Assembly (NCBI GenBank): GCA_023382385.1
Contig: JAHDVH010000001.1
Span: 801,611-865,610, forward strand
From: a bacterium
GTDB lineage: Bacteria; Electryoneota; RPQS01
Length of the DNA stretch: 64,000 bases
Direction of reading: 5' to 3'
Part shown: positions 1 to 64,000 of the stretch, piece after piece
Numbering within the stretch: the stretch's first letter is position 1
Layout: every line of letters begins with the position of its first letter
Notes under the pieces: generated by a model
What the model was told of the DNA's origin: nothing
What the model saw: only the letters and a program-made list of their open reading frames with translations
Databases searched by the model: none
Position numbers and translations under genes: made by a program

Positions 1-1280
1 GATGCAATGACCGGACATCCGCATGACATCGCTTCAAGCGCAGGCAGGCCAAGCCCTTCGCTTAAGGATACGAAAACCGTTGCGCAGGCATGCGCATAGA
101 GACCACAGAGGTCCTCATCAGTGACCGGGCCGAGGCCAATGACTTGCTCTTCAAGCTGAGATAGCTTCAAGCTTGCGAGAAGCTGTTTCACACGCTCGGC
201 GGTAAACTCACCAGCAAGAATTAGCAGAGTATCAGCGGGAAGACACTTTGTAGCCGCTGCAAACGAAGCAACTAGTGTTGCAACATTCTTGCGGGCGTCG
301 GCACCGCCAACGTACAAAAAGTATGGTCGTCCATTGAAAGGTGGTGTATAGTTGACCTTATCAACGTTCCAGAAAATCGGATCGACTCCTCCCCCGATTG
401 AGACGATTGAGTCTGAGGAGAATCCCAATATACGCTCGCATTGGATGCCCACGTACGAGGAAATTGGGAACACAGCGGTACATCGCGTTCCAACATTCTG
501 AATGTTCGCGAGGTAGTCATCAAGGACGGATGTATTGCCAAGCAGGTAGAGCTCCGGGAACTCGAGCGGAATGAAATCATATATGATAGACATCCAAGGG
601 CAACGTGAAATCGGAAGACTCTCAATGCGCCTCCCGGGCAGCATTGGACATGGATCTGTGAGAAGAAATACGTCCAAATCAAAGTCGCAACCTTTGCCCA
701 ACTGACGGAACTCGACTCTTTCACATTGAAAGCGCTGCTCCAATTCCTTGTCCACAGCTTCTCCATTCTCGCTGAGTAGAACAAATGTGTGCTGTGACTT
801 TAGTTCAAGGAGTTGCTCAATAGTATTCATCAGGTATCGGCCGATACCGCGATTTCTCGAGGAGGGTACAGACAGTGGCCGTATGTCGACCCCAATCGTC
901 AGAGCTTTTCGGTAACGTGTCCATGCTTGGGTGGGCGCACGATCGCACTTTACCATATAAGTACCTGCAAATGCTTCACAACGTGCGGACAATCGTTTGA
1001 AGTACTCATACTCTTCTGCAGAAAGAAGCGAGACTTCCCGGGATTGGAGGAGTGCGCTGGAACGGCGTGCGAAATAATTGTACCAGCCCTCAATCGGGAA
1101 GACCGCTGGAAAGCTTGCATGGACTAACGAAAGCTCTGCCCAAGGATCGATGCCACTTTTATCCGCACTTTGGAAAGCAGACGCCCAGCGTTTTTGTGCT
1201 GTGCCACACTGTATTACTTGCTCGAGTACATTTGCTGCAAGTTGCCTAAGTTGAGTTTCAATGCTTAAAGTCGGCGGCAT
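1..1280 (-). CDS. Glycosyltransferase family 4 (GT-B), 3'-truncated by the window edge
   Basis: An open frame of 426 codons runs off the left edge; only the N-terminal and central part is present. It starts at ATG 1280, 9 bases after the gmd stop. Residues 1 to about 135 are an uncharacterised extension. A GT4 N-domain follows, with the usual VDIRPL and GIGRY residues, then VGGADARKN at the start of the nucleotide-sugar-binding half. The donor-site EX7E motif (SEGLGLPALEAMSCG) lies just before the edge. Family members transfer sugars from nucleotide donors to glycans or proteins. Lying downstream of flgL and gmd, it may glycosylate flagellar or surface components, but this is inference. The acceptor cannot be read from sequence. 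Confidence 0.85.
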   Translation of the reverse strand, partial: MPPTLSIETQLRQLAANVLEQVIQCGTAQKRWASAFQSADKSGIDPWAELSLVHASFPAVFPIEGWYNYFARRSSALLQSREVSLLSAEEYEYFKRLSARCEAFAGTYMVKCDRAPTQAWTRYRKALTIGVDIRPLSVPSSRNRGIGRYLMNTIEQLLELKSQHTFVLLSENGEAVDKELEQRFQCERVEFRQLGKGCDFDLDVFLLTDPCPMLPGRRIESLPISRCPWMSIIYDFIPLEFPELYLLGNTSVLDDYLANIQNVGTRCTAVFPISSYVGIQCERILGFSSDSIVSIGGGVDPIFWNVDKVNYTPPFNGRPYFLYVGGADARKNVATLVASFAAATKCLPADTLLILAGEFTAERVKQLLASLKLSQLEEQVIGLGPVTDEDLCGLYAHACATVFVSLSEGLGLPALEAMSCGCPVIA

Positions 1281-1289
1281 CACGGCAGT

Positions 1290-2318
1290 TTATGCAGTCT
1301 GTAGGGTTTCCGAGTCTAATACTCTGAGCGTCGGGCGTCTGTTCTTTTCAGTTGTCGTCTTCAGCAACTGATTGTAATCCGCCTTCACCATCAACTCAAC
1401 CAGTTGGGCAAAGTTCGTCTCAGGCTGCCAGCCCAGCTCTGCCTTTGCCTTCGAGGCGTCTCCAACCAGCAAATCGACCTCTGCGGGTCTTATGAGATCT
1501 GCACGTATGCGGACGAAACGCTCCGGCGCAAGATCAACTACGGCAAACGCGGCATTGACAAAATCCTTAACGCTATGCGTCGACCCAGTCGCAATGACAT
1601 AGTCGTCCGGTTTGTCCTGCTGAAGCATTAGCCACATTGCCTTCACGTAATCTCCTGCGTACCCCCAGTCCCTGCGAGCATCGAGATTTCCAAGCTCAAG
1701 ACTGTCAATCAATCCGAGCTTGATTGCGGCGGCAGCACGTGTAATTTTGCGAGTGACAAACTCCAACCCTCTACGCGGAGATTCATGGTTGAACAGAATC
1801 CCACTAACCGCAAACAAATTGTAAGATTCTCGAGCATTGATTGTGATGTAATGACCGTAGGCTTTGGCAGCACCGTACGGACTCCTTGGATAAAAAGGAG
1901 TGGATTCACGCTGTGGCACTTCTCTAACTTTTCCAAACATTTCTGAAGAAGAAGCCTGATAGAGGCGTGCTTCGGGGCAGACCGAACGCATCGCTTCGAG
2001 CAGGCGTGCGACACCCAAACCGGTGAATTCACCAGTGAGAATCGGCTGTTCCCACGACGCCGGGACGAAACTCTGCGCCGCGAGGTTGTAAATTTCATGA
2101 GGCACAGACGTCTTAAGCACCTTTTCCAGCGACGTCGGGTCTAAAAGGTCGCCTTGCAGGAGCGTCATTCGGTTACGTATGTGTTCGATTCGTTCGAAGC
2201 TCTCCGTGCTGGATCTTCTGACCATGCCATAGACGGAGTAACCATACTGCAACAATAGCTCAGCAAGGTAGCTTCCGTCTTGACCTGTAATACCCGTAAT
2301 AAGCGCGCGTTTAGACAT
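1290..2318 (-). CDS. gmd: GDP-mannose 4,6-dehydratase
   Basis: A 342-aa extended short-chain dehydrogenase that converts GDP-mannose to GDP-4-keto-6-deoxymannose, the precursor of GDP-fucose, GDP-rhamnose and related sugars. The NAD(P)-binding glycine motif TGITGQDG is at residues 8-15. The active-site YxxxK appears as [11 protein letters not shown] near residue 150, and the GDP-sugar-binding NHESPRRG near residue 177. Length is normal for the family. The start is 3 bases after the flgL stop, so it is probably cotranscribed with flagellar genes. No GDP-fucose synthase or reductase is visible here, so the final sugar is unknown. Confidence 0.93.
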
Positions 2319-2320
2319 GG

Positions 2321-3271
2321 CTACCCCAGATAGTCAATTAAAGACTTGGAAAGGACTCGCGATTGAATTGCGAGAAGGGCATTGTACACACCCTCCTCTA
2401 CTGAGAGCCGGCTAACCAGATCTGTCATTTCAGAGCCTTGCGAGCTTTCAAGACGCTTCGTCCAGTCAATCTGAGACTGCTGCAGCTCGGCGAGTTTTGT
2501 TGTAAGACGCTGACCCAAAGATCCGATATAGGTTTGTTCCTCAATCACTCTATTGCGAATACTCTCAAGACTTGCTCTCAATGCATGCGTGCTGTGAGTA
2601 GCTTCCATCCCCTCGGGCGGTGTATTGTTATTCGCAATCGTGTCCCGTAGCTGCGAGACGACGTAGAACAAGTCTGCAGCTGTGTTCTCCTGTCCGATCG
2701 GTTGAAAGAGCCGATCCCCAGTGACATTCACGGCAATAGTCTCGCCTTCATCTATGGCGCGATAGATTCGACCTGATATAGAATCGCCAGCTCGAGTTGC
2801 ACTGGCTATGAGGCCCTGTTCGTTCCGAGTAACCTCGAACGGCGGAGTCAGGGTTCCATGACCACCAAATAGATACTTATCTCCGAATTTCGAGTTTACA
2901 TACTCAATCAGCCTCTCGAGCTTTTGATTGAGTTCTTGCGCCGCAAAAGTGCGATCCTCCGGCGACTGCGTGTCGTTATCGGCGGCAAGCGACAAAGCGT
3001 CAATCTCATTTATCAGGTCGACAATCTGAGACAGTTTCGCGTCAGCGGATGAGACGAGGCCTTGACCATTCTCGATGTTCCGCTGATACTGACTGTTTAA
3101 TGCCAGCTGCGATCGCGAGAGTAGCGCATGCTGCGCGGCAGGCACATCTTCCGACGGCTGGAAAATGCGCAGACCAGAACCGAGTTCCTGCTGTATTCTA
3201 TTCAGATTATAAAGGCGCTGCTCGACGTCGCGAACAAATGTGTGGTGTTGCTGCTGTAGCGAGACGCGCAT
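2321..3271 (-). CDS. flgL: Flagellar hook-filament junction protein FlgL
   Basis: A 316-aa flagellin-like protein forming the second hook-filament junction layer. The N-terminal coiled region has the typical [14 protein letters not shown] stretch with ...[10 protein letters not shown]... near residues 20-45. The C-terminal helix, after residue 250, has the usual flagellin/FlgL heptads ending in [12 protein letters not shown]. It lies 3 bases after flgK, the standard order. It has no signal peptide, as expected for a substrate of the flagellar type III export gate. Confidence 0.92.
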
Positions 3272-3273
3272 TG

Positions 3274-4653
3274 TTACTGCTTCAGGTTGATGACTGTTTC
3301 CATCATTTCATTCACCGTTTGAATGATCTTTGCCGCCGCTTCATACGCTTTTTGTGTCTCGATCAACTTTGCCATCTCCTCATCAAGACTTACACCGCTC
3401 ACCGCGTATCGCCGGTTCACTGCATTCTCAAGAACCGCCTCTTCAACATCCTTCTGTTGTTTTGCAGACGCACGGCGGCTACCAGCCTCAAGCGATATAT
3501 TCCGAATCTGTTGATCGAAAGTATAGCCGGCTGGCGAGGTACTATTGCGGAGCACCGCAATAGCAAGCGCAATCGAGTTGTCACCCGGTGAATTCGCACT
3601 TCCCGAAGCGGCAATGCGGGAGGGATCAGCAAGTATAGCTGCCGAGATCTGAAGGTCAGCAGCACCTGTTACTCCGGGGACAAAGAACTCAATTCCATGG
3701 CTGCCGTTCAGTCCCCAGCCGCTCATGTGAACAGTGTTAACCGCGGCGCTGAAGTCCCGGGCAAATTGATCAAGCTGGGCGAGGATGCGCGGCAATTCGA
3801 CGTCACGTTGTTCATAGAGCGCTCCCATTTCACCGCCGGTTGGCTTCCACTCAACGAGAGAATTCCCCAAAGCAAGTACGACCTTATGCTTTGGATCTGT
3901 ACTCACTCTGTCAACAGTTATGGCAACGCTTAGATCACGTTGAACGATAATGTGCCCGCCGCTGTATATGTTAACTGTGCCATCAGCCTGCTCGTGTGTG
4001 GAGATATTGGTTAGTCGCGAGAGTTGCTCTATCAGAAGATCTCGCGAGTCGCGTAGGTCTGACGCTTCCTCTCCACTTATCTCATGTGAGGCGATGCGCA
4101 CGTTGAGTTCGGCGATAGCAGACGTAAGTTGGTTAATCTGTTCCGCCCCCGCAGAGATTCGTGCGTTTACCTGTTCGACTTGAGAATCCAAGTTGCTACT
4201 GACGCGCTTCAAGCTGTTCACAAGCGCATTGGCTCGCTCAGTCAGGGCGTAGCGTGGTGCCATATTCTCAGGATCATTTGCCAGGTCGTGCCAACTTTGC
4301 CAGAAGCCATCCAGCAGCGCGCCAAGATTTTGAGTTCCCAACGCATTGAAAACTTCCTCCACTTGACCAAGCTGATCATCACGTGTTGCCCAGTATGCTG
4401 AAACACTGGTGCCTCCACGGATCTGCGCATCAAGCAGCGAATCACGCACTCGTGCCAATCTGTCAACATCAACACCGGCACCGACCCCCCATTGCCCTGT
4501 CTGCCCGGGCGGTGCAGTCATAAGTTCCAGTCTCCGGCGCGAATAGCCAACAGTGCCGGCATTCGAAGTATTGTGGCCAATGACCTGCATGGACAACTGC
4601 TGAACCTGTAGTGCCCTGCGACCTTGCTCAAGAATGTTGGACAGCGTGCTCAT
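3274..4653 (-). CDS. flgK: Flagellar hook-associated protein FlgK (HAP1)
   Basis: A 459-aa junction protein between hook and filament. The N-terminus carries the rod/hook/HAP signature (QVIGHNTSNAGTVGYSRRR, about residues 24-42), and the C-terminus ends in the conserved EMAKLIETQKAYEAAAKIIQ helix that packs in the axial core. The length is close to the shorter members of the family, with a compact variable middle domain. It sits between the FlgN-like chaperone gene and flgL, as in many flagellar operons. Confidence 0.94.
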   Translation of the reverse strand: MSTLSNILEQGRRALQVQQLSMQVIGHNTSNAGTVGYSRRRLELMTAPPGQTGQWGVGAGVDVDRLARVRDSLLDAQIRGGTSVSAYWATRDDQLGQVEEVFNALGTQNLGALLDGFWQSWHDLANDPENMAPRYALTERANALVNSLKRVSSNLDSQVEQVNARISAGAEQINQLTSAIAELNVRIASHEISGEEASDLRDSRDLLIEQLSRLTNISTHEQADGTVNIYSGGHIIVQRDLSVAITVDRVSTDPKHKVVLALGNSLVEWKPTGGEMGALYEQRDVELPRILAQLDQFARDFSAAVNTVHMSGWGLNGSHGIEFFVPGVTGAADLQISAAILADPSRIAASGSANSPGDNSIALAIAVLRNSTSPAGYTFDQQIRNISLEAGSRRASAKQQKDVEEAVLENAVNRRYAVSGVSLDEEMAKLIETQKAYEAAAKIIQTVNEMMETVINLKQ

Positions 4654-4656
4654 GGT

Positions 4657-5019
4657 TTAGGCCTTTCGATCAATCATGATTGACCGCCCACTTTTGCGAC
4701 CCTCATAGTCATTCGAAGCCTCGATGATATCGAGCAGCTCTACTGTTGCGCGCAAGCTCTCATCCAGAATCCGTCTTGAAATCTCGAGCACACGGAGCGC
4801 ATCTTGACGCAGAGTTACAAAGCGCCCGCGCATTTGCTGCTGCTCATTTCTCGGCAAGGCGCGTTGCGCTCGAAGAAGTTGAATGAGAGTAGACTCCACT
4901 TCCCCTGCCTCGGTTTCGATTCCAGAAAGGTCATTTTTCCGCAGACGCGTTTCCAGATGCTGAATATGGATTTTCAGGCACCCAAGATCGCGAACAAATT
5001 CGTGTGCTTCGGGGCTCAT
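4657..5019 (-). CDS. flgN: FlgN-like export chaperone for FlgK/FlgL
   Basis: A 120-aa, almost entirely helical, charged protein with leucine/arginine heptads and no signal peptide. FlgN proteins are about 140-residue helical cytosolic chaperones that bind the C-termini of FlgK and FlgL. The assignment rests mainly on size, predicted helicity and position directly upstream of flgK (3-base gap). No diagnostic residue motif can be read. Its start overlaps the flgJ stop by 4 bases, indicating translational coupling. Confidence 0.65.
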   Translation of the reverse strand: MSPEAHEFVRDLGCLKIHIQHLETRLRKNDLSGIETEAGEVESTLIQLLRAQRALPRNEQQQMRGRFVTLRQDALRVLEISRRILDESLRATVELLDIIEASNDYEGRKSGRSIMIDRKA

Positions 5020-5312
5020 GTGTTCTCCTTTCGCGACTCAAGCTGTGCCTTAAGATGTCTTTCCAGTCCAAGGTCAAATCCTTCCGCGAGCTTTCCTGCC
5101 AACTCCCATTGGGCCATCGCACCAATGGTGTTTCCTTCAACTCCGCCGCCAAATAGCGAGCTACCTTCAAGGTCCTTCTGCATCGACTCCAGTAGTTCAT
5201 GAGCGAAAAGCGTTTCAAAGCCCTCAACAGCCTGCTTGAGATTAACAAGAGCCTTTTGCTTCTCCTCGACGATTGGGTTACTGACGCGAGGAGTATGAGG
5301 CGTAATTTCCAT
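5016..5312 (-). CDS. flgJ: FlgJ N-terminal rod-capping domain only
   Basis: A 98-aa protein matching the rod-binding half of FlgJ: LKQAVEGFETLFAHELLESM near residues 25-44, then a glycine-rich loop and GAMAQWELAGKLAEG. In E. coli, FlgJ is about 310 residues and also has a muramidase domain. That domain is absent here, as in many non-enteric lineages, so a separate lytic enzyme would have to open the peptidoglycan for the rod. It overlaps flgI by one base and the FlgN-like gene by 4. Confidence 0.88.
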   Translation of the reverse strand: MEITPHTPRVSNPIVEEKQKALVNLKQAVEGFETLFAHELLESMQKDLEGSSLFGGGVEGNTIGAMAQWELAGKLAEGFDLGLERHLKAQLESRKENT

Positions 5313-6397
5313 TAGATAATCACAAGTTCTGCGCGCAATGCACCTGCGGCCTTAAGACCTTGGAAAATAGCAATCATGTCCCGCGGAGAAACTCCTAAGG
5401 AGTTTAACATTCGGGCAACATCGCCGGCAGAAGCTGCACCGTCGATCTCCTTTAGACCGACTCCAGCATTGTCAACAGTTATGTGTGTCAGACTCTCAAC
5501 GATCGTTTGACCTTCTCCAAAGGGATTAGGCTGACTGATGACAGGTTGCTTACTGATCTCAACAGTCAGATTTCCGTGTGCGACTGCGGTTGGAAGCAGA
5601 CTGACCTCTGTGCCAACGACTATGGTCCCCGTTCGTTCATTTATGACAATTCGATCAGTGCCCGCAGGATCTATCTCGAGGTCTTCGATGACGGACTGAA
5701 ACTCCAGTCGATCGCTCTGCGTCTGGTATTGCGCTGGAATGTTGATTACGACGGTTGCGGGGTCCTGAATTCGCGCGGAGCCCGTGAATGATTGATTAAT
5801 TGATCTTGTAATCGAGACAGCAGTTCGAAGGTCGGGCTGTTCAAGCACGAGGATGAAGGTGTCGGCAGGAGCCGGAAGTTCGGGACCATCTGCGAAGAGG
5901 ACCGTTCCGGCAGGAATTCTTCCTGCGACAGAGTGATTACGTGAGACTCTACTGCCGCTCGATTCGAAGTTGAATCCACCGATAGACACTGGACCTTGAA
6001 CTTCCGCAGTCGGCACACCCCAAGGGTCGCTCAGCACAGTCCGCAAGAGCGTTCCACCTTGTAAGCTGGTTGCATCGCCAAGCGAAGACACAAGCGCATC
6101 CAACCTCGCTCCGCGCTTGGCACCTGCGGGAAGTTCGCACGTGACCATTACTGCCGCGACGTTTTTCAGTTTCAGGTCGCCGGCAGAGACTTCAATGCCA
6201 AACTGCTTCAACATGTTGGCAAAGGTTTGCGGCGTGAAGGTAGATTTGCTGCCGTCTCCCGTGCCCGCAAGGCCAACAACTAAGCCATAGCCGGTCAGAG
6301 TTACAGGCGTCGTATTTGGGTAGTTGGTCATGTCTCCAATACGGACTCCGCACATGGAGACATTAGACAAAAGTAGTAAAGCAATAACGATGCGCAT
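5312..6397 (-). CDS. flgI: Flagellar P-ring protein FlgI
   Basis: A 361-aa secreted protein forming the periplasmic P ring around the rod. A short signal peptide (about residues 1-16) is followed by the conserved RIGDMTNYPN..LTGYGLVVGLAGTGD block and by ANMLKQFGIEV. The C-terminus has the expected AGDVARMLNSLGVSPRDMIAIFQ..KAAGAL..ELVII pattern. Length matches the family. With FlgH, it shows a Gram-negative type basal body. Confidence 0.96.
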   Translation of the reverse strand: MRIVIALLLLSNVSMCGVRIGDMTNYPNTTPVTLTGYGLVVGLAGTGDGSKSTFTPQTFANMLKQFGIEVSAGDLKLKNVAAVMVTCELPAGAKRGARLDALVSSLGDATSLQGGTLLRTVLSDPWGVPTAEVQGPVSIGGFNFESSGSRVSRNHSVAGRIPAGTVLFADGPELPAPADTFILVLEQPDLRTAVSITRSINQSFTGSARIQDPATVVINIPAQYQTQSDRLEFQSVIEDLEIDPAGTDRIVINERTGTIVVGTEVSLLPTAVAHGNLTVEISKQPVISQPNPFGEGQTIVESLTHITVDNAGVGLKEIDGAASAGDVARMLNSLGVSPRDMIAIFQGLKAAGALRAELVII

Positions 6398-6975
6398 TAG
6401 AAGATCCAGTCAAAGATGCGGGCAAAGAAACCGGGACGCTCCGTGTTTGCGAGCACACCTTTTCCTTTGTAGCTGATTTCGGCATCGCCGATCAGATCTG
6501 AGGTAATCGTGTTCTGCGGCGTTATGTCAACCTGACGCACGGTTCCCGATAGAATTGTAAGTTGCTTTTCACCATTAATAATTACGGACTTCTGTCCTTC
6601 CACACGCAAGTCACCGTTCGGCAACACTTCGACCACTCTGGCGACCATACTCGCCCGCAACGTGCCCTGCCGAGTCGTTGTTCCTGTCCCCTTGTGCTCG
6701 CTCTTGGTAGAACCGCTTCCCGATAGCAGCGGTATAAAGTCAAGTGCGCCAGTCCCCCCCGCCGATACTTCCGCGTCATACTCACCTTTTGTATTCGTCC
6801 TTGCCGAGGCACTTGCGGAAGCGCTTTCGATGATCAGAATTGTGAGTTGGTCGCCAACATTGCGAGCGATGCAATCGCTGTATAGCGAAGGTGCGAGTCC
6901 ATTGCCTTGTCTGCCTGCCATTGCACAGATCGGCAGGAGAAGCAGACTAAGGAACCCAACGCAGCGTGTGGTCAT
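6397..6975 (-). CDS. flgH: Flagellar L-ring protein FlgH
   Basis: A 192-aa outer-membrane L-ring protein. Recognisable features are SLYSD..ARNVGDQLTILIIESASASASA in the N-terminal third and VVEVLPNGDLRVEGQKSVIINGEKQ in the second half. It ends in an aromatic FARIFDWIF. The signal sequence ends in LLPICAMAG. The only cysteine is preceded by P-I and does not form a normal lipobox, so cleavage after AMA by signal peptidase I is at least as likely as lipidation. The start overlaps flgA by 29 bases. Confidence 0.94.
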   Translation of the reverse strand: MTTRCVGFLSLLLLPICAMAGRQGNGLAPSLYSDCIARNVGDQLTILIIESASASASARTNTKGEYDAEVSAGGTGALDFIPLLSGSGSTKSEHKGTGTTTRQGTLRASMVARVVEVLPNGDLRVEGQKSVIINGEKQLTILSGTVRQVDITPQNTITSDLIGDAEISYKGKGVLANTERPGFFARIFDWIF

Positions 6976-7618
6976 CTTGAATGACTCCTTTCAGGCGGTT
7001 CTTATGAATCTCCGGCACGCGAACTGGAATTTGCTCTCCAACGCCGCCATCCATCATGGCAATTCCATCCAGTATGACGCTAATGTGGCCCCGCGAATAT
7101 ACTACCGACACAGGTTCGCCTGAGCGGATGATTGGAGCTTCGCGAACATCAGACCTTAGTATAGGTCGACTCGGAACGAGTGTGCGGACGGCGAGCTTGT
7201 CAACAATGGAAGTGAGATCGCGAAGTGCAGTCGTTCGCAGATTAGTCAATTCGGCAGTGAGGCGAACGAGATCTTCTTCTCTGATCGAAGTCCCGCTTTT
7301 GATCCGTGACGCGACAGTCCAGCACTCTCCGAAGATGCGCGCTCGCCCTTTGAATGTCGCTCGCACACTTGTTCCATCCGGCTTCTTGCCCGAGAATGTA
7401 ATGGTAAGCAAGCCGAGCGCACATTCCGGCATTTCACTTTCTACTCGAACGTCTGACCAATTGTCCATGATGGCAGGGTCGCCAAACAGCGGCTCCCAAA
7501 TCACATGCACACCGTCCGGCTGCCAAGTCTGGGCAATGGCTTCTCTCAAGACAGCGAAGTCATTAGCCTGTGTGCCTACGGAAAACAGCAATGTGACCAA
7601 TGGAAGTGCGAGTTTCAT
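6947..7618 (-). CDS. flgA: P-ring assembly chaperone FlgA
   Basis: A 223-aa periplasmic protein with a signal peptide at about residues 1-18. The C-terminal SAF-like region contains RIKSGTSIREEDLV, GEPVSVVYSRGHISVILDGIAMMDGGVGEQIPVRV and ends in the characteristic KNRLKGVIQDDHTLRWVP. FlgA helps FlgI assemble into the P ring. It lies one base from flgG (overlap) and overlaps flgH by 29 bases, the longest overlap in this block. Confidence 0.92.
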   Translation of the reverse strand: MKLALPLVTLLFSVGTQANDFAVLREAIAQTWQPDGVHVIWEPLFGDPAIMDNWSDVRVESEMPECALGLLTITFSGKKPDGTSVRATFKGRARIFGECWTVASRIKSGTSIREEDLVRLTAELTNLRTTALRDLTSIVDKLAVRTLVPSRPILRSDVREAPIIRSGEPVSVVYSRGHISVILDGIAMMDGGVGEQIPVRVPEIHKNRLKGVIQDDHTLRWVP

Positions 7619-8403
7619 TACCGCTTTAGCTGGGTGGCAATATTAATCATCTCGTCGGCTGTTCGAACGGCTCGTGAATTCAGTTCATAGCTGCGCTGGG
7701 CGGTTATGAGATTTATCATTTCGTTTACAATGGCGACGTTCGAGGCCTCCAGGTAGCCTTGTTCGAGAATTCCCGTGCCATCAGTTCCGGGAGTCGAGGT
7801 CAAAGGATCTCCGGACGAAACTGATTGCGTGTAGATGTTCCCGCCGTCGTTCAATAGTCCTGCAGGATTAATGAAGCGGGCAAGCTCGATTTGACCGATT
7901 TCAGACGGTTCGACGTTTCCTTGTGTCATAACAGAGACCCGACCCTCCGGAGAGATAAGCACTGATGTTGCGTCCGAGGGAATCGAAATCGGCGGTTCCA
8001 TAGGGAGACCTTGAGCGTTTACGAGTTCACCCTCGGACGTGATTTTCCAAGCGCCATCGCGCGTGTAACCGATCGTTCCGTCAGGCATCAGCAGTTGAAA
8101 AAAACCATCACCGCGGATCATGAGATCGAGTGGATTCCCAGTTTCCTGCGGCGATCCCACCTCAAAGTTCTTGACACTTGCGACAACACGTGTGCCACCG
8201 CCGATTTGCAGCGGGACAGGAAGAGTAGTTCCCTGGTCCGTTGGCGAAGGAACCCGTATATTCTCGTAGATCAAGTCCTGGAATTCCACTCGTGTCCGCT
8301 TGTAGGCAGTCGTGTTCGCATTGGAAATATTGTTTGCCGTATTGTCGAGATTCGCCTGTTGGGCATGCATCCCTGAAGCGGCGGTAAATAGTGCTTTAAT
8401 CAT
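7618..8403 (-). CDS. flgG: Distal rod protein FlgG
   Basis: A 261-aa rod protein with the canonical N-terminus (MIKALFTAASGMHAQQ, then LDNTANNISNANTTAYKR) and the C-terminal core helix VAIVNEMINLITAQRSYELNSRAV. Length is as expected for FlgG (about 260). It lies 14 bases downstream of flgF. FlgF and FlgG form the proximal-distal rod; the two are distinguished here by FlgG's better match to the rod consensus and its length. Confidence 0.95.
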   Translation of the reverse strand: MIKALFTAASGMHAQQANLDNTANNISNANTTAYKRTRVEFQDLIYENIRVPSPTDQGTTLPVPLQIGGGTRVVASVKNFEVGSPQETGNPLDLMIRGDGFFQLLMPDGTIGYTRDGAWKITSEGELVNAQGLPMEPPISIPSDATSVLISPEGRVSVMTQGNVEPSEIGQIELARFINPAGLLNDGGNIYTQSVSSGDPLTSTPGTDGTGILEQGYLEASNVAIVNEMINLITAQRSYELNSRAVRTADEMINIATQLKR

Positions 8404-8417
8404 GATTGTCTTTCAGG

Positions 8418-9140
8418 TTAGACTCTGCCAATGTCGTTTACGACATGATTGAGAGATTGGTCCTGCGCCATCATCAGGCGCGAACTTGCTTCGTAGTGAC
8501 GTGCCGTTGCGATCATCTCGACCATTTCACGCACGGCATCGACATTTGACTGCTCCAAGAAACCCTGCGAGACATGAGGGCGAGCAATTTCGGTTTCACC
8601 TGCCGCGGCTCTCGGATCCGAGAACAGGGATTCGCCTGACTTTTCGAGCTGGTGCGGCGCCGAGAATTCCACGATTCGGAGTTTGTCTACGACTGTGCCA
8701 TCGACGGAAACGCTTCCGTCATCGCTCAAGGTAACTGTACCGGGAGGCAGGGTAATGTCGCCACCCTGTCCTTGCAGTCTGCGCCCCTGTGCGTCCACGA
8801 CCGTTCCCTCCGAGTTCCGGTCAAATCGGCCATTCCGAGTGTAGAAGGTTCCGGAATCATCTGCGACAACGAAAAACCCGTTGCCTTGCAGGGCGAAGTC
8901 AAGGGGTGCTTTGGTAGGTTCGAGCGGGCCGGCCACGTAGCTCACATAGCGCGAAGCGGCAAGCGAATCTGTCAGTGGCTTCGTGGCAGACGTCTTACTG
9001 CCATCCACTTGCTCTTCGAGCAGGAAACGGTCGCGTTTAAAGCCAGCGGTACCCGTGTTTGCCAAGTTGTTCGCAGTAATGTCCTGGCGAACGATTCCTG
9101 CACGCATTGCCGAACCTGAAGTATGAATGCCTTTGATCAT
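8418..9140 (-). CDS. flgF: Proximal rod protein FlgF
   Basis: A 240-aa FlgF/FlgG-family rod protein. The N-terminus MIKGIHTSGSAMRAGIVRQDITANNLANTGTAGFKRDR and the C-terminus VDAVREMVEMIATARHYEASSRLM are typical. It is the first gene of the flgFGAHIJNKL run and follows a good sigma-54 promoter. A strong Shine-Dalgarno GGAGG lies about 12 bases upstream of the ATG at 9140. The inferred transcript leader is only about 20 bases. Confidence 0.92.
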   Translation of the reverse strand: MIKGIHTSGSAMRAGIVRQDITANNLANTGTAGFKRDRFLLEEQVDGSKTSATKPLTDSLAASRYVSYVAGPLEPTKAPLDFALQGNGFFVVADDSGTFYTRNGRFDRNSEGTVVDAQGRRLQGQGGDITLPPGTVTLSDDGSVSVDGTVVDKLRIVEFSAPHQLEKSGESLFSDPRAAAGETEIARPHVSQGFLEQSNVDAVREMVEMIATARHYEASSRLMMAQDQSLNHVVNDIGRV

Positions 9141-9170
9141 AGCGGCGTGATTCCTCCGTTGCAGAATCTC

Positions 9171-9186
9171 TGCAAGGATGGTGCCA
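9171..9186 (-). promoter_or_regulatory. Sigma-54 (-24/-12) promoter of the flgF operon
   Basis: Read on the minus strand the element is TGGCACCATCCTTGCA. It matches the RpoN consensus TGGCAC(G)-N4-TTGCA at all key positions, with GG and GC exactly 10 bases apart. Transcription should start about 12 bases past the GC, near 9160, leaving a short leader with GGAGG before flgF ATG 9140. Sigma-54 promoters require an AAA+ activator; one is encoded at 42631-44010. Confidence 0.85.
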
Positions 9187-9230
9187 CACGCTATAGCAAC
9201 TTCATTCGAAAGGGCAAGAGACCTAAGATG

Positions 9231-9271
9231 TTAATATTAAGAATCTTAAGAGGTGCGATTTCGACGAAATC
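9231..9271 (-). promoter_or_regulatory. Candidate activator-binding region upstream of the flgF promoter
   Basis: About 50-85 bases upstream of the -24 element lie GATTCTTAA (minus strand, 9237-9245), an overlapping AT-rich palindrome TTAATATTAA (9231-9240), and a 15-bp palindrome GATTTCGACGAAATC (9257-9271). The same GATTCTTAA occurs upstream of the flgC sigma-54 promoter. NtrC-family activators normally bind palindromes 80-150 bases upstream of the start site, so the position fits. Which of the elements is bound is unknown. Confidence 0.45.
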
Positions 9272-9328
9272 AGATAAATAGCATGCGGCTTGGGCAGATC
9301 CTGCCGGATATCCTCGGACAATAACTTT

Positions 9329-9577
9329 TTAGGTTCGCAAATCGAGGGGTACTGGGCCAGTCGGAGGGTAAGGCGGAGGTGGAAGGAGGCGTAGGCGAAT
9401 GCGGGGAGCGATTGCAAGGACTTGGACGGATATGTGGTCTCCGACTGAGACAGGCTGCTCGGGATTAGCGACCATCATCCGGCCCTTGAGATCGATCATA
9501 ACTCGGTTCGTGGTAAGTTTGCGGCGAACCTTGGCTGTCAAGATTTCGCCAACGCGGAGAGGAAGAGAGTGAGGCAT
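9329..9577 (-). CDS. Small beta-barrel-like protein, resembles the N-terminal module of FliK-type proteins
   Basis: An 82-aa product starting at ATG 9577 (a TTG lies one codon upstream). It has alternating beta pattern: VGEILTAKVRRKLTTNRVMIDLKGRMMVANP, then VGDHISVQVLAIAPRIRLRLL. This is like the KOW/S1-like module seen near the N-termini of some hook-length control proteins, where a gene-valued 'Q..A.V....GN.v.l...G..l.A....L..G....V.V......L.L' pattern recurs. The proline-rich tail PPPPYPPTGPVP is unusual. It is the last gene of block 2, 10 bases after the AMIN gene. Function is unassigned; the resemblance is by eye. Confidence 0.6.
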   Translation of the reverse strand: MPHSLPLRVGEILTAKVRRKLTTNRVMIDLKGRMMVANPEQPVSVGDHISVQVLAIAPRIRLRLLPPPPYPPTGPVPLDLRT

Positions 9578-9587
9578 CAATCGGGAC

Positions 9588-10844
9588 CTATGAATTCAAA
9601 TCAATAATTAGTTTTACTTCGTCCTGGCCCATGTCAAGTTCCTGTGCAATTTCGGCCAGCGACTTGTTTTGACCTGATAGTTCGAGCACCCGCTTTACAC
9701 GCCGATCCATGAGTGACTCTTTCATTGCAGCTTCAACGCTTGCAGGTTGCAGCTCTTCAGCAACTTCCTGATTGGCACCTTGCCTCAACCCTTCAGCGAC
9801 ACTTGGCTTGGTGGATTCGAGTGGATGCTCACTAGCGACTGCTCTCTCAAGTGCATCAATGTCTTCTGCGAGTTCACTCGCGGGATCAACTGCTTCTTCG
9901 GGCCGATGCTTCGGGTTATAAGGAAGCTTCATTAGCCGCAGGCGATTTCCAAGCACTCCTCCGGCCAAACCCGCGACAAAAGCGATAAGAGAAATCAGCC
10001 AGATCGGCAAAGCCTGTTGGCTTGGCGCTTGTCCAACATCAGACCTCGCATCACTCCGTCTAAGGCGGTCCACATAGAGTTGTGCAAACTCGCGCGCCGT
10101 TTGCCGATCGCCCGCAAGATAAAAGAACTCTGCTAAAACCTCGAATACCTTAGCGGTATCCAGAGACTCAATAGAATTTCCAGCAATATCAGTCAAAGAC
10201 TTCAGTTGGCTCGAGTCCACGCCTTGCCCCGAGAGTCCAGACTTTGAATCAGAAGATTCTGCACTACTCTTCTTCGGTTGCTTAAGAGTAGAGTCAACCT
10301 GTCCCTGGTCAGCGTAGCGCGTCTCCATCGGCTTGTCACCAGGAACGTATTCGTTCTTTTTCGGTGGCTTTGCAGGAGTCTGCGTACTTGGTGTCTCAGT
10401 TGCCGGTGACTTAACCTGCGAAGGGGAGACTTGACTCTCAGATTGAACAGCAGAAATGTCAAACGCAAGCCGCCAATGCTCACCTTGCAACTCGATAGGC
10501 CGTGCTTCAACAGGCACATTGCCACGAATTTCGAGTATGATGTCCTGCTCGCCCTCGCGAAATGCCTCGACGGACGAAATCAGCCTAATCTGAGGCGGAA
10601 GTTTCGGAAGAAAGAACCTGTCATCTACATCCACGCTATGCAGACGCACTTCGATGTGATCGGCGCTCTTTTGCGACACTGAGTAGTTTACCTGCTCCGA
10701 AAGCTCACAGACCATCCGATCAAACCCTTGGTGCGACCCGAACCGTACGCCGGAAAGGGTTGCCCCCTCTCCCAAGCCCGCACAAGCAAGCAAGGAAAAC
10801 AGCAATGGTGCGAGCAAACTATATTTCGACGTCAATGTGCCCAT
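9588..10844 (-). CDS. AMIN-domain membrane protein with cytoplasmic C-terminal HTH-like segment
   Basis: The frame is open upstream to 11195, but the credible start is ATG 10844, giving 418 aa with an immediate signal sequence (SLLAPLLFSLLACAGLGEG). Residues about 28-130 resemble an AMIN domain, with GVRFGSHQGFDRMVCEL and AFREGEQDIILEIRG. A long Pro/Ser/Lys linker follows, then one strong transmembrane segment at about 279-299 (PIWLISLIAFVAGLAGGVLG). An acidic cytoplasmic region follows, and the end (VKRVLELSGQNKSLAEIAQELDMGQDEVKLIIDL, about 382-416) looks like the helix-turn-helix found at the end of DUF6115 proteins in flagellar operons. A leaderless Shine-Dalgarno and 26-base overlap with the upstream gene suggest translational coupling. 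Function unknown. Confidence 0.75.
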   Translation of the reverse strand: MGTLTSKYSLLAPLLFSLLACAGLGEGATLSGVRFGSHQGFDRMVCELSEQVNYSVSQKSADHIEVRLHSVDVDDRFFLPKLPPQIRLISSVEAFREGEQDIILEIRGNVPVEARPIELQGEHWRLAFDISAVQSESQVSPSQVKSPATETPSTQTPAKPPKKNEYVPGDKPMETRYADQGQVDSTLKQPKKSSAESSDSKSGLSGQGVDSSQLKSLTDIAGNSIESLDTAKVFEVLAEFFYLAGDRQTAREFAQLYVDRLRRSDARSDVGQAPSQQALPIWLISLIAFVAGLAGGVLGNRLRLMKLPYNPKHRPEEAVDPASELAEDIDALERAVASEHPLESTKPSVAEGLRQGANQEVAEELQPASVEAAMKESLMDRRVKRVLELSGQNKSLAEIAQELDMGQDEVKLIIDLNS

Positions 10845-11109
10845 CAAGGTGTTTATTATTTGATTGCTGAAGCTTGTTCGCCGCATCAGTCTGCGTTTCA
10901 TTCTCGGACTTTTCATCGCTGTGCTCAAAGGTGTCCTCACCAAACGGCTGCCCTTGCTGCTCACGTTCCTGATGTTTGTCTCGATTGATCTGCTCAATTT
11001 CATAGGCAAAGTCACGCTTCTGACCAGGATGGCTTGGATCAACCTGACGAACCTGCTCCGCAGGTGGTCTGAAACGGGTATAGTCATCACTGTTGATCGG
11101 TCGAAACAT
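10819..11109 (-). CDS. Hypothetical 96-aa charged protein downstream of fliA
   Basis: The start MFRPINSDDYTRFRPP has a good Shine-Dalgarno (GGAG, 7 bases upstream), and the gene fits neatly between fliA and the AMIN gene. The product is very hydrophilic, rich in Gln, Glu, Asp, Lys and His, with no membrane segment and low-complexity stretches, so it is probably disordered. Small basic/acidic ORFs after fliA are common in flagellar operons, but I do not recognise a family. No function is proposed. Confidence 0.65.
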   Translation of the reverse strand: MFRPINSDDYTRFRPPAEQVRQVDPSHPGQKRDFAYEIEQINRDKHQEREQQGQPFGEDTFEHSDEKSENETQTDAANKLQQSNNKHLDGHIDVEI

Positions 11110-11139
11110 AGATGTTCTCCGTCCGTCAGTGAAAGCTCC

Positions 11140-11907
11140 TTAACTGTGCAAGCGCGCACGAACGCGCGTCCTGAGCAGGAGCAGAGCCTTTGCATGTATT
11201 TGCGATGCTCTGGACTCGGTCAGGCCGAGAACTTCTCCGATCTCCTTAAGTGTCAGCTCTTCATAGTAATATAGTGCAACCACCAAACGCTCTTGCTCCG
11301 GCAATTCACGGAGGCCATCGACCAGCAGATCGCGAACTTCCTCTTCTTCCAATTTCTCATCATGCGCCCGCGTGTTTGGATCTGGGGTTGAATCTGCAAG
11401 TGGTGATTCACTACCATCCTGCCCGCGCAGGGTGTCGTCAAGGGAGAGCAGTATCGCAACGTTTGCGTCATTCAGCAATGAGCGATATTCCTCCAGCGGC
11501 AGGCCGAGAAAGGCCGCAAGTTCTGCATCCTCAGGCGCTCGACCAAGGCGTTGAGTTAGTGCATCGATAGCGCGCTCGAGCTTCCGAGCCTTTTGACGAA
11601 TAGAGCGAGGGATCCAATCCAGCTCTCTCAGACTATCAACCATTGACCCACGTATTCTCGTCATCGCGTAGGTTTCGAACTTGATTCCAAGGGATGGATC
11701 AAAGTTATCAATAGACGCAAGCAGACCCATCACGCCGGCAGAGACCAGATCATCAAGTCGAACACTGCGGGGCAGTGTTCCCAGTAGACGCGAGGCGAGG
11801 CGGCGAACCATTGGCAGATACTCGAGCAACAACTGCTCGCGCAGTTCGGGACTTTGTGTGAGTACATATGCCTCCCACCCTTTAGCCGCTGTATTGACCG
11901 CCTTCAT
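11140..11907 (-). CDS. fliA: Flagellar sigma factor FliA (sigma-28)
   Basis: About 255 aa from ATG 11907; a TTG two codons upstream is an alternative. Region 2 reads YLPMVRRLASRL...LDDLVSAGVMGLLASIDNFDPSLGIKFETYAMTRIRGSMVDSLRELDWIPRS, which is diagnostic of FliA/WhiG. Region 4 carries LPEQERLVVALYYYEELTLKEIGEVLGLTESRASQIHAKA. It directs late flagellar transcription (flagellin, motor, chemotaxis); those target genes are not in the window. No anti-sigma flgM gene was seen. Confidence 0.95.
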   Translation of the reverse strand: MKAVNTAAKGWEAYVLTQSPELREQLLLEYLPMVRRLASRLLGTLPRSVRLDDLVSAGVMGLLASIDNFDPSLGIKFETYAMTRIRGSMVDSLRELDWIPRSIRQKARKLERAIDALTQRLGRAPEDAELAAFLGLPLEEYRSLLNDANVAILLSLDDTLRGQDGSESPLADSTPDPNTRAHDEKLEEEEVRDLLVDGLRELPEQERLVVALYYYEELTLKEIGEVLGLTESRASQIHAKALLLLRTRVRARLHS

Positions 11908-11915
11908 GGGCAAGG

Positions 11916-12173
11916 CTAGGAGCTGACCGCTCCACTTGAAGTCTGGGAAATCATCTCGTTCTGCCGCTCAAGCGCGCGTTGGGTCAGATACTGAAAGAGA
12001 ATCTCGGCTGCGTGAGTCACAACGACCAGCGTTGCCCAGAGTATGATAACACGTGCGGCGATAACATGAATGGGCCATTCCATTGCGATTGCAAAGGCGG
12101 TAACCAGCAGCACAAGCACTCGACGCAAAGAGACAAGTAGATCATGCAGGGCGGAGTGTTGTTTCTTTGGCAT
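11916..12173 (-). CDS. Small membrane protein in the usual flhG position
   Basis: An 85-aa protein with one or two hydrophobic segments (VLVLLVTAFAIAMEWPIHVI and IILWATLVVVTHAAEILF), a basic N-terminus and a polar C-terminal tail. It starts 3 bases after flhF and ends just before fliA. In most flagellar loci this slot holds flhG, an about 270-aa MinD-like ATPase, so the replacement is notable. I do not recognise the family. Confidence 0.65.
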   Translation of the reverse strand: MPKKQHSALHDLLVSLRRVLVLLVTAFAIAMEWPIHVIAARVIILWATLVVVTHAAEILFQYLTQRALERQNEMISQTSSGAVSS

Positions 12174-12176
12174 AAC

Positions 12177-13379
12177 TTACAGTCCTACCGCTGTTGACTT
12201 GTTGCGAAGCAAAACTGATTCTGCCACTGAATCAGCACCAAACACTTTCAATTCCAGCCAATCCGGACGATATCGCTCCAGGCGATTGAGAAAGTCCTGC
12301 CCGCTCGCCAGCCAGGCTACGGGTTTGCCCGTCAGTCGCGAAATAGTGACCAATGCGCCGGGCTGTTCACTCTCATCCAAACGCGAAAAGCTTAAATGAG
12401 TAATTCCATAATCGCGAAAACGGCGGGCGACTGCTGATTGCTCTGCGACTCGAGTTGTCGAGTTTAGGAGCAAATGCATCTCATCAGGTTCCAGCACCTG
12501 CAACATCGCCAGCTGATCAAGCAGTTTTTGGTCCTCACCAGGAGCGCAACCGGCAGTATCGATGAGCACAACCTGACACGCAGAAAGTTTGTGAAGCGCT
12601 GCAACGACGTCTTTGGCTTGATAGACAATTTCCAACGGCAACCCTGAAACCCGTGCGAAGGTGCGCAGTTGTTCAACTGCCGCAAGACGATGAGTGTCGA
12701 GCGATATCAGTCCCAGCTTAAGCTTTCCGTACCCTTTGGCATCTGTGGCAAGTTTCTGCAGGGTCGAGGTCTTTCCCGCACCGGGCGCGCCGACCAAAGC
12801 AATTTTGAAGGGACCGTCCTTTCGGGATATGGGACGATTTGCTGCGGGCGGAGCCATTTGTGCCACTTTGCTGATCACGAATCTGGAAATCTGTTCCGGT
12901 GATTCAAGCTGAATAGGGCCAAGTTGCACGAGCGCTTCAGTAGTCAGGTCAGTTGCCAGCTCCCTTTCAAAGCCCGCTTCTGTCATTCGCGATAGTAATC
13001 GTGAGAGCTGCATGGGCATAGACGGCAAATTGCTATACTTAAAATACTTGACGATGTCTGCAAGTTGATCGCGCAATGCTGCGACCTCAGACCGAAGTAG
13101 TGCGATTTCGTAGGCCTGGCTCGGCGCCCGTCGTTCAGGTGTGGCTTCTTGAAGTTTCACATTCAATTCGCTGGCAAATTCGGTGCCACTTTCAACATTA
13201 ACTTGAAGTTCCCTGCTATCTGTAACCGTTACTTCATAGAATTCCCTGCCGCCGAGTCCGAACGAACTGGATGTGGACTTTTTCTCGCTTTTGAGAATTA
13301 CGGCATTGTCGCCTAACTCTGCCTTTACCTTGGCAAGTGCTTCAGCAAACGTACGACCTGAGTATGTGCGTGTATTCAT
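12177..13379 (-). CDS. flhF: Flagellar SRP-like GTPase FlhF
   Basis: The frame extends to 13457, but the family N-terminus MNTRTYSGRTFAEALAKVKAELGDNAVILKS begins at ATG 13379, 5 bases after flhA, giving 400 aa. The G-domain shows P-loop GAPGAGKTSTLQKLA, GLISLDTHRLAAVEQL and DTAGCAPGE. FlhF sets number and polar placement of flagella, normally with FlhG; the partner is not adjacent here. Confidence 0.93.
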   Translation of the reverse strand: MNTRTYSGRTFAEALAKVKAELGDNAVILKSEKKSTSSSFGLGGREFYEVTVTDSRELQVNVESGTEFASELNVKLQEATPERRAPSQAYEIALLRSEVAALRDQLADIVKYFKYSNLPSMPMQLSRLLSRMTEAGFERELATDLTTEALVQLGPIQLESPEQISRFVISKVAQMAPPAANRPISRKDGPFKIALVGAPGAGKTSTLQKLATDAKGYGKLKLGLISLDTHRLAAVEQLRTFARVSGLPLEIVYQAKDVVAALHKLSACQVVLIDTAGCAPGEDQKLLDQLAMLQVLEPDEMHLLLNSTTRVAEQSAVARRFRDYGITHLSFSRLDESEQPGALVTISRLTGKPVAWLASGQDFLNRLERYRPDWLELKVFGADSVAESVLLRNKSTAVGL

Positions 13380-13383
13380 TTTG

Positions 13384-15477
13384 TTATCCTTCGATCTTGA
13401 CTGTGCCCATCGGCTGAACGCTCGTCGAAGGAGGCAACTCAGCGGTCGAGAGCACAATCAGGTTTGGAAGTTCTATCTCCAGCATGCGCTTCAGGAACGC
13501 ACGAGTTCCCGGCATGGTCACGAGAATAGGTTGGTACCCACGATTCAACATACCCTGGGCAATCTGTTTCATTGATGCAATGAGGCGATTCGAAACTGCG
13601 GATGGCAGGGCAAACTCAGTTCCTTCCTTGGCAGCGGAGCGTAAGCCCTCAGTGATCATTTGCTCTACTTTTGGCTCCAATGACATCGCCGACAATTTGC
13701 CGGGCTCATCCTCGTATTTCTCTGCTATCGCCTTGGACAATGATGCTCGCACTGCTTCGGTCAAATATTCCGGGTCCTTTGTCATCGGGGCATAGTCTGC
13801 AAGAGTCTCAAGAATCGTCGCCATATCTCGAATTGGCAACCCCTCTCTCAGTAGATTCTGCAGAACCTTCTGAATCTGTCCAACACCTAATTGGCTTGGT
13901 GTTAGTTCCTCGATTACGGCTTTGTGAGTTCTCTTAACAGCCTCGAGCAACTCCTGTACAAGCTCGCGAGTCATCAGGCGGTAGCTCTCACGTTTCAGCA
14001 CTTCCAACAGATGTGTCGATACGACTGCTGCGGGTTCCACTACGGTATAGCCGCGTGATTGCGCAAGTTCTTTTTGCTCCCGAGATATCCAGATTGCGGG
14101 AAGACCAAAGCTCGGGTCCTTTGTCGGGATTCCCTCTACTTTCAATCCTCCCTCCCCACCGGCCAGAGCCATTAGCATACCGGGGCGGATCTCTCCTCGT
14201 CCAGCTTCGCTGCCTCGAATTCGAATGATGTAAATATTCGGTGCCAGCTGCGTATTGTCTCTGATCCGAACCGGCGGAATAACAAAACCGGTATCAGCTG
14301 CCATTTGTTTACGCAAGACTGTAATGCGGTCGAGCAAGTCGCCGCCCGGTCCACCTTCAACAAGCGGAATCAAACCGTAACCAATTTGAACTTCGAGCGG
14401 GTCCACCAATACATAGTCTTCAAGACGATCCTGTGGCTTTTGCTGAGCGGGCTTCTCCGACTCCTTCTTCACAACTAACTCTGCCTTTCGGGCAGCACTT
14501 ACTCGCGCGAGAGCGAACGTCGATCCGGCCAGAACCAGGAAAGGTAACGTCGGCAGCCCCGGCGTGAAGGCGAACAGCGCAAGGACACCGGAAGCGATAT
14601 AGATTGCACGCGGATGTCCAAGTAGCTGACTGGTGATGTCTGCGCCAAGATTGCTCTCTGACGCCGCCCGCGCAACGACGATACCCGCAGCAACGGAGAT
14701 CAGCAGCGCCGGAATCTGCGAAACCAAACCGTCACCAACCGTGAGAATAGTAAACGTAGCTGCCGACTCGCGCCATGTCATACCTTGCTGGACAACGCCA
14801 ACAGCAAACCCACCGATAATATTGATGCCGGTGATCATCAACCCTGCGATGGCATCCCCTCGCACGAATTTCGAAGCACCGTCCATCGCCCCATAGAAGT
14901 CAGCTTCCCGCGAAATCTTTTCTCGACGCCTGCGCGCCTCTGTTTCATCAATCATGCCTTGGTTCAGATCCGCATCGATTGCCATCTGCTTACCGGGCAT
15001 GGCATCCAATGTAAATCTTGCCGCAACCTCAGCAATGCGGCCGGACCCCTTTGTAATCACGATAAGATTGATTACAACAAGAACAATGAAGATGACCAAT
15101 CCAACAAAGTAATTTCCTTTGACGACAAAACCGCCAAAGGCCGTTATGATTGAACCCGCGTCTGCCTGCCCAAGAATGAGCCGTGTGCTGGCGACGTTCA
15201 GAGCGAGACGAAACAATGTTACAACCAACAGCAGGCCCGGAAACACCGAGAACTGCAGAGGCTCTTCAACGTAAAGGGCAGTCAGCAGAATCGCCAGTGA
15301 GATCGCGATAGAGCATGCCAGCGCGATATCCAGCACGAAAGTCGGAATGGGGATAATCATCACAACGACAATCGCTACGAGGCAGAGCGCCATAATGATG
15401 TCACTCTGCCTGAGTAGGTTGCCAAGCGCGCTGTGATTTTGACGCTGAACGCCCTTTGCTGTCAGTGCATTGTTCAT
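13384..15477 (-). CDS. flhA: Flagellar export gate protein FlhA
   Basis: A 697-aa inner-membrane protein with the expected eight N-terminal membrane segments (first half) and a large cytoplasmic C-domain. Diagnostic stretches are VFPGLLLVVTLFRLALNVASTRLIL, the FHIPEP-like loop region RFTLDAMPGKQMAIDADLNQG, and GDGLVSQIPALLISVAAGIVVAR. It forms the nonameric ring of the type III export gate. It lies 6 bases after flhB. Confidence 0.97.
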   Translation of the reverse strand: MNNALTAKGVQRQNHSALGNLLRQSDIIMALCLVAIVVVMIIPIPTFVLDIALACSIAISLAILLTALYVEEPLQFSVFPGLLLVVTLFRLALNVASTRLILGQADAGSIITAFGGFVVKGNYFVGLVIFIVLVVINLIVITKGSGRIAEVAARFTLDAMPGKQMAIDADLNQGMIDETEARRRREKISREADFYGAMDGASKFVRGDAIAGLMITGINIIGGFAVGVVQQGMTWRESAATFTILTVGDGLVSQIPALLISVAAGIVVARAASESNLGADITSQLLGHPRAIYIASGVLALFAFTPGLPTLPFLVLAGSTFALARVSAARKAELVVKKESEKPAQQKPQDRLEDYVLVDPLEVQIGYGLIPLVEGGPGGDLLDRITVLRKQMAADTGFVIPPVRIRDNTQLAPNIYIIRIRGSEAGRGEIRPGMLMALAGGEGGLKVEGIPTKDPSFGLPAIWISREQKELAQSRGYTVVEPAAVVSTHLLEVLKRESYRLMTRELVQELLEAVKRTHKAVIEELTPSQLGVGQIQKVLQNLLREGLPIRDMATILETLADYAPMTKDPEYLTEAVRASLSKAIAEKYEDEPGKLSAMSLEPKVEQMITEGLRSAAKEGTEFALPSAVSNRLIASMKQIAQGMLNRGYQPILVTMPGTRAFLKRMLEIELPNLIVLSTAELPPSTSVQPMGTVKIEG

Positions 15478-15483
15478 TTCAGG

Positions 15484-16554
15484 CTATGCAACTCCGACAA
15501 ATCTGCGTTTAATCCTGTAAACGTAGGCAAGGATCTCTGCGACCGCCTTATAGAGTTCAACAGGTATCTCCATTCCGACATCTACACTCTTGAAAAGTGT
15601 CCGTGCGAGAGGCTTATTCTCAACTATCGGTACTCCATGCTCTGCTGCGACTTCTTTGATCCGTTCTGCAACTTTCCTCGCCCCCTTCGCGACGACGACT
15701 GGAGCCGAACTCTTATGTCTGTCATACTTTAATGCCACAGCGATATGGGTCGGGTTCGTAATGATGACGTCCGCCTCCGGCACGCTTTTCATCATTCTTC
15801 TCAAGGTTGATCGTATCATAATCTCACGAATCTTGCTCTTGACTTTAGGATCTCCCTCTTGCTGCTTTGCCTCCTCTTTAACTTCCTCTTTTGTCATCTT
15901 TAGAGAACGCTCATGATCATACCGTTGGTACAGATAATCGATGATACCGATAGCCAAAAGGACGAATGCTGCAACACGGAAAAGATCGTCGAGTTTTCGC
16001 CCCATTTCCGGAATCATCTGTTCCTTTGGCATGAAGAAGAGCCAAGATGACTCGAGAGAAGCTGCTTGTAAGGTAAAGAAAAGTACAAGGCCGACCAGAC
16101 CAAGTTTCAGCAAGCTCTTGCACAATTCGACCACGGCACGAGTTGAAAAGAAGCGCTTAAACCCGGACATAGGATTCAGGCGCGACCAGTTGGGAGCCGC
16201 AGCCTTCCAAGACAGCTGAAAGCCAACTTGCAGCACGTTTACAAGAAAGCCGACAAGCATGAGTGTTACGAGAAATGGCAACACGACTTCAGCAACTTCA
16301 ACAAGTTCAAGCGCGGCCAAATCTTGTATCTCCTTTATGCCGAGATCGAGTCGCCCTGATCGCTTAAGCAGATCCTTGAGAATTCCTCCAAGACCGCTGA
16401 CCATACTTGAACCAAGCCATGTAAGCGTGATAGCGGCACCGAGTAGCACAACCGCTGAATTGAGATCCTGTGATCTTGCAACGGAGCCCTTTTCCCGCGC
16501 TTGGGTTCTGCGCCGAGGTGTAGGCTTTTCTGTGCGGGAATCGCGATCAAACAT
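15484..16554 (-). CDS. flhB: Flagellar export switch protein FlhB
   Basis: A 356-aa protein with the N-terminal EKPTPRRRTQAREKGSVARSQDL, four membrane segments, and the autocleavage motif NPTH (VIITNPTHIAVALKYDRH, near residue 265). Cleavage at N-P switches export from rod/hook to filament substrates, together with FliK. Length and motifs are complete. It follows fliR with a 6-base gap. Confidence 0.96.
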   Translation of the reverse strand: MFDRDSRTEKPTPRRRTQAREKGSVARSQDLNSAVVLLGAAITLTWLGSSMVSGLGGILKDLLKRSGRLDLGIKEIQDLAALELVEVAEVVLPFLVTLMLVGFLVNVLQVGFQLSWKAAAPNWSRLNPMSGFKRFFSTRAVVELCKSLLKLGLVGLVLFFTLQAASLESSWLFFMPKEQMIPEMGRKLDDLFRVAAFVLLAIGIIDYLYQRYDHERSLKMTKEEVKEEAKQQEGDPKVKSKIREIMIRSTLRRMMKSVPEADVIITNPTHIAVALKYDRHKSSAPVVVAKGARKVAERIKEVAAEHGVPIVENKPLARTLFKSVDVGMEIPVELYKAVAEILAYVYRIKRRFVGVA

Positions 16555-16560
16555 TTGAAG

Positions 16561-17340
16561 CTAGTTCGTAAGGAGACGCAGAAAGCCCGGGATCTCGCTG
16601 CTGAAGTCACTGTACTGCTGACTGAAGATTGCGGCCACTGTGCTTGTCGTTAATCCCGCGAAGAACAATGTCAGTCCTACTTTGAGCGGAAAGCCAAGGA
16701 CAAAGACATTCATTGTTGGTGCAACGCGTGTCAGAATTCCCAGAGCAACATCGCTCAAGAACAGCGTAACCATCATTGGTGCGGCAAGCTGTACGCCGTG
16801 GAATAGAATGACTCCAGACTTAGCGATGGACCATTCGGCGAGTTTACTGTCCACGCTTAATCCACCAATTGCAATTGCCTCAAAGCTTGCACGCACTGCT
16901 TCAAGCATCATTAAGTGCCCGTCGAGCGACAGAAAGATCAAAATTGCCAGCATTTCGTAGACTTGTGTGAGTACGTCGCTTTGCGTTTCGCTGTTGGGGT
17001 CGATCGTGGCGACTATCGAAAGCCCAGATTGCAGACCGATGATTCGCCCGCAGATCTCTATGGCATAAAAGACGAACTGACCGGCAAATCCCATTAAGAG
17101 GCCGCAGAGGGTCTCCGTGAGACCCATGTAAGCAAAGTCCCAGATAGTCGAACTTCCGGGTAGCTTGACCGTTTCTGTTGTTGGCACAATCAGTAGCGCA
17201 ATCGCGACTGCAAGACAAGCCTTTACTGTGCCGGGTACCGCCCGATGTCTGAACACCGGCAGCACTGCAAGTGCCGCACTGATCCGAATGAAGACAAGCA
17301 CAAACTGCTCGACAGAATCAATGTTGAACGGGAGTACCAT
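16561..17340 (-). CDS. fliR: Flagellar export gate protein FliR
   Basis: A 259-aa polytopic membrane protein, core of the export gate with FliP and FliQ. It shows FIRISAALAVLPVFRHRAVPGTVKACLA at the N-terminus and FAGQFVFYAIEICGRIIGLQSGLSIVATIDPNSE in the middle, both typical. It overlaps the HDOD gene by one base at the start (ATG 17340). Confidence 0.95.
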   Translation of the reverse strand: MVLPFNIDSVEQFVLVFIRISAALAVLPVFRHRAVPGTVKACLAVAIALLIVPTTETVKLPGSSTIWDFAYMGLTETLCGLLMGFAGQFVFYAIEICGRIIGLQSGLSIVATIDPNSETQSDVLTQVYEMLAILIFLSLDGHLMMLEAVRASFEAIAIGGLSVDSKLAEWSIAKSGVILFHGVQLAAPMMVTLFLSDVALGILTRVAPTMNVFVLGFPLKVGLTLFFAGLTTSTVAAIFSQQYSDFSSEIPGFLRLLTN

Positions 17341-18200
17341 CAGGAAGCAAGATCTATAAACGCTTCAATTTGCTCAATTATGCGGTCTTCTGTTTTCAGG
17401 CAGAAGTTGTCTATGTCCTCGCTAGACAAGTGAACAATTGCGGAGTAATCATCGTTTAGCACGGGATCCTCGCCTCCACCCTGACCGAGCCGTAGTTTTC
17501 GTGCGACATGATCCGCATACCCAATTAGGGCAGCAAGTTTCGAGTCACTTGTAGCCCGTCGCGGCTCATGATGACATCCCACTGAATCCTGCAATACTTT
17601 CGGCAGCGACCAGCGCTCCGTCAAGAAGCGACCGACCTCGCTATGGTCTATGCCAATGACAGCCGCTTCCGCATCCAGCATCGGTACATGATACGTATCC
17701 ATGAGAGCAATAATCCGCTTGAAGTCATCGTGGAAGTAGCGGTCAATGACAACTTTGCCGACATCGTGAATCAGGCCAGCTGTGAAAGCGACTTCAGGAT
17801 CTGCGGCTCGCGTTGCTTTCGCCAGCTCTCGTGCCGCGATTGCCGTAGCGAGGGAATGCAACCAAAGGTCCTTTCGCGAGAACGAGCCGACTTCGCCATC
17901 CTTGCTGAAGAGATCCATCGCGCTGCTCGAAAGCACAAGGTTCCTTAAGTTGGAAACTCCCAGAAAGACCAAAGCCTGCTGAATGCTAGTTACCGTACCG
18001 CGTATTCCAAAGTAAGGTGAATTCACCAGCTTCAGAAGTCGTGTAGCAATGGAGGGGTCGCTATCAACAGCATCCGCCAAGGAGCGATGGGACGAATCGG
18101 GATCGTCAGCAAGCGCAAGAACTCTCGTCGCGCTGTCGGGAAGCGTCGGGAGTGAGCGAATGTCCCGAAGAGTTTTAAGGATATCCTCTCTCGTTTTCAT
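17340..18200 (-). CDS. HDOD-domain signalling protein inserted between fliQ and fliR
   Basis: About 286 aa from ATG 18200, whose ATGA overlaps the fliQ stop; the frame is open further upstream but starts there are less likely. HDOD features: TLRDIRSLPTLPDSATRVLAL, DSDPSIATRLLKLVNSPYFG, IQQALVFLGVSNLRNLVLS. It retains an HD pair in GLIHDVGKVVID and further His in CHHEP, but the family is usually catalytically inactive. HDOD proteins act in chemotaxis, motility and cyclic-di-GMP signalling in several bacteria. The placement inside the export-gate gene run is unusual. Confidence 0.88.
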   Translation of the reverse strand: MKTREDILKTLRDIRSLPTLPDSATRVLALADDPDSSHRSLADAVDSDPSIATRLLKLVNSPYFGIRGTVTSIQQALVFLGVSNLRNLVLSSSAMDLFSKDGEVGSFSRKDLWLHSLATAIAARELAKATRAADPEVAFTAGLIHDVGKVVIDRYFHDDFKRIIALMDTYHVPMLDAEAAVIGIDHSEVGRFLTERWSLPKVLQDSVGCHHEPRRATSDSKLAALIGYADHVARKLRLGQGGGEDPVLNDDYSAIVHLSSEDIDNFCLKTEDRIIEQIEAFIDLAS

Positions 18201-18466
18201 TTTGCGATAGTCGGGATAAGCGCAAACACGTAGGTCATAAAATCCACCAACTTCGCGGCCATCCATTGCATGAACACAAGAAGCGCCAAGGCCGTGACTA
18301 CGATTTTGGGCACAAAGGCCAACGTCATTTCATTGATTTGCGTAACAGCCTGAAATATCGAAACGACCACGCCCACAATCATTCCGGCAAGCAACATCGG
18401 CGCACTAACCACCAGCGCGGTAGTCAGCGCATGGCTGGTGAGATATGCAGCTAATTCTTGTGTCAT
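18197..18466 (-). CDS. fliQ: Flagellar export gate protein FliQ
   Basis: From ATG 18466 the protein is 89 aa, the normal FliQ length; an upstream in-frame start would overlap fliP. Two membrane helices surround LLAGMIVGVVVSIFQAVTQINEMTLAFVPKI, the FliQ signature. It ends with an ATGA overlap into the HDOD gene, and follows fliP after 7 bases. Confidence 0.95.
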   Translation of the reverse strand: MTQELAAYLTSHALTTALVVSAPMLLAGMIVGVVVSIFQAVTQINEMTLAFVPKIVVTALALLVFMQWMAAKLVDFMTYVFALIPTIAK

Positions 18467-18473
18467 GAATTCC

Positions 18474-19205
18474 TCAATGAAAACTCTCAACTAGCGATTG
18501 CACCAGTAAGTACCATCCGTCTACCATAACAAACAGAAGAATCTTGAACGGGAGACTTACAGTCACGGGCGGCAGCATCATCATTCCCATAGCCAAAAGG
18601 ACAGATGAAACGACCATGTCAATGATAAGGAAAGGTAAGTATATCACGAAGCCGATCTGGAATGCAATGCGCAGCTCACTGACGACGTAAGCTGGCAGAA
18701 GAACCGAAAGCCCGATCTCCGAGACATTTGCCGGCGCGGAATCACTAGCCATTTTCGAAAACAAAGCAAGATCCTTCTCTCTGACTTGCCTTAGCATAAA
18801 CTCCTTGAATGGCTCTGCTGCATTCTGCCACGCAACACTTTGCTCAATCTCGCCTCGCAGAAAAGGTTGAAGCGCGTTTGTATTTGCCTGGTTTATTGCC
18901 GGACTCATCACGTAGTAGGTCAAAATCAAGGCGAGTCCTGCCATTAGTTGAGCAGGTGGCACTTGCGCCGCACCCATGGCTTGCCGAAGAAAGTGGAACA
19001 CCACAATAATACGGGTGAAGCTCGTCATCATCAGGACGAGTGCTGGCGCGAGAGCAATCAACGTCATCAATCCGACAATCTGCAGCGTTGTCACGGTTCT
19101 CGCAGGGTCCGGATTGCTTCCAAACTCAAGTGAAACAGTCGGCAATGCCTGCCCGAAAACTACGGGGGCAAACAGCACTCCTGCGAGGAGAAGCACTCGT
19201 CTCAC
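18474..19205 (-). CDS. fliP: Flagellar export gate protein FliP
   Basis: A 243-aa membrane protein starting at GTG 19205, whose GTGA overlaps the fliO stop. After a cleavable signal peptide it contains LVLMMTSFTRIIVVFHFLRQAMGAAQVPPAQLMAGLALILTYYVMSP and, near the end, IDMVVSSVLLAMGMMMLPPVTVSLPFKILLFV, both strongly diagnostic. It forms the pentameric gate with FliQ and FliR. Confidence 0.97.
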   Translation of the reverse strand: MRRVLLLAGVLFAPVVFGQALPTVSLEFGSNPDPARTVTTLQIVGLMTLIALAPALVLMMTSFTRIIVVFHFLRQAMGAAQVPPAQLMAGLALILTYYVMSPAINQANTNALQPFLRGEIEQSVAWQNAAEPFKEFMLRQVREKDLALFSKMASDSAPANVSEIGLSVLLPAYVVSELRIAFQIGFVIYLPFLIIDMVVSSVLLAMGMMMLPPVTVSLPFKILLFVMVDGWYLLVQSLVESFH

Positions 19206-19543
19206 TTTGCTGTGCTCCGTTTGAGAATGTCAGAGAATGAAGTCGTGGCCTTTCCGCTCAAAGCACTAATAATGCTGCTTTTGTCCGCTTCACTGTCTAT
19301 TTCCATGAGAGGGCACAGTGATTTATCTGTCACACCAATCAAAAGCAGCTTGCTTCCGACTTCAAGAACTACAACCTGCCTTCCGGGTCCAATAGATTTG
19401 GTTCCAAGCAGCCGCCACCCGTCATGTTCCTTTTGATTTAAGTGACCTGAAGGAAGGTACTTCTTGAATGCCCAAGAAAGCAGAAAAATGAGTCCAAGAA
19501 CGACTGCCAAGGACGCAAACGTCTTTATCAAGTCGACACCCAT
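19202..19543 (-). CDS. fliO: FliO-like flagellar biosynthesis protein
   Basis: A 113-aa protein with one N-terminal membrane segment (SLAVVLGLIFLLSWAFKKYL) and a small cytoplasmic domain with the FliO pattern GTKSIGPGRQVVVLEVGSKLLLIGVTDKSL. FliO stabilises FliP during gate assembly. Position between fliN and fliP is standard. Confidence 0.88.
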   Translation of the reverse strand: MGVDLIKTFASLAVVLGLIFLLSWAFKKYLPSGHLNQKEHDGWRLLGTKSIGPGRQVVVLEVGSKLLLIGVTDKSLCPLMEIDSEADKSSIISALSGKATTSFSDILKRSTAK

Positions 19544-19545
19544 AA

Positions 19546-20421
19546 TCAGTTCTTGCTCGCGTTCAACCGCTCTTCCGGATTGATGAGCTCGGTGATTCGC
19601 ACTGCAAAGTTCTCCTCAATCACCACAACTTCACCACGCGCGAATCTCTTGCCATTAACGAACAAATCTACCGGTTCACCTGACAGTTTGTCTAACTCAA
19701 CAACAGAGCCAGGAGACAGTTTCACGATATCTCGAATAAGCATATGTGTCCGTCCGAGCTCAATCGAGATAGGCAACTCGATATCCATGACGAGTCCCAT
19801 TTCTCTTTTCAAGGCAGGATCAAAGGCATCACTTCCATCCGACTGAACCGCTTGCCTTTTCACCGCAGGTGGTTGAGGAAAGAGCACATCAATCAGCTCG
19901 TTCGACGTTATCTTAACAATCGTGATTGGCTGGTCGAGCATAACAGTCAGCTCTGTTACCGACCATGAACCGATAAAGTCCTGGGGAGAGGTATCGATTA
20001 CAACCGCCTTTGCATCCTCTGTCACAAGATGCGGACCGCCCGCCTTTGCGACCTCGCTATAGTAGATCCCAGTCACTTCACGGCACAGATCCCTGATCGG
20101 CTCAAGATGTTCTTCGGCAGCAAAGCGTGCAGAACCGTCCCCCATGTTTAGTAGATCCGCAAGCAGTGCCGCCTCATCCTTTTTCATCAGAAATATGGTC
20201 TTGGCCGCTGACAGGTCGACCGTCACAACCGTGCACATCACAACTTCACCAGAGAGCGCAGCCTTTACTTCCTTGTAGTCGAAAGCAAATGGCCCGACCA
20301 TCTCAACGCGGACTTCGCGTTCAAGGAAAGATTGGATTGATTTTTCAAATTGCTCGGTGAATAGGCGCTCTGCTCTGATTCGTGAGTCATCGGCGACGAG
20401 AACACGATATGCTTCACTCAT
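19546..20421 (-). CDS. fliN: Flagellar switch protein FliN with a CheC-like N-terminal region (FliY-type)
   Basis: A 291-aa protein. The C-terminal 80 residues are a FliN/SpoA domain (VMDIELPISIELGRTHMLIRDIVKLSPGSVVELDKLSGEPVDLFVNGKRFARGEVVVIEENFAVRI). Residues about 1-180 look like a CheC/CheX-type fold, as in FliY. The region expected to hold the phosphatase motif reads EPIRDLCREVTG, without the conserved Glu-x-x-Asn pair, so CheY-P phosphatase activity is doubtful. It overlaps fliM by 8 bases. Confidence 0.88.
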   Translation of the reverse strand: MSEAYRVLVADDSRIRAERLFTEQFEKSIQSFLEREVRVEMVGPFAFDYKEVKAALSGEVVMCTVVTVDLSAAKTIFLMKKDEAALLADLLNMGDGSARFAAEEHLEPIRDLCREVTGIYYSEVAKAGGPHLVTEDAKAVVIDTSPQDFIGSWSVTELTVMLDQPITIVKITSNELIDVLFPQPPAVKRQAVQSDGSDAFDPALKREMGLVMDIELPISIELGRTHMLIRDIVKLSPGSVVELDKLSGEPVDLFVNGKRFARGEVVVIEENFAVRITELINPEERLNASKN

Positions 20422-21403
20422 GGACGATCTCCTCCTGATTGGAGATTACTCTGGTGATTCGAATAGCTTGCTGATGTTTTGAATTTCCAGGCTCCGCCCA
20501 GAACTTGACTCGTTTGTCGACCCATACTTTAACTGGATCATCCGTGCGCTGTTCAAGGAGAATAACGTCGCCCGTGTTGAGAGAGAGATATTCCCGCATG
20601 CTTAGCTTTGTCGACCCCAACTGTGCCCGAACAGGCAACTTGCTTAGGCGAATGCGCTCAAGAAGCTCGTTGCGTTCCTCCGGATTAATGCTGCGGGAAC
20701 TTAGATTTGTCCACCCGATGGATAGATTACTCATGGTAGGCTCAAGCACGAAGTAAGGGAAACAGATATTCAGAGGATAAGTGTAATCGCGCACAACGAT
20801 TTCACACGAGATAACTACAGCTGATTCCGAAGCAGGTGCAATCTGAACAAACTGAGGATTCGATTCATATGACTCCACATAAAGCGAAAGCGGCGTGACT
20901 GTCCGCCATGCATCGGCAAGTGCGGAGAGTCCGGAGTCTACAACCCGACGAAGAATCGTTTGCTCAATGAGCGTCAATTCGCGAAGTCCGTCTTGTCTTG
21001 TCCCCATGCCGCCTAAGAGCCGATCAACCACCATCAGCGAGAATTGAGGCGAGATCTCAAGAATCAGCGATCCCTTCAGCTGGTGCGACGACACGATGTA
21101 AAGACAGGATGGAACTGACAATGAAAGCATGTACTCGGAATAGGCTGCTTGATCGATTGAAAGCAGGTTGATATCCACGAGAGTCCTAAGGGTTCCCGAA
21201 AGATATGTACCGAATGTACGGGAGAAGGCATCGTGGATGGTGCGCAATGCGCGCAGTTGATCCTTGGAGATTCGATCCGGATGTTTGAAGTCGTAAAGGT
21301 GAACTGGACGCTCACCCGCTCCTTTTGAAACTTGAACACCCTGCCCGCTGGAGACGTTTCTCAGCAGCGCGTCAATCTCTTCTTGTGTGAGTATCTTGCT
21401 CAT
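20414..21403 (-). CDS. fliM: Flagellar motor switch protein FliM
   Basis: A 329-aa C-ring protein. The N-terminus ILTQEEIDALL is the CheY-P-binding peptide. The middle CheC-like domain includes FGTYLSGTLRTLVDINLLSIDQAAYSEYM, and the C-terminal SpoA domain includes LPVRAQLGSTKLSMREYLSLNTGDVILLEQ. Its CheY-binding peptide implies chemotaxis control, though che genes are elsewhere. It lies 6 bases after fliL. Confidence 0.95.
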   Translation of the reverse strand: MSKILTQEEIDALLRNVSSGQGVQVSKGAGERPVHLYDFKHPDRISKDQLRALRTIHDAFSRTFGTYLSGTLRTLVDINLLSIDQAAYSEYMLSLSVPSCLYIVSSHQLKGSLILEISPQFSLMVVDRLLGGMGTRQDGLRELTLIEQTILRRVVDSGLSALADAWRTVTPLSLYVESYESNPQFVQIAPASESAVVISCEIVVRDYTYPLNICFPYFVLEPTMSNLSIGWTNLSSRSINPEERNELLERIRLSKLPVRAQLGSTKLSMREYLSLNTGDVILLEQRTDDPVKVWVDKRVKFWAEPGNSKHQQAIRITRVISNQEEIVHE

Positions 21404-21409
21404 GAGTCG

Positions 21410-21985
21410 CTATTGCAGGACATAAGTTGAGAATATGATCCCTTTAACTGGCGCTTCCGTTAGAAGCGAGTTGACTGAAACCTGAAGCTCCTGACGAAGT
21501 GTATCTCGATAACTCAGACTGGCGAGCTGATCGAGGGTCTTAGACCCCAGCAAGGAAATGGTTGCGTCGCGCAGAAGTGGCATCTTCGATGCAATCTCTG
21601 CTTCAGACTTAGGATTGGAGAGTGTCAGACCGACTATGGTCGAAAGGAAACGTCGGCCACCAGTTCCTGCAGGATTGACAATGATCTCATCGAGGAGGGC
21701 AACTCCTGTTGCTGAGACTGCCTCGCTTTTTGAGCTGGATTCGCCGTCTTTGTGATGCGCGGATTCGGTGGCCTCAACTGATGTCGAGCTATTTACCGTA
21801 GATCTTGCCTGCGCAGAGTTGTCAGGGAAGAAAATGGATTTTTGTATGAGAAAGGCTGCCGCAGCCTGTGCTAGAAGGATGCCCGATATGATGAGTATCC
21901 GTTTAAGCGGCAGCTTTCTGCCCGATTCAGGTTGCTGCACCTGAGCGTCAGGCTTTACCTGTTTTTCAGTTTTCTTTTCTGCCAT
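21410..21985 (-). CDS. fliL: Flagellar basal-body associated protein FliL
   Basis: A 191-aa single-pass membrane protein with a basic N-terminus, a membrane helix at about residues 28-48, a Ser/Glu-rich linker, and the periplasmic stomatin-like domain (LDEIIVNPAGTGGRRFLSTIVGLTL ... RDTLRQELQVSVNSLL). FliL associates with stator units. It is the first gene of block 2, about 155 bases after flgE, so a separate promoter is plausible; only a weak sigma-54-like site (22006-22021) was found. Confidence 0.9.
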   Translation of the reverse strand: MAEKKTEKQVKPDAQVQQPESGRKLPLKRILIISGILLAQAAAAFLIQKSIFFPDNSAQARSTVNSSTSVEATESAHHKDGESSSKSEAVSATGVALLDEIIVNPAGTGGRRFLSTIVGLTLSNPKSEAEIASKMPLLRDATISLLGSKTLDQLASLSYRDTLRQELQVSVNSLLTEAPVKGIIFSTYVLQ

Positions 21986-22098
21986 CGTTGTCCAGAGGAG
22001 TGTAAAACAAAATTGCGACCAAATGGTCAGTACGTACGATGGCGGCGGTGGTCGAACCGTGAGGAAGGCGGAAAGCAGGAGCTTAAGCAGGTCGCTTG

Positions 22099-22130
22099 GT
22101 GTGGCGCGCCCAGCTAAGGACGCGCCACAC
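22099..22130. terminator. Hairpin between flgE and fliL
   Basis: A perfect 10-bp inverted repeat GTGTGGCGCG ... CGCGCCACAC with a 12-base loop lies 11 bases after the flgE stop. On the minus strand no T-run follows, so it is not a classical intrinsic terminator. It may protect the block-1 mRNA 3' end or slow polymerase before fliL. Confidence 0.5.
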
Positions 22131-22140
22131 TCATGCTAAC

Positions 22141-23814
22141 TTACCGCTTGAGCTGCGTCACTTCATTCAGGAGCTGGTCAGCTACTGTAATGACACGAGA
22201 CGCCGCTTGGAATCCACGCTGAGCGATGATCATCTCCGTAAACTGCTCAGCCATGTCCACCGTGCTGAGTTCCAGGTAACCTGCATAGATCTGGTTGACG
22301 TTTCCGTTGTCAACACCGATCAATGGATCACCTGAATTCACCGTCGCACTGTATATGTTTTCACCTGACAGTGTTAATCCGGAAGGGTTCGCGAAGCGCG
22401 CCAAGGCAATCTGTCCCAGGGTACGCGAGATTCCGTTCGAGTAACTGCCGATTATCTTGCCTTCGTTGTCAACCGTGAAGTCGGACAAAACACCCATCGC
22501 GTGTCCGTCCTGGTGGATCGCTATGGTTGTTGTGGGTGCAGAGAACTGCGTAATTCCATCAAAAGTCCCGACGGTACCGGCGTTGAGATTGACGACCAGA
22601 GACTGCGCTTGCGCGGGCGTAAAGGTAAGCGGGCCGCCATCAAAGCTCAACAGGGATCCGTCGCTGTTAAATCGAACCGTTCCGGTGTTACCCATCAACC
22701 GGTCATTGATGTCGTTGATTCCTCCATCATCGACGACGGCTTCCCAATTCCAAGTATTGGATTCCGACGTATCTTGAGTGAAGTTCACTTCAACTTTGTG
22801 TCGCTCACCACGGCTGTCGTACACATAAATGGAAACGGAGTGAGTGCCGGTCATACCGGATTGCGTGTTCACAAACGTCGGCAGGAGCATCGAGGAAGCT
22901 GATGAACCGTTTATGTCTTCAAAGGACATAGATATTGTCGTTCCGCTTGTGCCGGCCAAATTATCCTTTAGAACCATCTTCCCGGCTGCGTCGATTGTCA
23001 ATTGTGAGCCGCCTTCACCCTCGCTATCAAAACCGAGTGCGGAGTTGAAGTGATCCAACAAATCACCGAGAGACGTGCCGTTATTGCCTTCGCCGTAAAC
23101 GAACTCGAGATTCACGGCCGTTCCGTCACGGCGGGTCGCAGTGAGCCGGATGATATCACCGTCGTCCATCGGCGCGGTCGCCTGATCAAGACTATTAAGC
23201 TCGGTAGCCCGAGTCGCCGGGACACCATCAGCGGCAAAGGCAAATGACGCAGCGTAGGTTTGGCGGGTAGAAGAATTAGCATCAAGATTGCAGAAATATC
23301 GAATCTCAGTCGTTGCCCGTGCGGGATCCTTTTCGCCGAACGGAAGTGTGAGCGGCTCAATGGCCGAAGAAGGAATCAAAGTGCCGTTCTTATCTGCCAG
23401 TCTACCAAGCACGTGCATCCTGCCGCCTGCCGCAAGCAACGAGCCATCGGCGTCGATCTGGAAGTTACCGGCTCGACTGAAAAACTGCCTTTGGCCGTCC
23501 CCAAGCACAAAGAAACCGTCACCTTGAATAGCAAGGTCATTTCGATTACCGGTGTTCTCGAAGTTGCCTTGCGAGAAAATCCTGTCAATCGAATTGATCC
23601 GGGTACCAAGACCAACTTCAATTGCGTTGCTACCGCCGCGCGTGTCAATCGGTCCCTCTGCCGGCTTTAACAGTTGCGAAAATCCCGTGGCGAACGAGAC
23701 ACGACTCTGTTTGAAGCCGATGGTATTGACATTGGCGAGGTTGTCGCCAATGACATCCATTTTTGCCTGGTGGGTCGAAAGACCCGAAACTGCGCTGAAT
23801 AATGATGTCATCAT
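22141..23814 (-). CDS. flgE: Flagellar hook protein FlgE
   Basis: A 557-aa hook subunit, larger than the about 400-residue enteric form, as in many non-enteric bacteria with extra surface domains. The N-terminus MMTSLFSAVSGLSTHQAKMDVIGDNLANVNTIGFKQSR and the C-terminus VDMAEQFTEMIIAQRGFQAASRVITVADQLLNEVTQL are canonical. It is the last gene of block 1; two ATGs (23814, 23811) share the Shine-Dalgarno GAGGG. Confidence 0.95.
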   Translation of the reverse strand: MMTSLFSAVSGLSTHQAKMDVIGDNLANVNTIGFKQSRVSFATGFSQLLKPAEGPIDTRGGSNAIEVGLGTRINSIDRIFSQGNFENTGNRNDLAIQGDGFFVLGDGQRQFFSRAGNFQIDADGSLLAAGGRMHVLGRLADKNGTLIPSSAIEPLTLPFGEKDPARATTEIRYFCNLDANSSTRQTYAASFAFAADGVPATRATELNSLDQATAPMDDGDIIRLTATRRDGTAVNLEFVYGEGNNGTSLGDLLDHFNSALGFDSEGEGGSQLTIDAAGKMVLKDNLAGTSGTTISMSFEDINGSSASSMLLPTFVNTQSGMTGTHSVSIYVYDSRGERHKVEVNFTQDTSESNTWNWEAVVDDGGINDINDRLMGNTGTVRFNSDGSLLSFDGGPLTFTPAQAQSLVVNLNAGTVGTFDGITQFSAPTTTIAIHQDGHAMGVLSDFTVDNEGKIIGSYSNGISRTLGQIALARFANPSGLTLSGENIYSATVNSGDPLIGVDNGNVNQIYAGYLELSTVDMAEQFTEMIIAQRGFQAASRVITVADQLLNEVTQLKR

Positions 23815-23892
23815 AGTGTTTTTCCCTCTTCGAGCTTCTGTCGTTCAGCTCGGTTTGGGGCCTCCTGCAAGAGGACCGGCCCGTTGAATGGT

Positions 23893-24300
23893 TTATGCAA
23901 TAACTGCGCTGTCAATTTGTGTGAAGACGTGCGATCCCGTTTGCGACTGATCCAATGCCGTCACGACTGTACGGTTACGCACACTAACGATGAAGGCAAG
24001 ATTGTCGAGCAGTACCAGCGACGATTCCCCGCCCTTGTCTGCTGCGCTGCTGACGCCTTTCTCAAGCCGCGCCATTTGCGGATCGCTCAAGCTGATTTGC
24101 CGATGAAGCAGTCGATTCTGGGCATGTGTGGAGAAAGTAACAGGTTGTGTATCACGCAGTGTCTGTTCAAATATATTCCCAAACTCCGGCCCTCGCCTTG
24201 GAGACGCGGGCGCTTGCTTCTGGACAGAAGTTGGAGAACCAACTGGATTAACGGCCGAGAGCCGATTGAGAAGTGTCTCTATTTCGCTCACTTTGGTCAC
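23893..24300 (-). CDS. Flagellar operon protein of the TIGR02530 type
   Basis: A 135-aa cytosolic protein. The second half has the family pattern: FSTHAQNRLLHRQISLSDPQMARLEKGVSSAADKGGESSLVLLDNLAFIVSVRNRTVVTALD, ending in VFTQIDSAVIA. Members sit between flgD and flgE in many flagellar operons of Firmicutes and deep-branching bacteria, as here; the function is not established. It starts at GTG 24300 with a GTGA overlap onto the flgD stop. Confidence 0.88.
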   Translation of the reverse strand: MTKVSEIETLLNRLSAVNPVGSPTSVQKQAPASPRRGPEFGNIFEQTLRDTQPVTFSTHAQNRLLHRQISLSDPQMARLEKGVSSAADKGGESSLVLLDNLAFIVSVRNRTVVTALDQSQTGSHVFTQIDSAVIA

Positions 24301-25010
24301 CCCTGCAATGCAGAGTTGCCTCCCGCAGGTGGCACGTCGGCCATCACTGAGAGGATGTCGCCCAAGAACAACTGGTAGCCGTTCACCGTCAAACTCACTC
24401 GACCACCCTCGTAGTTCACAGCGCTGACCACTCCCTGAACGTAGGTTGTGGCGTTGATCGCTTCTCCACTGGCGTTCTTTGCGGAAACCGAGTAGGAATA
24501 GGTTCCGGACGGCACCAGATTCCCGTCGTTGTCTCGGCCATCCCAGTAGATTGCTGTGTCCCCTGCTGAATGCGCGGACATGGAGAGTGTGCGGATCGTA
24601 TTGCCGTCTGCGTCTGTCACATTGATTTGTATTGACGTTGCCGCTTGGCCAAGATTGAATCGCAAATCGGCTCCGCTCGCACCGTCAAATTCAATGCGAT
24701 CACTCTGCGCACGTACAACCTTGCCAACGAGCGCTGCCGCGAGATTCCCATTGATGGACTGAGTCATCAAGAGGTTCATGTCTATTGACTCGTTTAACGC
24801 GGCTTTAATCGCACCAAGCTCTTGCACCGACGTGAACTGCGCCAGTTGAGACGCATACTCTTGGCTGTCCATCGGGCTAAGGGGATCCTGATTCTGCATT
24901 TGAGCAATCAGCATCTCGAGAAAGTCGAGTTGGTCGAGAGTGTCTTGTCGGGAACTAAGCTGGCCGGCAGCTGGGATATTGAAAGTGCTGTTTGTTGCGT
25001 TGACGTTCAT
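24297..25010 (-). CDS. flgD: Hook cap / scaffolding protein FlgD
   Basis: A 237-aa protein. The export-signal region has LDQLDFLEMLIAQMQNQDPLSPMDSQEYASQLAQFTSVQEL, diagnostic of FlgD. The C-terminal half carries the FlgD Ig-like domain (IRTLSMSAHSAGDTAIYWDGRDNDGNLVPSGTYSYSV). FlgD caps the growing hook. It starts directly after the stop of the small zinc-ribbon ORF (TAAATG). Confidence 0.94.
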   Translation of the reverse strand: MNVNATNSTFNIPAAGQLSSRQDTLDQLDFLEMLIAQMQNQDPLSPMDSQEYASQLAQFTSVQELGAIKAALNESIDMNLLMTQSINGNLAAALVGKVVRAQSDRIEFDGASGADLRFNLGQAATSIQINVTDADGNTIRTLSMSAHSAGDTAIYWDGRDNDGNLVPSGTYSYSVSAKNASGEAINATTYVQGVVSAVNYEGGRVSLTVNGYQLFLGDILSVMADVPPAGGNSALQG

Positions 25011-25235
25011 TTATCTCTCCAGTTCGAAGAGCTGCAGAAATGCCGTGCTGGCTTCGTGAGTCATCAAGTACTTGCACAGAGCGTAACTCGTTTTCGTTAC
25101 CTCCTGCGGTCGGCCACAAGTGAGGCACTCGACTGTGAACTGGCGCTTGCCAGTTCGGGATCGCGCCTCTTGTAGCGTCTTGAATCGCCGATTCCCGCAC
25201 GTGCAGATCGGCATGTTCTTCGTTGAAGGTCTCAT
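25011..25235 (-). CDS. Small zinc-ribbon protein between fliK and flgD
   Basis: A 74-aa product from ATG 25235, which has an AGGTGAG Shine-Dalgarno 7 bases upstream; a GTG 12 bases upstream is less likely. Four cysteines in two knuckles (CTCGN near residue 11 and CLTCGR near residue 37) suggest a zinc ribbon. The rest is helical and includes KTSYALCKYLMTHEASTAFLQLFELER. Tight coupling to flgD supports expression. I do not recognise a family; no function is proposed. Confidence 0.65.
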   Translation of the reverse strand: MRPSTKNMPICTCGNRRFKTLQEARSRTGKRQFTVECLTCGRPQEVTKTSYALCKYLMTHEASTAFLQLFELER

Positions 25236-25354
25236 GGTTCGTCTCACCTATTGCAAAGCACAGGCCAAGCTCGAGGGTCGCCTCAAAGATATGACAATAC
25301 ATGCTTTAGAGATACTTTTGGGAGCGGTTTAAGTTTGGTGAGGGCAATTCATAC

Positions 25355-27718
25355 CTATGCCGTCCAGACTCGTCGTCCGAAGAACGCTGGTCTATCGGAG
25401 GCGGCTTGGTTCGTGTGGTCAAGCCGTCTCTCTGGATCGCCCGGATGCCGTACGCTACCGTTTTGCGACGGGTCCCCGTCTTGAGGGGCACGGTTCGAAT
25501 GAGTGTGTTGATGATACTGCTTCGAACCCCGTTCTGAAATTTCTATCTGTTGAACAGGATAACCTTGATCCCTCAACCAGATGGCAATCTGCCCTCTCTG
25601 CTCTTCCATCACGGCAGCAACTGTCGGATCCGCCGCAATTCGAATTGAGTATAGGTCATTCTCGCGAAGAACATCGATATCTAATGTGCCAAACTCTTCA
25701 AACGGGACGACCAAGTGAAGTTCATCAGGTTCAACCACCCGGCGACGGGATTGTTCAAGCGCCTGCTGCAGAGCCGCCTGCAGCGTTTCGTTTGCCAATC
25801 GACCCCAAGTTGCCGCCTTCGCGGATACGCCGTTCAGACCGTTTGTTGGAAACGATGACCCTCCTGAAGGCATTGCGTTGGATTGTTCTCCATGGGTCGA
25901 TTCATGCTCGCTGCCGGGAAAATAGCCGTGGCTGCTCAGAGAGCTAACTCCCTTCGTGGGTAGCTCTGATTTGTCAAGGGAGAGCACTGTGGGATTACTA
26001 TCCACATTTGCGCTCGCCCTACTCCTACTCTGCCACGCCGTGCTGTTCTGACTAACAAGGCTGGGATCGGTTGCCTTGAGATCACTTCTTACGTCACTCC
26101 TGAGGAGCAAAGAAATATCGGGAAGAACTGGTTGACGTGGTGCAAATACCGGGTCCTGTGATCGGATATGAGCAGTCTGTTTTGGATGGTTCGGGTGCAT
26201 CTGAATCGCTTCCGGTGACGTAAACTCAGAGACACCTTCTGCAGACCTGCTGAAGGCAGATACGGACTCAGTATCCTGTTTTCTTGCTCCTTCCTGAGCA
26301 GGAGCTTCCATCGTAAGACTTCCAGCAGAAACATCGCTTGTGAAACGGCGTGGTTTTGCCACAACAGATGTCTGATAGCTCATGGCCTCTAAAGTAGAGC
26401 TTTTGGCTGCAGGGGTCGCGCTTTGGGCTTCAAGGTGATTCTTCACGTGCTGAATCCTTACTTCGGCAGTCCTCTCTTGCCCCATCTTCGAAGTTCGCTG
26501 CTGCAGATTCGCTCCTTGACCTGTCAACCGGGGAGCAGGAATCTCTGGACTCACTTTGCTGGGCAAGATATGCTGGGTAACACGTGTTGCATGCTGTCGT
26601 TCACGGTTTTCCTTGTTCAGAGTTTCCTTTAGGTTTCCCCTTGAAACCGGTACCGGCTCCGAGCCACGAGCAAGATCGTTTCGGGTCGCGCGGATTACTG
26701 ATTCGACCGAACGGGGCGCATTCGTTTCAGTACGAGCAATGTTGGTTGCTACAAAGGTATTGCTCAGGTTGGGATTCTCCCTCGACACATGAACGGCTGG
26801 CGGTCTATGCAGCCCCGAAACCTGTCTCTTCGCCTCCACGACATGTTCCGGTATCGTCACAGCACGAGCTTCCTGCAGCGGGAGCCGAGCCGAACTTAGA
26901 GACTTCGCCTCCACGACATACTCCGGTATCGTCACCGCATGAGCCTCTGATTGGCGGCGTGCACTGCTTGTTTGAGCAGCCGGCACAGATTGACCACCAT
27001 TGAAGTCGGACTTCCCTGTGGAACGTGGCTCCGACGTGCCTCGGCTAACCACCGACACGGTTTTCGCGGGGCGCTCTGCTATCGAGCGCGGGGGTCCCGC
27101 CAAAGGTTCAGGTTTGGATCCAATGGAGTTCGAAGTGCCGCTCTGCTTGCTCTTCGCGTCTGTCTCTGACTTAGTGGACAGGGAGTTCTCTTCTAAACTG
27201 ACATTCGAAAGATCGAGCGAAGGAGACTTCCTACTCAAGATTGCTGCCTGTGTAGCTCCGAGACTCGGAACGTCAAGTTTGTTGATGCCTTTCACGGAGG
27301 GAAGCATGGAAGATGCGTCAGTGATAGTGAATACGCCGCTTGCGCCGATCGCCGGCAACACGTGGGTTACATTTGCCGTAACTTTCTCGGCATAATCACC
27401 TGACTTCTTTCGCTCAGATTGCTTCTGCTCAGGCACTCGCGAAGGTGGATCGGCGGCCGTTGAGGTGGACTTTAGCTTGTCTTGCGCCTCGCTTTGCTGA
27501 CTGCTATGGCGTGTTAAAGTAGAAACCGCCGGTTTTGGAACCGGCGGCTTGCTTTGCAATTGACTTCGTTGTGGAGCTTCCTTGGGTGACTGCTCGCCGA
27601 CTCGATGCATCTGAAGAAAGCCGCTGAAGCCGTCCTTCGCAGGAGCGAAGGTACGTACATTCTTGCCTTCCTTCAAGTTGCTCTTCATGAGGCCGAGCAG
27701 ATCCGCCTTAATCTTCAT
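25355..27718 (-). CDS. fliK: Flagellar hook-length control protein FliK
   Basis: A 787-aa protein, long for FliK (about 400 in enterics). The C-terminal Flg_hook domain is recognisable: LHLVVPFEEFGTLDIDVLRENDLYSIRIAADPTVAAVMEEQRGQIAIWLRDQGYPVQQIEI (about residues 660-725). The first 600 residues are Ser/Pro/Gln-rich, low in hydrophobics and probably disordered, consistent with a molecular ruler. It contains an internal duplication near residues 257-297. Its start overlaps the MotE-like gene by 4 bases (ATGA). Confidence 0.85.
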   Translation of the reverse strand: MKIKADLLGLMKSNLKEGKNVRTFAPAKDGFSGFLQMHRVGEQSPKEAPQRSQLQSKPPVPKPAVSTLTRHSSQQSEAQDKLKSTSTAADPPSRVPEQKQSERKKSGDYAEKVTANVTHVLPAIGASGVFTITDASSMLPSVKGINKLDVPSLGATQAAILSRKSPSLDLSNVSLEENSLSTKSETDAKSKQSGTSNSIGSKPEPLAGPPRSIAERPAKTVSVVSRGTSEPRSTGKSDFNGGQSVPAAQTSSARRQSEAHAVTIPEYVVEAKSLSSARLPLQEARAVTIPEHVVEAKRQVSGLHRPPAVHVSRENPNLSNTFVATNIARTETNAPRSVESVIRATRNDLARGSEPVPVSRGNLKETLNKENRERQHATRVTQHILPSKVSPEIPAPRLTGQGANLQQRTSKMGQERTAEVRIQHVKNHLEAQSATPAAKSSTLEAMSYQTSVVAKPRRFTSDVSAGSLTMEAPAQEGARKQDTESVSAFSRSAEGVSEFTSPEAIQMHPNHPKQTAHIRSQDPVFAPRQPVLPDISLLLRSDVRSDLKATDPSLVSQNSTAWQSRSRASANVDSNPTVLSLDKSELPTKGVSSLSSHGYFPGSEHESTHGEQSNAMPSGGSSFPTNGLNGVSAKAATWGRLANETLQAALQQALEQSRRRVVEPDELHLVVPFEEFGTLDIDVLRENDLYSIRIAADPTVAAVMEEQRGQIAIWLRDQGYPVQQIEISERGSKQYHQHTHSNRAPQDGDPSQNGSVRHPGDPERRLDHTNQAASDRPAFFGRRVWTA
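26828..26947 (-). repeat. Internal direct repeat inside fliK
   Basis: Two near-identical copies of about 45 bases, offset by 75 bases (about 26828-26872 and 26903-26947), encode AVTIPEYVVEAK and AVTIPEHVVEAK. Only a few bases differ between copies. It is a recent in-frame duplication within the low-complexity ruler region. Confidence 0.8.
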
Positions 27719-28359
27719 GATGACTTTCTCGCCCCTGAGAGTTCAGTCATCCTCTCCGCAACAGACGCCGCAACCGGCACGGGAAGCGATGCCATCATCT
27801 TTGCCCCGCTGCGTGCTTTCATTCGCATGACAAGCTGGACGATAGTATCCGTTGGCAATCTCTCCGCAATTACTGCCGCTTCAGCAGGCTTCATTCCCTC
27901 AAGCATTTTTGCAAGTTTAGCAAGCTCAGCGGCAGAACGGACTTCAGATTCCAGCGCCTCGGGATTCTCGACGACACTGCCTGCATCAAGTTGCATTCGT
28001 TCCTCGCCATTCGGGTCGGGTTGCACGACCGCCTGCTGCGCCGCAAGAGGCATCTCCGGAACGGTCTCCGCTGGCGGGTTGATCGGCTCTGTTGTGCTCG
28101 CGAAATTCTTGGATGTATCCGCTGAAACAAGTTCCACGCCCGCACTGCTGCTAACATCACTAAGCGGATCCACATCCAGGTCACTCAACAGGGAGTCTGC
28201 TGTCTCGGTATGAAGACTGTCAGCAGACGTCGTACTCTGGACGATTTCGCTTGGAGCAGGCCGAGGCTGCATAAACCGCAAGACAAAATGCGCAATGACG
28301 TTCAGCACAAAGAATGTGCCGACGTACAGTCCGATGGTGGGAAGGTATTTCTTGATCAT
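27715..28359 (-). CDS. MotE-like protein (MgtE-intracellular-domain-like, flagellar)
   Basis: A 214-aa single-pass membrane protein: membrane helix near the N-terminus (YLPTIGLYVGTFFVLNVIAHFVL), an acidic Ser/Thr-rich linker, and a C-terminal helical domain (LAKLAKMLEGMKPAEAAVIAERLPTDTIVQLVMRMKARSGAKMMASL) as in MotE/YlxF-type proteins. Genes of this type lie between fliJ and fliK in many flagellar operons and act near the motor. ATGA overlap with fliJ. Confidence 0.83.
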   Translation of the reverse strand: MIKKYLPTIGLYVGTFFVLNVIAHFVLRFMQPRPAPSEIVQSTTSADSLHTETADSLLSDLDVDPLSDVSSSAGVELVSADTSKNFASTTEPINPPAETVPEMPLAAQQAVVQPDPNGEERMQLDAGSVVENPEALESEVRSAAELAKLAKMLEGMKPAEAAVIAERLPTDTIVQLVMRMKARSGAKMMASLPVPVAASVAERMTELSGARKSS

Positions 28360-28796
28360 TTGTTCTTTGGACGTGACTGTGATATGTCATCCGAGAAGGA
28401 TTGCTCTTCGCGGAGAATCTCCTTGAACCATGCTTCACGCTTTCTTTCACCAAGCTTTTCCAGCCCCAGGCGGTCTCTGCGTGCAAGCAGGAACCGTCGC
28501 CTTGCTTCGCTCATATGATGGTCATGCTCACGTACTACGGACGATTGAAATCCTACGATTCGTTCTATCCTCTGCAGATAGCGCCAATCCGTCATTCGAT
28601 CTGCTATTCGGTTTGGTCTCGACAGAGAATCGACCATCGCCTCGGATTGAATGTCGCGTTCTCCAGTGAACATCGCCAATCGTTGTTGCTGGGCGCCAAA
28701 AGCTTTTTCCGCGCGTTTCTGCTCCGCCAGCCGGAGCAATTGCTGAATGTTGCGAACTCGCAGCACACGCTCAAGGCCAAACCGGAACTTCTTCAC
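28356..28796 (-). CDS. fliJ: Flagellar export chaperone FliJ
   Basis: A 146-aa, fully helical, highly charged protein starting with the typical KKFRFGLERVLRVRNIQQ. FliJ is a two-helix coiled coil resembling the gamma subunit of F-ATPase that fits in the FliI hexamer. It starts at GTG 28796 and overlaps fliI by 4 bases. Confidence 0.9.
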   Translation of the reverse strand: MKKFRFGLERVLRVRNIQQLLRLAEQKRAEKAFGAQQQRLAMFTGERDIQSEAMVDSLSRPNRIADRMTDWRYLQRIERIVGFQSSVVREHDHHMSEARRRFLLARRDRLGLEKLGERKREAWFKEILREEQSFSDDISQSRPKNK

Positions 28797-30100
28797 TCTG
28801 TTGCCAATTCGATAACTTGTGCTCGAGCTTCTTCCAGCGATGAGCGCTGCAACATATTCTGTCCAAGCATCGCCTGGATGGCCGGAAGCTTTTCAAGTGC
28901 GCGGTCAAGCGCAGGAATCGAACCACGGGCATACGCCCCGATTGAGATAAGATCCTCGCCTTCACGATAGGCTGCAAGCCACTCTTTGATTTGCGCAACA
29001 GCACTTCGATGCCCTTCGTCAACGACGTTCGGCATCACACGGCTAATGCTGTTGAGCACATCTATTGCAGGATAATGATTTCTGGCTGCAATTTGTCTTG
29101 ACAGCACGATATGTCCATCGAGAATGCTCCTCATCGTGTCAGCAACCGGCTCGAGCATGTCGTCACCTTCGACCAGCACCGTGTAAATCGCGGTAATTGA
29201 ACCCTGTTCTGAGTTACCGGTGCGCTCCAGCAGCTTGGGCAGCGTGGCGAACACAGATGGCGGATATCCGCGTGTTGCGACCGGTTCATTTAGCGAAAGA
29301 CCTACTTCCCGCAAAGCGTGGCAGACACGTGTGACGCTGTCCATCATCAGCAAAACGCGCAATCCTTGATCTCGAAAATACTCTGCCACCGCGGTTGCCG
29401 CAAGTGCACCTTTGATTCGCAGCAACGGCCACCGATCCGATGTCTCGCAAACGATTACTGAACGCTTAAGCCCTTCCTCCCCCAACGCGTCTTCAAGGAA
29501 GTCCCGCACCTCTCGGCCACGCTCCCCTATCAATCCGACCACGATCACGTCAGCGCTCGTGTAACGAGCCATCATGCCGAGCAGAATGCTCTTGCCGACA
29601 CCGCTGCCTGCGAAAATACCAACCCGCTGACCGACTCCGAGAGTCAGCATGCCGTCAATGGCACGTACTCCAACTTGGAGCGGCTCTTTTACCCGCGGGC
29701 GTCTTAGCGGATTAGGACACTCAGCTTGAAGAGATCGATACGCTTTTGCGTTGATAGGTCCCTTTCCATCGAGCGGCTCTCCGAGACTATTAATGACTCT
29801 GCCCAGCATCTGGGATCCTACAGGCACAAGCTGTGTTCGCCCTAGATCTGCGATTTCGTCGCCTGGGCATACACCATTAAGATCCTCGAGTGCCATCAAC
29901 AATGTCTGCGCACCGTCAAAGCCAACAACTTCAGCAAGCTTTTCGCCTTGCGATGTCGTGATACTGCAGAGATTACCAATAGCGCTTCGCGGCCCCTTCG
30001 CTTCGAGCACCAGGCCGCGCACGCTGTTAACGCGACCGACCGCCCGTACCGCACTTGCGCTCTGCAGAATGCTCTGGGCTTGCGAGAGAAGGTTACTCAC
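28793..30100 (-). CDS. fliI: Flagellar export ATPase FliI
   Basis: A 435-aa ATPase. The P-loop AGSGVGKSILLGMMARY is near residue 165, with VVGLIGERGREVRDFLED and LLMMDSVTRVCHALREVGLSLNEPVATRGYPPSVFATLPKLLERTG, all typical. It energises substrate loading at the export gate with FliH and FliJ. Start is GTG 30100, overlapping fliH by 4 bases. Confidence 0.96.
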   Translation of the reverse strand: MSNLLSQAQSILQSASAVRAVGRVNSVRGLVLEAKGPRSAIGNLCSITTSQGEKLAEVVGFDGAQTLLMALEDLNGVCPGDEIADLGRTQLVPVGSQMLGRVINSLGEPLDGKGPINAKAYRSLQAECPNPLRRPRVKEPLQVGVRAIDGMLTLGVGQRVGIFAGSGVGKSILLGMMARYTSADVIVVGLIGERGREVRDFLEDALGEEGLKRSVIVCETSDRWPLLRIKGALAATAVAEYFRDQGLRVLLMMDSVTRVCHALREVGLSLNEPVATRGYPPSVFATLPKLLERTGNSEQGSITAIYTVLVEGDDMLEPVADTMRSILDGHIVLSRQIAARNHYPAIDVLNSISRVMPNVVDEGHRSAVAQIKEWLAAYREGEDLISIGAYARGSIPALDRALEKLPAIQAMLGQNMLQRSSLEEARAQVIELATE

Positions 30101-30795
30101 GTGCTCTTCTCCATCGCCGTTTCGAGCTGCTCGCGAAGTGCATTCAACTGAGTCGCAAGTCGAGCATCGAGCGATCCGATGTCGCTATCGATCAGACAGT
30201 CGCCGCGATGCAAGGAGTCGTCGGGGCGCACATCCAGCACTGCCGCACTGCTCATGGATTCGCTCAGCGACCCCAGATGCGAGCGAATGTGCGAGATGTC
30301 GTAAGGGTTTACTCGAATGGTAACGTGCCGTGCTGCGCTGATTTCTCTGAGCGCCGCCCGCACGATATTGTAGAGTAGCTCCGGTTTAATCGAAAGCTCG
30401 CTGAACAGGATCTTCTCGGCCATTTGTGTTGCGAGAGCAACGAGCTGTGATTCAAATCGGGAGGCCAGCTCGGCACGCTCTGCGTTCAGCGTTTGCGCAT
30501 ACTGCTCAAGAAGTTGAAATGCCGACATCATCTCTTGTTGAGCGTCTTGACGACCGAGGAGCTTTCCCTCTTGAAGTCCCTGCTGTCTTGCAGCTTCCAA
30601 TTCCGTAGCGATCTTGCTTCGGTCAAGTCCTCGGTCGTGAACAGTGCCTGCTTGTGCCAGAGGCAGAACTGGTCTCACCTTCTGGGGCGGTTCCCAAACG
30701 ATGTCGCGAAAATAGTTAACCGGCCGCTCCGAAAAGCGCTTAAAGTCCGCCGGCTGAATCCGTTGGTGTTCAGATCGTTTAAGCACGCGTCCCAT
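30097..30795 (-). CDS. fliH: FliI regulator FliH
   Basis: A 232-aa helical protein with the FliH C-terminal pattern (LASRFESQLVALATQMAEKILFSELSIKPELLYNIVRAALREISAARHVTIRVNPYD). It corresponds to the peripheral stalk of the export ATPase. The N-terminal third is basic and probably disordered. One base separates it from fliG. Confidence 0.9.
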   Translation of the reverse strand: MGRVLKRSEHQRIQPADFKRFSERPVNYFRDIVWEPPQKVRPVLPLAQAGTVHDRGLDRSKIATELEAARQQGLQEGKLLGRQDAQQEMMSAFQLLEQYAQTLNAERAELASRFESQLVALATQMAEKILFSELSIKPELLYNIVRAALREISAARHVTIRVNPYDISHIRSHLGSLSESMSSAAVLDVRPDDSLHRGDCLIDSDIGSLDARLATQLNALREQLETAMEKST

Positions 30796-30796
30796 A

Positions 30797-31819
30797 CTAT
30801 TCGACCATAACCTCGCCCTTGCTTCCGCTCACGATGACGATTTGTCCCAGTTCTTCCAATCGTCGTATGGTGTCCACCACCTGCTGTTGTGCAACTTCCA
30901 CTTCCTTGAGTCGGACTGGACCCATATACTCGATTTCTTCCTGTATTGTCTCCGACGCGCGTTCGGACAGATTTGCCAGAACTCGTGCTTTGACATCCGG
31001 GCTGACGTGCTTCAGTGCAAGGGCAAGATCCTTGTTGTCAACTTCTTTAAGCACCTTTTGAATGGACCGATCATCGAGTTGCACGATATCCTCAAACACG
31101 AACATTAGATTCTTGATATCTGTGGCGAGATCAGGCGATCGCTCGTTGATTTTGGAGAGTATCGACCTTTCGGTAGAAGTTCCAATCATATTGAGAATCT
31201 CGGCCGCTGCCTTTACGCCTCCCAACTTGCTCGAACTCTGCGAAAAATCCACTCTTGACTCAAGCACCGACTCAACCGCCGAAATTGTCTCGGGTGCGAC
31301 ACGCTCCATATTGGCGTATCGGATCATTACCTCAGCCTGCAGATCGGGAGATAGGTCGGCGAGAATCTGAGCACTCTGCTGCGGTTGCAGTTGACTCAGC
31401 ACAAAAGCGATTGTTTGCGGATGCTCTTTTTGCATGAAGGCGAGCAATTGATTGGGATCGACGTTCTTAAGAACGTTAAACCCCTTCACGCGAATCATCC
31501 GCTCAATACGTCTGATAATCTCTACGGCTTTCTCGGGGCCTAATGACCTGTTCAATACTTCCTCAGCATAGGACATGCCGCCCAGTGCAACGAAGTCCTG
31601 CGCCGACATCATATGATAGAATTCTTCGATAACCGAGTTAACGGTAGCTGAATCCACGTTCCGCAGTTTCAGCATTTCCTTTGTGATCTCTTCGATCTCG
31701 TCCTGCTGCAGCCGCTTGTAGATTTCTGCAGAGGCATCTGGACCAATCGAGATCATAAAAACCGCGGCCTTCTGGATGTTCACCAGCCTTGCGGAGGAGC
31801 TTTGTCTAAGTGGTGCCAT
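30797..31819 (-). CDS. fliG: Flagellar motor switch protein FliG
   Basis: About 340 aa from ATG 31819 (a TTG two codons upstream is possible). Domain order: FliG-N (LVNIQKAAVFMISIGPDASAEIYKRL), FliG-M with the EHPQTIAFVLSQLQPQQSAQIL motif, and FliG-C with charged motor residues in KINERSPDLATDIKNLMFVFEDIVQLDDRSIQKVLKEVDNKDLALALK. The charged torque helix that contacts stators is intact. The gene overlaps the fliF 3' end. Confidence 0.95.
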   Translation of the reverse strand: MAPLRQSSSARLVNIQKAAVFMISIGPDASAEIYKRLQQDEIEEITKEMLKLRNVDSATVNSVIEEFYHMMSAQDFVALGGMSYAEEVLNRSLGPEKAVEIIRRIERMIRVKGFNVLKNVDPNQLLAFMQKEHPQTIAFVLSQLQPQQSAQILADLSPDLQAEVMIRYANMERVAPETISAVESVLESRVDFSQSSSKLGGVKAAAEILNMIGTSTERSILSKINERSPDLATDIKNLMFVFEDIVQLDDRSIQKVLKEVDNKDLALALKHVSPDVKARVLANLSERASETIQEEIEYMGPVRLKEVEVAQQQVVDTIRRLEELGQIVIVSGSKGEVMVE

Positions 31820-33512
31820 CTGCAACCCAAGCGCGTAGAATTTGTGCCGCGTTATCCGGCTTGTTTACGACAAACTGAATGGTTCGATTGAGCATTTCCT
31901 GTGCTTTCAGCGCCTCAACTGAGGGACCGTCGTCATCAAGCTCGATCAGCTTGGGTCCATCGCTGCCGCTCTTGAAAATTACCTTCGGGCCGTCATTTCC
32001 CAGGACGACACCACTATGGCCCATCGGTGAGGCGGAGCCGCCTGATGTACTGCCGTGAACGGAATTGCTTTGTGCCTGCTGTTTGAGGGGCACCGCTTGC
32101 GGGATCTGTTCCTGCTTGGCCGCTCCAACTCCCGTCAGAGCGTAGCCGCTTTCACCTTGAGGTAGTGACTGCATGGTCGCATCAGCGGGCAGCGCGGGCA
32201 AACGTTCACTGACTTTGCTGAGCACACTGCGGATCGCAAAGAACGCAAGGATCAAGACGACCACGAGCACAATCTTGTCGGCAAACTGCAGAAGAAGTGC
32301 CTGCCATCCTGTCGGTAGATTTGTCTTCGAGTTCGGTTGCGCTACATTGTCCGAAAACTGGAAGGAGATAACCGTCAGCTCGTCTCTACGAGTATTGTCA
32401 ATACCGAGCGCATTTGCGACCAGTGCGCGGAACTTCTCCAGTTCCTGCGGAGTACGTTCAATATAAGTCTGTATCGTCTTGCCCTCAGCGTCGGTCGACG
32501 TCGCATAACTTCCGTCTATGAGAACCGATGCCCAGATGCGCTCAATATTGCCGACTTCCGGAACAAACTTCTCGACCGTCCTCGGTACTTGATAGTTCGT
32601 CACCAGCTTTTCCGACGTTCCGCTGGCGCCATCCTCGGTCGTCTGTGATTCTTCGGAAAGAGTAGCGGCGCGATCCGAGTCATAGTCTTCAGACGTACGC
32701 TCAATTCGATTCCAGTTGAGTTTAGCCGTAACTTCAACGCGCGACCGCCCGGGTCCGACGACATTCTCCAGCAAAGATTGAGCTTTACGCTCCAGCGCCT
32801 GCTCAATGCTCTGCTGCATCTCTAACTGCGTCGAAGAGAGCCCGGCCAGTTCATCACGCGTTGTGTTCGTAAGTGGATTTCCTTCCGCGTCGACGATGGT
32901 CACGTACTCTGGCTCAAGCCCTTCCACTGCATAGGCAGTCAGGCTCGTCAACGCTGCGACCTGCTTCTTGCTCAGACTGTAGCCCGGCTTTAGCGTAAGA
33001 ACTACCGAAGCGGTTGCAGGCTTCTGATCTTCCTTAAATAATCTCTTTTCTGGCACCACCAAGTGCACTCGAGCGTTTTCGACTCCTTCAATGGAAGTCA
33101 TGGTTCGCGCAAGTTCGCCTTCTACCGCACGATGATAGTTCATCTTCTGCAGAAAGTCCGTCATGCCGAGCATCGGTTTATCAAAGAGCTCGTAGCCCAA
33201 CTCGCCGGTGCGGGGAATGCCTTTTTCGGCAAACGTCAAGCGCAGTTCATTGACCTGCTCTTGTGGAACCTTGATGGTGCCGTCGCTGGAGACGTCAAAC
33301 TTGATCTTCTGATCACGCAATCCGTCCGTTACTGCGGCGGCGTCTTTTGCGTCAAGTCCGGCGTAGAGCGTGACAAACACGGGCCGAGTCGTATAGGACA
33401 CTGCTGCTGCGGTGATCGCGATCACCAAACCCGCGCCAATCACCAGCAATGACCGTTGATTAACAGTCAATCGTTGCCAGAGTTCGCGTAATGTGTCGAG
33501 TGGATTGCCCAT
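31806..33512 (-). CDS. fliF: Flagellar MS-ring protein FliF
   Basis: A 568-aa MS-ring protein. The N-terminal membrane helix is followed by the YscJ-like PVFVTLYAGLDAKDAAAVTDGLRDQKIKFDVS and the GLPRTGE-like GIPRTGELGYELFDKPMLG. The second membrane helix is near residue 425 (IVLVVVLILAFFAIRSV). The C-terminal FliG-binding end is KAQEMLNRTIQFVVNKPDNAAQILRAWV. Length is complete. Confidence 0.96.
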   Translation of the reverse strand: MGNPLDTLRELWQRLTVNQRSLLVIGAGLVIAITAAAVSYTTRPVFVTLYAGLDAKDAAAVTDGLRDQKIKFDVSSDGTIKVPQEQVNELRLTFAEKGIPRTGELGYELFDKPMLGMTDFLQKMNYHRAVEGELARTMTSIEGVENARVHLVVPEKRLFKEDQKPATASVVLTLKPGYSLSKKQVAALTSLTAYAVEGLEPEYVTIVDAEGNPLTNTTRDELAGLSSTQLEMQQSIEQALERKAQSLLENVVGPGRSRVEVTAKLNWNRIERTSEDYDSDRAATLSEESQTTEDGASGTSEKLVTNYQVPRTVEKFVPEVGNIERIWASVLIDGSYATSTDAEGKTIQTYIERTPQELEKFRALVANALGIDNTRRDELTVISFQFSDNVAQPNSKTNLPTGWQALLLQFADKIVLVVVLILAFFAIRSVLSKVSERLPALPADATMQSLPQGESGYALTGVGAAKQEQIPQAVPLKQQAQSNSVHGSTSGGSASPMGHSGVVLGNDGPKVIFKSGSDGPKLIELDDDGPSVEALKAQEMLNRTIQFVVNKPDNAAQILRAWVADGTT

Positions 33513-33538
33513 TTATGCTGGCTTGTTGTGACAGGTGA

Positions 33539-33838
33539 TTAGACCGGCGTTCGCATCAACTCTTGATAGCCTTCGAGGGCTTTCTTCCTAATTTCGAGGA
33601 GCAGCGCCATTGAAATGGAGGCTTCTTCTGCTGCGGCCATGACTTCGTGGATATCTTGAATCTGACCGGTGGCAAAGAGCTGAGTCTTCTCAGCCGATGC
33701 AATCTGCATTTTGTTTACACCGCCAATGAAATCCGAGAGCGTATCTCCGAAAGACTCTCCCCCGTCTTGTTTCTGCTCAGATTGCAAACCCTGCGCAATC
33801 GGCGGAATCGGCCTGATGTTGTCGATGCCGTGAACCAT
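33539..33838 (-). CDS. fliE: Rod-MS ring junction protein FliE
   Basis: A 99-aa protein with the FliE C-terminal core: FGDTLSDFIGGVNKMQIASAEKTQLFATGQIQDIHEVMAAAEEASISMALLLEIRKKALEGYQELMRTPV. The position just upstream of fliF is universal. Confidence 0.94.
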   Translation of the reverse strand: MVHGIDNIRPIPPIAQGLQSEQKQDGGESFGDTLSDFIGGVNKMQIASAEKTQLFATGQIQDIHEVMAAAEEASISMALLLEIRKKALEGYQELMRTPV

Positions 33839-33842
33839 AGTA

Positions 33843-34031
33843 TTATGCCCTCAAGTCGAGGTGTTTGCCGAGTTCTTCGAATGGACGAAAGCCGTCAAGT
33901 TCCGCGTGCTTTTGTGCAATGAGCTCTTTCAAGCGGGCTTCAGCGTCACCACGTTCTGCAGCGGGAGTCGTCTGAGGCTGTGGCGGCTTCTGCAGCTGCA
34001 CGACGGGTGAGTATGTGGGATTGACTTTCAC
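33843..34031 (-). CDS. Hypothetical 62-aa ORF between flgC and fliE
   Basis: It fits exactly between flgC (stop at 34034) and fliE, with a GTG start at 34031. The product is a proline/glutamine-rich N-terminus followed by a short amphipathic helix (EARLKELIAQKHAELDGFRPFEELGKHLDL). No Shine-Dalgarno is obvious, so coupling to flgC would be needed. No family is recognised. Confidence 0.5.
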   Translation of the reverse strand: MKVNPTYSPVVQLQKPPQPQTTPAAERGDAEARLKELIAQKHAELDGFRPFEELGKHLDLRA

Positions 34032-34033
34032 AA

Positions 34034-34522
34034 CTATAGCTCAAGTGCTTTCTTCATCATCGCTTTGGTCGCATTGAACGCCGTGACGTTTGCCTCGAAT
34101 GCGCGCGATGCGCTGATCAGGTCGGTCATTTCCTGGACAAGATCCACGTTGGGCAGACGCACGACGCCGTTTTCGTCTGCGTCAGGATGATCGGGATCAT
34201 GAACTTCGCGGAAGGCCGAGGGATCGCTTTGAATACTCGCTTTGACTCCGCCGCTTGAAGACAGAGACTTGCTTTCATCGCGGCCGAACATGTGATTGGC
34301 GTCTGTGCGTGCGAGCTTCTGATGGGTGCTTTGGGCCAAAGCGGATTCGAATTGCTGTTCTTCCGTCAACACAGTAGCTTTGCGCCGATAAGGTCCGCCG
34401 TCTGCTGTTCTTGTGGTCTCGATATTGGCGATATTCTCGGCTATGGTATTCATGCGCTTCCGTTGCGCGGTCATGCCGGAAACGCTCGAATTCATGCCCG
34501 AAAACAGAGGGTGTAGTTCCAT
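34034..34522 (-). CDS. flgC: Proximal rod protein FlgC
   Basis: About 162 aa from ATG 34522; the frame is open to a GTG at 34549, but that lies at the predicted transcription start. It has LFSGMNSSVSGMTAQRKRMNTIAENIANIETTRTADGGPYRRKATVL and ends in NVDLVQEMTDLISASRAFEANVTAFNATKAMMKKALEL, which is diagnostic. It is the first gene of block 1; the usual partner flgB is not upstream. Confidence 0.95.
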   Translation of the reverse strand: MELHPLFSGMNSSVSGMTAQRKRMNTIAENIANIETTRTADGGPYRRKATVLTEEQQFESALAQSTHQKLARTDANHMFGRDESKSLSSSGGVKASIQSDPSAFREVHDPDHPDADENGVVRLPNVDLVQEMTDLISASRAFEANVTAFNATKAMMKKALEL

Positions 34523-34559
34523 CAGTATTTCCTTGAACTTTCTTGCCACCGGGACAATA

Positions 34560-34575
34560 AGCAGTTATCGTGCCG
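34560..34575 (-). promoter_or_regulatory. Sigma-54 (-24/-12) promoter of the flgC-flgE block
   Basis: On the minus strand: CGGCACGATAACTGCT, against consensus TGGCACG-N4-TTGCW. The -24 GG and -12 GC are both present and exactly 10 bases apart. Transcription would start near 34550, giving a short leader before flgC ATG 34522. Confidence 0.75.
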
Positions 34576-34636
34576 ACCCAGTCAATACTTGAATTCTAAG
34601 CGGTCAAGTTTATTTAAGTAGATAATTATTAATTAG

Positions 34637-34645
34637 TTAAGAATC
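34637..34645 (-). promoter_or_regulatory. GATTCTTAA element upstream of the flgC promoter
   Basis: The same 9 bases occur, in the same orientation, upstream of the flgF sigma-54 promoter (9237-9245). The distance to the -24 element is 61 bases here and 50 there, a difference of about one helical turn. A candidate binding site for the sigma-54 activator; AT-rich chance similarity is not excluded. Confidence 0.4.
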
Positions 34646-34892
34646 ATTTGACTTGAGCTTTGGGACACCAGATCGTTACTCGACTTGGAACATCCGGCAC
34701 CATTTTCCCAATCCCGAAGCTTGAGCTTGCCTGAGCATCTGTTATGAGATCAGGCTCACGAAAAGTTACAGAGCGATCATTTCGCTCGGCACCGTGAGAT
34801 CTTCTCCGGGCGGAGACGCGTTTGCCTCTGAGCTGGAGGTTCACTAACTTGTGCTTGTCTGTCTTGCTCGGATTTAGTCTTATGAGGCGTCT

Positions 34893-35864
34893 ATGCATTG
34901 CGACAAACTGCCGATGACACCGCGTGTGCTTACTCTCATGCTGACGGTTGTTCTGTTTCTTGGCTGCTCATCAAAGGACCGAAACGCATTTCAAGGGTAT
35001 GTCGAAGGGGACTTTGTAGACGTTGCCACTTCACTATCGGGCCGCCTGGACTCTGTAGCAGTAAGCAAAGGTCAACAAATTGAGACAAGCGAACCACTTT
35101 TCTACCTTGACGCGGAGGCTGAATCTGCGGCCCTCCGGCAAGCACAAATGCAGGCGCAGGCCGCAGAATCCCAACTGCAGGACCTTCAGCAAGGTCGGCG
35201 TCCACAGGAAGTAGATGTCATCAAGGCGCAGCTTGAACAGGCAATGGCTAACGAGGAGTTGCTTACCTCGACTCTCCGGCGACAAGAAGCGGTCTTTAAG
35301 ACTGGAGGTATCTCTGTGGAAGAGCTTGATGTGACTCGCGCCCAAGTCGAATTGGCATCGGCTCGCGTCCGCGAACTTCAAAGTCAGCTTAGAGTCGCCC
35401 GACTTCCCGCTCGCGAGGATCAAATCAAGGCACAACAGGCCCAAGTCGCAGCGGCAAATGCGGCGGTTGAGCAATCTGCTTGGAGATTGGGGCAGAAGGC
35501 TGTCAAAGCTCCAACCGATGGTTTGGTCTTCGATGTGCTTTACCAGACCGGTGAGTGGATTGCACCCGGTGCTCCAGTTGTTCGCCTACTCCCGCCCGGC
35601 AACAGCAAGATCCGCTTCTTCGTGCCGGAACCACTCGTCAGCTCCCTGAAAGTCGGCCAGTCCGTCCACGTGCGAGTGGATGGCCGCGATGCTGACGTGC
35701 CCGCAACGATCAGCTATATTTCCGTCGTCGCTGAATACACGCCCCCGATAATCTACAGCAATGAAAACAGGTCCAAACTTGTCTTTATGGCCGAAGCAGT
35801 ACCCGTGAGACCACTGGAAACGGCTCTGAACATCGGGCAACCGGTAAGCGTCTTTGTCCCGTGA
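34893..35864 (+). CDS. HlyD-family membrane fusion lipoprotein of an ABC exporter
   Basis: A 323-aa protein. The N-terminus ends in the lipobox LFLGC (about residues 21-25), so it is likely a lipoprotein. Order: biotinyl-lipoyl half (GRLDSVAVSKGQQIETSEPLFYLDA), a long coiled-coil hairpin rich in Gln/Ala/Glu, second lipoyl half (VKAPTDGLVFDVLYQTGEWIAPGAPVVRLLP) and a beta-barrel. It resembles YbhG/YhiI-type adaptor proteins that pair with ABC-2 exporters. The stop overlaps the next start (GTGA). Confidence 0.9.
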   Translation: MHCDKLPMTPRVLTLMLTVVLFLGCSSKDRNAFQGYVEGDFVDVATSLSGRLDSVAVSKGQQIETSEPLFYLDAEAESAALRQAQMQAQAAESQLQDLQQGRRPQEVDVIKAQLEQAMANEELLTSTLRRQEAVFKTGGISVEELDVTRAQVELASARVRELQSQLRVARLPAREDQIKAQQAQVAAANAAVEQSAWRLGQKAVKAPTDGLVFDVLYQTGEWIAPGAPVVRLLPPGNSKIRFFVPEPLVSSLKVGQSVHVRVDGRDADVPATISYISVVAEYTPPIIYSNENRSKLVFMAEAVPVRPLETALNIGQPVSVFVP

Positions 35865-36796
35865 GCGGTGAACTTGCCATAGACGTGCGTGAGTTGACCA
35901 AGAGCTTCGGCCATAAGCGCGTGGTAAATAAAGTCTCGCTGCAGGTGAGGAAAGGGGAAATCTTAGGTTTTCTGGGACCGAATGGCAGCGGAAAGACGAC
36001 AACCATCCGCATGATGTGTGGTCTACTCAGGCCAGATGCGGGCAGCGGAACATGCCTCGGCTTCGACATTCTAAAGCAAAGCTCGGAGATCAAGCGGAGA
36101 GTTGGATACATGACTCAAAGGTTCTCCTATTGGGAGGACCTAACTATCCGCGAAAACCTTGACTTCGTTGCGCGGATGTACAGTATGCCTGATCGAAGTC
36201 GGGCCGTCGATCAGGCACTCGACGATCTTGGGCTGAAGAACCACGCAGATCAACTTGCCGGATCCTTGTCAGGCGGATGGAAGCAACGGATCGCACTCGC
36301 GGCCTGCCTACTCCATGAACCCAGCCTGCTACTCCTCGATGAACCGACTGCCGGAGTCGATCCTGCCGCGCGCCGCGACTTCTGGGAGGAGCTTCACCAA
36401 CTTGCACGACGCGGTATTTCGGTGCTCGTCAGCACTCACTACATGGATGAGGCGGAGCGTTGCCACAGGCTTGCATACATCTTCAACGGGAGTCTCCTTG
36501 CTGAAGGCACGGCCAATGAAGTCGTGTCGTCACAGAATCTGACAACTTGGGCGATCTACGGTCCGGACCTCGCCGTCCTCTCTGAAAAGCTCCAAGAATC
36601 CAAAGGAGTCGAGCAAACGGTGTTGTTTGGAAGAGCGCTTCATGTCAGTGGTTCCGATCCTCAATTACTCGAGCAGACTCTGCAAACTGTCGTCTCCGGG
36701 ACAAGTTGGAAGCTGGAGAGCATAGAAACCGGACTTGAGGACGTCTTTATCTACTTGATGAAGACATCCGACGGAATGCGGGAGCTTGCACCATGA
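35861..36796 (+). CDS. ABC-2 type exporter ATP-binding protein
   Basis: A 311-aa single ABC ATPase starting at GTG 35861. Walker A GPNGSGKTT near residue 39, signature LSGGWKQR, Walker B LLLLDEPTAGVDP and the H-loop STHYMDEAERC are intact. A C-terminal extension of about 70 residues follows, as in multidrug-type YbhF/CcmA ATPases. The signature has Trp where Gln/Met is usual. ATGA overlap with the permease. Confidence 0.94.
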   Translation: MSGELAIDVRELTKSFGHKRVVNKVSLQVRKGEILGFLGPNGSGKTTTIRMMCGLLRPDAGSGTCLGFDILKQSSEIKRRVGYMTQRFSYWEDLTIRENLDFVARMYSMPDRSRAVDQALDDLGLKNHADQLAGSLSGGWKQRIALAACLLHEPSLLLLDEPTAGVDPAARRDFWEELHQLARRGISVLVSTHYMDEAERCHRLAYIFNGSLLAEGTANEVVSSQNLTTWAIYGPDLAVLSEKLQESKGVEQTVLFGRALHVSGSDPQLLEQTLQTVVSGTSWKLESIETGLEDVFIYLMKTSDGMRELAP

Positions 36797-37935
36797 GCCT
36801 GTTGAATATTGCGGGCTTTTCCCGCTGGTGGAGCATGGTCGTTAAAGAGTTCATCCAGCTCAAACGCGATCGCTTGACCTTCGGAATGATAGTCATGATT
36901 CCGCTCGTCCAGCTGACTCTCTTCGGTTACGCTATCAATAGCGATCCCAAGCACATGCCGACCGCGCTGATAATTTCGGATCACAGCGAAATCACACGCA
37001 CGCTCGTTTCTTCACTGAAACTCTCGGGATATTTTGACATAATCGGAACCATTTCCACGGAAGAAGAGGCTCGCCAAGCCCTTGCCCGTGGTGACATTCA
37101 GTTCGTCATTAATATTCCTGCCGGCTTCACCAAGAATCTTCTGCGCGGCGATCGCCCCGCTCTCCTGATTGAAGCTGACGCAACGGATCCCTCGGCTACC
37201 GCAATGGCGCTCGCAAATGTCGGACAGTTGACTGAGTCTGTCGCTCGCAAGGACTTCAACGGGCCATTGTCGTTCCTGAAGTCTCCTCCTCCCGCTTTTG
37301 ATGTTCGCGTTCACCGCCTCTACAATCCCGAAGGCAATACTCACTTCAACATCGTTCCCGGTCTAATGGGCGTCATTCTGACAATGATGATGATCCTGAT
37401 GACCGGTTTGGCAATTACACGTGAACGTGAACGAGGAACAATGGAGAATTTGCTGGCAATGCCCGTACGGCCCTTCGAAGTCATGGCGGGCAAGATTCTT
37501 CCCTATATCGCAATCGGTCTGATTCAATCGTCAATCATTCTGGTCGCCGCATTAGTGCTGTTTGGAGTTCCGTTCTTCGGGAACATTGTCACGTTGTATT
37601 TGATAACACTCTTGTTTGTGGCCGTGAATTTGATGGTCGGAATCACGCTGTCTTCAATCGCCCGCAGTCAGCTTCAGGCCATGCAGATGACGGTGTTCTA
37701 CTTTCTCCCGAACATTCTGCTGTCCGGCTTCATGTTCCCATTTCGCGGAATGCCGCAGTGGGCGCAGTTTATCGGTAACCTTTTGCCGCTCACCTATTAC
37801 AACAGACTGGTCAGAGGCGTCTTCTTGAAAGGCTCCTCTTTCCCAGACCTCTGGCCGAACATCTGGCCCTTAGCTCTCTTCGGCGTGCTCCTCATGACGG
37901 TCGCGGTCACCTTCTACCGCCGCACAATGGATTAG
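36793..37935 (+). CDS. ABC-2 type exporter permease
   Basis: A 380-aa ABC-2 permease with one N-terminal membrane helix (IVMIPLVQLTLFGYAINSD), a periplasmic domain of about 150 residues, and five C-terminal helices, including the conserved RERERGTMENLLAMPVRPFEVMAGKILPYI. Similar to YbhS/YbhR. Only one permease gene is present, so it probably works as a homodimer. The substrate is unknown. Confidence 0.93.
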   Translation: MSLLNIAGFSRWWSMVVKEFIQLKRDRLTFGMIVMIPLVQLTLFGYAINSDPKHMPTALIISDHSEITRTLVSSLKLSGYFDIIGTISTEEEARQALARGDIQFVINIPAGFTKNLLRGDRPALLIEADATDPSATAMALANVGQLTESVARKDFNGPLSFLKSPPPAFDVRVHRLYNPEGNTHFNIVPGLMGVILTMMMILMTGLAITRERERGTMENLLAMPVRPFEVMAGKILPYIAIGLIQSSIILVAALVLFGVPFFGNIVTLYLITLLFVAVNLMVGITLSSIARSQLQAMQMTVFYFLPNILLSGFMFPFRGMPQWAQFIGNLLPLTYYNRLVRGVFLKGSSFPDLWPNIWPLALFGVLLMTVAVTFYRRTMD

Positions 37936-38080
37936 CTACGATTGCACGTGTTTCAAACTTATATGTGTAGTTTGCTTCACATTCTTCATAACAAAATTCG
38001 TTTGAAGCCATTCGATAGTCCTGACCCGCAGGTCGTTGGCAGTAAGTGCTAAAGTCACTCTCTTTTCCTGTGCACTCTGC

Positions 38081-38109
38081 TTGACAACTTGTCACCCCTC
38101 AATTATATT
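38081..38109 (+). promoter_or_regulatory. Sigma-70-type promoter for the structured leader and HExxH gene
   Basis: TTGACA at 38081-38086, a 17-base spacer, and TATATT at 38104-38109: a near-consensus promoter. Transcription should start near 38116, about 155 bases before ATG 38270, leaving the leader described next. Confidence 0.8.
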
Positions 38110-38132
38110 CCCTTAACATCACTTTCAACTTA

Positions 38133-38250
38133 GGCCGGCTGGTGTCGGCTGATTTGTAGAAAAGGCGAATCTCCGGTGCCGAACGCGGCATGTGGGAATT
38201 CGCCGTTCTCTTTTTGGTTTCTCTGAACGGTGTCTCTTCACAAGCCGGCC
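38133..38250 (+). promoter_or_regulatory. Structured 5' leader with terminator-like hairpin; attenuator or riboswitch candidate
   Basis: A closing helix GGCCGGCT (38133-38140) / AGCCGGCC (38243-38250) brackets the region. Inside, hairpin A pairs GGCGAAT (38164-38170) with ATTCGCC (38198-38204), with an inner TGCC/GGCA stem, and is followed by GTTCTCTTTTT, so it resembles an intrinsic terminator. Hairpin B pairs CCGTTC (38203-38208) with GAACGG (38225-38230); it shares two bases with hairpin A and contains the T-run, so A and B compete. A second copy of CGGCT (38146-38150) could also pair with the right arm. The 3' arm ends 9 bases before the GGAGG at 38260. I could not match it to a known riboswitch class. 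The alternative reading is just a terminator for the upstream operon plus chance pairing. Confidence 0.55.
38164..38215 (+). terminator. Terminator-like hairpin within the leader
   Basis: A 7-bp outer stem and 4-bp inner stem with a 6-base loop, followed by a T-rich run (8 T in 11 bases). It lies about 230 bases past the ABC permease stop and about 50 bases after the predicted leader start, so it could end upstream readthrough, attenuate the next gene, or both. Confidence 0.55.
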
Positions 38251-38269
38251 ATGACAATCGGAGGCACAC

Positions 38270-39997
38270 ATGAAGAAGAGAAGTACCATTCTGTGGCTGG
38301 GATTTTTCGCTGTTGTCGTCGGCATTCTTACAGCATCGGAACCCGTTCGTCCGAGATTCGTTCCCCCCGACCGACTTGACTTTAGCTACGACAGCAGCTG
38401 GAGCGGCCGCGAGCTTGAGCCAGGCGAAGTGACAGTAATTCAGCAGGCCATCAACTCAATCAAGAATGCGCCGCCTGACTCCTTCCGCTATGTTGACGCG
38501 GGCGGCAATACTCTGGCAGTCTCCTGTTCAACTCTGGCAAAACTGCTGCAAGGCCAGCTCGACGCCGGCACAATGGAGGCCGAGACTATGAACGAGGATG
38601 CCGCCGGCGGTGAGTATTGGGACGAGATTAACATCCGCGACGATGTGTTGGACAACGCAGTTGAGAATGCGGACACGCGCTATCTTGAAGAGCTGCTCGT
38701 CCATGAAGCGACTCACAAGGGTCAACCCAATTCGCTCCCGGAAACCGATACTGAAATCCCCGCATACGCCGCCGAGCTTGCGTATAAGGACTCAATCGGA
38801 CTCGATTCGACAGACGCCGACTATCGTTTCGTGCGCGACAAATTGAAGCGATATCGTCGAGTTCACGCTTACAACGAACTAAAGCGTCAGCTTGAATCGT
38901 GCTGGGTGACGCGCTGGGTTGTGCGCTATTTGCCGAAAGAGCCTCCCGAGAATTGGCAGCTCGCGGCCTTTCAATTAGGGGACACGGACGAGGTTCTCCA
39001 CGACCTCGGACCGCTCGAAGTTACCGACATGCTGTCGTGGGAGAACTACTTCGGGAATGATGTCAGCCTCATCTTGCTGATGGGCGCGTCACGCAACGGC
39101 GGCACGCATCTCACCGGTTTCCAATTCCAGAACGGTCATGTCATCGGACCGTCGCCGTGGTGGCAGATGCTCTTTCCACCGGGCTTCTACTCGTTTGCCT
39201 ACAGCAATCAGATGCACTGCTATTTCATCGTCGACACACTCAATCGTGTGATCCTGCGCGCGCCCGACATGAATGAAGACAAACTGCCTGACGGGCCGTT
39301 CTTCGTCTGGGCACACGCATGGCAGTTTCCTCAACTTGAAGGAATGCTCAGCGTTTTGCCCACTGCGCACCCACAGCACGGCTACGGCCTCCTCGTGAAT
39401 GACTTTGATGCACACTACTCAAGGTGGATTCCGGCCTACGATGTCTTGCCGTTTCTTGTGGATGTGGACGGCGCTGAAGGCGCGGATATTGCTTTCCCCT
39501 GTGCACGTTACGAGTTCGTGAACATCAAGCCGCGTATTGTCGAACCTTGGCCATGGGCTGGAGAGAATTTCTGTACGGTCTTTGGAACTTGGCAACATCC
39601 GATCGAGGTCTGGCGTACCGATCCCACCGGCGAAATCATGCAACAGCCGCTGGGTGTCGCCTTCCTCAATAATAACATCGTTACGGAGTGTCCGCTGATC
39701 GAACCGCTGCTTCCGGGTGATCACATTCTCGCTTTCGATCCTGTCAGCCAAAAACGCTTGAAACTTCCCTATGAAGTTCAGGATCCAACTCCGCGCAACT
39801 TGACGATTCACTACACCGGAGACGGCATGTTCAGGCTGGATTGGCAGGATGTCGAGGGTGCCGGAGCCTATCGGATCGAATTCTCCACGGACGGTGTCTT
39901 CTGGGAGGATCCGGGCCTCATCACCCCTGTGAGCGAATTCATGATTCCTCTGCTCCACTCGGACCTCATGATGTTCCGCGTTATCGCTCTCCGATAG
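38270..39997 (+). CDS. Secreted protein with HExxH motif, unrecognised family
   Basis: A 575-aa protein with a signal peptide or anchor (residues about 7-23). HEATH at residues 145-149 within ELLVHEATHKGQ, followed by TEIPAYAAELAYKD (Glu162, Glu169), gives the pattern of a gluzincin-like metallopeptidase with a downstream Glu ligand. The middle 250 residues are rich in Trp, Phe and Asp and unassigned. The last 65 residues (FRLDWQDVEGAGAYRIEFSTDG...) look like a fibronectin-III-like module. Only one or two Cys. Ribosome site GGAGG lies 5 bases before the ATG. Peptidase activity is inferred only from the motif. Confidence 0.75.
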   Translation: MKKRSTILWLGFFAVVVGILTASEPVRPRFVPPDRLDFSYDSSWSGRELEPGEVTVIQQAINSIKNAPPDSFRYVDAGGNTLAVSCSTLAKLLQGQLDAGTMEAETMNEDAAGGEYWDEINIRDDVLDNAVENADTRYLEELLVHEATHKGQPNSLPETDTEIPAYAAELAYKDSIGLDSTDADYRFVRDKLKRYRRVHAYNELKRQLESCWVTRWVVRYLPKEPPENWQLAAFQLGDTDEVLHDLGPLEVTDMLSWENYFGNDVSLILLMGASRNGGTHLTGFQFQNGHVIGPSPWWQMLFPPGFYSFAYSNQMHCYFIVDTLNRVILRAPDMNEDKLPDGPFFVWAHAWQFPQLEGMLSVLPTAHPQHGYGLLVNDFDAHYSRWIPAYDVLPFLVDVDGAEGADIAFPCARYEFVNIKPRIVEPWPWAGENFCTVFGTWQHPIEVWRTDPTGEIMQQPLGVAFLNNNIVTECPLIEPLLPGDHILAFDPVSQKRLKLPYEVQDPTPRNLTIHYTGDGMFRLDWQDVEGAGAYRIEFSTDGVFWEDPGLITPVSEFMIPLLHSDLMMFRVIALR

Positions 39998-40014
39998 TTC
40001 TTCTCCTTCGAAAC

Positions 40015-40047
40015 GAATGAAGGGCAGCCAATGGCTGCCCTTCATTC
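40015..40047. terminator. Bidirectional terminator between convergent genes
   Basis: A perfect 15-bp inverted repeat GAATGAAGGGCAGCC / GGCTGCCCTTCATTC with a 3-base loop lies midway between the stops at 39997 (+) and 40085 (-). The T-runs are short (TTCATTC arms), but position and stem strength support transcription termination on both strands. Confidence 0.8.
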
Positions 40048-40084
40048 TGTATCACGCGCCGTTGCTCCTACGGCAAGGAATCTT

Positions 40085-41740
40085 CTACTTCAGCAGCAGC
40101 ATTTTAGCTGTTGCGAGCGCTTTGCCTTCCGAACTGAGCTGCGCAAAATAGACTCCGCTGGCTAACTGGTCTGCACCGAAACTCACGTCGCTTCTCCCCT
40201 CTATCCTTCCCTCAAAAACCCGTGCCACCTCTCGCCCCGTGACGTCATACAGCCTCACCGAATACACCGCCGCACGCGAAACCGCTATTGACAACGTCAC
40301 CGTTGCGTTAAACGGATTCGGATAGACAGAGAGTGTATAGCTTATCGGCAGAATTCCTGGGAACTCCCTCGCGACTTCGCTAGTATCACCTCCGCCCCCG
40401 CCCGACGTATCCGGATTTTCAGTCAAATACGGAAAGAACAGAATCCCGTCACCCACTGCTGCACCTTGACCGCTCGGATTAAACTGCGCGTGAAAAGGCC
40501 CACTCTCATGTCCCCACCAATTCTCCCGCGCATCCACCAGACTGACGCCGAGCTGCGAACGCAGAATACCGGTTGTGGCCCGATTTATCGAATTATCCCT
40601 GAAGTAAACCGTGTCATGCTGACCGCGCTCCAGGAAAAACATTTGCGGTCTGTTCACGTCCACGCCTTCGCCGAACACAGTATTCCGGACAACGCAGGAT
40701 GCTTCTATGGACAGCCCCGATGCCCAACCCAATATGCTCCGAGTGGAGTCAATCCGGTTGCTGTCCAATAGCGCAAGAAATCCCTGCACCGAGTCGCTGC
40801 AGCGCAATGTCATCATTTCTCCACCCTGCTGACCTCCTCCCACCCACGACCCGCAACGGACAAAACGATTATTCAAGACATTGTATGCGCAGGACGACTC
40901 CTTGGGGCGATGCGCGCACGAATCGGCAATCTGCAGGACAGGTCCGAAGCCAACCACAATATCCTCAAAGACGCAGTCACGTATCCGTGAATTGCATCTT
41001 GGACGCACGGAAACAGCACTCACGGACAACGTGTCAAGTCCCACAAAATGGCACGACTCAATGATCAGACTGTCCCCGAGGCCCGTCAACATCCGCCCCG
41101 TGCCGTGATGAGTAAACAGACAGTCTCTGATGTAGCCGCCTTGTCCTGCCGTGACCAAACCCCCGCTCGCGCCATCGAACCACGTGCTGTCGGCGAAGAG
41201 TTTCCCCCTCCAGAGTCCTGTGTAAACGGCGCCAACGCAACCGATGAATCGGCAGTGCTTTACCGTGATACGTTCCGCACGCGATACACCGCTGACAACT
41301 GAGTCAAACACGCAGCGTTCGAATGAGATTTCTCGCACGGACGTGTCGCCCGCAATTCCTCCGGAAACGGATTGCGGCCTGCCGTTCGTCATGCCGCTCC
41401 GATTGCGGAAAACCAAATCTTGAAATGTGGCCGCACCGCCGGTCAGGCTCATGATTCGCAGCGTGTCCGAGCCAGGCAAATCTGTCGGGTCAATGACCGA
41501 AAACTCCGTCGCCTGTGAATCCAGCCGCGCGCTGCCTCGCATCATAAACATAAGCGGCGGGGCAACTAATGACTCCACGTAGATGCCGGGCGAGAGCACA
41601 ATTGTATCCCCATTCTGCAACGACTGTAGCGCTACGGCAATGGTCCCGTATTCTTCCGGCACTCGCAGCTCTCTGGCTGCTACCCAGTGCGTGCTCCACA
41701 ACACCAGCAGCGTGATCCCTATTCGACGCGCTACGGACAT
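40085..41740 (-). CDS. Secreted right-handed beta-helix protein with C-terminal sorting tail
   Basis: About 551 aa from ATG 41740; the longer frame overlaps the upstream coding region. A signal peptide precedes LRVPEEYGTIAVALQSLQNGDTIVLSPGIYVESL, the usual entry to a pectate-lyase-like parallel beta-helix, then about 350 residues of helix turns (I-x-x-C-x-F patterns) and ENWWGHESGP. After a Gly-rich linker, the last 85 residues (YTLSVYPNPFNATVTLSI ... VRLYDVTGREVARVF ... LASGVYFAQL) are a type IX secretion-type sorting domain. It is probably exported and surface-attached. The ligand or glycan target is unknown. It overlaps the Cys-rich gene by 10 bases. Confidence 0.85.
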   Translation of the reverse strand: MSVARRIGITLLVLWSTHWVAARELRVPEEYGTIAVALQSLQNGDTIVLSPGIYVESLVAPPLMFMMRGSARLDSQATEFSVIDPTDLPGSDTLRIMSLTGGAATFQDLVFRNRSGMTNGRPQSVSGGIAGDTSVREISFERCVFDSVVSGVSRAERITVKHCRFIGCVGAVYTGLWRGKLFADSTWFDGASGGLVTAGQGGYIRDCLFTHHGTGRMLTGLGDSLIIESCHFVGLDTLSVSAVSVRPRCNSRIRDCVFEDIVVGFGPVLQIADSCAHRPKESSCAYNVLNNRFVRCGSWVGGGQQGGEMMTLRCSDSVQGFLALLDSNRIDSTRSILGWASGLSIEASCVVRNTVFGEGVDVNRPQMFFLERGQHDTVYFRDNSINRATTGILRSQLGVSLVDARENWWGHESGPFHAQFNPSGQGAAVGDGILFFPYLTENPDTSGGGGGDTSEVAREFPGILPISYTLSVYPNPFNATVTLSIAVSRAAVYSVRLYDVTGREVARVFEGRIEGRSDVSFGADQLASGVYFAQLSSEGKALATAKMLLLK

Positions 41741-42213
41741 GCTGTCGTGCTGGGTTGATGAGTCAGCCAACCGACCGCCTTGCACAGTGAGTCGCAGTCC
41801 GCACAAGACGACTCGAAATCGCATGGCCGCTTGCAGACATGCAGTCGGTAGTCATAGCCCGCCTCCAGTCCGATTGAAACACTACCAGCGCAGTGCTGAA
41901 CCGGGCAGCCTGACTCGGCGAAGTAAATGAACGTTCCGCTGATGACCTTCTCCAATAGTACACAAGCCGAGCAGTTGCACGCGTCGCTGCAGCTTGCAAC
42001 CTTGGCACCTAACTCATAGGTTCCCGTGCACGGAACCTGAAAGACTGTGGAAACCGCGCAGTCGGAGATCGAGTGGTCACAATCTTGGTACTCTCCGTGG
42101 CAGGTCTGATCCGAGGCGCTGACGCAAATAGTACACTGCGCAATTCCGTTCGCACCTTGCAGAAACAAAACTGCCGCGGCTGTCAGCATCGCGGCATGTA
42201 GAAGTTTCTTCAT
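41731..42213 (-). CDS. Secreted cysteine-rich protein
   Basis: About 160 aa from ATG 42213, preceded by AGGAG. A signal peptide (MKKLLHAAMLTAAAVLFLQGANGIA) is followed by a mature part of about 136 residues with 18 cysteines, several in C-x-x-C or CxxxC spacing (CTIC, CSDACNCSAC, CADCDSLC). The even number suggests a disulphide-knotted exported protein, or a metal binder. It starts with its own promoter and overlaps the beta-helix gene, so the two are likely coexpressed. No family is recognised. Confidence 0.75.
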   Translation of the reverse strand: MKKLLHAAMLTAAAVLFLQGANGIAQCTICVSASDQTCHGEYQDCDHSISDCAVSTVFQVPCTGTYELGAKVASCSDACNCSACVLLEKVISGTFIYFAESGCPVQHCAGSVSIGLEAGYDYRLHVCKRPCDFESSCADCDSLCKAVGWLTHQPSTTACP

Positions 42214-42274
42214 CGCTCCTCCCTGCAATTCAAACTCTGTTGCGTCTGAAATCACCGCAACCAAAATCTATCTT

Positions 42275-42303
42275 AAAATACAAAAGCAGACATATCCTGT
42301 CAA
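42275..42303 (-). promoter_or_regulatory. Sigma-70-type promoter of the Cys-rich/beta-helix operon
   Basis: On the minus strand TTGACA (42303-42298), a 17-base spacer, and TATTTT (42280-42275). Transcription would start near 42268, 55 bases before ATG 42213. Confidence 0.65.
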
Positions 42304-42478
42304 TAGTTGAGGTTGGTTTTCAGAAACTGCATAACAGTTTGTTTTCCTAAGCAAGAACTCCCCTACTACCACAAGTCGTCATCCTAAGGCCGGCGCGGCT
42401 GAAGGATTCCTCTTTTCCCCAAGTTTACCCACTAACCTCAATTTGCCCAAATGTTTACAACATTTTTACAAAAACCAC

Positions 42479-42507
42479 TTGACTTTTCGTAAATATTGTA
42501 TTATATT
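42479..42507 (+). promoter_or_regulatory. Plus-strand sigma-70-type promoter with no plus-strand gene
   Basis: TTGACT (42479-42484), a 17-base spacer and TATATT (42502-42507) in an AT-rich stretch. It points into the 3' end of the minus-strand response regulator gene. No plus-strand ORF with credible coding character follows, so any transcript would be a short noncoding or antisense RNA. The rest of the 42214-42630 gap holds the minus promoter at 42275-42303 and the regulator terminator at 42575-42598; nothing else was seen. Confidence 0.5.
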
Positions 42508-42574
42508 AACACCATAAGTTCAGCATGTTCCCTCTCCCGTTGTGGGCGTCCATGCCTGCAACCTCAGACCGCAC

Positions 42575-42598
42575 AAGAAAAACGGCGACCCGTCGCCG
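42575..42598 (-). terminator. Intrinsic terminator of the sigma-54 response regulator gene
   Basis: On the minus strand, stem CGGCGA with loop CGGG and TCGCCG, followed directly by TTTTTCTT. It lies about 33 bases after the regulator stop at 42631. Confidence 0.85.
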
Positions 42599-42630
42599 AG
42601 CCGCCGCCTAACATAGCAAACAACTGTTGC

Positions 42631-44010
42631 CTAATCCACCGCTATTCCCTCTTCGCGATACTCCCGCAGCTTGTTGCGCAGCGTGCGAATCGAGATACCC
42701 AGAGATTCGGCCGTCTTCGTGCGATTGTTATCGTTCAGTCTGAGCGTCCGGAAAATCGCGGCCTTCTCAATCTCCGCCAGCGTCGCACTGGTCTGTGCGT
42801 CCAGCGTAAACATCGTTTCAGTGCGCGGCGAGGACTCAATCCCATCCAGATAGAGATGCTTCGAGCGGATATGACTGTCGTCGCACATGATGACAGCGCG
42901 CTCCATCTTATGTTGAAGCTCACGCACGTTGCCCGGCCAGTCGTATGTGATCAATTGCTCGATGGCCTGCTCGTCAATCCCCTGAATGTCCTTCACATAT
43001 TCATTCGCGTAGTGTCCGACAAAGTGACTCGCCAGCACCGGAATATCTTCACGGCGGTCGCGCAGCGGACTGACGCGAATCGGACAGACGTTTAACCGGT
43101 GATAGAGGTCCTCGCGAAAGTCCCCGTCCTGAATCGCCTTCTTCAAGTCGCGGTTGGTCGTTGCCACAATCCGTACGTCTATCTTGATTGTCTCCCGTCC
43201 TCCGAGCTTTTCGAATTCACGCTCCTGTAACACGCGCAGCAGTTTGGCCTGCATCGTCGGTGACATTTCGCTCACTTCGTCGAGTAGCAGCGTGCCTCCG
43301 TTGGCCAGCGCGAACCTGCCTTCAACTGTCTTGATAGCCCCGGTGAACGCACCCTTCTCGTGACCGAACAACTCGGATTCCATCAATGTCTCGGGCATGG
43401 CCGCGCAATTGACTTTGATAAATGGACCGCTGCGTCGCGGGCTGTTCTCGTGCATCGCCCGCGCAATCAACTCTTTGCCCGTTCCGGATTCACCCTGAAT
43501 CAACACGGTGGCCTTGGTCGGACAGATCATCTGTAATTGTTCGAGGACTTCCAGCATCTTCGTGGATTGTCCTACAATATTGTCAAACTGAAACTTCGCC
43601 CCGAGCTCCCGCCTAAGATTGTAATTATCCAACTTGAGCTTACGCGCTTCAAATGCCTTTTGAATACGCAAGAAGAGAGTTTCCTGAGGAAACGGCTTCT
43701 CAAGGAAGTCAATCGCTCCGTCTTTGAGCGCTGCGACGGCTTCCGGAACGCTGCCGTATTGCGTCATGATCACCACGTCAATACTCGGGAAGCGTTCTTT
43801 CACAGTCCTTAAGAGCTGCAGACCTGACATCTTGGGCATCCGGACGTCGGTCACAATAACGTCGAAAGTTTGTCCCTCTTCCAGCAAACTAAGTGCGGAT
43901 TGACCGTCTTCACAGGCCTCAACGGCATAGTTTCGTCGCTTCAAGGTCTGGCAGAGCCAGTCGCGAAAGTGCTGTTCGTCATCGACAACCAGGATCCGAT
44001 TCTTGGCCAT
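42631..44010 (-). CDS. Sigma-54-dependent response regulator (NtrC/FlrC-type)
   Basis: About 459 aa from ATG 44010, with GAGGAG upstream; a TTG at 44016 is an alternative. Receiver domain: ILVVDDE, phosphoacceptor Asp in VIVTDVRMPKMSG, Lys in DFLEKPF. AAA+ domain: Walker A GESGTGKE, sigma-54-contacting GAFTGA (EKGAFTGAIK), Walker B GGTLLLDEVSEM. Fis-type HTH at the end (RTKTAESLGISIRTLRNKLREYREEG). It activates sigma-54 promoters when phosphorylated. No histidine kinase is adjacent. As the only sigma-54 activator here, it is the best candidate for the two flagellar sigma-54 promoters, but other activators may exist elsewhere in the genome. Confidence 0.95.
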   Translation of the reverse strand: MAKNRILVVDDEQHFRDWLCQTLKRRNYAVEACEDGQSALSLLEEGQTFDVIVTDVRMPKMSGLQLLRTVKERFPSIDVVIMTQYGSVPEAVAALKDGAIDFLEKPFPQETLFLRIQKAFEARKLKLDNYNLRRELGAKFQFDNIVGQSTKMLEVLEQLQMICPTKATVLIQGESGTGKELIARAMHENSPRRSGPFIKVNCAAMPETLMESELFGHEKGAFTGAIKTVEGRFALANGGTLLLDEVSEMSPTMQAKLLRVLQEREFEKLGGRETIKIDVRIVATTNRDLKKAIQDGDFREDLYHRLNVCPIRVSPLRDRREDIPVLASHFVGHYANEYVKDIQGIDEQAIEQLITYDWPGNVRELQHKMERAVIMCDDSHIRSKHLYLDGIESSPRTETMFTLDAQTSATLAEIEKAAIFRTLRLNDNNRTKTAESLGISIRTLRNKLREYREEGIAVD

Positions 44011-44123
44011 TCTCAAGTGCTCCTCTGGGGCGATTTTCCGAGACTAATGGGTCGAAATTATTGAATTTGCGTGGGTCATCAAGAGTTATCCACACATATA
44101 TCATTTATCATATCCTATAGCAG

Positions 44124-44152
44124 GTATAGTTGCAACGTTCTGCAAAGTCAAA
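44124..44152 (-). promoter_or_regulatory. Promoter of the response regulator gene
   Basis: On the minus strand TTGACT (44152-44147), 17-base spacer, TATACC (44129-44124). Transcription would start near 44117. The rest of the 44011-44331 intergenic region includes AT-rich runs and, for uvrA, a weaker TTGATT-N17-TACATT candidate near 44270-44300. No LexA box was recognised. Confidence 0.55.
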
Positions 44153-44331
44153 CGTTACTATTGGAAATGCCATAGGGTGCCGCAATATAGTGAAGTGAAT
44201 TTGAATTGTCAAGCAGAAATTGCCGGGGGAAAGTGTTGCCGAACTCAGATGAGTTCTGCCTACCTGTCTTGATTATCGGCTGTTTTTTCGGTACATTGAA
44301 TATCTACATTAAGATACGGATTTACAGATAG

Positions 44332-47205
44332 ATGGAATCGCCGTTCGTGCGGGTTTCCGGGGCTAGGGAGCATAACCTTCAGGACATCTCCCTAGAGTTG
44401 CCTCGCAACCGATTGATTGTCATTACTGGCATTTCAGGCTCCGGGAAGTCCTCTCTGGCGTTTGATACGCTATATGCGGAGGGTCAGCGACGATACGTCG
44501 AATCGCTCTCTGCCTATGCCCGCCAATTTCTCGGGCTGATGGAAAAGCCGGACGTGGATGCCATCGAAGGACTCTCTCCTGCCATTTCCATTCAGCAAAA
44601 ATCAGGAATCCGCAATCCTCGTTCGACAGTAGCGACGGTCACCGAGATTTACGACTACTTGAGACTGCTCTATGCCCGCATCGGTAAACCGCACTGCCCA
44701 AGCTGCGGCAAACCGATTCAGCGGCAGACGGCGCAGGAGATAGTAGATGCACTCCTGCAGCTTCCCGAAGGCGCGAAAATCCAACTGCTCGCACCGATTG
44801 TCAGCGGGCGCAAGGGCGAATATCGGGAGATTTTTGAGAACATTCAGCGCGACGGGTTTGTGCGCGTGCGCGTGGACGGAGAGACCCGCTCGCTGGATGA
44901 GAAAATCGACCTCGACAAAAAGCGGCGTCACACGATTGAAGTGGTCGTAGATCGACTGGTCATCAAAGACGGTTTGCGTGCGCGGCTGACCGATTCGGTG
45001 GAAACGACACTTCGGCTCTCCAGTGGCCTGCTGGTCGCAACCATCGAGGGCAGGAAAGAGCGAATCTTCAGCGAACGCTTCGCCTGTCCTGACTGCAATA
45101 TCTCGATTCAGGAAATCGAGCCTCGACTCTTCAGTTTCAACAGTCCGTTCGGTGCGTGTGAACGCTGCACGGGCTTGGGATTTAAGATGGAAATCGATCC
45201 CGAGCGCGTGGTGCCGAACGACGAGCTTTCGATCGAAGACGGAGCGATTACGAGCCTCGCCGGCGGTGTAGACGGCTGGATGGGAAACATGCTGGACGCC
45301 GTTACCCGTAAGTTCAAGATAAGTCTCACGACCCCGTGGAAGAAGCTGAAGCAGGAGCACAAGCAAATCATTCTCTACGGGTCGGGCAAGCGTGAAGTCG
45401 AGTTCGTATGGGAAGGACAGAAGTCTCGCTTTGAGACGACGGGCAAATGGGAAGGCATCATTCCCAACCTGATGCGCCGCTATTCGCAGACGTCGTCGCA
45501 GCAGGTGCGCGAGTGGATTGAAGACTTCATGGGGAATATTCCCTGCCCTGCCTGCAACGGTGCGCGACTGAAGCCTGAAGCGCTCTCTGTCCTGGTCAAT
45601 GGCCGGAACATTCACGAGGTATGCGACGACTCCATAGGCCACGCGCACGACTTCTTCAGCACATTGAATTTGAATGAGCGCGATACGATGATTGCGCGCC
45701 AGATTCTCAAGGAAGTGCGCGAACGCCTGACTTTCCTGCTCGACGTCGGCTTGGACTATCTGACCTTAAACCGTGCTGCGGGCAGCCTGTCCGGCGGGGA
45801 AGCGCAGCGGATTCGCTTGGCCACGCAGATCGGCTCGCAGTTGACCGGAGTGATGTACATTCTCGATGAGCCTTCGATCGGGCTACATCAGCGCGACAAT
45901 GACAGACTGATTGCAACTCTGAAGCGACTGCGCGACATCGGCAACACGGTCATCGTCGTGGAACATGACCGCGACACGATCGAAGCCGCCGATCACGTTG
46001 TGGATCTCGGACCCGGCGCAGGACGCCACGGAGGAAAGATCGTCGCTGAAGGAACTCCCGCAGAAGTCGCCGCCGTTCCTCACTCGCTGACAGGCAGATT
46101 CCTAAGCGGCACGGACCGGATTGAGTTGCCGGCAAGTCGCCGGGAAGGTATTGGTAAGAGTCTTGGACTAAAGCGTGCGCGCGGCAACAACCTGAAGGAA
46201 GTGACGGTCGAGTTTCCACTCGGGACCTTTATTGCCGTGACCGGAGTTTCAGGATCAGGCAAGTCTTCATTGATCAACGAAACCCTCTACCGCGCGCTCG
46301 CACAGAAATTCTACAGTGCGAAGGATCCGCCGCTGCCCTACGGCCAGATCACGGGCTTGCAGCACATCGACAAGGTGATCGATATCGATCAGTCGCCGAT
46401 CGGCAGGACGCCGCGCTCGAATCCCGCGACATACACCGGTTTGTTCACGATGATCCGCGACCTCTTCAGTCAACTGCCTGAAGCCAAGATTCGCGGCTAC
46501 AAGCCGGGCCGTTTTTCGTTCAATGTAAAGGGCGGCCGCTGTGAGAATTGCCAGGGCGACGGAATCATCAAAATTGAAATGCACTTCCTTCCCGACGTGT
46601 ATGTCCCCTGCGAAGTTTGCCACGGCAAGCGCTACAATCGCGAGACGCTGGAGGTTCGCTGGAAAGGCAAGTCCATTGCTGACGTGCTGGACATGAATGT
46701 GTCCGACGCTCGCGAGTTTTTTGAATCGATGCCGCCGATTGCGCGCAAACTGAAGACTCTCGAAGAAGTCGGACTGGGGTACATTCATTTGGGACAACAG
46801 GCGACGACGCTCTCCGGCGGCGAGGCCCAGCGCGTAAAGCTGGCGACAGAGCTCTCGCGCGTCGCGACTGGTAGAACACTTTACATTCTCGACGAGCCTA
46901 CAACGGGATTGCATTTTCACGACATCAAACTATTGCTCAAAGTGCTGCATACACTTGTGGATCGTGGCAACACGGTTTTGGTCATCGAGCACAATCTCGA
47001 CGTGATCAAGACCGCGGATTGGCTGATTGATCTGGGACCGGAAGGCGGCGAGCGGGGCGGTGAAGTTCTGGTCGCCGGAACACCCGAGCAAGTCGCGCGC
47101 TTCAAGGGAAGTCACACCGGCCGTTATCTCAAAGTGGAACTTGAAGCGAATCGCAATGCGGCGTCCGCTGCGCGGCGCAATAATCGCGCGGAGGTCAGCG
47201 CTTGA
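44332..47205 (+). CDS. uvrA: Excinuclease ABC subunit A
   Basis: A 957-aa nucleotide-excision-repair damage sensor. Two ABC modules: Walker [13 protein letters not shown] near residue 33 and [13 protein letters not shown] near residue 640, signatures [16 protein letters not shown] and [16 protein letters not shown]. Zinc-finger cysteines occur in [36 protein letters not shown] and CENCQGDG...CEVCHGKR. Length is standard. It overlaps the next gene by 4 bases. Confidence 0.97.
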
Positions 47206-49385
47206 TCGCCTTTCGACTGCTCTTGCTGTTTATGCTGGTTTCACATGCGTGGGCGTTCGACGCCCAGCGCGCATACGATCTGGCCAACGTGTTGGGAAGC
47301 GATCGCTTTGAAGGAAGGCGTTCCGGTCACGCCGGAGGAACGAGAGCCGAAGATTTCATTGCGGACTACTGCGCACGAATCGGACTGACTCCGGCGGGAC
47401 GCAGCGGCTTCTTTCAGGAAGTTCCGATGCTGGTCACGGAAGAGCAGGCCGTATCGCTGTCAATTTCCGGATCCGAGCTTGGCAAGATTTCCTTTGTACA
47501 GGGGCTCGACTTCACACTGAACACGCACAGCGGCTCGGGTGTCTTCACGCGCGAGATCGTGGTCGTGGGTCACGGCATCGTCTCACCGGACAAAGGACGC
47601 GACGACTTCGGCGATCTCAATGTGCGAGACAAAGTCGTGGTCATTGTGCGCGGCGAGCCTAAAAGTGCTTATAGCTTTGATGATGAGAACACGCGCTCGC
47701 ACACGTTGAAGAACGCGCAGGATCGCGGAGCCGCCGCAGTCTTCTGGTATTCGGAACCGATCCCGCATAACGGCGCGGCGATTCCCCAGCGACTGTACAA
47801 ACCGGACCTTCCACTCTACTACATTGGCGATCGTGTAATGCAGGTCATTCTGGAAGGCACGGGCTATTCGCTGCGCACGTATCAGGATGAGATCAAGAAG
47901 GCTCCGCTCCCGCTAATCACCGGCAAACAGGCGAATGTCAGCGTCCGCGTAAGACAAAATTCCGCGAAGGCGGGCCGCAATGTCATCGGAGCGGTTTACG
48001 GCAGCGATGCGGTTTTGCGGAACGAAATCATCGTTGTTGGAGCGCACCTCGATCACTGCGGAAAGAATGCCAACGGAATCATCTATAATGGCGCAGGCGA
48101 CAACGCATCCGGCAGCGCTCTGATTGCCGAACTTGCTAGCACAATCGTCAACGGCCCTCAGCTCAAACGCAGCGTGCTGTTTGTTTGGTTCACTGGCGAA
48201 GAGGACGGTCTAATCGGCAGCACCTATTTTGCGGAGTCTCCGACCGTGCCGTTCGGGAATATCGTCGCGATGTTGAATTTCGACATGGTGGGTCAAGGGG
48301 ACGGCGGAGCGTCGATTGTCGGACTCGAGTTGCTCGGCACGGTGGGGAAACGGTACGCGGACTCGCTTAAGCATTCGGACAAGCCTCCGAGATTGCGCAC
48401 CGCAAGCGGGAACAGCAGCAGCGATCACGCGCCATTCGTCGAGAACGGTGCGCCTGGCATTTCATTCTACTCATCCGGTTCGCATCCGTTTTACCACCAC
48501 TTCACGGATGACGGCAAGTGGCTGAATGTGGAGTCTTTTCACGCGGTCGGAACACAGGCCGAAGCGTTGATTCGATTTCTGGCTTCGCAAGGCGGCACTC
48601 TGGCATCCCGTTCCGACACAGCCCGCGTGCTGGCGCGACATGCGACAACGATTGATGTTGACGGCTTTTTCGTCGATCGAACGGGAACCGTGCGTCGATC
48701 CGAAGTCACCCAAGTCGCCTGGCTGTCGCACGATACACGAACACCGCTGCAGGAGTTGGTTGAAAGCTGTGCTCACTTGCACGCCTACTGCAAGGCGCAC
48801 GAGATTGTGTGTTCGGATCTGCAGACTGCGATCGCTTCGCGGCGGAACCTTAAGCAATCGATCGCGATTGCGATACCCGAAATGGGATTGACGTTTCGTA
48901 CTGTGTCGGATCTGATCGCGCTGACGAAGATGGGTTTATCGCTCGTCAACTTGACGCCGGGCGAAAGCGGCCCGAAGAACCGACTTAGCGACGAGCAATT
49001 TGAAGTACTGAAAGACGCAGGCGTCTACGCGCTGATTCCGCTGGATTTCAACACGGCAACACGCGTGAAGCGGTGGGAAACGCATTCCATAGTCACCAGC
49101 ACGCTGGCACAATTTGCACAGTCTCCTGAGAATCTTCGCGAGCCATTGTTGACGAGCGATGCTCTCGTACTCTTGGACATCGACTCTGCTCCGACGGAGG
49201 AGCAATTGGAGACCATTCGATCGGGCCGTCAGCGATTCGTGCATCTGAACTTCGGCGAGTCCTACGACGACTTGCGGGAAGGCGATCAGCGCGCCGCTAT
49301 TCGACGCCTGCTGTCCGCTGGATATTCCCACGACGATATTCTAAACTTGACGGGACGGAACTTACGCCGGTTTCTTGAGCAGTGA
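47202..49385 (+). CDS. Secreted M28 metallopeptidase with M19-like C-terminal region
   Basis: A 727-aa protein beginning at TTG 47202, supported by GGAGG 7 bases upstream. The signal peptide (to about residue 18) is followed by an M28 domain with a PA insertion: zinc ligands in [32 protein letters not shown] and a final His in [10 protein letters not shown]. Residues about 520-727 differ: [36 protein letters not shown] and [26 protein letters not shown] resemble the TIM-barrel end of M19 renal-dipeptidase-like enzymes, without obvious zinc ligands. It may process secreted peptides. Confidence 0.85.
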
Positions 49386-49397
49386 TGCCGCAATACC

Positions 49398-50429
49398 ATG
49401 AGCACGCTTTACAACAAACTAAGAGTCCTTGATCCCGAGTATTACACTCCGGCTCGAGTAATATCTCTCGAAGAGTCCATCGAGCGCATTCGTGAATTGA
49501 AGAGAAAACGGAACGCGGTGGTATTGGCTCACAACTATCAGCGGCCGGAAATTTTTGAGGTGGCAGACTATACGGGGGATTCGCTCGGGTTGTCGCTCAA
49601 GGCCGCGGACGTGAAAGACGCGGACATTATCGTATTCTGCGGCGTGCACTTCATGGCGGAAACCGCCAAAATCGTCAATCCGTCAACGACCGTATTGCTG
49701 CCGAATCTGGCGGCGGGCTGCTCATTAGCAGATACGGCAACGGGACCGGATGTCGCGGCACGCGCGGCAGAGTTGCGCAAGAGCTATCCCGATCTCAAAG
49801 TTGTTACCTACGTGAACACGACGGCTGAAGTAAAAGCGGAGTCGGATGCCTGCTGCACAAGTTCGAACGCGGTCTCCGTGGTGCGAGCGATGGAGAGTGA
49901 GCACATTTTATTCGTGCCGGACCAGAATCTGGCGCGGCACGTCGCCCTGCACGTTCCGGACAAGACGGTCATCGCATGGGACGGATACTGCTACGTCCAT
50001 CATCAAATCACACCCGAAACTGTTCTCTCGATGCGCGCGCAAATCCCCGGCATCAAGATACTCGTGCATCCCGAGTGCCGTGACGACGTCATCGCACTGG
50101 CTGACGCGGCCTTGTCCACCACGGGAATGGTGGAATACGCGCAGCAAAGCGACGCTCACGACTTTCTGGCAGTCACTGAGTGCGGCCTCTCTGACATGCT
50201 GCAGCTGAATGTTCCGGACAAGAACTTCTTTCGTGCCTGCAAGATCTGCCGCTTCATGAAAGCCATCTCGCTTGACGACGTGGAGCAAGCGCTTACAAAC
50301 ATGCAGTTTGTCATTGAGGTGGACGAACCCGTTCGTTCGCGTGCTCGTCGCGCTATCGAACGGATGTTCGAATTGACTGGATCACAACGCGATAATCTGG
50401 CCTTGCCGAATGGCGTGGCAAATGAATAA
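49398..50429 (+). CDS. nadA: Quinolinate synthase
   Basis: A 343-aa enzyme that condenses iminoaspartate and dihydroxyacetone phosphate to quinolinate in NAD synthesis. The family signs are VVLAHNYQRPE, FCGVHFMAETAKI, LLPNLAAGCSLAD, CTSSNAV and ACKICRFMKAI, which supply the cysteines for the 4Fe-4S cluster. nadB and nadC are not adjacent. Confidence 0.95.
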   Translation: MSTLYNKLRVLDPEYYTPARVISLEESIERIRELKRKRNAVVLAHNYQRPEIFEVADYTGDSLGLSLKAADVKDADIIVFCGVHFMAETAKIVNPSTTVLLPNLAAGCSLADTATGPDVAARAAELRKSYPDLKVVTYVNTTAEVKAESDACCTSSNAVSVVRAMESEHILFVPDQNLARHVALHVPDKTVIAWDGYCYVHHQITPETVLSMRAQIPGIKILVHPECRDDVIALADAALSTTGMVEYAQQSDAHDFLAVTECGLSDMLQLNVPDKNFFRACKICRFMKAISLDDVEQALTNMQFVIEVDEPVRSRARRAIERMFELTGSQRDNLALPNGVANE

Positions 50430-50447
50430 CTTAATCATCTTCCTATT

Positions 50448-51866
50448 ATGAGTAACGAGTTTCGTATTGAAAAGGACTCCCTCGGCGAACTGAAGGTTCC
50501 CGCCGACGCTTACTACGGCGTGCAGGCCGCACGTGCCGTGGCAAATTTCCCGATTTCCGGTTTGCGGCCGCATCCGATATTTGTCCGGGCGTATGTCCTC
50601 ATCAAGCGATCCGCGGCGGTTGTACACCGCGACCTGCACCTGCTTTCGGCGGAGCAGGCCGATGCGATCATTCGAGCCGCCGATGAAATGCTGGAAGGAA
50701 AACTTGCGGACCAGATTGTGGTGGACGTGTATCAGGCCGGTGCGGGAACATCCACCAACATGAATGTGAACGAAGTCATTGCCAATCGGGCGGCCGAATT
50801 GCTTGGTTTGCCGCGCGGCAATTACAGCAAGGTGCATCCGAACGACCATGTGAATATGGCGCAATCCACGAACGACACGTATCCCGCGGCGATTCGCATT
50901 GGACTGTGCTTGAAGACACCCGATCTCCTGAAGTCAGTCGATCTGGCCATCGCATCGCTCGAGCGGAAAGCGAAAGAGTTTGACGACGTCATCAAGAGTG
51001 CCCGCACGCACCTGCAGGACGCGGTTCCCATTCGCTTGGGGCAGGAGTTTGGCGGATATGCTTCCATCATGAAGCGCTGCCGTGCCCGGCTGGTGGACGC
51101 AGAGCATGGTCTTCGTCAACTGAATCTCGGTGCCACTGCTGCAGGCACCGGTATGAACGCGCATCCCGAATACAGGACGCGCGTGGCCAAGGAGATTTCC
51201 GCGCGCACAGGGATCTCATTTTCCGCCGCTGAAAACCTCATTGAAGTCACGCAAAGCCTTGGTGACTTCCTGCACTTCTCTTCAGCGCTTCGATTGTTGG
51301 CGCTGGAACTTGGCAAGATCGTTTCGGATCTCCGTTATTTGAGCAGCGGCCCCCGCACGGGATTGCAGGAGATCTATCTGCCGGCCGTGCAGCCCGGGTC
51401 ATCCATTATGCCGGGCAAAGTCAATCCTTCGATGGCGGAGATGATGAATCAGGTGTGCTATCAGGTTGTCGGGTTCGATCAGACGGTCGCCTACTGCGCT
51501 CAGGCTGGTCAGATGGACCTGAATGTCATGATGCCGGTAGTGAATTACAATTTGCAGCAGGCACTGCACATACTGTCGACCTCGATTGAAGTGTTCACTC
51601 AGCGTTGTTTGGACGGCATCACGGTTGATCGTGAGCGCTGCCGGATGTATTTTGAGTCATCCGTTGGTATGGCCACGATCATGAATACCTACATCGGATA
51701 TTCGAAAGCGGCAGAACTGGCCAAGGAGTCTGTCAAAACCGGCAAGTCCATCGTCGATCTGATTCGCGAGCACAAATTGCTCACGGACGAACAGCTCAAG
51801 TCCATTTTGGACCCGATGAAACTGACGGAACCTGATCTACAGACGGCCGGAGCCGGCGGCGGTTGA
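50448..51866 (+). CDS. aspA: Aspartate ammonia-lyase (fumarase/aspartase superfamily)
   Basis: A 472-aa lyase. The superfamily loop GSSIMPGKVNPS carries the catalytic Ser. Substrate-specific signs favour aspartase: TSTNMNVNEVIANRA, HVNMAQSTNDTYP and RTHLQDAVPIRLGQEFGGY. Class II fumarase is the alternative, since one loop reads MPGK as in fumarase. It follows nadA after 18 bases; aspartate is the precursor for NadA's substrate, so joint control would be logical. Confidence 0.83.
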   Translation: MSNEFRIEKDSLGELKVPADAYYGVQAARAVANFPISGLRPHPIFVRAYVLIKRSAAVVHRDLHLLSAEQADAIIRAADEMLEGKLADQIVVDVYQAGAGTSTNMNVNEVIANRAAELLGLPRGNYSKVHPNDHVNMAQSTNDTYPAAIRIGLCLKTPDLLKSVDLAIASLERKAKEFDDVIKSARTHLQDAVPIRLGQEFGGYASIMKRCRARLVDAEHGLRQLNLGATAAGTGMNAHPEYRTRVAKEISARTGISFSAAENLIEVTQSLGDFLHFSSALRLLALELGKIVSDLRYLSSGPRTGLQEIYLPAVQPGSSIMPGKVNPSMAEMMNQVCYQVVGFDQTVAYCAQAGQMDLNVMMPVVNYNLQQALHILSTSIEVFTQRCLDGITVDRERCRMYFESSVGMATIMNTYIGYSKAAELAKESVKTGKSIVDLIREHKLLTDEQLKSILDPMKLTEPDLQTAGAGGG

Positions 51867-51870
51867 TCGA

Positions 51871-52596
51871 TTGCCCGTTAGCGATTATCTGATACTCGCT
51901 GGAGGCGCGCTGCTTGCGGCGACCGTCTCCGGTGTGGCCGGCGTCGGCGGCGGCATGGTCTACCTTCCCATCCTGAGTGAAGTAGTTGGACTTCGACTTG
52001 CCGTTCCTTATCTGTCATTCTTGCTGCTGGCGGGGAATTTCTCGCGCGCGTATTTCGCATGGAAGGGAATTGATTGGAGAGTGCTGCGGGCATTCCTGCT
52101 CACGGCCGTTCCCGGCGCGGCGCTCGGAGCGTTGGGCTACGCCTTTTTGCCCGCAAGCTGGATAGCAAAACTTCTCGGCGCGTATCTTCTCATTTATGTC
52201 ACGTTGAATTTCCTGCGCGTGCAGTGGCCAAAGCGGGCTTCGTTGCAGTCCATTTCCGTGATCGGGATTCCGGCCGGAGTGTCGAGTGGAGTGGTCGGCG
52301 GGGCAGGATTGATTATCGCACCCTATTTTCTGCGTTACGGCCTGATCAAAGAGAGTTTTCTTGGCACGGAAGCACTGGCCGCGGCAGGAACTCACGTTGC
52401 CAAGTTGGCGGTCTGGGGCGGGATGTCCGTCTTGACTATGAAGGATGTCTTGCTGCTGCTGCCATTGACCGTGTTGATGGTCGCGGGATCGTATTTCGGC
52501 AAGATTCTCGTCTCGCGGATGCGCGCCAGACTGTTCAAGGGAATGTTATTGCTGGTGCTTGCCGCAGTGGGAATTCGCTTTCTATTCTTTTTCTGA
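51871..52596 (+). CDS. TauE/SafE-family sulfite/sulfonate permease-like protein
   Basis: A 241-aa polytopic membrane protein starting at TTG 51871, 4 bases after aspA. Typical N-terminus GGALLAATVSGVAGVGGGMVYLPIL and the repeat motif in the second half GIPAGVSSGVVGGAGLIIAPYFL, as in DUF81/TauE proteins with two inverted halves. Substrates in the family include sulfite, sulfoacetate and others; not assignable here. Confidence 0.88.
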   Translation: MPVSDYLILAGGALLAATVSGVAGVGGGMVYLPILSEVVGLRLAVPYLSFLLLAGNFSRAYFAWKGIDWRVLRAFLLTAVPGAALGALGYAFLPASWIAKLLGAYLLIYVTLNFLRVQWPKRASLQSISVIGIPAGVSSGVVGGAGLIIAPYFLRYGLIKESFLGTEALAAAGTHVAKLAVWGGMSVLTMKDVLLLLPLTVLMVAGSYFGKILVSRMRARLFKGMLLLVLAAVGIRFLFFF

Positions 52597-52606
52597 GAAA
52601 CTGCAC

Positions 52607-53401
52607 ATGAAACTCACAGCACTTTTCACGATGACGCTACTCTTCACGGGTGTAGTGTTACACGCCCGCACGATTGGCGACATCGAAACACCGCCCGGTT
52701 ATGAGCGGATCGGAAAGGTTGCTGGGGCATTCGCCGAGACGTTGCGGGAAACCCCGATTAGTGCTCCGGGAGAGTTCCGAGCCGGTGACGGAGTTACGGT
52801 TCATTGTGACGAGGATGTCATCGCGAAAACGAGCATCGCCCCATACGACAATGCTCGCGACGTCGGCGTGGACGGTATCGTGCGATTGTGGGGCGACTAT
52901 CTTTGGAATCACGGACGACGCGGCGACATTGCGTTTCCGCTCGATAACGGTCAGGCGGCACGCTGGAAGGACTGGCTCGACGGACTTCGGCCCAAGAAAA
53001 GCGGCGGCCGCTATGTTTTCGTTCAGCAGACTACACCGGACGGCAGCCGCTCCAATTTTGACCACTACCTGAGTTTTGTGGCGGAAGAGATGGGTGCAAT
53101 CGCCCTGCGGCGCGAAACTCAGGCTATCGTGGACGACTCCATCGCCATTGGCGATCTGATCGTCGCTCTGCGAAACGAAAAGGAAAGTTGGGTAGGTATC
53201 GTGCTTGATTTGTGCCGGAATCAGAAGGGCGAACGGCTACTGTTATTAGGAACATCAGGAACACCGAGCACGGTACTGTATCTCCCCCGTCCCTTCTCGC
53301 CAGTTCAGGGCGTCGGGGACTGGCATACGCTCGACGGTGCGAAGTATGCGATCGGCGCAGGTTCGAAAGCGGAACTGCGGAGAATTCGATTGAAGTTGTG
53401 A
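52607..53401 (+). CDS. Secreted DUF4846-like protein
   Basis: About 264 aa from ATG 52607, 10 bases after the permease; the frame is open further upstream inside it. A signal peptide (MKLTALFTMTLLFTGVVLHA) is followed by ETPPGYERI.KVAGAFAETLRETPI and WGDYLWNHGRRGDIAFPLDNG, the pattern I associate with DUF4846 proteins of FCB bacteria. The end (VGDWHTLDGAKYAIG) fits. Function is unknown. It closes the plus-strand run. Confidence 0.8.
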   Translation: MKLTALFTMTLLFTGVVLHARTIGDIETPPGYERIGKVAGAFAETLRETPISAPGEFRAGDGVTVHCDEDVIAKTSIAPYDNARDVGVDGIVRLWGDYLWNHGRRGDIAFPLDNGQAARWKDWLDGLRPKKSGGRYVFVQQTTPDGSRSNFDHYLSFVAEEMGAIALRRETQAIVDDSIAIGDLIVALRNEKESWVGIVLDLCRNQKGERLLLLGTSGTPSTVLYLPRPFSPVQGVGDWHTLDGAKYAIGAGSKAELRRIRLKL

Positions 53402-53422
53402 GCCATCGGAAGCTTCATTGCG

Positions 53423-53461
53423 AAGCGGGCGATGAATCACTTCATCGCCCGCTTACTTTTT
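53423..53461 (+). terminator. Intrinsic terminator after the DUF4846 gene
   Basis: A 14-bp perfect stem AAGCGGGCGATGAA / TTCATCGCCCGCTT with a 4-base loop TCAC, then ACTTTTTG. It starts 22 bases after the stop and faces the convergent gene ending at 53485. Confidence 0.92.
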
Positions 53462-53484
53462 GCCAAGTGTCAGATCAAAGCACC

Positions 53485-54054
53485 CTATCGTTTTCCCAAC
53501 ATGGAAGCGTTTGTTTCGACCAGTCGCACTCGCGGCGGTTCAGCCCCGCGACCAGAGACCTCAAGCGTGTAGCCTTTCCCTAACGGGCAAGTGGTATTGG
53601 ACATTAAAGGTCCGAAACGGATCGGCGGATCACTCCAACCTCTATGCGTGGCAAACGCGACGGCAACAGACGGCCCTACTTCAGTTCCCGGGCAACCCGT
53701 TCGGGAAGCCAGAACCAGAAAGGAATCCGCCCCGCTGGGCGCCACGAAAACATGTCTGCTTTCCCAATTCACAATCAGGGACTCCGTTGAATTACCGGGA
53801 GCCGCGATGGATGCCTGACGCACTTTGACGGGCACCTTGGACGTTGCCGCGAGATAGTGAAGCATGGTTTCTCCGCTACCGACATCAATCACAATGCGCT
53901 GGCCCGGGGTCGCAACATGCTCGAGCACAGCGTCCTGCCCGGCATACTTGTTGACCTGCACCAGATTGAAATTAATCTGAGTCGAACTACCCTCCTGTGC
54001 GGAAGCAAGAGAACAAAGCAGCAAGAGAATCAGGAGCGGATACATGGTATTCAT
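53485..54054 (-). CDS. Secreted hypothetical protein
   Basis: A 189-aa protein with a clean signal peptide (LLILLLLCSLASAQ, cleaved about residue 19), then a beta-rich mature region. Two cysteines (GCPGTEV, TTCPLG) could form one disulphide. Overall pattern resembles small periplasmic beta-sandwich proteins. No family was recognised. It lies alone on the minus strand, after ftsH. Confidence 0.7.
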   Translation of the reverse strand: MNTMYPLLILLLLCSLASAQEGSSTQINFNLVQVNKYAGQDAVLEHVATPGQRIVIDVGSGETMLHYLAATSKVPVKVRQASIAAPGNSTESLIVNWESRHVFVAPSGADSFLVLASRTGCPGTEVGPSVAVAFATHRGWSDPPIRFGPLMSNTTCPLGKGYTLEVSGRGAEPPRVRLVETNASMLGKR

Positions 54055-54089
54055 CCTAAGCTTGTGTATTCATGCTATGGGCAAGCAAT

Positions 54090-54111
54090 GTGCCCGACAA
54101 TTGCCGGGCAC
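54090..54111. repeat. Inverted repeat downstream of ftsH
   Basis: GTGCCCG / CGGGCAC with an 8-base spacer, near an A/T-homopolymer run (54120-54126). No T-run directly follows the stem in the minus direction, so termination of ftsH is not clear. It may instead sit in the leader of the 53485 gene. Confidence 0.4.
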
Positions 54112-54217
54112 AGAGCCCACAAAAAAAGCGGGGCAATGGCAGAGTTGGGTCATTTCCACCATGTAAACTGCAAGGCAGATGCAATCGCGTCGTAGCAAGT
54201 TGCAAGGGTGGTTGACC

Positions 54218-56203
54218 TCAACCGGCCCGATCGAGGTTCTGGCCGACGTTGTCAGGGTCATCTTCGCTCGGCGCTTGCTCTGATGACTCGTGTTCATTTT
54301 CGACCGGCGCAGACTCGGTCATATGCTTGGAGTAATCCGTGATGCGGTCCTTACCGAGGAATTCGGCCAACGCGTCACCTTCCAGAATTTCGACTTTGAG
54401 AAGCGCCGCCGTCATGTTTTTCAAAACGTCGAGATGAGCATCGAGCAGACTCTTGGCTTCTGCGTAACACGCGTCAATAATCTCGCGCACTTCCTGATCG
54501 ATTGCTTCGGCGGTCTTTTCTCCGTAGTAATCATCCGCAACCTGAAACGGATTGTCGCGAGGAGTATGCCCACGACGGCGATATACGACCTGTCCGAGCT
54601 TTTCAGACATTCCGTAATCCATCACCATCGCGCGCGCCATGGCCGTTACCTGTTGCAGGTCGCTGTAGGCTCCTGAAGAAATTTCCCCGTAGATCAGCTC
54701 TTCCGCCGCACGGCCACCCAGCGCGACCTTTATCTTGTCAACAATCTGCTGCTTGGTGATCAGGTATTGCTCCTCGGATGGCAGGTAGAGCGTATGCCCG
54801 AGCGTCGCGGTTCCACGCGGAATGATGGATACGCGGTGAATCGGGTCGGTATTGGGAAGTTTCGCTCCGACCAAAGCGTGACCGCACTCGTGGTAGGCGA
54901 TCTTTTCTTTCGTTTCGGGTGTGAGCACACGACTGCGGCGTTCCATTCCGGTCATCTCGCGATCCACAGCTTCTTCAAGTTCCCGCATGCCGATTTCTTT
55001 CATGCCCCGGCGCGCGGCGAGCAAAGCGGCTTCGTTGATCGCATTGGCCAGATCGGCTCCGGCGAAACCGGGAGTTCGCGCAGCAATGACGCGCAGATTA
55101 ACTTCCTTGGAGACTTTCTTCCCGCGACAATGCACGCGGAGAATTGCTTCCCGGCCATCGATGTTCGGCGGATCCACGACCACCTGCCGATCAAATCTAC
55201 CGGGCCGCATTAGAGCCATGTCGAGAATTTCCGGACGGTTGGTCGCGGCCATGATGATGACGCCTTTGGAACTTTCAAATCCGTCCATCTCGACCAGCAA
55301 CGCATTCAGCGTCTGCTCGCGTTCATCGTGGCTCGCCCAAGGGCTTGCCCCGCGTGCCTTACCCAACGCATCGAGCTCGTCAATGAATACGATGCACGGA
55401 GCCTTGGCCTGCGCCTGACTGAACAAGTCGCGCACTCGGGCAGCGCCGACACCAACAAACATTTCGACGAAGTCCGAACCTGAGATAGAGAAGAACGGCA
55501 CATTGGCTTCCCCTGCGACCGCTTTTGCAAGCAGAGTCTTGCCCGTTCCCGGAGGCCCGACCAGTATCACGCCTTTCGGAATCTGCGCACCGAGCGCGCG
55601 GAATTTCGCAGGATGCTTCAGGAAGTCCACGACCTCCTTGAGTTCCTCGACTGCTTCGTCAATTCCCGCGACATCCTTGAAGTTGACTTTAGTCGCGCTT
55701 TCGACGTAAACTTTTGCGCGCGATTTTCCGAAGGACATCAGGCCGCCTGTCCCGCCGCCGCCCATTCTGCGAATCAAGAAGCTCCACAGCAGGATGATGA
55801 TTCCAAGCGGCAGCACCCACGCGAAGAAGAAGCCCTTCAGCCAGTCGGAGTCGAAGCGTCCCTCGAACTCGATCCCTTTCTCCTCGAGCTGCTTCACCAG
55901 CTCACTGTCATCCACGCGCACAGCCTCAAACGGCATGAGCACGCGAACGCCCGCGCTATCCAGCATAGCTTCGCCACGAATGTTCTCCTGCGTGATAACT
56001 ACCCGCTTTACGCGGTCTTCGTTCAGCAGCTCCTTAAAGCGTGAATACGAGAGTTTTTCGTACTGTTGCCCGCCCATATATGCCTGCGCGATAAACAGCG
56101 CAAGCAGCACGGCCACGAGATACCACAGCGAGAAGTTAAACTTCCGCTGCTGAGCGCTTGTGGACTTCTTCGAAGCGTTATCTTTGTTCTGCGTTTCGTT
56201 CAA
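54218..56203 (-). CDS. ftsH: ATP-dependent zinc metalloprotease FtsH
   Basis: A 661-aa membrane AAA protease starting at TTG 56203. Two N-terminal membrane segments flank a small periplasmic domain. AAA module: Walker A GPPGTGKT, Walker [12 protein letters not shown], and second region of homology [20 protein letters not shown]. Zinc-protease motif HECGH near residue 433. It degrades membrane and regulatory proteins. Its stop is followed by a 163-base gap. Confidence 0.97.
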
Positions 56204-56204
56204 A

Positions 56205-56783
56205 TCAGTAATCTACCCCGCGTTGCGCGAGGATCCCCCGCTGGTAAGCATGTTTGATTTCAGTCATCTCAGTCACCGTATCTCCGCGATCAATAATCTC
56301 CTGCGGTGCTCCGCGCCCCGTGAGGATCAACGTCGTGTGCTTCGGCCGCGCATCGAGCACCCGATGGATATCTTTAACAGACAATAACTCAAGCATCACC
56401 GCCACAAAGATTTCATCGAGCAACACAAGTTGATAGTCGCCGCTTGCGAGCCGCTCGATGGAAAATTCGAGAGCTTCCTGCGCGGCTTTCACATGTTGGT
56501 CGCGGGGCAAGTTATCATCAACAATCCCGACAAACCCCTTGCCCATGCGATGAAACTCGACCTCAGGCTCCAGCCGGCGGATGGATTTCATTTCTCCATA
56601 GGTCCAACTGCCTTTAATGAACTGCACAATGAGCACGCGATGTCCATAGCCCACGGCACGCAGCACGGTCCCCAGTGCGGCAGTAGTCTTACCCTTGCCG
56701 TTGCCTGTGTTAATGAGCACCAATCCCGCCGGCGCGTCGCGCTCAGAGGAGGATGTGGAGTCTGCAGCGTCAGTATCTGTCAC
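56205..56783 (-). CDS. cobO: Corrinoid adenosyltransferase (CobA/CobO type)
   Basis: A 192-aa enzyme that adenosylates cobalamin/cobinamide. P-loop variant NTGNGKGKTTAALG near residue 25, then RVLIVQFIKGSWTYGE and LVLLDEIFVAVMLELL, then LTGRGAP and DTVTEMTEIKHAYQRGI AQRGVDY, all typical. It starts at GTG 56783, 14 bases after proS. This implies adenosylcobalamin use, although no other cobalamin gene is in the window. Confidence 0.94.
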   Translation of the reverse strand: MTDTDAADSTSSSERDAPAGLVLINTGNGKGKTTAALGTVLRAVGYGHRVLIVQFIKGSWTYGEMKSIRRLEPEVEFHRMGKGFVGIVDDNLPRDQHVKAAQEALEFSIERLASGDYQLVLLDEIFVAVMLELLSVKDIHRVLDARPKHTTLILTGRGAPQEIIDRGDTVTEMTEIKHAYQRGILAQRGVDY

Positions 56784-56797
56784 TTAACGGCCCAGCC

Positions 56798-58267
56798 TTA
56801 ATATGCCTTTGCGAATATTACCCGCTGCGATGAGGGCTTCCCCGTCAGCATGCAAGTCCCTGATTCCTTCTCGCCTTCCATTGGAATGACGCGCAACGTG
56901 GCCTTGGTTTCCTCCTGCACACGCTTTTCGTCGGCAGTATCACCTGCCCAATGCACAAGGGCAAATCCACCGTCTGCCTTGATAAATTCCTTAAACTCGG
57001 CGTAGGACTCTATCCTGCACGTATTCTCGACCATCCGTCTCCGCGCACTTTCAAAGAGATCGTTTTGCATACGATCGAGCAGCCTTGGAATTTCGTGAGC
57101 GACACCGGAAAGCGGGTAGGTGTTCTTCTCACGGTTGTGCCGCAGCGTGACCACGCAATTACCTTCGGCCAGATCGCGAGGACCGATCTCCACCCGAACG
57201 GGGTAGCCGTAAAGCTCTGCCTCTGCAAACTTGAAGCCGGGCGTTACATTTTCACGATCATCGACACGCACACCTGTGCCATTGGCTTTCAGCTCTTGAA
57301 CAAGCTTATCCACTGCGGGCATTACCTGCGCGCGTTCCTCGGATTTTTTCGAGATTGGCACGACAATCACCGGCCATTGTGCCAATCTTGGAGGAATCAC
57401 TACTCCGTCATCATCGCTGTGAGTCATGATGATGGCGCCAATCAAGCGGGTTGAGACGCCCCACGACGTGGCCCAGACGTAGTCAAGCGAATTGTGGTCC
57501 GTCTGGAATTGCACGTCAAACGCTTTGGCGAAGTTCTGCCCCAGAAAATGCGACGTTCCCGCCTGCAGAGCCTTCCTGTCCTGCATCATGGCTTCGATGC
57601 AATAGGTATCCACCGCACCGGGGAACTTCTGGCCTTCACTCTTCAGTCCGTGAATCACGGGCATCGCCATGTAGTTCTCGGCGAAGTCACGATAAACGCC
57701 CAACATCTTGATGGTCTCCGCGACGGCTTCTTCAGCGGTCGCGTGCGCCGTGTGCCCTTCCTGCCAAAGAAACTCGGCAGTCCGTAAGAACAACCTCGTG
57801 CGCATTTCCCAGCGATAGACGTTCGCCCACTGATTGATGAGAATCGGAAGATCGCGATAGCTTTGGATCCAGTTCTTATACATCGCCCAGATCACCGTTT
57901 CCGACGTGGGACGCAGAACGTAGTTCTCTTCGAGCTTGCCTTTTGGCTTCAGCTTCTTACCACTCTCGTCCGGCTCAAGACCGGAGTGAGTGACAACTGC
58001 GCATTCCATCGCGAAGCCTTCGACGTGCTGAGCTTCCTTTTCGAGGAAGCTCTGCGGAATAAGCATCGGGAAGTAGGCGTTGACGTGCCCCGTATCCTTA
58101 AACATTTTGTCAAGCTGCCGCTGCACCGACTCCCAGATGGAGTAACCGTTGGGACGAATGACCATGCAGCCTTTGACGGGTGAGTGATCAGCGAGTTTAG
58201 CCTCGCGCACGATATCCACATACCACTGGGAATAGTCTTTGGAGCGCGGGGTGATGTTCTTAGCCAT
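56798..58267 (-). CDS. proS: Prolyl-tRNA synthetase, short archaeal/eukaryote-like type
   Basis: A 489-aa class II synthetase, far shorter than the about 570-aa bacterial type with its editing insert. Class II motifs are visible in [33 protein letters not shown] and the WAT-containing stretch near residue 275. The anticodon-binding domain and the C-terminal zinc-binding-like extension complete it. The archaeal-type ProRS is common in several non-proteobacterial lineages. Confidence 0.95.
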
Positions 58268-58298
58268 TAAGATTCGTAAAGTTCGTTATGTGGTCTGT

Positions 58299-58685
58299 CT
58301 ATTTCGCGGCGGCAATCAAGTCACCCGCAAGTTCAATGGACTCTTCCTCGAGCGGGGAGATCAATGAGTCGCGCTGCGCCTGACTTAGAACCGTGCTGTT
58401 GCGCAGGTTCTTTTTCAAACTCATCAGCTCACCTTTGCGGCGGTTAATGAGACTTGTGATTTCTTTGCGTTCGACCATGGGCAGAGCGTGCAGGGAATCC
58501 AGCTTCCGGCGAAGTTCCGCACGCTTCATTTGCTGTTCGGCAAGAAAACTCTCTGTCACAAATGCAGCAGGGTCGCTCACCTGCCGTTCGGGTTGCGGCT
58601 TGGCCTGAGTTTGCGGGGCATCACTCTTTCCGCAACCCAGTGCGAACAGTATTCCGACCAGTAACGGTATCGCCCATTTGTGCAT
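58299..58685 (-). CDS. Small lipoprotein, helical
   Basis: A 128-aa protein with lipobox LFALGC (about residues 13-18), a short Pro/Gln linker and two charged helices (KRAELRRKLDSLHAL, LINRRKGELMSLKKNLRN). Probably lipid-anchored in the envelope, with a coiled-coil periplasmic part. No family recognised. It lies between proS and another envelope gene. Confidence 0.75.
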   Translation of the reverse strand: MHKWAIPLLVGILFALGCGKSDAPQTQAKPQPERQVSDPAAFVTESFLAEQQMKRAELRRKLDSLHALPMVERKEITSLINRRKGELMSLKKNLRNSTVLSQAQRDSLISPLEEESIELAGDLIAAAK

Positions 58686-58688
58686 ACG

Positions 58689-59108
58689 TCAGTCCTGTGT
58701 GGCCGCGACCGTGACAAGAGCGGCAGTAGAGACAATCGCTCCGGCGATGTAGAAGCCTTTATGCGCATTCTTCCAGCCGGCGCGGTAGCCGTTCTTGAAC
58801 CCGCTGTTGAACTCTTCCTCGGCTTGAATCGGCGGTTTAGCGGGACGGCGCGGATTAACCACCCACGGCAACCACATGAACGGCACGTTTCCAATGACGC
58901 CGAGACCGAACCACCCAAGTTTGCCAGCCTTCTGATCGCCGACTTTGGCACCTTCGTTCCAACCCTGCTCATAGAGCGGCATCACCCGCTGAGGAGCATT
59001 CTGCATGTCTATTTGGCCGATCTGGTCAAGAGCGACGCCTGTGCCGAACTCGCCGGCCACGGCAAGCGAAGCGACACTGAGCATCAAAAGTGTGAAAAGA
59101 AATCTCAT
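58689..59108 (-). CDS. Secreted or membrane hypothetical protein with glycine-rich C-terminus
   Basis: About 139 aa from ATG 59108; longer in-frame starts would overlap lpdA. Signal peptide (FTLLMLSVASLAVA) and a second hydrophobic stretch (GFYIAGAIVSTAALVTVAA) at the end, with WLPWVVNPRRPAKPP between. The internal pattern EGWNEGAKVGDQKAGKLGWFGLG and FNSGFKNGYRAGWKN looks like Gly-rich YMGG-type repeats. No family recognised. Confidence 0.7.
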   Translation of the reverse strand: MRFLFTLLMLSVASLAVAGEFGTGVALDQIGQIDMQNAPQRVMPLYEQGWNEGAKVGDQKAGKLGWFGLGVIGNVPFMWLPWVVNPRRPAKPPIQAEEEFNSGFKNGYRAGWKNAHKGFYIAGAIVSTAALVTVAATQD

Positions 59109-59119
59109 CGCAGACACCT

Positions 59120-60523
59120 CTACATGTGAATTGCGCGGCCGTCGGCCGCGAGAGCCGCTTCCATCACGGCTTCGGTCAATGTCGGATGTGCATGCACGAC
59201 TTCGTACAACGCCTCCGGCGTGCATTCGAGCGCACGCGCGAGCGCGAGTTCGGCAATCATCTCCGTTGCTTCAGAACCCACGATATGCGCTCCCAACAAT
59301 TGACCGTAGTTGCGTTCGAAAATTAGTTTTACCTGACCTTCTGTGTGTCCAATCGCACGAGCCTTGCCGGACGCACTGAAGGGAAACCTGCCGACTTTGT
59401 AATCGAGATTCAGCTCTTTGCACTTTTCCTCGGTAAATCCTACGCTTGCAACTTGGGGCTGGCAGTAAGTGCAGCTTGGGTTGTTCGAGTAATCAATGGG
59501 CTGGGGATGCTTACCGGCGATGGCGTCGACGCAACAGATGCCTTCATGCGAAGCGGTATGAGCAAGCTGCGGAGCTCCGATGACGTCACCGATCGCGTAA
59601 TAACCGGGCTGATTTGTGCGAAAGAACGGATCGACTTTGATGAATCCGCGTTCGAGTGCGACACCGGTTTTTTCGAATCCCCAACCATCTACGTTCGCCG
59701 CGAACCCAATCGCGACCAAACAGTGATCAGCGGTCAATATCTTGCTTTGACCTTCGATCGAGACATTCACACCGCCGTTAGTCGCTTCGATGCTCTTGAC
59801 CTTCGTGGAGGTCATGAGATTCATGCCCATCTTCTTGAAGGAGCCTTCGACAATTTTACTCGATTCACCGTCCTCAAGAGGCAGGATACGCGGCTGCAGC
59901 TCAATGAGCGTCACTTCCGTCCCCAGTGCGCGATAAAAATACGCAAACTCACACCCGATGGCCCCCGCGCCTACGATGATCAGCGACTTCGGCTGTTGAT
60001 CGAGCGACATCGCTTCCATGTAGGTGATGATCCGCTTGTAGTCCACAGTGACGCCCGGCATCTTGCGGTTCACGCTGCCCGTGGCGATGATCATGTGTTT
60101 GCCGCGAATCTTCTCAAAGACCTTAGTTGGCTCTTTGCGCTCGAAGACTTCGATTTCGTGATCGCCCGAAATGCGGAATCGCCCAACCGGACGGTGAATC
60201 TTGCTGCGTTTCGTAAGGAACTCCACGCCGGACGAATTCTTTTCGGAAACCTCCCGTGACCGTTTGATCACTCGGGTCCAGTCAAGCCCATTCACCTTTG
60301 CGTCGATTCCCATTTGGGGAGCGACATGCAGGATGTTCTCATAGAGTTCCGCAGTCTTGAGGAGTGCCTTTGATGGGATACATCCCCAGTTGACGCACAC
60401 TCCGCCGAGCGGTTGCTCATCGACCACACAGGTTTTCAAACCCAATTGCGCGGCGCGCAACGCCGCAACGTAGCCACCCGGCCCGCCACCCAGCACAACA
60501 ATATCAAATTCAGTTGCGTTCAC
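59120..60523 (-). CDS. lpdA: Dihydrolipoamide dehydrogenase (E3)
   Basis: About 467 aa from GTG 60523, close to the family length; a TTG 27 bases upstream is possible. FAD motif VLGGGPGGYVAALRAAQ, redox-active disulphide GGVCVNWGCIP, NAD motif VGAGAIGCEFAYFY, and the C-terminal His-Glu pair in HAHPTLTEAVMEA. It reoxidises lipoamide in 2-oxoacid dehydrogenase or glycine-cleavage complexes; none of those partners is adjacent. Confidence 0.95.
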   Translation of the reverse strand: MNATEFDIVVLGGGPGGYVAALRAAQLGLKTCVVDEQPLGGVCVNWGCIPSKALLKTAELYENILHVAPQMGIDAKVNGLDWTRVIKRSREVSEKNSSGVEFLTKRSKIHRPVGRFRISGDHEIEVFERKEPTKVFEKIRGKHMIIATGSVNRKMPGVTVDYKRIITYMEAMSLDQQPKSLIIVGAGAIGCEFAYFYRALGTEVTLIELQPRILPLEDGESSKIVEGSFKKMGMNLMTSTKVKSIEATNGGVNVSIEGQSKILTADHCLVAIGFAANVDGWGFEKTGVALERGFIKVDPFFRTNQPGYYAIGDVIGAPQLAHTASHEGICCVDAIAGKHPQPIDYSNNPSCTYCQPQVASVGFTEEKCKELNLDYKVGRFPFSASGKARAIGHTEGQVKLIFERNYGQLLGAHIVGSEATEMIAELALARALECTPEALYEVVHAHPTLTEAVMEAALAADGRAIHM

Positions 60524-60578
60524 GATAAACTCTCTCGAAATTTCGGTCAAGTAATTGACGCGAAGTTCATGACTAAAT

Positions 60579-61559
60579 TCAGGCTACTGCCTCTTCAGCA
60601 AGTTTCAAGTTGCCGGCGTGGGCTTCAGCTTCCAGCCACTTCTCGGCGTCAATGGCCGCCATGCAGCCTGAACCGGCCGCGGTGATCGCCTGCCGATAGT
60701 GATGGTCATGCACGTCACCTGCTACGAACAAGCCTTCGATGTCGGTCTCGGATGAATCCGGCACGTGCAGAACGTATCCGTTGTCGTCTGTTTTCAAGAT
60801 ATCACGAATGATCTTCGTATTCGGTTCATGACCAATCGCGACAAAGAAGCCGTCGATGGGCAAGTCACGCAATTCATTCGTCACAACATTGCGAATGCGC
60901 AGACCGTTGACATGCGTCTGCGCGGGATCGGACAGGACATCTTCGATGACCGTATTCCAAATCACTTCGACTTTCGGATTGGTCAGGACGCGATCCTGCA
61001 TGATTTTGGAGCCGCGAAACGCATCGCGCCGGTGAATGAGATAGACTTTCGAGGCGTGGCGGGTCAGATAAGACGCCTCTTCAAGCGCGGTGTCTCCGCC
61101 ACCGACCACCGCGACCACTTTCTCGCGAAAGAAGAAACCGTCACACGTGGCGCAAGCTGAAACTCCGCGTCCTTGCAACTTCTTCTCGTTTTCGAGACCG
61201 AGCCACTTGGCGGAGGCGCCTGACGCGAGTATAACAGCGTGTCCATACAGCGGCTCGCTTGAACCGAGATTCACTTTGAACGGACGCGAGGACACTTCAA
61301 TTGAGGTAGCTTCATCTTCCACGAACGTCGTGTTGAAGCGTGCGGCCTGCGCGCGGAAGCGATCCATCAACTCCGGTCCCAGAATGCCTTCGGGAAACCC
61401 GGGATAATTCTCGACATCGCTGGTAATCATGAGTTGGCCACCGGGCTGGATGCCATCGATGACGACGGGGTTCAGATTGGCGCGCCCGGCATAGATAGCT
61501 GCCGTAAGTCCGGCAGGACCGGAGCCAATAATGATAACATTGTGAACAACGCGGCTCAT
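60579..61559 (-). CDS. trxB: Thioredoxin reductase
   Basis: A 326-aa low-molecular-weight NADPH-thioredoxin reductase. FAD motif IGSGPAGLTAAIYAGRA, active-site CATCDG near residue 140, NADPH motif VVGGGDTALEEASYL, and FVAGDVHDHHYRQAITAAGSGCMAAIDAEKWL. Length is normal. About 165 bases separate it from the aroB-aroQ fusion; nothing specific was recognised in that gap except AT-rich sequence near the trxB start. Confidence 0.96.
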   Translation of the reverse strand: MSRVVHNVIIIGSGPAGLTAAIYAGRANLNPVVIDGIQPGGQLMITSDVENYPGFPEGILGPELMDRFRAQAARFNTTFVEDEATSIEVSSRPFKVNLGSSEPLYGHAVILASGASAKWLGLENEKKLQGRGVSACATCDGFFFREKVVAVVGGGDTALEEASYLTRHASKVYLIHRRDAFRGSKIMQDRVLTNPKVEVIWNTVIEDVLSDPAQTHVNGLRIRNVVTNELRDLPIDGFFVAIGHEPNTKIIRDILKTDDNGYVLHVPDSSETDIEGLFVAGDVHDHHYRQAITAAGSGCMAAIDAEKWLEAEAHAGNLKLAEEAVA

Positions 61560-61724
61560 AGCTAACTAAATTCCTGTATATTAATATCTTAAATGATCGA
61601 GCCGATCAGAAAAGGGCCTTGTGACGCAAGGCACAAACTTCGAGCTTAGATTACGGTGAATACTCAACTTACTGAACTTTTTGGCGAAACTCAAGTGGTC
61701 GGTTGCGTCGTCGGACGTAACCCT

Positions 61725-63320
61725 TTAACGGTTGTGGAGACGGGAGGTTTCCGGCACAAGTTGAGCCACCCGATCGAGCGCCCAGCGATACCCGTGAATG
61801 CCTTCTCCTTTGACGGTCGCGCGGCATAAGTCGCGAATCAACGAATCATGACGGAAGGGTTCCCTTGCCTCAGGATCCGAGATGTGCACTTCAACAGCCG
61901 GGACATTGGCCGCAGCGAGAGCGTCTCGAATTGCCACAGAAGTGTGAGTATAGCCACCCGGATTCAGCACAAAGGCGTCTGCCCAACGGCGTCCCCACTG
62001 CAGAAGGTCGACGAATTCGCCTTCGTGATTACTCTGACGCACCATGACTTCCAAGCCCAATTCCCGAGCGGTATCGCCGCACAGAATCAGCAACTCATCA
62101 TACGTGGCGGTGCCATAAACTGCAGGCTCCCGTAGACCGAGCAAATTCAGATTCGGGCCGTTAATAACGAGCACACGCAGTTTTCGTGGCGACTTGGGAT
62201 TTGCAGGTGTTCCCTGCTTGACAACCTTGCAGAGCCAATTTGCGCATTCGGCAACGACTGCTGAACTGACATCGGAAGAGACAATCGCCCGCCCCGCGTC
62301 TTGCAATAAGATCCAACGCAGGTTCCGCTCCGCCGCCTTCTTGTCCGCCTGCAGCGCACCCAAAAGAGCAGTGGAGTCGCATTCTGCAGCAGGCAAAGGC
62401 AGTTTCGACAGCCATCCAAGAAGTTCATCTGCGCGCTTAGGATGAAGGGTTTCCGTGTAGAGCGACATCCAGACCGTTGCTCTCAAACCATAAAACACCG
62501 CTTCTCCGTGCCGCAGATTTCCATAGCCAGACGCATGTTCCAGCGCGTGGCCGAAGGTGTGTCCGAGATTGAGCAGCATTCGCTGGCCGCTTTCGCGTTC
62601 ATCGCGCTCGACGATGCCAGTCTTAACAGATGCCGCTCTCGTCGCGAAGTCCCGAACTTGCTCAGGTGTCCACAAGAGTGCGTTCGGTCCGGCAAGTTCG
62701 ATTTGCTGCCAAAATTCTCCGCCGGCGATCAGCGCGCTTTTCACGATCTCTGCGGCTCCCGCCAGCAAATCACGTTGCGGCAGAGTGTCTAAAGCAGCGA
62801 GAGGCGCCAGCACGAGCGACGGCTGGTGGAACGCCCCAATCAGGTTCTTGCCCAGCGGATGGTTGATTCCCGTCTTGCCGCCTATCGCAGCGTCCACCAT
62901 TCCCAGCAGCGATGTCGGAACGGCAACCCACGCGATTCCGCGTTGATAGACACTCGCTGCAAACCCTGCGATATCAGTCACGACTCCACCGCCGAGCGCG
63001 ATGATAAGGTCATCCCGGGCAAATCGATTGATCGCAAGAGCGTCCAGAATCTCGTTCAACCGCATGGAGTTCTTCTGCTCTTCACCGGGTGGCAACACAT
63101 GCTGCGAACACTCAAAGCTCCTGCGGGTCAACGCGGAAGTCAATTCGGCAAGGTAGTGCAGAGCGACATGTTCATCGGTTACGATTAGGATTCGCGGACG
63201 TCTCGCGTGGTAAAACGAATCAATCTCGTTCGCAACCCAGGCAAAGCCGGAAGCTGAGAATCGAATGGGCACGGTTCCCGAGGAAGTCTTCAGTTCAAAC
63301 GAGTCCATCAATGGTCTCAA
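61725..63320 (-). CDS. aroB: Fused 3-dehydroquinate synthase and type II 3-dehydroquinase (AroB-AroQ)
   Basis: A single 531-aa frame with two shikimate enzymes. Residues 1 to about 365 are AroB: GGGVVTDIAGFAASVYQRGIAWVAVPTSLLGMVDAAIGGKTG, and metal-binding NLGHTFGHALEH. Residues 380-531 are type II dehydroquinase: VLVINGPNLNLLG, catalytic Tyr in REPAVYG, QSNHEGE, NPGGYTHTSVAIRDAL, EVHISD and GIHGYRWALD. The linker is only about 15 residues. No frameshift is needed for either domain. It overlaps the aroK stop by 26 bases. Confidence 0.93.
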   Translation of the reverse strand: MRPLMDSFELKTSSGTVPIRFSASGFAWVANEIDSFYHARRPRILIVTDEHVALHYLAELTSALTRRSFECSQHVLPPGEEQKNSMRLNEILDALAINRFARDDLIIALGGGVVTDIAGFAASVYQRGIAWVAVPTSLLGMVDAAIGGKTGINHPLGKNLIGAFHQPSLVLAPLAALDTLPQRDLLAGAAEIVKSALIAGGEFWQQIELAGPNALLWTPEQVRDFATRAASVKTGIVERDERESGQRMLLNLGHTFGHALEHASGYGNLRHGEAVFYGLRATVWMSLYTETLHPKRADELLGWLSKLPLPAAECDSTALLGALQADKKAAERNLRWILLQDAGRAIVSSDVSSAVVAECANWLCKVVKQGTPANPKSPRKLRVLVINGPNLNLLGLREPAVYGTATYDELLILCGDTARELGLEVMVRQSNHEGEFVDLLQWGRRWADAFVLNPGGYTHTSVAIRDALAAANVPAVEVHISDPEAREPFRHDSLIRDLCRATVKGEGIHGYRWALDRVAQLVPETSRLHNR

Positions 63321-63816
63321 AGATCATCAGAGCAGTTTGTCGGGGATCCGGGTCATTGACCGGGAAAGTTAAGGGCGCTTCGTCAAACAGGGCCTTGCGG
63401 CGCCCGAGCAGGTCCGCCAGCGTTGCGATTCGCTCGGCAAGCGATTGCCCGTCCGGCAGCAACGGACGCCCGGTCTGATGCAGCGTCCGCGCAGCGATGA
63501 GTTCTATCGGTGCATGTAAATAGACCAGCAAGCCGCTTGCACCGATCACATCGCGGTTCTCTTCGCGTTCCAACGCGCCGCCGCCCAAAGCGATCACACT
63601 GTCGCCACGCGATGCGGCTTGCACGAGGGAGATGTTCTCAAAATCACGGAATCTTTGCTCTCCAAGTTTAAGAAAAATCGCCGGAATCTTCATTCCGGCG
63701 CGTTCTTCTATCAATTGATCCAAGTCGATAAAGGGTTGACCGCGCAACTCGGCAAGCATCGGCCCGATCGTACTCTTGCCCGAACCGGGCAGTCCACACA
63801 AGTAGACTATTGCCAC
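63295..63816 (-). CDS. aroK: Shikimate kinase
   Basis: A 173-aa kinase beginning at GTG 63816, overlapping the aroC stop by 10 bases. P-loop [17 protein letters not shown], the shikimate-binding [20 protein letters not shown], and [10 protein letters not shown]. Length is complete. It phosphorylates shikimate, so with aroB-aroQ and aroC it covers most of the chorismate pathway. Confidence 0.93.
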
Positions 63817-64000
63817 GGTGACGGCGGGGTTGATTGAACGTGCGCGCGAATCTCAGTCATCGAGTCACCGCCGAACTTTTCCATAAAGGGGTTCATCAAA
63901 GCGATTAGAGTCATTGCTTCGCCGACGATTCCGGCAGCGGGAACAACACAGACGTCACTTCGCTCTCGCAGCGCTTGTACTGCTTCACCGGTTGCCAGAT
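63807..64000 (-). CDS. aroC: Chorismate synthase, C-terminal fragment (5'-truncated by the window edge)
   Basis: Read in the minus strand, 64 codons including the TAG are present: [52 protein letters not shown] and a short tail. The [17 protein letters not shown] stretch is the conserved C-terminal block of chorismate synthase. Together with aroK and aroB-aroQ it forms an operon with overlapping ends. Confidence 0.88.

Follow-up and report, generated by a model that had tools for sequence, protein, structure and literature searches.

Organisation of the locus

The window, i.e. the whole stretch of 64,000 nucleotides analysed here, is part of genome G000 and contains a gene encoding a 575-aa protein with a HExxH motif, whose 5' leader is the subject of this work. 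Between the promoter and the start codon (ATG at 38270) the leader can form two hairpins, named P1 and P2, the second one being followed by a T-rich tail (Table 1). The protein matches no Pfam or NCBIfam family, and in the PDB it showed only a weak FN3-like resemblance at the C-terminus (E = 0.048). A role as a secreted metallopeptidase-like protein is plausible from its sequence, because the HExxH residues H145, E146 and H149 are invariant in 10 homologues. The family is multicopy in relatives, with five matches in G012 and three in G010, and some copies lie close together on one contig (family loci in relatives: L006, L011, L014, L016, L017, L010, L013 and L015).

G001 is the only other genome of the same genus that was compared. 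It carries an orthologue of the 575-aa protein (65% identical), likewise encoded between flgC and the gene of an NtrC-type regulator. In the window, a HlyD-like/ABC ATPase/ABC permease operon (34893-37935) is located between flgC and the HExxH gene; in G001 this operon is missing and flgC adjoins the gene, a difference that, judging from the two genomes, is an insertion or a loss inside the genus.

Table 1. Coordinates in the window of the elements of the HExxH leader and of the gene that follows it.
Feature	Position	Strand	Description
Sigma-70-type promoter	38081..38109	+	TTGACA-17-TATATT; 11/12 consensus matches; top score in 3 kb
Hairpin P1, proposed anti-antiterminator	38133..38151 (also given as 38133-38150)	+	GGCCGGC-UGGU-GUCGGCU; minimum free energy (MFE) structure in both species
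Proposed antiterminator AT, 5' arm	38140..38157	+	38140-38148 and 38151-38157; pairs with 38165-38181 (38140-38148 with 38173-38181; 38151-38157 with 38165-38171)
Proposed antiterminator AT, 3' arm	38165..38181	+	38165-38171 and 38173-38181; shares bases with P2 (5' strand)
Hairpin P2, terminator-like stem	38164..38204	+	Outer 38164-38170/38198-38204, inner 38176-38181/38186-38191; conserved in G001
T-rich tail of P2, proposed RNA 3' end on termination	38205..38215	+	GTTCTCTTTTT; prediction; G001 counterpart CTGTTTTTG
Closing helix of the earlier note	38133..38250	+	38133-38140 with 38243-38250; present in the window, no G001 counterpart
Competing 6-bp stem of the earlier note	38203..38230	+	38203-38208 with 38225-38230; present in the window, no G001 counterpart seen
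Shine-Dalgarno-like motif	38259..38264	+	CGGAGG; 5 nt 5' of the ATG; read from the sequence
HExxH gene	38270..39997	+	575-aa protein, N-terminal hydrophobic segment and HEATH (HExxH) motif; putative secreted metallopeptidase-like

An earlier note on this DNA, made from the letters of the window, had described a near-consensus promoter followed by a folded leader. The promoter is indeed there, with TTGACA at 38081-38086, a spacer of 17 nt and TATATT at 38104-38109. In G001 the TATATT is preceded by TGG (extended -10), the -35 element is weak (TTGCTT) and the promoter falls below the scan threshold. The distance from TATATT to the P1 element is 22 nt in G001 and 23 nt in the window, and both leaders follow a common layout: TATATT, these 22 or 23 nt, the P1 element, a short spacer, a hairpin of 41 nt (the same length in both genomes), T5, about 55-60 nt and the ATG. 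The promoter scan scored no second promoter between the T-run and the Shine-Dalgarno motif in the window, and a second good one downstream of the T-run is unlikely because this gap measures only about 45 nt. The leader core (38131-38224) comprises the two hairpins, and its fold beats 200 of 200 shuffles (z = -3.25); the G001 core does likewise (200/200, z = -4.45). Thus, the arrangement that characterises attenuators, a promoter and an intrinsic-terminator-like hairpin before the start codon, is found in the window and is conserved in G001.

The terminator-like hairpin and its conservation

P2 corresponds to the inner T-tailed hairpin of the earlier note. Its outer stem is formed by GGCGAAU (38164-38170) and AUUCGCC (38198-38204), and the T5 run occupies 38211-38215. 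The pairing is conserved in G001 with compensatory changes: when the lower extension of the stem is included, all 15 compared pairs are kept, four of them changed on both sides and none broken. Mutation simulations of equal extent reached the observed pairing of the arms in 0.02-0.26% of trials. The stem with its lower extension has an energy of -26.2 kcal/mol in the window and -22.1 kcal/mol in G001, values at the strong end of the range for terminator-like hairpins that follow genes in G000 and G001 (327 kb and 290 kb surveyed, respectively). If the mismatched lower extension does not form, 3-6 nt separate the T-run from the outer 7-bp stem; a simple terminator scanner called no site at the window leader, because the T-run begins 6 nt past this outer stem. 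The assignment of P2 as a terminator is a prediction that rests on folding and comparison.

P2 was also considered as the terminator of an upstream operon, and this was ruled out. G001 has no close codirectional upstream gene, and its upstream neighbour flgC is divergent, therefore P2 cannot terminate an upstream operon there. In the window the promoter at 38081 intervenes, and 275 nt lie between the end of the codirectional upstream gene and the T-run.

A BLAST search with the leader over the family retrieved no relative at useful E-values and missed the G001 leader, which was located via the orthologous gene and a local alignment of the upstream regions (score 19; shuffled mean 10.7, maximum 18). 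Upstream regions were compared for 26 orthologue pairs in which they are free; most are conserved, many of them to a much higher degree than the HExxH leader, which is in the lower third. Because conserved upstream regions are common between G000 and G001, it is the pattern of changes that carries weight and not the similarity. The most conserved part of the leader is the P1 block, CGGCYGGUNUCGGCUGAU, whose consensus register is CGGCYG-GUNU-CGGCUG, and there is little conservation after the T-run. Within the family, exact matches to the block occur only at the two leaders. The direct repeat CGGCYGRT, considered as a possible DNA operator, is likewise found in its exact form only at these two leaders.

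This distribution of conservation bears on a different reading, in which the promoter and P2 would constitute a small RNA gene yielding a stable, trans-acting RNA of about 100 nt with two hairpins, and the HExxH gene would be expressed only via leaky read-through, a situation that could coexist with attenuation. The compact order of promoter, hairpin and terminator and the drop of conservation behind the T-run are what such a gene would display, and small RNAs derived from 5' UTRs are known (PMC7815308; PMC11394854). On the other hand, the leader adjoins the orthologous gene in both genomes, at about 55-60 nt from the start codon and without a good second promoter; the overlap of P1 with the other pairings described below is not required by a small RNA, and a second copy of the leader was not found in the family. 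A small RNA gene is consequently considered unlikely.

Alternative pairings and the proposed mechanism

The 5' strand of P2 is complementary to the P1 region, and this complementarity, named AT, is observed in both species. Thirteen equivalent AT pairs are common to the window and G001, five of which vary without loss of pairing, and the outer helix presents a one-base offset between the two species. The duplex energies are -18.7 and -18.5 kcal/mol in the two species, and energies of this order were reached in 1.5-2.4% of random-mutation trials. Permutation of the letters with the changed positions fixed gave p = 0.08-0.20, and for the window alone p = 0.09-0.23 was obtained against dinucleotide shuffles. 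When the RNA was folded at increasing lengths, AT was the MFE structure of the nascent G001 RNA before the 3' strand of P2 emerges; in the window, P1 was favoured over AT by about 5 kcal/mol. The two states thus appear close enough to be tipped from one to the other, since P1 is ahead by only this amount in the window and AT is the MFE structure in G001. From the folding models and the comparison of both genomes, this upstream antiterminator likely competes with P2 in both of them. The best register of P1 is not the same in the window and in G001; the conservation of the P1 block in spite of its shifting register would be explained if the block must pair with itself and with P2.

On these grounds, transcription attenuation is the most likely function of the sequence, which is regarded as the 5' leader of the HExxH gene; this reading is held with somewhat better than even confidence. 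RNA polymerase would start at about 38116. Formation of P1 would leave the 5' strand of P2 free, so that P2 could fold as its 3' strand emerges, and transcription would stop in the T-run at about 38215, releasing a leader RNA of about 100 nt (state OFF). If AT forms instead, the 5' strand of P2 would be occupied by the P1 region, P2 would come too late and polymerase would read through into the HExxH gene (state ON). AT would be favoured by a factor (a protein, a small RNA or a ligand) or by the speed of transcription. The default state is probably OFF according to the folding model, because in the completed leader P1 and P2 together are far more stable than AT. Termination itself, switching between the states and the direction of the control are what we infer from these structures.

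A simpler possibility is that P2 acts constitutively and without switching, reducing or stabilising expression either as a stable structure of the 5' UTR or as a partial terminator. The support for AT is moderate, the analysis identified no ligand, regulator or leader peptide, and another promoter-proximal T-tailed hairpin precedes a polyprenyl-synthetase-like gene in both genomes, all of which would suit such a leader. Nevertheless, the P1 block is conserved beyond what a hairpin needs and its best register differs by species, as expected if it also pairs with P2; a constitutive leader is therefore judged rather unlikely.

The earlier note had proposed a leader of the attenuator type, in which a terminator competes with another stem, and all the elements that it listed are present where it placed them. 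As a design this proposal stands; the mechanism drawn for it, based on a closing helix and a 6-bp stem, does not, and the conserved competitor lies upstream. The closing helix consists of 8 Watson-Crick pairs between GGCCGGCU (38133-38140) and AGCCGGCC (38243-38250) and spans 118 nt, and the 6-bp stem pairs CCGUUC (38203-38208) with GAACGG (38225-38230), having two bases in common with P2. Both helices need bases that are transcribed after the T-run, therefore they cannot stop termination at this point. Neither helix has a counterpart in G001, where the best pairing between the 5' leader and the region after the terminator is 5 bp (p = 0.87). Among shuffled leaders, a perfect 8-bp helix occurs in 11% and a 6-bp one in 85%, so that the closing helix is borderline with respect to chance and the 6-bp stem is unsurprising. 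It is true that the closing-helix fold is the MFE structure of the window RNA when this ends at about 38251-38269 (at about 38251-38256, -53.0 kcal/mol vs -49.3 kcal/mol with P2 enforced). However, P1 and P2 constitute the MFE structure again once the first coding bases are included, the probability of the closing helix then being 0. Control of termination or of ribosome access by these two helices is consequently very improbable, and the attenuator based on P1, AT and P2 is the reading retained in what follows.

Distribution and relation to known leaders

A covariance model of the two leaders, run against 39 genomes of the phylum, recovered only those two, plus a chance-level match (E = 0.099). 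None of the homologues examined from other genera has a comparable T-tailed hairpin 5' of the start codon, and in most of them a TTGACA-type promoter is followed by 57-114 nt of leader. A scan of genome contigs added one distant homologue, apparently on the same contig as L004, whose leader is also devoid of a T-tailed hairpin. In the collections searched the attenuator-like leader is known from two sequences only, and it appears to be specific to the genus, P2 looking like an addition made within it.

With regard to classes of regulatory RNA, the earlier note could not name one for this leader; Rfam agrees, as no family matched in the window at the gathering threshold of Rfam 15, and matches at E up to 10 were at chance level for both the window leader and its G001 counterpart. 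Neither did the Pfam, NCBIfam and PDB comparisons of the downstream gene give any hint of a ligand. A speculative idea, to which only a slim chance is given, is that secreted HExxH proteins of an undescribed family are controlled, in this one uncultivated genus only, by a riboswitch of a new class, whose aptamer would comprise the P1 block and the loop of P2, or by a new antitermination factor that binds there. An attenuator of the leader-peptide type was rejected: read by eye, neither genome has an ORF starting with ATG ahead of P2. A 5-codon GTG ORF at 38143 exists in the window, and its start codon is missing in G001. A further ORF of 27 codons (38190-38273, forward strand; MWEFAVLFLVSLNGVSSQAGHDNRRHT) overlaps the start of the HExxH gene by ATGA and lacks a Shine-Dalgarno motif; in G001 the frame opened by the corresponding ATG is closed by a stop after two codons, and the ORF is probably due to chance.

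Attenuation by terminators is already a well established principle, and in E. coli many transcripts end prematurely within the 5' UTR (PMC7815308). In TRAP/trp, in L10(L12)4/rplJL and in terminator-type riboswitches, as predicted for the present leader, overlapping anti-antiterminator, antiterminator and terminator are located between the promoter and the start codon; unlike them, the present leader is free of serial (G/U)AG repeats and of any Rfam aptamer, it does not precede a ribosomal protein gene, and it belongs to one genus. A close parallel in function comes from Listeria monocytogenes, where mpl has a leader, Rli51, with a predicted terminator or antiterminator fold; in some conditions Rli51 undergoes premature termination and releases a 121-nt RNA, and a partner small RNA binds it, with an effect that has been measured (PMC11394854). 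Both leaders have predicted terminator/antiterminator alternatives and precede a zinc-metalloprotease or metallopeptidase-like gene. Nevertheless, the organisms are different, the proteases are not shown to be related and the parallel is functional, with no claim of homology, the present leader being known from sequence.

Little is known about regulatory RNAs in uncultivated phyla. If the proposal is true, the leader would be an orphan attenuator common to sister species, within a family whose other genera have the gene but appear to be without the leader, which would suggest that control by premature termination is a recent acquisition of a gene that already had its promoter.

Two other upstream regions attracted attention during the survey. 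The polyprenyl-synthetase-like gene (named by eye; G000:C1 near 748.9 kb, L052, and G001:C1:127530, L039) is preceded by a promoter-like TTGCAA...TATTATAT and then, immediately after it, by a short hairpin with T7. The stem sequence of this hairpin differs between G000 and G001 with the pairing kept, and from these sequences the leader is a possible second promoter-proximal attenuator. The second region lies upstream of a uvrA-like gene (start at 44332, named by eye). A candidate terminator at 44281 in its leader was rejected, as it turned out to be the T-run of a promoter. The segment 44010-44331 of the window is strongly conserved in G001, including GGGAAAGTGTTGCCGAA and TTGATTATCGGCTG-TTTTTCGGTACATT, the latter of which looks like a TTGATT-17-TACATT promoter.
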